Shown here piece by piece: positions 1 to 32,152 of a stretch of 32,152 nt of DNA (positions are counted from its first letter, which is position 1; the number at the start of each line of letters is the position of its first letter). The translations under genes and the position numbers were made by a program. A model generated the notes under the pieces. It did no database searches, had not been told where the DNA came from, and worked only from the letters and a program-made list of their open reading frames with translations. Source of the stretch: Bacteroidetes bacterium GWF2_35_48 (GTDB taxonomy: Bacteria; Bacteroidota; Bacteroidia; Bacteroidales; GWF2-35-48); the NCBI GenBank assembly GCA_001769125.1, contig MEOG01000053.1, positions 1-32,152 of the forward strand, read 5' to 3'.

Positions 1-126
1 AAATAAATAAATTACATCGAAATATGCAACCTTTTTTTTAAGTATTTATTAACATTATGTTGTTAATAATCAGAATATTACGAAGTCCGAAACGTTAGTC
101 ATTTAACATTCTGTGAAAAATATTTG
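1..126. other. AT-rich intergenic end of window
   Basis: No coding sequence or RNA gene is visible in these 126 bases, which lie 3' of the minus-strand beta-helix gene. A 7-bp inverted repeat (48-54 with 61-67) is present, but on the minus strand it is not followed by a T-run, so I do not call it a terminator. Confidence 0.5.
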
Positions 127-2379
127 TTACTCAATAACGAATTTTCCTGTATGAATTTTTCCATCATTCATAATCTGAAAAAAGTAAATTCCGTTTTTCA
201 AATTACCTTTATTTACCTGGATTTCGAACGAATTTATATTGTGTTGCGTTGACACGATTTGTCCAAAAGAATTAAATATTATTAAAACAGCATTGACCAT
301 TTTTATATTATTTTTAATCAAGGCTGACTTATCAAACGGGTTTGGATACACTTTAACATTTGAATTACAAAAATCGGAATTTAATATTCCTGTCTGGTAC
401 TCGTGCTCATAACACCCTATGTCTATTATCGCAGATAGCATTTCATTCCCAACCTGTACACGCGTGTTCCCGTTAAAATCAAATTCTCCAACAGGAATTC
501 CGGTAGTGTCTGGTGTTCCTGAATCAATGCAGGGGCTATTAGCCTGAAGTTGAAAATTTCCGGTATTTATATCTGTAAATTCGGGGCTTTGAACAATTGA
601 ACTTGTGTCTTGCTGATACAAATTTTGATAATCAGCAAATTCAGACATTGTAAAAGCATTAATTGAAACATTGCCCCACCTGATATCTATCAAAGTATCT
701 GTGAGCGTTTGAAACCAACAATTATTATTTAAGGTAAGAGAATCCAGATCGTAATATCTTAACACATACAAACCCGCTGACGTAGCCTCATAGAACACAT
801 TGTTCAAAATATTAAAGTTGCTTGTTGGAGCATCTATCTGAAAAAAATTCAGATGTCTTCCTCTCTTATCTGGTCGTTGATCGTGTGCCCATGTATTTCC
901 TGCAAAAAGGCAAGTGTTATTAATAAAAAAGATGTTCTCTGTTAATGATTCTGTAGGCCGATTCCAATACTCAAAAGACCACTCTGCATTATAAATAAGA
1001 TTATTCCTGTATATTATATTTGATTGAACAGCGACATTTCCTTGATTTTGATTTGTCATTGCGGCATCATAAATCTCCCATACCCTGCACTGTTCAACTA
1101 AATTGTTTGAGGCATTACTCCAAAATTCTATACCATTTCCATAACGCACTACACCATAAGGTGGAAGATATATGGCTCCTCCTCCAATATATGAAATGTC
1201 ACATTTTTGAATCATAATATGGTCTGTATTTCCTCCCCCAATTCCATGCGCACTTCCATATTTTAATTCAAGATTTTCATATATAACATACGCTTTATTT
1301 TCCTGATTAATAATATTCCGAGATAAAGCACATTCTATATCGCTGTAAAAAAGTCCGGGATTGATAGTGCTGTACAAGTGAAGCCTGAGGTTATTCGCAT
1401 CATACAAATAATCACCCTGCGTCAGCAAGCTCTGTTCATCCAATTTTTTCACACCAAAAGAGGTTGCCTGATTAAAAATAATATTACCGATATCCATCGT
1501 TACCGGAGAGTTTATATCTACCTCTTTAAAACTAACATTATCTAAATATAAAATTGAACTGTCTGGTATCGTATTTCCGATAAAAAAATCTAACATAGCA
1601 TCATTTGCAGTAATTGAAGAATAATAATAGAGAGCGTATGTGTTCCATACTGTATCTATGACAGGAGGAATAACAGTATTTGAATAATACAGATTATACG
1701 GGCTTGATGATTTCATTAACAGAATACCGCCCAGTTGAAAATTTACAGAAGATTTTGCCTTGAAAGACAAACAATACACATGTCCCTGATCAATAGATAA
1801 ACCAGGGGTACTGAATTGAATATCGTAAAAATTATCTCCATTTTCAGTACAATTTATTTTGTATGATGCCGGAGGTGAAGAATATTCATCCGTAGACCAT
1901 TCACCAGAGGCTATAGCATTTCCTTCTGTGTAAAAATACCAGTTATTCGCATCAATATCGAAGAAGGGATTTAAAATCAATTCTGAACCTATTATTGAAG
2001 AAGATGCTGTTGACCAAATATTATTCCCTGTATTTACCCAATTTGAAGTATCACTTAAATTTACGGAACCCATGATCATTGGTTTGTTGCCTGCACCATA
2101 AGCACCATAATAAATATACCCGTTATTATTCCCACTATTCGGAACAAGTTGCCCGCGCCAGATATCACCACGTTTAAAAAGTATTGAATCATTGGGCTGA
2201 AAAGAAAAACCATTCACTTTTTCTAATGTTTGCCAACTGTTTATTTCTGATGTTCCTGAATGAAAATCAGAACCATTATTTGACACGTAATAGGTTGTAG
2301 CATTACTATTGCCGGCAAATAACAATAAAAAAACAAAACTACTTATTATTACAAGACTAAAATTATTCATTGTTTTCAT
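127..2379 (-). CDS. Secreted beta-helix protein with CBM-like domain and type IX secretion sorting domain
   Basis: Predicted 750-residue exported protein. I chose the ATG at 2379 because it begins a clean signal peptide (MKTMNNFSLV, hydrophobic core, cleavage after NSNA). The longer open frame to 2463 would run into the upstream gene. After the signal, residues about 134-287 (ELILNPFFD to LYLDNVSF) look like a jelly-roll carbohydrate-binding module of the CBM4/9 type. Residues about 362-612 show the N/I-rich short strands of a right-handed parallel beta-helix. A choice-of-anchor-Q-like motif (SPCIDSG, then DFNG and IDIGCYE) follows. The last ~80 residues are a type A sorting domain: VYPNPF, GNLKNGIYFFQI, then GKFVIE. 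The likely role is binding or cleaving a polysaccharide at the cell surface; substrate and catalytic residues cannot be assigned. It lies 43 bp downstream of the propeller gene, probably in the same transcript. Confidence 0.82.
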   Translation of the reverse strand: MKTMNNFSLVIISSFVFLLLFAGNSNATTYYVSNNGSDFHSGTSEINSWQTLEKVNGFSFQPNDSILFKRGDIWRGQLVPNSGNNNGYIYYGAYGAGNKPMIMGSVNLSDTSNWVNTGNNIWSTASSSIIGSELILNPFFDIDANNWYFYTEGNAIASGEWSTDEYSSPPASYKINCTENGDNFYDIQFSTPGLSIDQGHVYCLSFKAKSSVNFQLGGILLMKSSSPYNLYYSNTVIPPVIDTVWNTYALYYYSSITANDAMLDFFIGNTIPDSSILYLDNVSFKEVDINSPVTMDIGNIIFNQATSFGVKKLDEQSLLTQGDYLYDANNLRLHLYSTINPGLFYSDIECALSRNIINQENKAYVIYENLELKYGSAHGIGGGNTDHIMIQKCDISYIGGGAIYLPPYGVVRYGNGIEFWSNASNNLVEQCRVWEIYDAAMTNQNQGNVAVQSNIIYRNNLIYNAEWSFEYWNRPTESLTENIFFINNTCLFAGNTWAHDQRPDKRGRHLNFFQIDAPTSNFNILNNVFYEATSAGLYVLRYYDLDSLTLNNNCWFQTLTDTLIDIRWGNVSINAFTMSEFADYQNLYQQDTSSIVQSPEFTDINTGNFQLQANSPCIDSGTPDTTGIPVGEFDFNGNTRVQVGNEMLSAIIDIGCYEHEYQTGILNSDFCNSNVKVYPNPFDKSALIKNNIKMVNAVLIIFNSFGQIVSTQHNINSFEIQVNKGNLKNGIYFFQIMNDGKIHTGKFVIE

Positions 2380-2422
2380 GCTTAAACTTTTTATTATGGA
2401 TTTACTTTTCTTACGTTTATTG

Positions 2423-3973
2423 TTACTCAATAACGAATTTTCCTGTTTGCATTTCTCCATCATTTATAATCTGAAAAAAGTAAATTCCGTTTTTCAAATT
2501 TTCTCTTTGGACAATAATTTCAGATGAATTAACATTGTTTTGAGTTGCTACAACCTGCCCTATAGAATTAAACAAGATAAAAGTAGCATTGTTAAATCGG
2601 ATGTTTGTGGAAATTTTTGTTGAAATAGTAGCAGGATTTGGATGAACTGTAACATACCCTTTGGATGAATTGCTTTCTATCTTTGAACTCTGGTCAACAG
2701 TTACGGTTATTTCTTCTTTTGTTATACAGTTATTGCTTACAATCAATACAGTGTAAGTTGTTGTAGAATCAGGAGAAGCAATAGGATTTGAAATCGCGGG
2801 ATTGCTTAAATTATCCATCGGATCCCAGGAGAAATAATCTCCTCCTGTAGCCCAAAGCTGAATGGATTCTCCTGAAGAAATAATTGTATCATTAATCGAA
2901 TTTGTATTACAATTTGTAGAAAACAAAACATCGCGTGGTGCAGTAGCATAAAAGATGGAATTAACAGTATCAATATTAAGCGAGTCTCCATATAGCCAAA
3001 AATCTTCATAGTACATTTTGTAAACTGTATCATTTGGATCCCATACAACATCAACTGCCCAGAAACTTGAAGTATGCTCGGGATCAGATGTCAAAACCGG
3101 GTTACCGGGGTACTGAATCCAATGAACTCCATTAAGTGTTACAGCATAACCAACCCTTGCAGAATCATACTGACCATTATTAAAACTGACACCGCTGTAC
3201 CACATTTCAATAATTCCATTGGTTTCAATTAAAGCCGGAGCAGCAACAGCAATATCATTCCATGAAGGATAATTTCCGACTGGAATAACAGGGTAATCAG
3301 GATATTTAATAAAATTACTGCCATCCATAGACACAGCTAAACCGAGTTGAACAAAACCCGTTGTATCCTTTCCCGTGTAAAGAAGCGCATATAGACCCGA
3401 TTCAGCATTATAATATGCAGCCGGTGATTCAATAAAATGGCCATCCCAATCTCCCTGTTCCCCTTTTTCCAATACTTTCCCATGTCTTGTCCAGTTAATA
3501 CCATCAGGAGAAGTAGCAAGCCCCAATGCAGTGTGATCCTGACCTTGATAATAAGTTGAGTCGCCATAGTAATACAATTTGAACTCTGTGCCATCCCAAA
3601 GTATTTCCGGAGTATCCAGCCATTGCCCATCCCACTGACCAGATCCACTTACATCTAACACCGGGTTATTTGGATATTTGGTCCATGTAACACCATCAAC
3701 AGACCAGGCATAATGAATACGTCCTCGTGTAATCGGATCAAACTGGTTTTCTCCTTCTGCAACAGCATACCACATTTTAAAAGTATCATTGTGAATGATT
3801 ACTGTTGGCTGCCCGTAAGCGCCCCACATACCTGAAGCAGGGTTCATTGATAAAACAGGTGTGTCAGGAAAAGCTAACCAGTTTACTTGAGAAAATGTTA
3901 TTTCAGAAAAGAAAAAACAAAATAAAATGACAATAATTTTTACGCAGATAAAAAGTGTTTTAGTAGTTTTCAT
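2423..3973 (-). CDS. Secreted five-bladed propeller glycosidase-like protein with type IX sorting domain
   Basis: 516-residue exported protein. The ATG at 3973 gives a proper signal peptide (MKTTKTLFICVK, hydrophobic stretch, cleavage after ITFSQ); an in-frame upstream ATG at 4003 would add ten charged residues and is less likely. The body repeats a blade motif, about five times, of the form GYA-S-DG-W-YP-NPVL. This is typical of the GH43/GH32/GH130-type five-bladed beta-propeller superfamily. It is followed by an Ig/PKD-like stretch (SSGESIQLWATGG to TTTYTVLI) and a type A sorting domain (VHPNPATIS, ENLKNGIYFFQI, GKFVIE). The role is probably cleavage or binding of extracellular glycans. I cannot prove catalytic acids from sequence alone, so a non-catalytic propeller is possible. 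It is first in a probable two-gene unit with the beta-helix gene. Confidence 0.8.
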   Translation of the reverse strand: MKTTKTLFICVKIIVILFCFFFSEITFSQVNWLAFPDTPVLSMNPASGMWGAYGQPTVIIHNDTFKMWYAVAEGENQFDPITRGRIHYAWSVDGVTWTKYPNNPVLDVSGSGQWDGQWLDTPEILWDGTEFKLYYYGDSTYYQGQDHTALGLATSPDGINWTRHGKVLEKGEQGDWDGHFIESPAAYYNAESGLYALLYTGKDTTGFVQLGLAVSMDGSNFIKYPDYPVIPVGNYPSWNDIAVAAPALIETNGIIEMWYSGVSFNNGQYDSARVGYAVTLNGVHWIQYPGNPVLTSDPEHTSSFWAVDVVWDPNDTVYKMYYEDFWLYGDSLNIDTVNSIFYATAPRDVLFSTNCNTNSINDTIISSGESIQLWATGGDYFSWDPMDNLSNPAISNPIASPDSTTTYTVLIVSNNCITKEEITVTVDQSSKIESNSSKGYVTVHPNPATISTKISTNIRFNNATFILFNSIGQVVATQNNVNSSEIIVQRENLKNGIYFFQIINDGEMQTGKFVIE

Positions 3974-4052
3974 TTGTATACGGATTTTAAGTTTATTTGC
4001 CAAAATTAATGAGATAATTTGAAACTTGTAAAAACGACTTTAGTAGTTTTTC

Positions 4053-4140
4053 AAGCAAGCATCACAGCATATCAGGGTCGGACTGCGCGATAGCATTCCC
4101 TACAGCTAGTCCTGCCCTGATGTTCCGGGTGTGCTTGCTT
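4053..4140. repeat. Large imperfect intergenic hairpin
   Basis: The arms begin with AAGCAAGCA (4053-4061) and end with TGCTTGCTT (4132-4140). Further in, ATCAGGGTCGGACT pairs with AGTCCTGCCCTGAT with two mismatches, and TAGC/GCTA pair near the tip. It lies between the LVIVD gene and the propeller gene. The direct repeat CGACTTTA occurs on both sides (4035-4042 and 4168-4175). It could be a REP-like or small mobile palindrome. No T-run is present, so it is not a simple terminator. Confidence 0.7.
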
Positions 4141-4177
4141 AATTTTCCACAGAAAATGTCGAATAACCGACTTTAAT

Positions 4178-6499
4178 TTATTTGACAATTATTCTTCTGC
4201 TTTGTGTTAAATTGTTGCTATCTGTTAATTTAACAAAATACAAGCCCTTCGACCATTTTTTTGTGTTTATTTCAATGCTTTTTCCAGACATTATTTTTTT
4301 GAAAATTTCTTTCCCGGAAACATCATAAATTACAATAGTATTTTGCTTCGCATTATCAGCATCATTTATTTTTATTGTGAAAAAATCAGAAGCGGGATTC
4401 GGAAAAATTGTAAAAAAATCATTTGTATATTGTGCTTTCTCTTCAACACCTATCAGAGAATGATCGAATGGTTCAATAATAATAACCCCTGCATGAAAAT
4501 CACAAAGAAATATTTGCCCATCATCTCCAACAGTAATTGCTGTACTTCCAAAAACATTCGTCCAACCGCCCGTACCTTTTGATTCCGCAACAAGAACAGC
4601 CTGTGTTTGTGAAGCTACATCGTAAACTTTCATCCCATAAAACCTGTCAGCAACATATACATAGTTATTTTTTAAAACAATATCCATGACACGTTGCGTT
4701 GGTTTAAAATCGGTAAATATTGTCTGTAAATCCGATCCATTCCATCTAAACAAAGCAAACTGAGCCCCGTACCCTACAGCAATAACGCCATTTTCAACAG
4801 AAATACCAAAAATTTCAGAAAAAGATAAAGTGCCCCAAGTCATTGTTAGTTTTATAGTATCGAGAAAAACAAAAGCATTATTAACAACTTTCTGCGCAAC
4901 AAGAAAAATATCATTCCCGATTTTTTTTCCATAGTAAACCGTATCACCAGCCACGCACATTGCTCTCGAATCACAGTTCATCGAATCTATAGCCAAAACA
5001 GGAAAATTATTTATTGAATTGAAAGGATCAAATAATTCAATCCACTTACCCCCCAAAAGATTGTCATAAGTTGCAATCATGCGCTGCCCGGTATTAGTAT
5101 TTATGATACTCAAATGATTCATCCAGTTTTTGCTCATATCATAAGCCAACTGGGGTTGTCCGCCCATTTGCCAGGGTTTAATATTATATACCTCCGAGGA
5201 ATTTATCATCAGCAATGTATCGTTCAGAAATTCTAAATCACTTGAAAAATAATGATTGTTAAGATCGTAAATATGCATTAATTTCGATTGTGCATTAAAA
5301 CCGGAGGAGTACTGTAAACTGTCAATATTGTAGGCAATCAATCCGTATCCTTCATGACAAGCCCATAAAAGATTGTTTTTCACTTTCGCATCCACACACC
5401 AGCCGCCTGTTTCATATAACCCTAACGTATCATAAGGAGATAACTGTGAAACATCACTTACCAGCACACCACACCACTCAGATGCCATTGCAATATAAGG
5501 AGTGCCATGCATTAATGCAGCATCAAAATGCCAGAGTCCGGGAATAACAAACCCGATTTTTTTCATTGTATCAACAGGTAATCCTGAAGCATCAACAATT
5601 GGCATATAAGCAAGAGGAAAAGAAGCCGTGTCATAAGCGGCTGTTGTTACTATGAACAAAGTATCATTTCTTGAATCCATATTCATGATATTCATTTGTG
5701 CTAAGCCCGGTATACCGCCGTCAACGAAAAAAGTATCAATTGGATTCAGGGTTGAACCATTAAACTGTAGTGCAAACAAATTTGATTTTGTAAATAATAA
5801 ATTTTCGGGACCGCCACATACATAAATAATATCATCTCTTAAATCAGCAAAATGAACATTCTGTACAACGTTCAGCCATGCGCTTGACCATACAGCAATA
5901 GGTACAGATAAATTATAAACAGAATATACAGAAATATTCCCTTCTGTAAGTAATGTTCCTTTATTTCCCACTGCAATATAATCACCCCTTTGTGCCACAC
6001 AATAAGATGCAGGGCCACTAAAGGAAGCCAGCTTTGAAAAACCAGATGCAGTGTTGTATTTGAGCATTCGTACTGTTTTATGATCTGCCACATAAAGCGT
6101 ATCATTCGTACGCCATAAGTCGTAGGCAGCAGAATCTCCCATATTTTTCATATCATAATGGTGCAGAATAGTCAAATCAGGAGAAGTATAGTCAAGAGCA
6201 AAAACGCCTTCATGCGTAACTGCTGCAAACAAAATATTACCATCAAGGGAAGTTTCATTCACGAGTCCCATAAAAGGTCTTTTTGCAATTATCTGTGGAG
6301 AAAAAGGATTTGAGAAGTCGTATATCCAAATGCTGGTACCACAGCCAACAATTAATTTGTGTCCCACAATGTCCCAGTTTACATGAGCACTCGCGCCACC
6401 GGGGGTTTGCCCTAGTTTGTTTAAAGTTTGAACCGTTTGCGCATGAATATTTAAACAGGCGAAAAAGAAAAAAAGCAAAATAATAAAAATTGTTTTCAT
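4178..6499 (-). CDS. Secreted LVIVD-type beta-propeller protein with type IX sorting domain
   Basis: 773-residue protein with a signal peptide (MKTIFIILLFFFFACLNIHA, then QTVQ). The body is made of repeated segments with patterns such as LWRTNDTLYVAD, NNLLWACHEGYGL and KNNYVYVADRFYG followed by KVYDV. This is the LVIVD/WD-like propeller arrangement often found in Bacteroidota surface proteins. The last ~85 residues are a type A sorting domain: FTIFPNPASDFFTI, IYDVSGKEIF, KGLYFVKL, ending in SRRIIVK. It is expected to be exported by the Por system and anchored or released at the surface. The function is probably binding or scaffolding; no catalytic motif is seen. It is separated from the propeller gene downstream by about 200 bp holding a hairpin, so it is likely its own transcript. 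Confidence 0.8.
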   Translation of the reverse strand: MKTIFIILLFFFFACLNIHAQTVQTLNKLGQTPGGASAHVNWDIVGHKLIVGCGTSIWIYDFSNPFSPQIIAKRPFMGLVNETSLDGNILFAAVTHEGVFALDYTSPDLTILHHYDMKNMGDSAAYDLWRTNDTLYVADHKTVRMLKYNTASGFSKLASFSGPASYCVAQRGDYIAVGNKGTLLTEGNISVYSVYNLSVPIAVWSSAWLNVVQNVHFADLRDDIIYVCGGPENLLFTKSNLFALQFNGSTLNPIDTFFVDGGIPGLAQMNIMNMDSRNDTLFIVTTAAYDTASFPLAYMPIVDASGLPVDTMKKIGFVIPGLWHFDAALMHGTPYIAMASEWCGVLVSDVSQLSPYDTLGLYETGGWCVDAKVKNNLLWACHEGYGLIAYNIDSLQYSSGFNAQSKLMHIYDLNNHYFSSDLEFLNDTLLMINSSEVYNIKPWQMGGQPQLAYDMSKNWMNHLSIINTNTGQRMIATYDNLLGGKWIELFDPFNSINNFPVLAIDSMNCDSRAMCVAGDTVYYGKKIGNDIFLVAQKVVNNAFVFLDTIKLTMTWGTLSFSEIFGISVENGVIAVGYGAQFALFRWNGSDLQTIFTDFKPTQRVMDIVLKNNYVYVADRFYGMKVYDVASQTQAVLVAESKGTGGWTNVFGSTAITVGDDGQIFLCDFHAGVIIIEPFDHSLIGVEEKAQYTNDFFTIFPNPASDFFTIKINDADNAKQNTIVIYDVSGKEIFKKIMSGKSIEINTKKWSKGLYFVKLTDSNNLTQSRRIIVK

Positions 6500-6603
6500 A
6501 GTAGTATGGGTATTTTAGTTAATAATATGCGCTTGTTGATTTGTTCCTTACAAAATTCTGTCAAAAAATTTACCCCGCACAGGATTGCTTTCTATCTTTA
6601 ATC

Positions 6604-6630
6604 CCTGCCTGCTCGACGCAGTCAGGCAGG
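6604..6630. repeat. CCTGCCTG/CAGGCAGG hairpin repeat
   Basis: A perfect 8-bp inverted repeat (6604-6611 with 6623-6630) around an 11-base loop, in the non-coding gap 6500-6744. The same arm sequence forms the hairpin at 26530-26550. In the same gap, ACAGGATTGCT occurs twice (about 6580-6590 and 6719-6729). I see no gene here. Confidence 0.75.
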
Positions 6631-6744
6631 CTACTACTACTTCTTAATCCATTTTTATCTCTCATATTCCCGCAAACCTGTGAAGATAGCATCCGCACAA
6701 GCCTTATCGCAATACCTCACAGGATTGCTGTTTTTTTAAACAAA

Positions 6745-6766
6745 ACTACCCGGTTTTCCGGGTAGT
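6745..6766 (-). terminator. Intrinsic terminator of the ABC transporter gene
   Basis: A perfect 9-bp stem (ACTACCCGG / CCGGGTAGT) with a TTTT loop sits 8 bases after the stop codon. On the minus strand it is followed by TTTTGTTTAAAAAAA. Confidence 0.85.
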
Positions 6767-6774
6767 AAATTTCA

Positions 6775-9700
6775 TTAATCTTTAGGTTTGAAGAGCTTTT
6801 CACTCAATCTTTCAAGCTGGTCGAGGAGTTTTTTCAACCATTGAAAATATAAAGCCAGATAGAGTGTTAATATTGAAAACCACACTACAGCAAGGTTTAG
6901 CCAATACGTTTCCACATAGCCCCCAAACAATTTTTTTCTTGGTGCGTAGAAATGAGCCTTAACAAAGGGGTGTAGAGGATCCTGAAAAATAGGATCAATT
7001 TTTCTGTACAAATGATCTTCAAATTCAACAACTCTGTCTTCCACATCCGAATTGCAAACAAGCTTTTCTAAACTTTCATTTGAATATTTTCGTTTCAGCA
7101 TTTCCAACTCATGTCTTTGCTTATCTGTTTGCGTAATTTTTTTATTGTGTTTTTCACGCTTATCTGCAGCATTATTATATAATTTGATATAATACTGCCT
7201 GAGTGCTGTACAATACGCTTTTACCTGATCAATAATTTCAGGTCTTAATTTTTCGTAAGCAAGAAGATCAAGCTTTCCCGGGTACTTGATTTTTTTGTTA
7301 TATTCTAATTCAAGGTTGATCTCATTTCTTAATAAAAGAAGACTTTTTGTAACTTTATCTTTTTTGGTTTTATCTTCCCATTCACGATTAATTGAACCTA
7401 CTTCATTATCAAGTCGGGTCAGCCAGTAATCTTTTTTATAATTGGCTGTTTTCATAACCTTATCGAACATATAATACTGCTTCTGGAAACCGTTTTCTTT
7501 AAACTGATGTACGGCGAGAGCTTCATAAGCCCAGCGTGCTGTGATGATTTCACCGTACCAAGGGATATCGCTCGGATTAGAAATAGAAGGATTCAGTTTA
7601 TCAAATTTCACGATAATACCTGAAAGTATCATCTGTGGAATAACGAGGAAAGGAATAAGAATATAAATAGTAACCGCTGTTTTAAAACTATCAGAAACAT
7701 TCAGTCCGAGAATATTTGCAAAGCAGAAAGAGCTGAACAACGCTAACCAGTAGTGAAAATACATACCTTTTATTTCCATGATTGAATTGCCGACAATTAT
7801 AAAGGAAAAAGCCTGAATGGCACTCAATGTAAATAATATGGCAATTTTAGACATCAGGTAACTGCCCCTGCTGAGATTCAGGAAAGACTCACGTTTGAGA
7901 ATTAACCGGTCTTTGATGATTTCTTCAGCACTTACTGTTAATCCGACAAAAATCGCTACAATAACAGACATGAAAATATAAACAGGAAGGTTACTGTTAC
8001 TCAAAAGTGTATACCCGAATTCGTTGTTAACGTCAACATTAAAATATTTAATAATGTATGCAAGAAAGAAAGCAAGAATAGGAGATTCGAGAAGGTTAAT
8101 CGTTAAATACTGAGTATTGGCAAGTTTTGATAATACATCACGAATAACAAAAACCTTCCATTGTTTCAATTTTGAAGGAATTTTAAAAGATATTTCCGGT
8201 ACGCTCTCAGGAAGAATGTAATCTTTTTTTGATTCACATTCCGTGTATTTTTTGTAATGTTGCTGCCATTCTTTGGGAGCTGTTTTCCGGGTATGTGTAG
8301 GATTACCGTATTCATCAAGTACACTTGCTTCAACAATATTGAAAACCTGTTCGGGATTAACATTTCCGCAAAGAGTACATTCGCTTTCATTCCAGTCAGC
8401 CTGATGCATCCTGGATTTAAAATACATGATGGAGTCAACAGGATTACCATTGTATATCAAATATCCACCCGTATCAAGAATAACGAGCTTGTCAAACATT
8501 TTAAAAATATCGGAAGAAGGCTGGTGAATAACGACAAACACAAGTTTTCCTTTAAAGGCAAGTTCCTTTAAAAGGTCCATGATATTTTCAGAGTCGCGTG
8601 AAGAAAGACCGGAAGTAGGTTCGTCGAGAAAAAGAACAGCAGGCTCACGAATAAGTTCAAGAGAAATATTCAAACGCTTACGCTGACCTCCGGAAATCTT
8701 TTTGTTAAGCGGACTACCCACTTTCATATTTTTAATTTCAAAAAGACCGAGGTTTCTGAGCAGGGTGTCTACAGCTTCCACAAGTTGTTCTTCCGTGTAA
8801 TTATCGAAACACAGTTTTGCATTGTAGTATAAATTCTGGAAAACCGTGAGTTCTTCGATCAGCAGATCGTCTTGAGAAACGTGTCCGATTAATCCATCAA
8901 CTTTATCTTTTTCATCAAAAATGCTGAACCCGTTGATGCAAACATTACCGGAAGTCGGTCTTGATGCGCCGTTCAAAACATTCAGCAAAGTGGTTTTCCC
9001 GGCACCGCTCGCTCCCATGATACCAACCAGCGTTCCTGATTCCATGGCAAAATTAATAGGATGCAATCCCACCTTTCCGCCTTTAAATTTGTATTCAATA
9101 CTGCGAACATCAAAGACAATACGTGTACGTTCTGCATCTACCATAAATGCCGAAACAATAGCACTGTAATAAATGGGTTGTATTTTAGAATTCCTTATAG
9201 AACAACCGACATTTAATATATATATTTTATCTTGTTGCGCAATTTGTCCGTTGAGATACAATTCCTGTTCGCCACGATAGCGCATCAGATGAAGGTTCGT
9301 AGACTGCACGTGGAAAATAAGAATCTGACCTCTTAAAAATTCAGAATATAAATGTTTTGATGCGAGATGCTGAACGTTTTTTTCGTTATTAACAACAAGG
9401 AGTCTTGATGAAGCAGGAACTTTATCAAAAGGATAAATAACAAAACCTTTAATTCTGTTAAATTCATCCTCGGAAATATTAAAAGTATCTGCAACGGTTT
9501 TTACAAATTCATATTCCTGCTCAGAAATTTCATATTCCCCGCTTGTAGCTTCAGAAGAATCGGATTTAATAAATTCGAGCAAGCGAACAAGAACCACAAA
9601 TTTTTGTTTCTGCGCTAATTCTTCATTGATGGCAGTGCAAATTTTTAGAACTTTTACAGAACTGAGAGAAATTGCTTTCTGTCTTTTTCCTTCTGATTGC

Positions 9701-9879
9701 TTTTGCTGGTATACATTATAATACTCTTCAAAAATCTTCAGATAAACATCTACAAGTTCCTGATTTAGCAATTGCTTTAAGAATGTTTCCACAACGAGCC
9801 TGCGATCCTGTAAGTTGCTGTCAGGGCGGGCAACAATTGCAAACAACTGCATTAATGCTTTTAATATTTTCTCACTCAT
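6775..9879 (-). CDS. ABCG-type ABC transporter, fused ATPase and permease with extended N-terminus
   Basis: 1034-residue inner-membrane exporter subunit of the ABC-2/ABCG (White-type) family. Residues 1-150 are helical and acidic, faintly like a TerB-type domain. Residues 160-260 are a beta-rich region. The ATPase domain has Walker A GASGAGKTT (289-297), signature SGGQRKR (396-402), Walker B VLFLDEP (415-421) and the H-loop His452. The permease domain starts near 570, with membrane segments around 598-612, 630-650, 675-697, 707-725 and 735-757. A charged, coiled-coil-like insert of about 190 residues (795-985) precedes a last membrane helix near 990-1012. A CTLCG motif (C501, C504) between ATPase and permease could bind metal. 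Ordinary ABCG half-transporters are about 600 residues. The substrate is unknown. It is a single-gene unit with its own terminator. Confidence 0.9.
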   Translation of the reverse strand: MSEKILKALMQLFAIVARPDSNLQDRRLVVETFLKQLLNQELVDVYLKIFEEYYNVYQQKQSEGKRQKAISLSSVKVLKICTAINEELAQKQKFVVLVRLLEFIKSDSSEATSGEYEISEQEYEFVKTVADTFNISEDEFNRIKGFVIYPFDKVPASSRLLVVNNEKNVQHLASKHLYSEFLRGQILIFHVQSTNLHLMRYRGEQELYLNGQIAQQDKIYILNVGCSIRNSKIQPIYYSAIVSAFMVDAERTRIVFDVRSIEYKFKGGKVGLHPINFAMESGTLVGIMGASGAGKTTLLNVLNGASRPTSGNVCINGFSIFDEKDKVDGLIGHVSQDDLLIEELTVFQNLYYNAKLCFDNYTEEQLVEAVDTLLRNLGLFEIKNMKVGSPLNKKISGGQRKRLNISLELIREPAVLFLDEPTSGLSSRDSENIMDLLKELAFKGKLVFVVIHQPSSDIFKMFDKLVILDTGGYLIYNGNPVDSIMYFKSRMHQADWNESECTLCGNVNPEQVFNIVEASVLDEYGNPTHTRKTAPKEWQQHYKKYTECESKKDYILPESVPEISFKIPSKLKQWKVFVIRDVLSKLANTQYLTINLLESPILAFFLAYIIKYFNVDVNNEFGYTLLSNSNLPVYIFMSVIVAIFVGLTVSAEEIIKDRLILKRESFLNLSRGSYLMSKIAILFTLSAIQAFSFIIVGNSIMEIKGMYFHYWLALFSSFCFANILGLNVSDSFKTAVTIYILIPFLVIPQMILSGIIVKFDKLNPSISNPSDIPWYGEIITARWAYEALAVHQFKENGFQKQYYMFDKVMKTANYKKDYWLTRLDNEVGSINREWEDKTKKDKVTKSLLLLRNEINLELEYNKKIKYPGKLDLLAYEKLRPEIIDQVKAYCTALRQYYIKLYNNAADKREKHNKKITQTDKQRHELEMLKRKYSNESLEKLVCNSDVEDRVVEFEDHLYRKIDPIFQDPLHPFVKAHFYAPRKKLFGGYVETYWLNLAVVWFSILTLYLALYFQWLKKLLDQLERLSEKLFKPKD

Positions 9880-9900
9880 TTGTCAAATCTTTACATAAAC

Positions 9901-9932
9901 AAAAAAAAGGCATTAGATGCGGTAATACCTTT
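9901..9932 (-). terminator. Intrinsic terminator of the secreted-protein/lipoprotein unit
   Basis: On the minus strand, AAAGGTATT pairs with AATGCCTTT (one mismatch), followed by a run of eight T. It ends the 10409-11311 / 9959-10381 transcript and separates it from the ABC transporter. Confidence 0.75.
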
Positions 9933-9958
9933 GTTAGTCATCACGCTCTTAATTAATA

Positions 9959-10381
9959 TTATTGTTTAAACCCGATAAGCATAACAGCAAGCCCTGAATT
10001 TTTAATTTTATTATCAAGCTGAGCTTCTATTATACAATCTACTGTAGATTTGAATTTAAAATCCCAGTAGGGGGTATTTTCATAATCTCTGTTTGTAAAA
10101 AGCAAATGACGGTCGCTGTCGTAAACAGAAAAAATCAAAGCGCCATCGGAATTTCCTGTACATGCAGCAATTCGATAAGTGCTACCGCCATAAAAAGTGG
10201 CATGAAACTCAGCGACCTCATCTTCATTCAAAAGTGCGCGGTATTGCTGTCCATCTGAGATATACGGATGCGTAATAAATTTCACGCAATGGTTCATAAC
10301 CTCATCGGTAGTTTGTGCCATAACAGCAACATAAAAAGTAATGGATATGATTCCGACTAATATTATAAAAACTTTTTTCAT
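9959..10381 (-). CDS. Small secreted protein of unknown function
   Basis: 140 residues. The N-terminus MKKVFIILVGIISITFYVAVMAQ is a signal peptide, with cleavage likely after MAQ or just before it. The mature part (about 117 residues) is strand-rich, with GGSTYRIAACTG, GALIFSVYD and WDFKFKSTVDC. This resembles small beta-sandwich domains of the pre-peptidase C-terminal kind, but I do not recognise a named family. Two cysteines may form a disulfide in the periplasm. It lies 27 bp after the lipoprotein gene and shares its terminator, so the two are probably co-transcribed and may work in the same envelope process. Confidence 0.7.
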   Translation of the reverse strand: MKKVFIILVGIISITFYVAVMAQTTDEVMNHCVKFITHPYISDGQQYRALLNEDEVAEFHATFYGGSTYRIAACTGNSDGALIFSVYDSDRHLLFTNRDYENTPYWDFKFKSTVDCIIEAQLDNKIKNSGLAVMLIGFKQ

Positions 10382-10408
10382 GTTATAAGGGTTTATACAT
10401 CCGACAAA

Positions 10409-11311
10409 TTAATAACCAACAATACTTGTTCTGATTTTTTCAATTTTTTCCGATATCTTTTTAAATTGCTCGGGAGAAATAATGACTTCAGTTTTTCCAT
10501 TAACTGTTGTGAGTTTATTTTTCACATCAACGGTAGGTTCTTCATAATTATATTTAAAATCAATGGCGTCGAAATCATAAGCAAGATCAATAAAAGCATC
10601 AATGAGTTTTTGATATTCTTCAGACTGATTATAAAAAGGAGATAAAATTTTTATAAGATTTTCCAGGGGGTGTTTTTGCTCTCCGATTCGATACATAATT
10701 TCATCGTTTTTCTGCTTAGCGCAAATTTGGGTCATTATATAAACACTTTCAACCCAACCTCCGGTTAGAATCAATACGCCCATATCGTCTCTGCGATTAT
10801 CTTTCAGATATTGGTCAGCATTACGGTAAGTTGTTGAAACGATATAAAGCAAGGAATCTTTGTTATTCATATTTTTTTCGATACGGGAAATAACTTTGGG
10901 ATTAAATGCTCCGATAATATTTAATTGCGTTGCAAGACTTTTAATTACTGCAAAATAATTTATTGCATCCTGATTTTGTTCGTAAATATTAACATAACCA
11001 AGATTTGCACCATATACTCCCATATTAAGGGCTTTCTTAAAATCATTGGTATATTTTGAAGCATTAGAAGTTGGATTTAAAAATTCCTTATTATAATCAA
11101 CCTTCTGATTTTTAGCCAAAAAAGCCATTTGATGCGGAGAAGGAACACTAAACAGGGTATTATTAAATTTAAGCATCGTAGAAGCCGAACTATCAACTTT
11201 TACCTCTAATTCCTTTTCTTTTTCTTCTTCATTACTGCAAGCATAAGCTGCAAACAAAACGAAAATACCCAAAACAATGCGGACAGACCAGTTGTTATGA
11301 TTCAAATACAT
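10409..11311 (-). CDS. Lipoprotein of unknown function
   Basis: 300 residues. The N-terminal region (VRIVLGIFVLFAAYAC) is a lipoprotein signal with Cys25 at the lipobox, followed by SNEEEKEKE. This acidic stretch after the cysteine is like surface-export signals of Bacteroidota. The remainder is mostly helical, with no catalytic motif I recognise; PSPHQMAFLAKN and GVYGANLGYVNIYEQ near residues 55-110 look like the best conserved parts. It is the first gene of a two-gene unit. A good -7 box lies 45-52 bp upstream of the ATG. The function is unknown; an envelope role is inferred only from the signal. Confidence 0.75.
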   Translation of the reverse strand: MYLNHNNWSVRIVLGIFVLFAAYACSNEEEKEKELEVKVDSSASTMLKFNNTLFSVPSPHQMAFLAKNQKVDYNKEFLNPTSNASKYTNDFKKALNMGVYGANLGYVNIYEQNQDAINYFAVIKSLATQLNIIGAFNPKVISRIEKNMNNKDSLLYIVSTTYRNADQYLKDNRRDDMGVLILTGGWVESVYIMTQICAKQKNDEIMYRIGEQKHPLENLIKILSPFYNQSEEYQKLIDAFIDLAYDFDAIDFKYNYEEPTVDVKNKLTTVNGKTEVIISPEQFKKISEKIEKIRTSIVGY

Positions 11312-11355
11312 GACAATTAAGTATTAATTTAAGATAAATACATTAAAACAACTTT

Positions 11356-11363
11356 CAAATATA
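11356..11363 (-). promoter_or_regulatory. Bacteroidota -7 box for the lipoprotein unit
   Basis: The minus strand reads TATATTTG, a full match to TAnnTTTG, about 45 bp before the ATG at 11311. No clear -33 TTTG was found. Confidence 0.55.
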
Positions 11364-11466
11364 TTATAGAATTCTTAAAATTAAAAATTTTTGTGATAAA
11401 TTAGTAAAAGAGAATGAAGAATTGAGTTTTAAAAGGCAAGAAATTGGTAATTGGTGAGTGGTAGGT

Positions 11467-11522
11467 CTGTAGTATCGTTCCATACTTCGACTTCGCTCAG
11501 CACAGGTGGAACGATTGTACAG
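11467..11522. repeat. Palindrome family 2, copy 1, split by a 24-bp insert
   Basis: The left arm CTGTAGTATCGTTCCA (11467-11482) and right arm TGGAACGATTGTACAG (11507-11522) are inverted repeats matching the palindrome at 19147-19182. Between them lie 24 extra bases containing CTTCGACTTCGCTCAG (11483-11506). Both copies are preceded by G/T-rich sequence with GGTAG. Confidence 0.75.
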
Positions 11523-11532
11523 TATAGAGCGA

Positions 11533-11560
11533 GTGGTAAGTGGTAAGTGGTAAATGGTAA
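11533..11560. repeat. Tandem heptamer GTGGTAA x3 plus ATGGTAA
   Basis: Three exact GTGGTAA units (11533-11553) and a fourth with one change (11554-11560). The last unit overlaps the left end of the MITE-like element. This belongs to the 551-base gene-free gap 11312-11862, in which I see only repeats and promoters. Confidence 0.85.
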
Positions 11561-11711
11561 TTAGTGTCCGTCCATAAAGTCAGTGTTTCGTTCAGAATGT
11601 TCGAGAGCAAGGCTTTCGAAGCCCTGAAAATCAGAAGTGTACTTGGGTACATGATTGATTTGAAGGGCGAGAGTAACGCAGCTATCGGACATTATGGACA
11701 AACACTAATTA
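11558..11711. mobile_element. MITE-like element, copy 1
   Basis: Ends are inverted repeats: the left TAATTAGTGTCCGTCCATAA matches the inverted right end (11692-11711) at 18 of 20 positions. The inside, read on the minus strand, contains GTTACTCTCG, ATGTACCCAAGTACAC, TTTTCAGGGCTTCGAAAGCC and TTGCTCTCGAAC. The same words occur in the same order in the element at 26434-26580. There is no transposase or open frame inside, so it would be non-autonomous. Confidence 0.75.
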
Positions 11712-11874
11712 GAATTGTCAGTGCTTGCCTTATTCCGTTATAAAAAAACATCATAAAATACTTTGAAAAAAATTTGGTTCGATGTTTGTAATACTTATTT
11801 CATCGTGTATTTTTTATCATTTAACGATTTTAAATGTTAACCCAAATTTATAAACTTTTACTTTGACTTCTATT

Positions 11875-12108
11875 ATGAAACCGGCAAGTTATATCGTATA
11901 TCATGTATTACGTAAAATAGGGCTTCGAAGACAAGATATTCTTTCAGGAAAAGAATTCAAAGACGAGCTCGGACTTGACTCTATTGAAATTATTTATATG
12001 GTCAATTTGATTGAGTCGAAACTTAATATTTCAATACCTGATAATGAAATTCCCAAATTGGTGAATATTGAAAAAACAGTTTCTTACTTAGAAAGAAGAA
12101 TATCGTAG
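11875..12108 (+). CDS. Acyl carrier protein-like protein
   Basis: 77 residues from the ATG at 11875; the open frame extends to a TTG at 11863, which would only add TSIM-type residues and overlaps a promoter-like stretch. It has the length and four-helix pattern of an acyl carrier protein, with the phosphopantetheine site ELGLDSIEI (Ser36) at the start of helix II. It is a carrier for acyl groups in fatty-acid, lipid or secondary-metabolite synthesis once 4'-phosphopantetheine is attached. Unlike the main AcpP, it is not beside fabF or other fatty-acid genes, and its N-terminal half is basic (LRKIGLRRQ) rather than acidic. This suggests a specialised second carrier protein. The gene is monocistronic and convergent with the next type IX cargo gene. 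Confidence 0.8.
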   Translation: MKPASYIVYHVLRKIGLRRQDILSGKEFKDELGLDSIEIIYMVNLIESKLNISIPDNEIPKLVNIEKTVSYLERRIS

Positions 12109-12129
12109 CTTATAATCCAAATATTAAAT

Positions 12130-13314
12130 CTATTTACCGATAATAATTTTTTTAGTTCGATTCGTTCCAGCAGCATTTCCTCGAATAATATAAACAGCCG
12201 GTTTCAGATAATTGGCATTATCAAATTCAAACTGCGCTTCCCCATTCGTTATAGTTTTTGAAACAGAAGTATACACAGCATTTCCCAAAGCATCAAACAA
12301 CGAAAACCGCGCATTTTGGAATTCTTCAAGATTACAATTTTCAAAAGATATTTCACATTTGCCTACACATGGATTTGGCTTTATAATTAATTCGCAGGGA
12401 GATTCAGAAACAGGAATAGAAACTGCTTTAATATCAAAAAATTCTGATTTTCCATCGAAATCAATTTGTTTCAGCCTGTAGTAAATTGTACCTGATGCAA
12501 TATCTTTATCAATAAATTCATAATTCTTACTTGAATTTGAATTTCCTGCTCCATTAATTTTTACCAGCATACTGAAATCAGACCCATTTTGGCTTTTCTC
12601 AAGTTCAAACCTATCATTGTTAATCTCTACTGCGGTAGTCCATTTTAACAGAGCAGTATTTGAAACATATTCTGCCGTAAAAGAAACTAACTTAACAGGA
12701 AGCGGGCTTGAAGAATTTGTAAAACATGGTCCCACGGCACAATCGGAATCAAATCCGAAAACCCTTGCAGTTCCATCTGTAATAGCTGTTCCAGTGGTAG
12801 ACATAGAACCAGTGCCTGAGATTGCAGAACCTGTTCCTCCGGTAAAATTTCCATTTACAGACAAAGTCCCATTCACAGTTATTTCATCACTATTATTATT
12901 GTTTACAAGATTCCCATTAATAACAAGGCTGCTTCCTCCTTCAACAGTTACAACCGAACCATTCATAAATGTCGTATTCCCATTTATTGTCAAATTGGAA
13001 TTATTACGAACAACAACATTAACATTTGCGCCAAATATCAGCCCTGTTGATGAAGAGGTATTCGTTTCTATATAAATCACATCCTTTGATTCATCAGGAG
13101 TACAAGAACAAGAGGCACCTCCTGAAGAAGTTGACCAATGGTCTCCATCGTCCCATTCTGCATTTAAAACAATGGAATATACTGTTTTTGAAGGAGCAGG
13201 TAGCATACCGGCAAAACCTGTAAAATAAAGAGTAAGAATCAAGCACAAAGCTGCCCAGAATAAAAAGCGTCCGATATTAGAGAGCAAGAGTATTTTTTTA
13301 GAATTTTGCAGCAT
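12130..13314 (-). CDS. Secreted repeat protein with type IX sorting domain
   Basis: 394-residue exported protein. The N-terminal hydrophobic segment (about residues 16-37) acts as a signal peptide after the basic MLQNSKK start. Residues about 50-190 contain a Cys-rich patch (CSCTPDES) and then short N/G/T-rich strands (LTINGNTTF, LVINGNLV, LSVNGNFTG), which suggest a small beta-solenoid. Residues about 205-305 are a fibronectin/Ig-like module common in Bacteroidota (LPVKLVSFTAEY, LLKWTTAVEINN, YYRLKQIDFDG). The C-terminal ~75 residues are a type A sorting domain (IIKPNPCVGKCEISF, SLFDALGNAVY, KKIIIGK). It is probably a surface adhesin or structural protein; no enzyme motif is visible. Confidence 0.78.
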   Translation of the reverse strand: MLQNSKKILLLSNIGRFLFWAALCLILTLYFTGFAGMLPAPSKTVYSIVLNAEWDDGDHWSTSSGGASCSCTPDESKDVIYIETNTSSSTGLIFGANVNVVVRNNSNLTINGNTTFMNGSVVTVEGGSSLVINGNLVNNNNSDEITVNGTLSVNGNFTGGTGSAISGTGSMSTTGTAITDGTARVFGFDSDCAVGPCFTNSSSPLPVKLVSFTAEYVSNTALLKWTTAVEINNDRFELEKSQNGSDFSMLVKINGAGNSNSSKNYEFIDKDIASGTIYYRLKQIDFDGKSEFFDIKAVSIPVSESPCELIIKPNPCVGKCEISFENCNLEEFQNARFSLFDALGNAVYTSVSKTITNGEAQFEFDNANYLKPAVYIIRGNAAGTNRTKKIIIGK

Positions 13315-13390
13315 TATTTAGAAAAACTAAATTTATTTTTAAAATTTTCTGCAATTTAAACAATAAGAAGGAAAAAATATTATAATATCT

Positions 13391-13408
13391 ATGAGTAAAA
13401 ATACTCAT
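13391..13408. terminator. Small hairpin followed by T-run, possible terminator
   Basis: A 7-bp stem ATGAGTA/TACTCAT with an AAAA loop, followed on the plus strand by TTTTAATTTT. It lies between two minus-strand genes, where a plus-strand terminator is not expected. It could stop transcription downstream of the L,D-transpeptidase-like gene only weakly. Confidence 0.3.
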
Positions 13409-13467
13409 TTTTAATTTTAGGGTCAAAAATGATGGTATAAAAATCTGAATCATAGTAAAAGTATAAA

Positions 13468-14940
13468 TTATTTCTTTTGAGGGGCAAGCTGTTTAACATT
13501 CGATTCCTCAAAATAAATGAACAATTTAGCATGTATGGGAGTCCACCATCTTGTAAATTTTGCAGCATAATCTTTAATACGAATACAACCCAGACTCGAA
13601 GGTGTCCCCATTAATGCATCCCTGAATGGACCCACGGCTAACTCGTGAATACCGTTTCCCCTACATGCATTGGGGTAAGCTCGTACCGGAAGAAAGCCCA
13701 AAAAATTAGGCAATTCGCATTCTGTAGGATAATAAATGCAATGAACGCTGTAGCCGCCTCCCATAAATTTATCTCTGTGCCTTTCAAAAGCAGTATACTT
13801 CCTGTCCGTACTCCAAAAACGCGACCTGACTATATTAACCGATCCATAAAACCAATTCTTCAACCCGGCTGCATTAAACCCAAAATAAACATCCCCTTTT
13901 CCGGCAGCAATAAAGCGGGCAACTTGTATAATTGTATCATTTTGCGCTTCACACAAACATAAAGTCTGTCCGGAACAAAATTTTCGTGATAAATATTCAT
14001 AAACCGGCTTTTTAATTAATGGAATACTCTTACAAAATGTATCAACCTTATAAATGTAATTCATAAGCAATTCCTTTTCATAAAATGCGTAATCCAAAAT
14101 ACCTAAATGTGGTAAAAGTTTAATAAAAGAAAGCGAATCCATCTCAGCTAAATCATAAAAATCAATATTATGAAAAACAGAAATGGCATTCATCATAGAA
14201 AAATCTCTTAACTTAGAAATTTCAGGGAAAACCTCCACTACCCCTTTACAATTCCCATCATAACCAATAGTATTAAGATCTGCTACTAAATATCTATTTT
14301 TAAACATTGCATTACTCAGCGAATCATTCAATACTTCGTTTATTGACAAAACGCTTCCGATAGAATCGTCAAGAACCTTCAAAAAAGGAATATAACATGG
14401 ATTTTTATTTAAAAAGCTGTCAATATTTATATGTTGCCTTCTTAAATCCGGGATAGACAAATACTGCTTCCTCCTTTTAGTTTTAAGTTCCGGTAAATAT
14501 CCTGAATCCGGAAACTTTTCTATAAAATATGTAAATGATTTTATGGTATTTAACGAAGAAGTAATTTTATAATGGAGCAATTCAGAATCCCGCAGTAAGT
14601 CTTTATAAAACGGATGTGTTTTGCCTTTTGACAAAAATTTATCTATAAGTAAAAATGAATTTTGCATTACAACAATATTGCAAAGCGTTGCATAAAGGCT
14701 GTCCTTTTTCTTTTCATACTTTTGTTTATAGTATTCCGCTGAAGCCTTGTAAAAAATATCTTCGGGTATTGATTTGATTTCGGAGCTGTCTCTATTCGGA
14801 TTAAAACGAATTAATTTCTGGTTAAAAAAAGAAAACAGACGTTGCTCTTTTATCCAGTAATAAGAATATGCGGCAGTGCCTGAAAACAATATCAAATTTA
14901 AGATAATATGAAGAATAATTTTTGGTATAGTTGTTTTCAA
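13468..14940 (-). CDS. YkuD-type L,D-transpeptidase-like protein, membrane anchored
   Basis: 490 residues. The C-terminal domain carries the YkuD signature: His432 in GNGIHELAVG and the active-site motif SSLGCIRIKD with Cys452 and Arg454. These are the expected catalytic residues for peptidoglycan cross-linking or attachment through a thioester. One membrane helix (residues 7-28) anchors it. Residues 30-330 are a long helical region of unknown family; in many YkuD proteins this part is shorter or is a peptidoglycan-binding domain. A segment with CSGQTLCLCEAQND (322-335) precedes a beta region. The start is TTG at 14940, since there is no ATG near a plausible N-terminus. The 11-bp repeat array begins 28 bp upstream. 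Confidence 0.82.
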   Translation of the reverse strand: MKTTIPKIILHIILNLILFSGTAAYSYYWIKEQRLFSFFNQKLIRFNPNRDSSEIKSIPEDIFYKASAEYYKQKYEKKKDSLYATLCNIVVMQNSFLLIDKFLSKGKTHPFYKDLLRDSELLHYKITSSLNTIKSFTYFIEKFPDSGYLPELKTKRRKQYLSIPDLRRQHINIDSFLNKNPCYIPFLKVLDDSIGSVLSINEVLNDSLSNAMFKNRYLVADLNTIGYDGNCKGVVEVFPEISKLRDFSMMNAISVFHNIDFYDLAEMDSLSFIKLLPHLGILDYAFYEKELLMNYIYKVDTFCKSIPLIKKPVYEYLSRKFCSGQTLCLCEAQNDTIIQVARFIAAGKGDVYFGFNAAGLKNWFYGSVNIVRSRFWSTDRKYTAFERHRDKFMGGGYSVHCIYYPTECELPNFLGFLPVRAYPNACRGNGIHELAVGPFRDALMGTPSSLGCIRIKDYAAKFTRWWTPIHAKLFIYFEESNVKQLAPQKK

Positions 14941-14941
14941 A

Positions 14942-14967
14942 GAATTAGGAATTAGGAATTAGGAATT
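14942..14967. repeat. Tandem heptamer GAATTAG
   Basis: Three GAATTAG units (14942-14962) and a partial fourth, GAATT, directly between the TTG start of the L,D-transpeptidase-like gene and the 11-bp array. Confidence 0.85.
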
Positions 14968-15161
14968 CGATAGATGGACAATAGATATTCAATTGATGTT
15001 CAATTATTTATTCGATAGGTGTACAATAGTGCTACGATAGTTGTTCAATTGACGTTCAATTGTAAATTCAGTAGGTGTACAATTGTATTTCTATTGAATT
15101 CCTATTGAATTCCTATTGTTTTCTATCGTATTCCTATCGTTTTCCTATCGTATTTCAATTG
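14968..15161. repeat. 11-bp periodic array of 18 CNATNG hexamers
   Basis: Hexamer cores start at 14968, 14979, 14990, 15001, 15013, 15024, 15035, 15046, 15057, 15069, 15080, 15091, 15102, 15113, 15123, 15134, 15145 and 15156, so steps are 11 bp except two of 12 and one of 10. Cores are CGATAG, CAATAG, CAATTG, CTATTG or CTATCG (16 of 18 fit CNATNG; the others are CAATTA and CAGTAG). Up to 15035 the asymmetric cores are CRATAG; from 15091 they are the complement CTATYG. The five-unit block 14990-15045 is echoed by 15046-15101 (56 bp each, 12-bp step in the same place, 28 of the first 34 bases identical). The 5-base spacers vary. The gap between the two genes holds nothing else but the mnmE promoter. 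Confidence 0.9.
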
Positions 15162-15320
15162 AAATATTTAAACAAATTTACAAAATTAATCTGAAAATTA
15201 TACATGCCTTAACTGAATTAAAATTATCGAAAAATAATAAAAAACCTGTATTTCAGGAGCTTTAGTTAAAATTCTTCAATTTATCGTGATAAGTACTTGC
15301 TAAAAAAGAAACATTATTTA

Positions 15321-15328
15321 TATCTTTA
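15321..15328 (+). promoter_or_regulatory. -7 box for mnmE
   Basis: TATCTTTA, seven of eight positions of TAnnTTTG, lies 14 bp before the ATG at 15342. It supports starting mnmE there rather than at the upstream TTG (15297), which would lie before the promoter. Confidence 0.5.
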
Positions 15329-15341
15329 CAAAAAAAAAAAA

Positions 15342-16721
15342 ATGACAGATCAATCAACAATTTGCGCATTAGCAACACCTGCAGGGACAGGAGCACTGGC
15401 AATAATAAGACTTAGCGGCGAAAAAGCCTGGGTAATTACAGAAAAAATCTTTAAACCACAAGGAAGACCTTTCGCTCCTGCGCCAAATTCTATTTCCTAT
15501 GGAACTATTTATGATGAGGACCTTATCATTGACGAAGTATTGGCTTCTTTTTTTAAAGCACCTTACTCCTATTCAGGTGAAGATATTGTTGAGTTTTCCT
15601 GTCATGGATCTCCCTATATTCAACAACAAATTTTACAATTACTTATAAAAAATGGCGCAAGATTGGCGCAACCAGGCGAATTTACGTTGAGAGCATTTTT
15701 AAATAATAAAATGGATTTATCGCAGGCAGAAGCAGTGGCTGACCTCATCGCAAGCAATTCTAAAGTTTCACATGAAATAGCTATCAATCAAATCAGGGGA
15801 GGCTATTCAAAAAAAATGGAACAGCTTCGCTCTGAACTGTTAAAATTTACTTCATTAATTGAACTTGAGTTAGATTTCAGCGAAGAAAATGTTGAATTTG
15901 CAAAAAGAACCGAGCTTTTAGATTTGCTGAATGCTCTTGACAGAGAAATTTCGATATTAACCGATTCTTTTTCTGTCGGAAATGCTTTGAAAAATGGCAT
16001 TCCGGTTGCAATTATAGGGAAGCCAAATGTAGGAAAATCAACACTGCTGAATATTCTGTTAAATGAAGACAAAGCAATCGTTTCTGAAATTCCGGGAACC
16101 ACCAGAGATGCAATTGAAGATACAATAAATATAAAAGGAATATCTTTTCGTTTTATAGATACAGCAGGGCTTCGCGAATCAACAGAAAAAATTGAGGCTA
16201 TAGGAATCCAAAGGACTTATGAAAAAATCAAACAGGCAAAAATAATTTTATATTTGTTTGATATCAGCAATACAAGTCTTGATGAAATATCAAATACCAT
16301 TCACGATTTTCAGGAACATATTGAAGGTACCGATAAAAAGCTTATTATTATTGCAAATATGATAGACAAGCTGATAGAAATGCCTAAAAGCTTTAAAGAA
16401 CTTCTGAAATACGAAACCATCTACATCTCTGCTAAAAGAAGAGAAAATATCCAAATGATTATTAACAGTCTTCTGAAAAATGTAGAACATGAAAATGCAA
16501 CCGAAGGAACAATTGTTACAAATGCCCGGCATTTCGAAGCCTTAAATAATGCACGCGCTGCTTTAATCAGAGTAAAAAATGGTATTTCCGAAAAAATTCC
16601 AGCAGATCTTTGCGCACAGGATTTGCGTGAAGCACTTTATCACATCGGCTCAATAACAGGAACGGTTACAAATAATGAAATTTTAGAGTCAATTTTCAAG
16701 AATTTTTGTATTGGAAAGTAA
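15342..16721 (+). CDS. mnmE: tRNA modification GTPase MnmE
   Basis: 459-residue cytoplasmic GTPase that, with MnmG, makes the carboxymethylaminomethyl modification at wobble uridine 34 of tRNAs. The start MTDQSTICALATPAG is the family's usual beginning; the open frame extends upstream to 15297 through poly-lysine codons and is ignored. The N-terminal tetrahydrofolate-binding domain (1-118, with GEFTLRAF) is followed by the helical domain and the inserted G domain: P-loop GKPNVGKS (226-233), TTRD (253-256), DTAG (273-276). The C-terminal CIGK motif has Cys456 as expected. One oddity is the G4 motif, normally NKxD, which reads NMID (339-342), with Met in place of the base-contacting lysine. Monocistronic, convergent with the sugar transferase gene 12 bp away. 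Confidence 0.96.
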   Translation: MTDQSTICALATPAGTGALAIIRLSGEKAWVITEKIFKPQGRPFAPAPNSISYGTIYDEDLIIDEVLASFFKAPYSYSGEDIVEFSCHGSPYIQQQILQLLIKNGARLAQPGEFTLRAFLNNKMDLSQAEAVADLIASNSKVSHEIAINQIRGGYSKKMEQLRSELLKFTSLIELELDFSEENVEFAKRTELLDLLNALDREISILTDSFSVGNALKNGIPVAIIGKPNVGKSTLLNILLNEDKAIVSEIPGTTRDAIEDTINIKGISFRFIDTAGLRESTEKIEAIGIQRTYEKIKQAKIILYLFDISNTSLDEISNTIHDFQEHIEGTDKKLIIIANMIDKLIEMPKSFKELLKYETIYISAKRRENIQMIINSLLKNVEHENATEGTIVTNARHFEALNNARAALIRVKNGISEKIPADLCAQDLREALYHIGSITGTVTNNEILESIFKNFCIGK

Positions 16722-16733
16722 AATAAAAGAAGT

Positions 16734-18149
16734 TTATTTTCCGCTGCGTTGCAGAATAATTTTAATGGTATAGATCATTATTTTGAAGTCAAGGTAAAGC
16801 GACATATTTTCCAAATAAATAATATCATATTTAAGGCGCTCAATCATCTGTTCCACATTTTCTGCATAACCATATTTAACCTGTCCCCAGGAAGTGATTC
16901 CAGGTCTTACTTTATGAAGATGTAAGTAGTGGGGAGCCTGCTGCACTATCTGATCAATATAAAACTGACGCTCCGGTCGTGGTCCCACAAGCGACATATC
17001 TCCTATCATAACATTATAAAACTGGGGCAATTCATCAAGCCTCGATTTTCGCATTAATTTACCGAATTTTGTAATTCTTGAATCATTTTGGCTTGAAAGC
17101 GCCGGTCCATTTTTTTCAGCATCAGTAAACATAGACCTGAATTTATAAATTGTAAAAGGTTTTCCGTACCTTCCAATTCGCTCATGACTATATAAAATTG
17201 GTCCTCTTGATGAGGTTTTGACTCCAATAATCAAAAAAAGATAAACAGGTATTAACAAAAATATTGCAATAACAGATGCAATAATATCAATCAACCTTTT
17301 CACATTCTTCTGCCACACGGGCATAATATCATAAGAAATCTGAATAAGCGGTGTTCCGTAAATTGCGCTCATTTTTACAGAACCTGTAAGAATATCATAC
17401 ATTGCAGGAATCACTTTAATAATAACATGCTTGTCCTGTAATTTATTTATTATTCGCCACACTTCTTCCTGTTCAGAAGACTCAATCGCTATAATAACTT
17501 CCTCTACTTTATTATTATCAATGATTATACGCAAATCATCCAAATTTCCGAGATGGGCTATATGTTTCCCGAGAACGCATCCATTTTTTTCTGAAATGCT
17601 AACAAAACCTATAAATATATTACCGTAAGATATTTTTTGAGAAGAAAACGCCTGATATAACTTCAGTGCTTTTTCATTGCTTCCAATCAAAATAGTATTA
17701 AAACCAAGAATTCCCTTCTGAATTTTCTTTGAAGTTTTGGTGGTTATTATAAGGCGGGGTATATAACAAAGAAAAAACTGCAGCGCAAAAAAAGTAACTA
17801 TTGAAGAATAATAGTTTTTATAAGTTGAAACCTGATCATCCAGCATCAGGGAAAAAAATATGATTATTGTCCCAAGAATAGTAACAAAAAGGGTTTGACC
17901 AAGCTCTATCAGCCTTGATTTTCTGTAAATATCCTTATAATAACCGACCAAATAATAGATTAAAAGCCAGAAAACAGGGATAAAGGCAAGACCTGCATAA
18001 AAATTAAAATTAAAATCAACAGGAATATCATAACCGAACTTTAAGGGTTCTATATAGATTTTCCGAAAAATAAAAAACATAATCCATGCAACCGATGAAG
18101 AAAGAATATCGGCAATAAGATATTTAGCTAAGTGTAAATTCTTATTCAT
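16734..18149 (-). CDS. Polyprenyl-phosphate sugar phosphotransferase (WbaP/WcaJ-type)
   Basis: 471 residues. It transfers a sugar-1-phosphate from a nucleotide sugar to undecaprenyl phosphate, the first step of capsule, exopolysaccharide or O-antigen unit synthesis at the inner membrane. Four N-terminal membrane segments (about 10-28, 50-70, 84-103, 115-133) precede a CoA-binding-like Rossmann region (150-260). The catalytic bacterial sugar transferase domain starts with VKRLIDIIASVIAIFLLIP (283-301) and has KFRSM (336-340), DELPQ (372-376), GPRPER (389-394) and RPGITSWGQV (415-424). All are as in active enzymes. Sugar specificity (glucose, galactose or an amino sugar) cannot be read. Its ATG overlaps the stop of the lipoprotein gene by one base, so translation is probably coupled. 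No glycosyltransferase cluster is next to it. Confidence 0.93.
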   Translation of the reverse strand: MNKNLHLAKYLIADILSSSVAWIMFFIFRKIYIEPLKFGYDIPVDFNFNFYAGLAFIPVFWLLIYYLVGYYKDIYRKSRLIELGQTLFVTILGTIIIFFSLMLDDQVSTYKNYYSSIVTFFALQFFLCYIPRLIITTKTSKKIQKGILGFNTILIGSNEKALKLYQAFSSQKISYGNIFIGFVSISEKNGCVLGKHIAHLGNLDDLRIIIDNNKVEEVIIAIESSEQEEVWRIINKLQDKHVIIKVIPAMYDILTGSVKMSAIYGTPLIQISYDIMPVWQKNVKRLIDIIASVIAIFLLIPVYLFLIIGVKTSSRGPILYSHERIGRYGKPFTIYKFRSMFTDAEKNGPALSSQNDSRITKFGKLMRKSRLDELPQFYNVMIGDMSLVGPRPERQFYIDQIVQQAPHYLHLHKVRPGITSWGQVKYGYAENVEQMIERLKYDIIYLENMSLYLDFKIMIYTIKIILQRSGK

Positions 18150-19021
18150 CAGAAATGCAAAAGTTTAATATTGTCAAAAAAAAGCTTACCCTCAAGTGTT
18201 GTATCCGCTTTGTCTGCGCCTATATAAATATTGTATGAATTTCCATAATAATTTTGTAATATCATATCGGTCAACTCAAAATAAATTTTATTCCAGTTTT
18301 CAGTCGGGCGTACATTAAAGAAATAAGGATATAAAGTACTGCCCGAGTTTGAATTCACTATAAGCCCCATATAAAATTCAACATTTGTTTTATAATCAAA
18401 CTCAAGATAAATAGGGGTTTGATTTTTTGGTAATTCATACGGCAATGACGTTTTACAGCGAAAAGCCTTTTTACTGTCCGGTAAATGAATCAAACCCGAA
18501 AAACCGCCTTCAAAAACATCTTCATTTGATTTAATAAAAGGAACATCACTTGGGAATATCGTATCAAAGAACATTCCAATCTGATCAAAATTTTCATTAA
18601 AAGATACTTTTGTTTCAGTTCTGTATGTTACGCGCGGTTTGATAGTAGTAACTTCTCCGGATACAAACGTTGTGTCTATGGTATATGCCTGATAAAAGGG
18701 ATACCATTTCCGACTTGCTGAAATTCCATTTGCTTTTATGCCTGCCCTAACCATAATGGTATGCTTTCCGGTTTTAAGAACGGGAAAAGTTTTAGGTAAT
18801 TCATAAACGCCTAACAGGTTACCGTCAATATTAATCCAGGCATCGGTAATTTTATCGGATACGGAGCCATGCAGTGCAGATGAGGAGTAAACTTCAATTT
18901 TATCAATACGGATATACGCAGGAATCTCCTCAGAAGGATTAATAAGATTGCAAGAGGAAAAAAGTGCTAAAAAAAACGAACCGATAAATATATATAAAGT
19001 TCTGGTAATCTTATAATTCAT
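18149..19021 (-). CDS. Lipoprotein of unknown function, coupled to the sugar transferase gene
   Basis: 290 residues with a lipoprotein signal (YIFIGSFFLALFSSC; lipid Cys24). The N-terminal half (about 36-150) resembles a small Ig-like domain with PAYIRIDKIEVYS and LLGVYELPKTFPVLKTGKHTIMVRAGI, as in many Bacteroidota proteins that end up at the outer membrane. Residues 150-290 form a jelly-roll-like segment (FENFDQIGMFFD type, LPYELPKNQTPIYLEFDYK, then LFFDNIKLLHF). The latter resembles carbohydrate-binding modules. It overlaps the start of the polyprenyl sugar transferase gene by one base (TGATG), so it may act in the same surface polysaccharide pathway. That link is inferred from position only. 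Confidence 0.72.
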   Translation of the reverse strand: MNYKITRTLYIFIGSFFLALFSSCNLINPSEEIPAYIRIDKIEVYSSSALHGSVSDKITDAWINIDGNLLGVYELPKTFPVLKTGKHTIMVRAGIKANGISASRKWYPFYQAYTIDTTFVSGEVTTIKPRVTYRTETKVSFNENFDQIGMFFDTIFPSDVPFIKSNEDVFEGGFSGLIHLPDSKKAFRCKTSLPYELPKNQTPIYLEFDYKTNVEFYMGLIVNSNSGSTLYPYFFNVRPTENWNKIYFELTDMILQNYYGNSYNIYIGADKADTTLEGKLFFDNIKLLHF

Positions 19022-19146
19022 GCCGTATATTAAAACCTACATCTGAAAAACTAATTTACAATAACGTCAAGTACAATTCATTATTGCATAAATATTCATT
19101 AAAAAATAATTTTTTATAACATAAAATTGGAGGGTAGTGGGTAGGG

Positions 19147-19182
19147 TACTGTAGAATCGCTCCATGGAGCGATTTTACAGTA
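19147..19182. repeat. Palindrome family 2, copy 2, intact
   Basis: A 36-bp palindrome (19147-19164 with 19165-19182) with a single mismatched pair and no loop (centre CCATGG). The arms match those of 11467-11522. It lies between the lipoprotein gene and the Gfo/Idh/MocA gene. Confidence 0.9.
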
Positions 19183-19206
19183 AGTGTTAAAATTTGCGTT
19201 AAAGCA

Positions 19207-20178
19207 CTACATACAATTAGATGTAAGCTTCATACGCTCAATAATTTTATTGGCAACCGTAAGCGTATTGTATGAGTCTTCTATGCTGGTCAGAGGTTTT
19301 GTGTCGTGAATTATGCTGTGATGAAAATTTTGCATTTCTTCCCTGAATATTACTTTATGATTTACAACTTCAGGTTTTTCAAGATAAACTTCTCTTTCGC
19401 CAATAATTTTAGAATTCGGTAGCTGATTCATAAAATCAGTATCTTTTATTCTGAGAACATTTACTTCTTTATTGAAAAAATCAAGTGTAATGTATGCATC
19501 TTTCTGAAAAAAGCGGCTTTTGCTCATAGGATACAAAGAAAGGCGGCTTGCCGTAATGTTGGCAACACAACCATTATCAAACTCAATTCGGGCATTTGCA
19601 ATATCGAAGGTATCGCTTACAATAGAAACCCCGCTTGAACTGATTTTTTTTACATTTGATTTTATTGTACTTAATACAATGTCTATATCATGAACCATTA
19701 AATCAAAAACTACAGGTTGATCAGCGGTATCTTCATTAAAAACAGCAAGTCTGTGACTCTCAACAAACATGGGATTGTTCACATATCCACGACCGGTTGA
19801 ATAAGCAGGATTAAACCTTTCTGGATAATTAACCTGAACTTTCATATTTCCTTCATTGGCGAGCTTTAAAATTGAAAGAGTTTCACTTTCGCCTAACAAA
19901 GTGGGTTGTTCTATAAATATATGTTTGAAATTTCGAATTGCTTCAATTGCCAGATCATAATATTGCTTTGTCGGAGAATTCAAGCATACTGCATCACATT
20001 TATCTAATAATAATTTTGGAGAGTTGAAAGATTTAAGATGAAACTGGCTGGCAAGTTCCATAGCTTTGTTCGGGTCATGATCGAAAATTCCGGTAATTTC
20101 AAATTCATTCAACGAACGCAATATTTGTAAATTGCTTTCCGTATTTTTTCCTATTCCAAAAACCCCGATTTTAATCAT
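19207..20178 (-). CDS. Gfo/Idh/MocA family oxidoreductase
   Basis: 323 residues from the ATG at 20178. This start gives the canonical Rossmann beginning MIKIGVFGIGKNTES (GxGxxx(N)) and follows a -7-like box at 20200-20207; the longer frame to 20268 reads through that box. NAD(P)-binding residues 1-115 are followed by the alpha/beta domain with MVHDIDI (His163, Asp164), as in family enzymes. The family motif EKP is EQP here (90-92), replacing the conserved lysine that usually contacts cofactor and substrate. It would act on a sugar or sugar nucleotide, but the Lys-to-Gln change may alter or abolish the redox role. Divergent from pcm. Confidence 0.85.
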   Translation of the reverse strand: MIKIGVFGIGKNTESNLQILRSLNEFEITGIFDHDPNKAMELASQFHLKSFNSPKLLLDKCDAVCLNSPTKQYYDLAIEAIRNFKHIFIEQPTLLGESETLSILKLANEGNMKVQVNYPERFNPAYSTGRGYVNNPMFVESHRLAVFNEDTADQPVVFDLMVHDIDIVLSTIKSNVKKISSSGVSIVSDTFDIANARIEFDNGCVANITASRLSLYPMSKSRFFQKDAYITLDFFNKEVNVLRIKDTDFMNQLPNSKIIGEREVYLEKPEVVNHKVIFREEMQNFHHSIIHDTKPLTSIEDSYNTLTVANKIIERMKLTSNCM

Positions 20179-20199
20179 GTAGTGTATCAGATTTTTTTG

Positions 20200-20207
20200 T
20201 AAAAGTA
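20200..20207 (-). promoter_or_regulatory. -7 box of the Gfo/Idh/MocA gene
   Basis: The minus strand reads TACTTTTA, matching TAnnTTTG except the last base, 22-29 bp before the ATG at 20178. Confidence 0.5.
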
Positions 20208-20313
20208 CAGCGATTTTCATTCTGTAAAATCCATACTTAAAGTTAATTATTAACTTTTTAATGTTCATAAACCCAAAGCAGAAAACAGCTCGTGCTTTAT
20301 ATAAAAAATATAT

Positions 20314-20321
20314 TACTTTTG
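20314..20321 (+). promoter_or_regulatory. -7 box of pcm
   Basis: TACTTTTG is a full match to TAnnTTTG, 25-32 bp before the ATG at 20346. It rules against the upstream GTG (20292) as the start. Confidence 0.65.
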
Positions 20322-20345
20322 CCGGCTAAGAATCGAAAATATAAT

Positions 20346-20999
20346 ATGGAAGACACGTTCAAGCTACAGGGGAAAAGAAAACAACTTGTTGATGATTTGA
20401 AAAAAAAAGGAATAACGGACACTGCTGTACTTGATGCTTTGCAAAAAGTTCCCAGACATTTTTTCATTGCTAAAGGATTAGAAGAAAAAGCTTATGAAGA
20501 TGTAGCACTGCCTATAGCTTCGGAACAGACCATTTCACAGCCCTACACTGTAGCTTTTCAATCGCAGCTTCTCGAAGTAAAAAGCAATCTGAAAATTCTT
20601 GAAATAGGAACAGGATCGGGATATCAGGCTGCAATTCTTTCTACAATGGGAGCGAATGTATATTCTATCGAAAGGCACGAAGCGTTATATAAAAGTACAT
20701 CTGTTTTACTAAGAAAAAAAGGTTATAGGGTAAATCTATTTTATGGTGACGGTTACAAAGGCTTACCAACTTATGGTCCGTTTGACAGAATATTAATTAC
20801 TGCAGCTGCTCCCATAATTCCTGATGATTTAAAAACGCAACTAAAAACAGGAGGGATTCTTATCGTTCCGCTAGGAGAAGGAGGAAGGCAGGTTATGACA
20901 AAGCTTGTAAAAAATAAGGATGATTCTTTTTCAGTTACGGAGCACGATTCTTTTGCTTTTGTTCCCATGCTGAAAGGAAAAGTTTCAGACAACGTATAA
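20346..20999 (+). CDS. pcm: Protein-L-isoaspartate O-methyltransferase
   Basis: 217 residues from the ATG at 20346 (MEDTFKLQG), chosen because the open frame's upstream start lies before the promoter. It uses S-adenosylmethionine to methylate isoaspartyl residues in damaged proteins, allowing repair. Seen: the PCMT motifs VPRHFF (35-40), EQTISQPYTVA (60-70), the SAM-binding loop EIGTGSGYQA (86-95), ERH for the ribose-contacting acidic loop, and the C-terminal FVPMLKG. Length matches the usual 210-220. It is a single gene; a stretch with tandem GGCAGTCA repeats follows. Confidence 0.95.
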   Translation: MEDTFKLQGKRKQLVDDLKKKGITDTAVLDALQKVPRHFFIAKGLEEKAYEDVALPIASEQTISQPYTVAFQSQLLEVKSNLKILEIGTGSGYQAAILSTMGANVYSIERHEALYKSTSVLLRKKGYRVNLFYGDGYKGLPTYGPFDRILITAAAPIIPDDLKTQLKTGGILIVPLGEGGRQVMTKLVKNKDDSFSVTEHDSFAFVPMLKGKVSDNV

Positions 21000-21026
21000 T
21001 AATTGGTAATTGGCTCTTGCGTAGTC

Positions 21027-21049
21027 GGCAGTCAGGCAGTCAGGCAGTC
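21027..21049. repeat. Tandem octamer GGCAGTCA
   Basis: Two full and one partial (GGCAGTC) units downstream of pcm. The region also starts with TAATTGGTAATTGG, a word resembling the one at 11446-11458. No gene or terminator is clear here. Confidence 0.8.
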
Positions 21050-21129
21050 CTGTAGTCGAAAGTCGCGGTGTTAATACTGAGTAAAATATTTTACAAAAAA
21101 ACCAAAATGTATTTTGAAAATTATTAAAA

Positions 21130-21149
21130 AAGTACTTGTATTTGTACTT
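21130..21149 (+). promoter_or_regulatory. Probable operator of the antitoxin gene
   Basis: Inverted repeat AAGTAC-N8-GTACTT, 21 bp before the ATG of the YefM-type antitoxin. Known YefM/YoeB operators have a TGTACA core, and this site contains TTGTACTT, so autorepression by the antitoxin is likely. Confidence 0.5.
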
Positions 21150-21169
21150 AAATAATAAATATTAAAACT

Positions 21170-21424
21170 ATGTTAGCAGCAAATTACACAGAATTCCGAA
21201 CAGGACTTAAAGGATTTTTAGATACCGTTGAGAATAATAATGAAACGTTAATTATAAAGAGAAATTCTGGAAAAGGAACAGTTTTAATTTCGTTGTCCGA
21301 TTATAATTCATTAATGGAAACAGCACATCTTTTCAGTTCAAAAAAGAATACTAAAAGACTTTTGGAATCAATAGAACAAATGAAAGCCGGAAAAATTATT
21401 AAAAAAGGGTTAAACGAGGAATAA
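21170..21424 (+). CDS. Phd/YefM family antitoxin
   Basis: 84 residues. It neutralises a RelE/YoeB-type mRNA-cleaving toxin and represses its own promoter. It has the usual DNA-binding N-terminal half (NYTEFRTGLKGFLDTVENNNETLIIKR) and the family motif VLISLSDYNSLMETAHL, with a short charged C-terminal tail that in relatives binds the toxin. An inverted repeat sits just upstream. Stop and the next ATG overlap by one base (TAATG), as in intact yefM-yoeB pairs, but the following yoeB is broken, so this antitoxin is probably an orphan. Confidence 0.88.
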   Translation: MLAANYTEFRTGLKGFLDTVENNNETLIIKRNSGKGTVLISLSDYNSLMETAHLFSSKKNTKRLLESIEQMKAGKIIKKGLNEE

Positions 21425-21556
21425 TGAGAATTATATTTTCGAAAATTGTTTGGGATGATTACATATCTTGGCAAGCGGAAGATAAAAAAATATTGCGAAA
21501 AAGATAAAATATCACATGCTTACAGTATAATATTAATCTCCCGAAAACCACTATAA
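21424..21556 (+). pseudogene. Broken YoeB toxin gene
   Basis: From the ATG overlapping the antitoxin stop, 27 codons read MRIIFSKIVWDDYISWQAED and on to KKILRKR before a stop (21505-21507). This is the start of YoeB, with the WDDY-W and D-K spacing seen in E. coli YoeB. In the +1 frame, from 21503, the sequence continues as DKISHAYSIILISRKPL and a stop at 21554, which resembles the C-terminal YoeB segment EHRLVYxxxxxLIIxxCRYHY. This is read as an internal deletion of roughly 40 codons plus a frameshift. The catalytic His/Tyr of the C-terminus are gone. N-terminal identity is clear; the tail match is weak. Confidence 0.75.
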
Positions 21557-21558
21557 AA

Positions 21559-22194
21559 ATGATTTCTATAAAAACATTTGTATTCAGTCCCTTCCAGGTT
21601 AACACCTATTTAGTGTATGATGAAACAAAAGAATGTATAATAATTGACGCTGCCTGCATTGAAATTTCTGAAGAAAAAGAAATTTCTGAATTTATTGAAA
21701 AGCATTCATTAAAACCTGTAAATATATTAAATACGCATGGGCATTTAGATCATATTTTCGGAAACAAATATCTGAAAAATAAATATCAATGTGACATTTT
21801 CGGGCATGCGGCAGACGACATAGTTGTTGCTAATGCAAAAGCTTATGGCGCACATTTCGGAATTGATTTTCCTGAACCTCCGCCTTTTTCTACTCATATA
21901 AATGACAATGATATTCTGCAATTTGGCAACACTTCAATAAAAGTCATTCACACACCGGGGCACACACAGGGAGGAATTTCATTTTATTTTGAAAAAGATT
22001 CTGTATTATTTTCAGGAGACACACTTTTTCAGGGAAGCATTGGAAGAACAGACCTGCCGGGAGGAAACTATAATACGCTTATCAATTCAATAAAAACAAA
22101 GTTGCTTGTTTTACCGAAAAATACAATCGTATATTCTGGTCATGGCCTCTCAACAAGTATTGAAAAAGAATTAGAGGGAAATCCCTTTTTGTAA
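21559..22194 (+). CDS. MBL-fold metallo-hydrolase, glyoxalase II-like
   Basis: 211-residue cytoplasmic protein with the full metal-binding set: THGHLDH (His60, His62, Asp64, His65), His135 in HTPGHTQGG, Asp154 in FSGDTLFQGS and His195 in YSGHG. GRTDLPGGN and the length are typical of the short glyoxalase II-like subgroup found widely in Bacteroidota. It probably hydrolyses a thioester such as a lactoyl-thiol; the substrate is inferred from the family only. It is 2 bp from the convergent small membrane protein. Confidence 0.9.
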   Translation: MISIKTFVFSPFQVNTYLVYDETKECIIIDAACIEISEEKEISEFIEKHSLKPVNILNTHGHLDHIFGNKYLKNKYQCDIFGHAADDIVVANAKAYGAHFGIDFPEPPPFSTHINDNDILQFGNTSIKVIHTPGHTQGGISFYFEKDSVLFSGDTLFQGSIGRTDLPGGNYNTLINSIKTKLLVLPKNTIVYSGHGLSTSIEKELEGNPFL

Positions 22195-22196
22195 AA

Positions 22197-22859
22197 TTAC
22201 TTTATTTTTATCGAAGTATAACCAAAAGAAGGAGTTTCTGGCTGCAAATTTAAAAAAATTGTCGCTATAACCCCAATAGCAAGACCAATACCTGAGCCAA
22301 TAATTGTTGATTTTAATTTCTTTTGTGAAGACACCTCACAGTAACCCAATACATAATGCTCATTCGTTACCATTTCAGGGTTTTGCTTCGCTATTTTCCT
22401 TCTTGATGCGCCTGTAAAACCTATCCCAGAACTTGTTGCTGTAGGCAGTAAGGGAGAATATAAAATAGATTTTATGCCGATAAGAGGAGTAATAAATGGC
22501 GACGCTGTTCCAATTAAAACACCTGTAACAAAACACCAATTACATTTATACTTTTCACGAGCATCCGATTCTCCATGCACAAAATCCCGCATTTGATCAA
22601 CAGTCATAAAATCCTCTTTTGAAGTGTCAGTTTTATAAATCACTTCTTCTCTTCCAGATGCATCAATGATAGAGAAAACTAAATCAATATCTACTTCCTG
22701 AGTTTCCTGAAAAGTATTTTTCCATATAATAGCAGTTCCAAAATCATTATACCGATAATTTGAAAGTAAAAATTTTTCACCATTAGTCAATAAAACTGTA
22801 AATTGAGAATAACTTACAGAGGAAATCAATAAAATAATAAAAAGGAATAACAAGCGCAT
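22197..22859 (-). CDS. Exported membrane protein of unknown function
   Basis: 220 residues. It begins with a signal peptide (MRLLFLFIILLISSVSYSQ). A strand-rich stretch (FTVLLTNGEKFLLSNYRYND, about 20-75) is followed by charged residues. Two hydrophobic segments near 107-135 (WCFVTGVLIGTASPFITPL) and 182-204 (IIGSGIGLAIGVIATIFL) suggest membrane association. CNWC (105-108) is a CxxC pair. I recognise no family. Divergent from gcvP, 175 bp away. Confidence 0.65.
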   Translation of the reverse strand: MRLLFLFIILLISSVSYSQFTVLLTNGEKFLLSNYRYNDFGTAIIWKNTFQETQEVDIDLVFSIIDASGREEVIYKTDTSKEDFMTVDQMRDFVHGESDAREKYKCNWCFVTGVLIGTASPFITPLIGIKSILYSPLLPTATSSGIGFTGASRRKIAKQNPEMVTNEHYVLGYCEVSSQKKLKSTIIGSGIGLAIGVIATIFLNLQPETPSFGYTSIKIK

Positions 22860-22963
22860 TTTATTTTTTTTGCAAACCTAATTGATTTTTAAAGAAACAC
22901 AAAAAATAATATTATGGGGATTGTTGAAACATGAACAAACAATTATTAAACATATTCATTTTT

Positions 22964-22994
22964 TTTGTACATTCACAATCTAAATTTAATTTTA
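22964..22994 (+). promoter_or_regulatory. Promoter of gcvP
   Basis: TTTG at 22964-22967 and TAATTTTA at 22987-22994 are separated by 19 bases, close to the Bacteroidota -33/-7 pattern, about 40 bp before the ATG at 23035. Confidence 0.5.
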
Positions 22995-23034
22995 CCACAA
23001 ATAAAAAGAATCAATAAATTAAATAAAAAAATAT

Positions 23035-25935
23035 ATGGCAACAGATAAATTTGTATTAAGGCACAATGGTCCGCGACCAGCAGAAGTAGAGAGTATGTTA
23101 AAAACAATCGGAGCAACAAGCCTCGATCAATTAATTGATGAAACAGTTCCAAAAACAATCCGGCTTTCCAAACCACTGAATCTTTCTGATGGAATGAGCG
23201 AATATGAATATGCGATCAGAATCAAAGAAATTGCTTCAAAAAATAAAATGTATAAATCATATATCGGTACCGGATACTACGAAACAATTCTTCCGGCAGT
23301 TATTCAAAGAAATATTCTTGAAAACCCAAGCTGGTACACATCTTACACGCCCTATCAGGCAGAAATTTCTCAGGGACGTCTTGAGGCTTTGTTAAATTTT
23401 CAAACGGTTGTAATGGATTTAACAGGAATGGAAATTACAAATGCTTCGTTACTTGATGAAGCAACAGCCGCTGCAGAAGCCATGTTGATGATGTTCAACA
23501 GCCGATCAAGAAATGCTGTAAAAAATAATGCAAATATTCTTCTTGTTGACGAAAATATTTTTCTACAATCTTTAGATGTAATCATTACCCGTTCTGCGCC
23601 GCTCGGAATTGAGCTAAAAATATGCAAGTACACCGATTTTTCCTTTAATGAAAAAACATTTGGCGCTATTGTTCAATATCCTGCTGCCGATGGAAAAATT
23701 CTTGATTATAAAGAGATGGCAAGCAAAGCGCATGCTGCAGAATGTATGGTTGCTGTTGCAGCCGACCTGTTAAGTCTTGTTTTACTTACTCCTCCCGGCG
23801 AATGGGGTGCTGATATCGTGGTTGGCTCAACGCAACGATTCGGTATTCCTATGGGTTTCGGAGGTCCTCATGCCGGCTTTTTTGCATCACTGGAAAAATA
23901 CAAAAGAACCATACCCGGTCGTATTATCGGTGTAACGGTTGATGTTAACGGAGAAAAAGCACTGCGCCTTTCTTTGCAAACAAGAGAACAGCATATCAAA
24001 AGGGAAAGAGCAACCTCAAACATTTGTACTGCTCAGGCACTTCTTGCAACCATGGCAGGAATGTATGCAGTCTATCACGGAAAAGAAGGACTTCAACGCA
24101 TTTCAATACATGTTCACGGAACAGCAAACACGATAGCAGAAGAATTGGTTAAATTAGGATATACTCAAGAAAATAAAGACTTTTTTGATACTTTGTTAAT
24201 AAGCTTACCTGCTTCCATCAAAGCTTCCGATATTGAAAAAATTGCTTTGTCAAAAAAGATTAATTTCAAGTACATTGATGAAAAACAAATCAGCATAAGC
24301 ATTAATGAAACAACACTGCCTAAAGATGCTGAAGATATAATAACCGTTTTTGCTGAAGCTTGCGGAAAAAAAATATCGGGAATTACAATTTCAGAAAAAA
24401 CATCTTTTGATTCCAAATTCAAACGCAAATCCGATTTTCTTCATCTGAATGTTTTTAAAGCTTACCGCTGCGAAAGTGAGATGATGCGCTATATTAAAAA
24501 ATTAGAACGAAAAGATATTTCTCTTACCCATTCAATGATTTCTCTCGGCTCGTGCACGATGAAGCTCAATGCTGCGAACGAACTGCTCGCTCTCAGCTTT
24601 GCCGAGTTCGGAAACATACACCCATTTGTTCCCGCAGAACAAGCAGAAGGTTATCATCTGTTGATTGAAGAACTGGGTAAAGATTTATGCATAATCACAG
24701 GTTTTGATGCAATTTCATTTCAACCGAATTCAGGCGCAGCCGGCGAATATGCAGGTCTTATGGTTATTCGGCAATACCACATCAGTCAGGGGCAGGGACA
24801 CAGAAATGTTGCCATCATTCCGGCTTCTGCACACGGAACAAATCCTGCAAGCGCAGCTATGGCTGGTATGCAGGTTGTTGTTGTTGACTGCGATGAAAAA
24901 GGAAACATCAATATCGAAGACCTGAAATGCAAAGCAGAAAAACATAAAGACAATTTATCCTGCTTCATGGTTACCTATCCTTCTACTCATGGCGTTTTCG
25001 AGAGCAAAATAAAAGAGATGAATGCTATTATTCATCAATGCGGGGGTCAGGTTTATATGGATGGCGCAAATATGAATGCCCAGGTTGGACTTACAAATCC
25101 TGCAAACATTGGAGCAGACGTTTGTCACCTTAATCTACATAAAACCTTTGCTATTCCTCACGGTGGAGGCGGTCCGGGTGTTGGTCCTATCTGCGTTGCA
25201 AAACATCTCGTAGAATTTCTACCCTCCCACCCTGTTGTTAAAACCGGTGGAGAAAAAGGAATCAAAGCAGTTGCAGCTGCTCCTTTCGGAAGCCCGCTTG
25301 TACTTACAATTTCTCATGCATATATCAAAATGATGGGTGGAAACGGACTGCTCGATGCTACGAAATATGCTATTCTTAATGCAAATTATATTGCTTCGGC
25401 TCTTAAACCTTATTTCGACGTTCTCTACACAGGAGAAACAGGTCGTGTTGCGCATGAAATGATTCTCGATTGCCGCAAATTCAAACACGATCAGAACACC
25501 GATATTTCGGAATCAGACATTGCAAAAAGACTTATGGATTACGGTTTTCATGCTCCTACCCTCTCCTTCCCTGTTCATGGAACGTTAATGGTGGAACCAA
25601 CAGAGAGCGAATCATTACAGGAACTCGACCGTTTCATTGAAGCTATGATTTGTATCCGAAAGGAAATTAATGACGTAACAAACGGCACTGTAGATAAAAA
25701 AGACAATGTACTGAAAAACGCTCCTCACACGCAGGATGTAGTAATTGCTGATGAATGGAGACACTCCTACGGTCGCGAAAAAGCAGCTTTCCCTCTGAAA
25801 TGGGTTGCTGATAATAAATTCTGGCCCGGCTGCAGCAGAGTAGATGACGCTTTTGGAGACAGAAATCTCGTTTGCTCCTGCGCTCCAATTGATGAATACC
25901 GTACAGAAATCTATAAATTCGAAAATCTAAAATAA
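23035..25935 (+). CDS. gcvP: Glycine dehydrogenase (decarboxylating), P-protein
   Basis: 966-residue cytoplasmic enzyme, the full-length fused form of the P-protein of the glycine cleavage system. It decarboxylates glycine using pyridoxal phosphate and passes the aminomethyl group to the lipoyl arm of GcvH. The start MATDKFVLRHNGPRPAEVESM is standard. The N-terminal half carries YIGTGYYET, TPYQAEISQGRLEALLNFQT and the G-rich FGFGGPHAGF-like segment (GIPMGFGGPHAGFFA). The C-terminal half has SLGSCTMKLNA and the pyridoxal lysine Lys703 in HLNLHKTFAIPHGGGGPG. No gcvT or gcvH gene is nearby, which is common in Bacteroidota. Confidence 0.97.
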   Translation: MATDKFVLRHNGPRPAEVESMLKTIGATSLDQLIDETVPKTIRLSKPLNLSDGMSEYEYAIRIKEIASKNKMYKSYIGTGYYETILPAVIQRNILENPSWYTSYTPYQAEISQGRLEALLNFQTVVMDLTGMEITNASLLDEATAAAEAMLMMFNSRSRNAVKNNANILLVDENIFLQSLDVIITRSAPLGIELKICKYTDFSFNEKTFGAIVQYPAADGKILDYKEMASKAHAAECMVAVAADLLSLVLLTPPGEWGADIVVGSTQRFGIPMGFGGPHAGFFASLEKYKRTIPGRIIGVTVDVNGEKALRLSLQTREQHIKRERATSNICTAQALLATMAGMYAVYHGKEGLQRISIHVHGTANTIAEELVKLGYTQENKDFFDTLLISLPASIKASDIEKIALSKKINFKYIDEKQISISINETTLPKDAEDIITVFAEACGKKISGITISEKTSFDSKFKRKSDFLHLNVFKAYRCESEMMRYIKKLERKDISLTHSMISLGSCTMKLNAANELLALSFAEFGNIHPFVPAEQAEGYHLLIEELGKDLCIITGFDAISFQPNSGAAGEYAGLMVIRQYHISQGQGHRNVAIIPASAHGTNPASAAMAGMQVVVVDCDEKGNINIEDLKCKAEKHKDNLSCFMVTYPSTHGVFESKIKEMNAIIHQCGGQVYMDGANMNAQVGLTNPANIGADVCHLNLHKTFAIPHGGGGPGVGPICVAKHLVEFLPSHPVVKTGGEKGIKAVAAAPFGSPLVLTISHAYIKMMGGNGLLDATKYAILNANYIASALKPYFDVLYTGETGRVAHEMILDCRKFKHDQNTDISESDIAKRLMDYGFHAPTLSFPVHGTLMVEPTESESLQELDRFIEAMICIRKEINDVTNGTVDKKDNVLKNAPHTQDVVIADEWRHSYGREKAAFPLKWVADNKFWPGCSRVDDAFGDRNLVCSCAPIDEYRTEIYKFENLK

Positions 25936-26057
25936 CTCAGCTTTCACATAAATTAATTCGCAAAAAAATGATAACAGCAGCCATTTTCAAGAGAATAATA
26001 AAATGTTTTTTGCTTTTCCTTGTTTCATGAAAAATTAGGAATGAAATCAAAAAAATA

Positions 26058-26216
26058 ATATTCCGGTGCGCTGCACCTTTGTAAACAACGCAGCTATCGC
26101 TGCTACAAATGTTATCGCAGCTCTGCTGCTATATTTGGAATACAGCGGCAGAGCCGCAAAATATTTGTAAAATATTAAAGACTATAGAAAAACCAAGGTG
26201 CAGAGTACCGGAATAT
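26058..26216. repeat. 159-bp inverted-repeat element
   Basis: The outer arms are ATATTCCGGT...CTGCACC (26058-26081) and its inverse (26194-26216), differing at only a few positions. The inside holds further hairpin words: GCGGCAGAGCCGC near 26142-26154 and repeated CGCAGCT with CTGCTGC. It has no open frame of its own. Confidence 0.75.
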
Positions 26217-26242
26217 ATACTGAACGATTACAAATTTAATTA

Positions 26243-26250
26243 TATTTTTG
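26243..26250 (+). promoter_or_regulatory. -7 box without an annotated gene
   Basis: TATTTTTG is a full match to TAnnTTTG. It would start a transcript near 26257 that ends at the hairpin 26386-26410. Confidence 0.45.
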
Positions 26251-26256
26251 TAGCCC

Positions 26257-26410
26257 ATTTTAGCTATGCCGTCGAAGTATCTTTTATATGGATTAATGTT
26301 AACAATAGGTTCAAATTACAAAAATAAATAGTTCTTTTTCATGCGAAAGTTCAGTAAAATAATAACGCTATAAAATTTATCTTACAGGGCTGCTTCATGC
26401 AGCCTTGTTT
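26257..26410 (+). ncRNA. Candidate small transcript of about 150 nt
   Basis: A consensus -7 box and a strong terminator bracket about 150 bases. The only open frame is 21 codons (ATG at 26266, stop at 26329-26331; MPSKYLLYGLMLTIGSNYKN then K). It could be a small RNA, a leader or a tiny peptide gene. No known RNA family is recognised. Confidence 0.3.
26386..26410 (+). terminator. Intrinsic terminator
   Basis: AGGGCTGC pairs with GCAGCCTT around a TTCAT loop, followed by GTTTTTAT on the plus strand. No protein gene lies close upstream. Confidence 0.7.
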
Positions 26411-26433
26411 TTATGAATACACAAAATCTATAT

Positions 26434-26580
26434 AGTGCTTGATAAGAAAACGTCAATTTCAGCGTTACTCTCGACCTGAAAAACAGTCATGTACATTAGT
26501 ACACTCCTTATTTTCAGGTCTTCGAAAGCCCTGCCTACCGGACAGGCAGGCTTGAACTTGACGTTTTCTTATCAAGCACT
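26434..26580. mobile_element. MITE-like element, copy 2, with perfect terminal repeats
   Basis: 147 bp with perfect 23-bp terminal inverted repeats beginning AGTGCTTGATAAGAAAAC (26434-26456 and 26558-26580). The inside contains GCGTTACTCTCG, TGTACATTAGTACA, TTTTCAGG and CTTCGAAAGCC, in the same order as the inverted copy at 11558-11711. GACCTGAAAA and TTTTCAGGTC form a 10-bp inner stem. No transposase is present. It ends 30 bp before the mqnC start. Confidence 0.82.
26530..26550. repeat. 21-bp hairpin repeat nested in MITE-like copy 2
   Basis: CCTGCCT (26530-26536) pairs with AGGCAGG (26544-26550). Copy 1 has AAGC joined directly to CTTG at this place, so the hairpin looks inserted. Its arms match the hairpin at 6604-6630. 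Confidence 0.7.
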
Positions 26581-26610
26581 GACATTGTCAAACAAAAAAT
26601 ATAAATTTTC

Positions 26611-27696
26611 TTGCTAACACTATATAAAAAAGCTTTAAATCTCGAATGGCTCAGCCTCGAAGAAGGCGTATTTTTATTTAAGAATGCGCCTCTTTCCGAA
26701 TTGATATTTATCGGAAATGAATTGAGAAAACAACACAATCACGGAAATAATGTTACATGGATGATTGATAGAAATGTCAACATTACCAATGTGTGCTGCT
26801 CTCAATGCAAATTTTGTAATTTTTTCAGAAAACCGGGAAGTGGGGATAGCTATATTACATCAATCGAAGAATACAAAAATAAAATTACAGAATTATTTGA
26901 TTTGGGAGGAAATCAGGTACTATTACAGGGAGGACTGCATCCGGGGTTAAAATTAAATTTTCACATACAACTTTTCAAAGAGCTAAAAACACTTTTCCCT
27001 AAACTAAAACTGCATGCACTGGGTCCTCCTGAAATTATCCATATAGCAAAGCTTGAGAAAAAAAGTCCAGAAATAATTCTGAAAGCCCTTATGGAAGCAG
27101 GTCTTGATAGTTTGCCCGGAGCAGGCGCAGAAATTTTGAGCGACAGGGTTCGAAGAATTATTTCTCCCGCAAAATGCACAACTCAGGAATGGCTTGATGT
27201 TATGAAAGAAGCGCACAAGCTAAACCTTCCAACCTCTGCAACCATGATGTTCGGGCATGTAGAAACCCTTGAAGAAAGAATACAACATCTGATTTTACTT
27301 AGGGAAACACAATCTGTTAAACCCGATGGAGCTTACGGCTTTATTGCTTTTATTCCATGGCCTTTTCAGGATAATAATACTGAAATGAAAAATAAACTTG
27401 GAATAAAAAATTCTGTAAAATCAGAAGAATACATCCGCACCATTGCAATAAGCAGAATTATGCTTCCCAATATTCAAAACATACAAGCATCGTGGCTGAC
27501 TGTAGGAAAAAATACAGCGCAGGTTTGCCTTAATGCAGGCGCAAATGATCTCGGTTCTATTATGATTGAAGAAAATGTAGTATCATCAGCGGGAGCAAAA
27601 TACTCGATGAATGCAGAAGAGCTACAGCAAACAATTTCAGAAGCAGGCTTTACTCCAAAACAGCGAAATCAAAAATACGAAACCTGTAATTTTTAA
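26611..27696 (+). CDS. mqnC: Cyclic dehypoxanthinyl futalosine synthase (MqnC)
   Basis: 361-residue radical SAM enzyme that cyclises dehypoxanthine futalosine in the futalosine route to menaquinone. Seen: the iron-sulfur motif C-x3-C-x2-C at Cys62, Cys66, Cys69 (NVCCSQCKFCNF); QVLLQGGLHPG; LHALGPPEI; LPGAGAEILSDRVRRIISP; PTSATMMFGHVET; and GANDLGSIMIEENVVS. These match MqnC rather than MqnE or CofH by the KCTTQEWL and ASWLTVG segments. No ATG exists near a plausible N-terminus. The frame is closed by a stop at 26602-26604, so TTG at 26611 is the only sensible start. A MITE-like element ends 30 bp upstream and probably lies in or next to the promoter. A second mqn gene is not in the window. 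Confidence 0.92.
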   Translation: MLTLYKKALNLEWLSLEEGVFLFKNAPLSELIFIGNELRKQHNHGNNVTWMIDRNVNITNVCCSQCKFCNFFRKPGSGDSYITSIEEYKNKITELFDLGGNQVLLQGGLHPGLKLNFHIQLFKELKTLFPKLKLHALGPPEIIHIAKLEKKSPEIILKALMEAGLDSLPGAGAEILSDRVRRIISPAKCTTQEWLDVMKEAHKLNLPTSATMMFGHVETLEERIQHLILLRETQSVKPDGAYGFIAFIPWPFQDNNTEMKNKLGIKNSVKSEEYIRTIAISRIMLPNIQNIQASWLTVGKNTAQVCLNAGANDLGSIMIEENVVSSAGAKYSMNAEELQQTISEAGFTPKQRNQKYETCNF

Positions 27697-27735
27697 ATAT
27701 TTCAATTCATATTTTGAAATCAAACAGAATTTACC

Positions 27736-27743
27736 TATTTTTG
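27736..27743 (+). promoter_or_regulatory. -7 box of tRNA-Arg
   Basis: TATTTTTG, a full match to TAnnTTTG, is 20-27 bp before the tRNA 5' end. Confidence 0.65.
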
Positions 27744-27762
27744 CAAACTTTCAAAGAAAATT

Positions 27763-27836
27763 GGTTCCGTAGCTCAGTTGGATAGAGCAACAGCCTTCTA
27801 AGCTGTGGGTCATGGGTTCGAGCCCCGTCGGAATCA
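27763..27836 (+). tRNA. tRNA-Arg (anticodon TCT)
   Basis: 74 bases. Acceptor arm GGTTCCG/CGGAATC (with one G-T pair) and discriminator A. D-arm GCTCAGTTGGATAGAGC. Anticodon stem ACAGC/GCTGT with loop CTTCTAA (anticodon 27797-27799), and T-arm with GGTTCGAGCC. CCA is not encoded. It reads AGA/AGG codons. Confidence 0.96.
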
Positions 27837-27842
27837 CTAAAA

Positions 27843-27890
27843 AAATAAAACGACTGAAAATTATTGTTTTAACTTTCAGTCGTTTTATTT
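27843..27890 (+). terminator. Long hairpin terminator after tRNA-Arg
   Basis: A perfect 17-bp stem (27843-27859 with 27874-27890) around a 14-base loop, six bases after the tRNA end; the 3' arm is T-rich (CGTTTTATTT). The bases 27891-28135 beyond it hold no visible gene. Confidence 0.85.
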
Positions 27891-28135
27891 GCTTACTTCG
27901 TAAATAAATATTTCTCACTTCAATCATACAAAATTTAGCTGAAAGATTTGATGTGGTGAAAAACATTTTTCAGTATCAGCAAAAAAATGCTTGTTTTTTA
28001 GCGTACTGGGACATTTATTCTGCTTAAAATAAAAAATAAACAAAAAGTTTTTCTATAACATATTTTCTCTATTGCAGGAAGTTTTTATTATTTATAATAT
28101 TGGAAATTAATTATTAACTAATAATTTCATTAAAA

Positions 28136-29341
28136 ATGAAGATACTTGTTTTAAATTGTGGTAGTTCTTCCATCAAATACCAGTTATTTGATATGACAAC
28201 AGGGGCAGATGTAATTGCTAAAGGTATTATTGAAAGAGTCGGATTGGAAAATGCAGAGCTGAAACATGAGGCAACCGGAAAAGAAAAGCATAAATCCATT
28301 CACGTTGTCCCCGACCATACCATTGGAATTGACCTGATATTAAAAACTCTTATGGATCCTGTGTTGGGAGTTATTAAAGACAAGTATGAAATAAAAGCTG
28401 TCGGGCATCGTGTTGTACATGGAGGCGAAACATTCAGTGGCAGTGTTATGATTACAAAGGCTGTTGTGGATAAAATGGAAGAATGTGTAGATTTAGCTCC
28501 TCTTCACAATCCTGCTAATCTCAAAGGTATTTATGCCATGCAAAAACTTTTACCGGAAGTACCACAATGCGGAACATTCGACACAGCCTTTCATCAGACA
28601 ATGCCCGAGCATACCTATTTATATGCTCTCCCTTATGAGCTTTATGAAAAATATAAAATCAGAAGATATGGTTTCCACGGAGCAAGTCACAAATTTGTTT
28701 CTATGCAGGCTGCAGAAATATTAGGAAAAAAATACGAAGATATTAATATCATAACTTGTCATCTTGGAAACGGTGCTTCCATTGCAGCAGTTAAAAAAGG
28801 AAAATCCTATGATACGTCAATGGGACTCACTCCTGTTGAAGGTCTAATTATGGGAACCCGTTGCGGAGACCTTGACCTCGGTGCTTTCATGTATATTATT
28901 GACAAAGAAAAATTAGATATGAACGGTGCTTCCAATCTCATAAATAAAAAATCCGGAGTGCTAGGTATTTCAGGGGTTTCTTCTGATATGAGAGACATAG
29001 AAGATGCATCGTGGAATAAAGGAAACAAAAGAGCCACACTTGCTTTGGATATGTATTTCTATCGCGTTAAAAAATATATAGGCGCGTATGCAGCTGCAAT
29101 GGGTGGTGTTGATGCAATCGTATTTACTGGGGGCATTGGCGAAAACGGACCCGAAACCCGCGAAGCTATTTGCAGCGGTCTTGAATTCATGGGAGTAGAA
29201 TTTAATCCTCAGGCTAATGATAAACTCAGAGGAAAAGTTGCAGATATTTCCAAGCCTGAATCAAGAGTGAAAGTTCTGGTTATCCCGACTAATGAAGAGT
29301 TAGTTATTGCTCAGGATACCATGGCTATCATTAATTCATAA
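28136..29341 (+). CDS. ackA: Acetate kinase
   Basis: 401-residue cytoplasmic enzyme that interconverts acetyl phosphate + ADP and acetate + ATP. Signature motifs are present: MKILVLNCGSSSIKYQLFDM (Asn7), GHRVVHGGE, FDTAFHQTMP, RRYGFHGASHK, CHLGNGASI, MGTRCGDLD, FTGGIGENGPE and the C-terminal PTNEELVIA with the catalytic Glu. Length is standard. In many Bacteroidota, pta is the partner gene, but it is not next to ackA here. The gene is monocistronic, with a terminator 25 bp after the stop. Confidence 0.97.
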   Translation: MKILVLNCGSSSIKYQLFDMTTGADVIAKGIIERVGLENAELKHEATGKEKHKSIHVVPDHTIGIDLILKTLMDPVLGVIKDKYEIKAVGHRVVHGGETFSGSVMITKAVVDKMEECVDLAPLHNPANLKGIYAMQKLLPEVPQCGTFDTAFHQTMPEHTYLYALPYELYEKYKIRRYGFHGASHKFVSMQAAEILGKKYEDINIITCHLGNGASIAAVKKGKSYDTSMGLTPVEGLIMGTRCGDLDLGAFMYIIDKEKLDMNGASNLINKKSGVLGISGVSSDMRDIEDASWNKGNKRATLALDMYFYRVKKYIGAYAAAMGGVDAIVFTGGIGENGPETREAICSGLEFMGVEFNPQANDKLRGKVADISKPESRVKVLVIPTNEELVIAQDTMAIINS

Positions 29342-29365
29342 TTCTGAATTGTCTGAAAATTTAAT

Positions 29366-29405
29366 AAAGCTAATTCTGTCTAATCGCAGAGTTAGCTTTT
29401 TTTAT
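29366..29405 (+). terminator. Intrinsic terminator of ackA
   Basis: AAAGCTAA pairs with TTAGCTTT, with TCTG/CAGA extending the stem inside. It is followed by a run of T. Confidence 0.85.
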
Positions 29406-29460
29406 AAAATAATATTAAGACACTAATTTCACAAATAACATATATCATTTTATGATAAAT

Positions 29461-29554
29461 AGTGCATGCAAAAAAAAGTCAACTTTCTGTATTTCGGCAA
29501 GCTCAACATAGCACGTTACTCTTGCCTGAAATTGAACTTTTCTTATCAATCACA
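29461..29554. mobile_element. MITE-like element, decayed copy 3
   Basis: 94 bp. The left end AGTGCATGCAAAAAAAAGTC matches most of the AGTGCTTGATAAGAAAACGTC end of copy 2. The right end (29532-29554) matches it at 19 of 23 positions. The inside keeps GTTACTCTTGCCTGAAA but lacks the TGTAC hairpin and CTTCGAAAGCC part, so it appears internally deleted. It fills the otherwise gene-free gap before the Fe-S oxidoreductase gene. Confidence 0.65.
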
Positions 29555-29641
29555 TGAGTTTTCTTGCTGCACTAAATATGTGTAATTCGTGTCAGAACAA
29601 TGTATAAAAAACATTAATTTATAAAATAAATTTCAAATAAA

Positions 29642-31711
29642 ATGATTAAACAAATTGTATTTTCGATAGCCCTGTTTATTGCTTTCGCAGTTTTTCTTTT
29701 TACAGTTAAACGTTTGTATTCATTTTTTAAACTTACAAAACCGGCTCCCATAAAGCATATTGGAAAACGCATCGCTGAAATGATTATGGTTTCAGGCTTT
29801 CAGACAAAAATTTTAAGAAAGCCTGTTATCGGATTATTGCACGCACTGGTTTTCTGGGGTTTTATGGTTATCCTCATCGGAAGTATCGAAATGATTATTG
29901 ACGGGATAACAGGACATGAAAAAATCTTTGCTTTTTTAGGACCGTTCTATGATTTCTTTATGGCTTCCGGAGATATTTTTGCATACATTATAGTTATTGC
30001 AATTTCTGTTTTTCTGGTCAGAAGACTTTCAGGAAATATCAAACGCTTCAATGGACCTGAGCTAAGTCATAAAAATCATTTTGACGCAATAATCTCTCTA
30101 TCTCTTATCTTATTTCTGATGGTATCGCTTGCGGCTATGAACATTTACTATCTTGCAAGTCCGCAGGAAGTGTATCATGGAGTTTACCCTATCAGCGCAC
30201 TGATTGCGCCCCTTTTTCAAGGAATGCACAGTTCTTATATTATGTATGAAATATGCTGGTGGAGCCACATTCTGTTAGTTTTAATTTTCGCAAACATCCT
30301 CCCCTACTCCAAGCATTTTCATGTTTTTCTTTCGGTTCCTAATACATTTTTAAGCAGAATCGAACCCCTTGGGAAACTCACAACCATGGATTCTATTACA
30401 AAAGAAGTAAAGTCCATGATGAATCCGGAAACAGCTTATGCAACACCTGCTGAAGATGTAGTAATCGAACGTTTCGGAGTAAAAGATATTGAAGATGTAA
30501 CATGGAAAAATTATTTCGATTCTCTTTCCTGCACCCAATGCGGCAGATGTACATCGGTGTGCCCTGCAAACATTACAGGAAAAAAATTATCTCCCAGAAA
30601 AGTAATGATGGATATTCGTTCCAGAATGAACGAAAAAGGACCGGGTCTCGTTAAAAATGGAAAAGAATTCAGCGATAACAAATCTTTAGTGCGTGATTAT
30701 ATTTCTCCGGAAGAACTCTGGGCATGCACCACCTGTAATGCCTGCGCAAAAGAATGCCCGATTAACATAAGCCAGCCAACATTGATTGTAGATATGCGCC
30801 GTTACCTTGTAATGGAAGAATCGTCTGCCCCGTCGGGAATCAACGCTATTTTCAACAATATTCAGAATAACGGGGCGCCCTGGCAATTCTCGCCGCAAGA
30901 CAGACTCATCTGGACACAAGAAAAAGGAGGAGTGGAAGTTCCTGTGATGGCAAATGTTTTTGCTCAGGGAAAAAAACCTGAATATCTTTTCTGGGTTGGC
31001 TGTGCAGGTGCTTTTGACGATCGTTACAAAAAAGTTTCACGCGCATTTGCAAAAATTCTGAATGCTCTGAATATTGATTATGCTGTTTTGGGAACCGAAG
31101 AAACATGTACCGGCGACCCTGCGCGAAGAGCAGGTAATGAAATGCTGTTTCAGATGCAGGCGCTCATGAATATCGAAACATTCAAAATATATGAAGTAAA
31201 GAAAATTATTACTATTTGCCCACACTGTTTTAATACGTTTAAAAATGAATATCCCGATCTTGGAGGAAATTATGAAGTAGTTCATTACACGACCTTATTA
31301 AAGGAGGCTATTGAAACCGGAAAAATTAAACTGAATGATTCTCCTTTTACCGGGAAAAAAATCACGTACCACGATCCCTGTTATTTAGGCCGCGCTAATA
31401 ATGATTATAAAAATCCGCGAAATATTATTCATTCTGTAAATGCCGAGTTGGTTGAAATGGAACGAAACAAAAGTTTTGCTTTGTGCTGTGGCGCAGGTGG
31501 CGGACAAATGTTTAAAGAAGCCGAAAAAGGAAATAAAGAAATTTTTATTGAACGCACCGAAGAAGCCCTTGAAACAAAAGCAGAAATTATTGCCAGCGCA
31601 TGCCCATTCTGTATGGTTATGCTTACTGATGGATTAAAATACAAAAACAAAGAAGAAGAAATTTACAACTACGACCTTGCTGAATTGATTGCAATAGCTA
31701 TGAAGTTGTAG
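29642..31711 (+). CDS. Membrane-bound Fe-S oxidoreductase (HdrD/GlpC-like)
   Basis: 689 residues. The N-terminal part has five or six membrane segments (about 4-22, 64-86, 110-128, 148-170, 205-221), resembling the cytochrome b/NarI-type gamma subunit. Next are two [4Fe-4S] motifs, CTQCGRCTSVCP (Cys297, 300, 303, 307) and CTTCNACAKECP (362, 365, 368, 372). Two CCG (cysteine-rich) domains follow: Cys454 with CPHC (526, 529) and Cys580 (HDPC); then CCGAGGG (615, 616) with CPFC (654, 657). This fused architecture, found in many Bacteroidota, is thought to pass electrons between a soluble donor (for example ETF or lactate/glycolate-type dehydrogenases) and menaquinone. Partner and donor are unknown. 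It may use the menaquinone made through the MqnC route. Confidence 0.88.
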   Translation: MIKQIVFSIALFIAFAVFLFTVKRLYSFFKLTKPAPIKHIGKRIAEMIMVSGFQTKILRKPVIGLLHALVFWGFMVILIGSIEMIIDGITGHEKIFAFLGPFYDFFMASGDIFAYIIVIAISVFLVRRLSGNIKRFNGPELSHKNHFDAIISLSLILFLMVSLAAMNIYYLASPQEVYHGVYPISALIAPLFQGMHSSYIMYEICWWSHILLVLIFANILPYSKHFHVFLSVPNTFLSRIEPLGKLTTMDSITKEVKSMMNPETAYATPAEDVVIERFGVKDIEDVTWKNYFDSLSCTQCGRCTSVCPANITGKKLSPRKVMMDIRSRMNEKGPGLVKNGKEFSDNKSLVRDYISPEELWACTTCNACAKECPINISQPTLIVDMRRYLVMEESSAPSGINAIFNNIQNNGAPWQFSPQDRLIWTQEKGGVEVPVMANVFAQGKKPEYLFWVGCAGAFDDRYKKVSRAFAKILNALNIDYAVLGTEETCTGDPARRAGNEMLFQMQALMNIETFKIYEVKKIITICPHCFNTFKNEYPDLGGNYEVVHYTTLLKEAIETGKIKLNDSPFTGKKITYHDPCYLGRANNDYKNPRNIIHSVNAELVEMERNKSFALCCGAGGGQMFKEAEKGNKEIFIERTEEALETKAEIIASACPFCMVMLTDGLKYKNKEEEIYNYDLAELIAIAMKL

Positions 31712-31837
31712 TGAACAAGAGTTTTTTCACTTCTTAATTTTGTATACAAATATGTACGGTAAATTTAAAAACAGGACAACTAAAAGGTAGCTGAAATAAG
31801 AGTTCTGAGGAATTTTATGCGCTATGATTTTAAATAA

Positions 31838-31871
31838 AAATCCCTTTAAGTCGTGAAACCTAAAGGGATTT
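31838..31871 (-). terminator. Intrinsic terminator after tRNA-Ser
   Basis: A perfect 11-bp stem (AAATCCCTTTA / TAAAGGGATTT) with a 12-base loop. On the minus strand it is followed by TTATTTAAAA after a TTTTT run. It is 35 bp from the 3' end of the tRNA. The bases 31712-31837 hold no gene. Confidence 0.75.
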
Positions 31872-31904
31872 GAGTCATTTTGATGTCAATTGACATACTT
31901 ACCT

Positions 31905-31994
<90 letters not shown>

Positions 31995-32015
31995 GGGAAA
32001 TTTCTGAAAGAGGTG

Positions 32016-32023
32016 CAAATATA
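32016..32023 (-). promoter_or_regulatory. -7 box of tRNA-Ser
   Basis: The minus strand reads TATATTTG, a full match to TAnnTTTG, 22-29 bp before the tRNA 5' end. Confidence 0.65.
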
Positions 32024-32152
32024 AAACTTATTTTTCACACTGCAAAAAAGAAAAAACCAAATTAATTAGTGTCAGCAAGAAAACCCCTAAAAAATTTTCT
32101 CTAAAAAAAATAGAGTCATAATATTTTTCTATTTTTTCTTTACAATTTTTTT

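Follow-up and report, generated by a model that had tools for sequence, protein, structure and literature searches.

Dispersed intergenic arrays of 11-bp units with two facing arms in Bacteroidales: a possible foldback-like element family

The stretch of DNA analysed here (the window; 32,152 nucleotides from the 5.98-Mb genome of Bacteroidetes bacterium GWF2_35_48, hereafter G000) carries a periodic array between two divergent genes, a 490-aa ORF and mnmE, and its parts are listed in Table 1. The array has 18 slots set apart by steps of 11, 11, 11, 12, 11, 11, 11, 11, 12, 11, 11, 11, 11, 10, 11, 11 and 11 bp, just as a first-pass annotation made from the letters alone had described. The hexamer CNATNG fills 16 of the 18 exactly, the exceptions being CAATTA (15001) and CAGTAG (15069), and the form C[AG][AG]T[AGT]G or its reverse complement accounts for 17 of the 18, CAGTAG included. 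The 5-bp spacers of the left arm are GTGTA, ATGGA, ATATT, TGCTA and TTGTT among others, and those of the right arm AATTC, TATTC and TTTTC among others. A coding role for the array was discarded, as judged by eye, since a period of 11 shifts the reading frame and stops recur; nor did the window from 14000 to 16000 give any Rfam match at E up to 1. The leftward ORF had been taken for an L,D-transpeptidase-like gene, an assignment we could not uphold: no such domain was found in it, nor did any Pfam family match with E up to 0.1, and its sole NCBIfam match, BamD, lies far below the cut-off (13.3 versus 81.4 bits).

Table 1. Features of the window array and its immediate surroundings (positions within the window).
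Feature	Position	Strand	Basis
Flanking ORF, 490 aa, TTG start, without Pfam family	13468..14940	-	
Satellite GAATTAG, 7 bp, 3.7 copies, abutting the left arm	14942..14967	+	
Left arm, ten slots, F cores C[AG][AG]TAG and CAATTG; slot 15001 is CAATTA	14968..15074	+	
Centre TACAATTGTA, perfect palindrome, F-to-R switch	15078..15087	.	alignment of 36 centres
Right arm, six R cores CTATTG/CTATCG, last core CAATTG	15091..15161	+	
Stretch beyond the array in common with the C49 copy (L024), 85% over 80 aligned positions	15162..15240	+	
Flanking gene mnmE (tRNA modification GTPase); MnmE_helical 3.6e-48, TrmE_N 1e-41	15342..16721	+	

The window array is one of many. BLAST with the window region returned 92 matches on many G000 contigs, which group into 39 loci besides the window, and a profile of 36 aligned centres gave 179 G000 matches, 150 of which cluster into at least 53 loci, 13 of them new; five or more chained cores are present at each of the nine new loci that were retrieved. 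The window and two contigs picked for holding several copies, 421,843 bases of G000 in all, contain 11 chains of four or more cores, one of which (L085:10120) coincides with a 12-bp repeat and is probably unrelated. Five dinucleotide-preserving shuffles of these bases yielded no chain of even three cores. The pattern recurs at further G000 loci and, in related form, in other genomes, contrary to the second refuting outcome that the first-pass annotation had named, in which no other locus or strain would have such an array.

Across 40 G000 loci, with steps of 10–13 bp and single-unit skips allowed in the chaining, 623 of 681 steps are 11 bp, 54 are 12, three are 10 and one is 13; period and core are what the array keeps best, as had been proposed. 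The accompanying idea that only these are kept while the spacers vary holds for period and core, but the spacers are not free and fall into few types. Likewise, the two reverse-complementary core forms already recognized turn out to be ordered, and a better rule is that of two facing arms, the left with cores C-R-R-T-D-G (F), the right with their reverse complement (R), and CAATTG at the switch. In G000 the left-arm cores are mostly CRRTAG and the right-arm cores mostly CTAYYG, with a centre core of CAATTG in 33 of 36 centres and CGATTG in the other three. The spacers differ between arms, ATGTW, GTGTW or TGCWA in one versus GAATA, GAATT or AAATA (as reverse complement) in the other, and arms of either spacer type occur in either orientation. 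When neighbouring opposite-arm runs of at least two cores were counted, 63 of 65 pairs had F before R and two the reverse (37/1 in the first G000 loci, 8/0 in the extra G000 loci, and 10/0, 6/0 and 2/1 in three sets from other genomes); one of the two exceptions (L051) consists of two arrays side by side. The arms hold from 0 to 46 counted units, and the lengths of the two arms are uncorrelated (rho 0.05, 36 arrays). Identical cores recur at a lag of two units in 188 of 408 cases and at a lag of one in 167 of 479, against 0.26 for random pairs.

Placement relative to genes was determined with ORFs called by a simple script, those lying mostly inside an array being dropped beforehand. On this basis 37 of the first 40 G000 arrays are clear of ORFs and three overlap short ones, and for the 36 that have a gene on either side these genes are tandem in 23 cases, divergent in 10 and convergent in three. 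The median distance to the neighbouring gene is 34 bp on the side of a 3' end (n=31) and 79.5 bp on the side of a start (n=44), so that G000 arrays sit closer to 3' ends (p=3e-4). The flanking proteins show no common theme, the top Pfam families matching 3 of 72 proteins around the G000 arrays and 3 of 138 around arrays with TCATT spacers (of the 73 and 153 flanking ORFs found, 72 and 138 entered the comparison, long ones cut to 400 aa). One family seen beside the latter arrays is PF05635, the four-helix-bundle protein of 23S rRNA intervening sequences (3 of 138), too few for a link.

Other short repeats share these intergenic spaces. GC skew flips outside the arrays, from a mean of +0.23 to -0.55 (40 G000 loci), partly because 7-bp satellites of the GAATTAG/CTAATTC type abut them; inverted heptamers of this type abut the other (B-arm) side in 16 of the 40. 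G000 carries many 7-bp satellites (GAATTAG, AGACTGT, AGTCGGC and others; for example window 14942-14967, L077:12229-12274, L068:10742-10878 and L082:10326-10396), different ones occur in the same-genus genome G001, and 7 bp is the commonest period among the short-period tandem repeats found (33 of 229 rows).

BLAST with the window array found nothing in 59 other genomes, a search that missed diverged forms which models later recovered. A G000-type model matched 34 of 393 genomes of the order and a TCATT-type model 69 of 386, each count including G000; in a sample of the phylum the latter matched 31 of 395, again with G000 included, and mostly weakly outside the order. Loci read from these genomes follow the same core logic with other spacers: cores of the form C[AG][AG]T[AGT]G occur with TCATT, TGATT, AAATA and AAAAA, giving at least five spacer types in all, in a table that lists rule-fitting units only and so informs on spacer variety, not on conformity. 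The TCATT pattern (without N) was found in at least 119 stretches, and the 80 pattern rows among the matches listed carry 42 accession prefixes, of which 39 are named as Bacteroidales, Bacteroidetes, Bacteroidota or member genera or families, two as Ignavibacteria or Ignavibacteriales and one as Desulfobacterales. G001 has four TCATT-type matches and no G000-type match, with no chains in 266,416 bases and none around its mnmE (L066). G000 itself also holds a TCATT-type array (C95:21841-21898; L278), so that two spacer types coexist in one genome, and further model matches lie on C64 and C71. The exact G000 centre pattern was absent from genome_contigs and viral_contigs (the source genome possibly being left out of these), and blastn with one TCATT array, run with the low-complexity filter on, matched no phage or plasmid record. 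Two IMG/VR contigs, putative phages, bear short TCATT-type arrays (L266:4900-4927 and L267:3277-3304). TCATT-type arrays are likewise mostly intergenic (45 of 46 outside long ORFs), 34 of the 40 with both neighbours lying between tandem genes, and their direction relative to these genes (21 versus 13) shows no significant bias.

How the core itself varies was followed in two ways. Between successive AATGA of the TCATT loci, 516 of 566 six-base slots read C[ACT]A[CT][CT]G and none of the 12 combinations is missing; the count includes pattern-selected units and possibly some overlapping regions twice. Short palindromes (CGCGAAGCG, CGGCGAAGCCG and TCCGTCAGCTGACGGA) fill the hexamer slot between AATGA at L180, L220, L169 and other TCATT loci, as if exchangeable with the hexamer. 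In a grammar-blind phase test, TCATT-type arrays had their three most variable phases at the offsets of core positions 2, 3 and 5 in 19 of 51 cases, against 6.8 expected (a count inflated because the loci were chosen by pattern), and other arrays of the order and phylum, found by models, in 7 of 25 (3.3 expected); in G000 the figure was 2 of 21 with 2.8 expected, no excess. Position-specific variation of the core is supported outside G000 and not within it. Repeats with a period of 11 or a multiple that do not overlap the pattern contain at least two rule cores in 27 of 36 regions and fewer in the other nine. Of 182 units that adjoin the pattern matches, 39 obey the core rule, which on its face speaks against it; these units were sampled, by construction, where the exact pattern stops.

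Evidence bearing on mobility comes from two sites in G119, to which the presence/absence comparison is confined. At the first, the array is absent from all seven congener loci retrieved, both flanks being matched in at least six; at the second, it is absent from all five, both flanks being matched in three. In G119 about 400 bp separate the matched flanks. At site 1 three congeners have a gap of about 147 bp and others one of 330-450 bp, and the array is absent from those retrieved, so that in several congeners the gap is as long as in G119 and yet contains no array; at site 2 the gap in G784 measures about 56 bp. Identity in the congeners is no more than about 70-80%, and because of this the insertion ends are unreadable. 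Since the flanking proteins share no family and the congener sites lack the array, a locus-specific role for the arrays is disfavoured.

Clear ends appear in a related form in G339, where arms of 11-bp units (TTGTACAATAT and ATGTACAATAG) surround CAATTG in eleven retrieved copies. By eye, the left outer end ACCAAC..GGTCG is kept in 10 of the 11 and the right end CGACC..GTTGG in 7 of the 11, and no clear target duplication is visible in these copies. The strict rule finds no runs here because alternate units are, or end in, CAATAT; the connection with the arrays, drawn from layout and a model match (best E 5e-9), is partial, and we regard the G339 form as a MITE-like relative. Conserved terminal ends were not seen in the G000 flanks. 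The window and C49 copies have sequence in common past the right arm (Table 1), and in this pair the copied DNA may reach beyond the array.

Neither a transposase nor an autonomous copy could be assigned to the element. Among genomes of the order, Y1 (HUH) transposase genes are present in 66 of the 69 that are TCATT-positive and in 198 of the 317 that are negative (membership was read from listings and the same genome sample assumed), an association to which we give no weight as non-specific, because the unrelated PF05635 shows much the same excess (55 of 58 positive and 196 of 276 negative genomes). Moreover, G269, whose arrays are strong, lacks any Y1 match. The arrays could not be identified as RAYT/REP elements in G000, where the 10 Y1 matches have no cores at 11-bp spacing within 1.5 kb; for the Y1 gene at C82:73145 the distance to an array is about 2.6 kb, beyond the 1.5-kb stretch covered. 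At least two of the 10 adjoin tandem repeats of other kinds. A 23-bp tandem REP-like palindrome (ATCGGTGCAACCGATGGCATATA) stands beside a Y1 transposase gene at L071:10455-10663 (G000:C105, about 90.5 kb) and at L111, and a different tandem repeat flanks the Y1 gene of L109; these arrangements resemble RAYT/REP clusters.

Some MITE or foldback elements, those of the Drosophila FB type, have inverted repeats made of tandem subrepeats. The explanation we favour, to which we would give an even chance, is that the arrays are a dispersed, non-coding, non-autonomous element of this general kind, with arms built of tandem 11-bp subrepeats. Each inverted arm would consist of units of one hexamer, C-R-R-T-D-G, and a lineage-specific 5-bp spacer, the two meeting at CAATTG; copies would land at new intergenic sites with both arms preformed, and each arm would later grow or shrink on its own through 11- and 22-bp duplication (slippage). 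We infer that an enzyme acting in trans moves the element, that the element arrives with two arms and that the hexamers serve as recognition sites. As in MITE and foldback elements, the arrays are dispersed over unrelated sites (at least 53 G000 loci without a common flanking family), non-coding and differ between relatives in presence at the two G119 sites, and their inverted arms of short tandem units (63 F-before-R pairs versus two) vary in length by copy. They depart from these elements in being prokaryotic, in their degenerate 11-bp unit, in showing clear conserved ends only in the G339 form and in that no transposase or clear target duplication could be assigned to them. Also against a mobile element, many TCATT arrays show a single arm, and the looser chains in TCATT loci (n=114) comprise 11 F-then-R, three R-then-F, one F-R-F and otherwise single arms.

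Slippage alone might instead have made the arrays and be what keeps them, with nothing reading them. We consider a neutral minisatellite of this sort unlikely, even though the likeness of adjacent units, the wide range of arm sizes, the variable phases without special pattern in G000 and the other short-period intergenic satellites of these genomes all suit it. It leaves unexplained the F-before-R layout that recurs at many sites and in other families, the limitation of core variation by base type in the AATGA-spaced slots (pattern-selected units included) and the flank sequence common to the window and C49 copies.

A protein sitting on each hexamer and assembling cooperatively, head to tail along the arms until the two meet at CAATTG, is to our minds distinctly unlikely. 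The same kind of core accompanies at least five spacer types (among fitting units), and the grammar-blind excess in TCATT-type and other arrays would agree with such binding; the same test fails in G000, and pattern choice inflated its TCATT count. The first-pass annotation had all cores facing the same side of the DNA, which is doubtful. Relaxed B-DNA has about 10.5 bp per turn, and by arithmetic strict 11-bp steps therefore rotate the sites around it, drifting by about 154 degrees over ten units, and the arrays do not offset this by steps of 10 bp. Repeated tandem copying of a unit 11 bp long would by itself also give a strict period of 11. Nor does any neighbouring family recur, and the congeners lack the array at the two G119 sites.

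Precedents for such binding do exist. CarH operators (PMC9304148) are degenerate tandem 11-bp direct repeats, the bind locus of pMV158 (PMC9943647) consists of tandem 11-bp direct repeats with RepB reading 11-bp and 7-bp repeats beside a hairpin, and BldC assembles head to tail on direct repeats. CarH and RepB have three or four units at a few functional sites, in contrast to the arrays, with as many as 46 units in one arm and dozens of unrelated locations.

The window array folds far better than shuffled sequence (RNA z -7.29, DNA z -6.39), as any F-then-R array must, G000 arrays lie nearer gene 3' ends, and F-then-R order is identical on both strands, so that the arms might fold as RNA or single-stranded hairpins acting at transcript ends or as bidirectional terminators; this we judge very improbable, because arm-to-arm covariation is absent from 36 arrays in three registers (z 0.41, -0.26 and 0.53) and so yields no sign of a structured RNA family, arm lengths are uncorrelated, A-C mismatches in the innermost core pair are about as frequent as independence predicts, only 3 of 36 G000 arrays have convergent neighbours and the array is missing at the two G119 sites in congeners. 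With arms that neither covary nor match in length, a base-paired stem is seemingly not what is kept, and selection for an arm-to-arm hairpin was rejected.

A further reading, which we put forward with considerable doubt, is that of a widespread, undescribed Bacteroidales recognition system, in which a dedicated factor would read the degenerate hexamer every 11 bp along both arms towards the centre, drive copying or packaging of the element and thereby keep the hexamer rule while spacers drift between lineages. The pMV158 RepB protein is of the HUH nuclease kind, and by analogy the factor might perhaps be an HUH nuclease or a head-to-tail winged-helix protein.

Other prokaryotic repeats offer partial parallels. 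REP/BIME palindromes are mobilised by RAYT (PMC3733652) and, like the arrays, are intergenic, form genome-specific families and occur in inverted order; array units differ in not being individual hairpins, in lacking a GTAG/CGTC-tagged stem and in forming long 11-bp tandem arms. By eye, the 11-bp units do not show the REP/BIME hallmark of a 20-40 bp palindromic unit with a GTAG or CGTC foot. The TAACTGA heptamer arrays of Beggiatoaceae, Cyanobacteria and Bacteroidetes (PMC4679880) are similarly short, tandem, mostly intergenic, patchy in distribution and without a downstream functional pattern, the difference being that they are exact 7-bp units in nearly always direct orientation and the arrays degenerate 11-bp units in two facing arms with a centre. 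Searches of the open-access PMC literature gave no description of the array family, which is new so far as these searches reach.

For those who annotate such genomes the arrays carry a caution, as periodic sites next to a gene, however striking, do not necessarily control it. The arrays appear to constitute a class of intergenic elements not reported before, which occurs in a large and mostly uncultured group of bacteria and has a rule precise enough to find copies elsewhere. If the hexamer is indeed read by a factor, the arrays would provide many natural variants for finding that factor and for studying how elements with inverted tandem-subrepeat arms spread.
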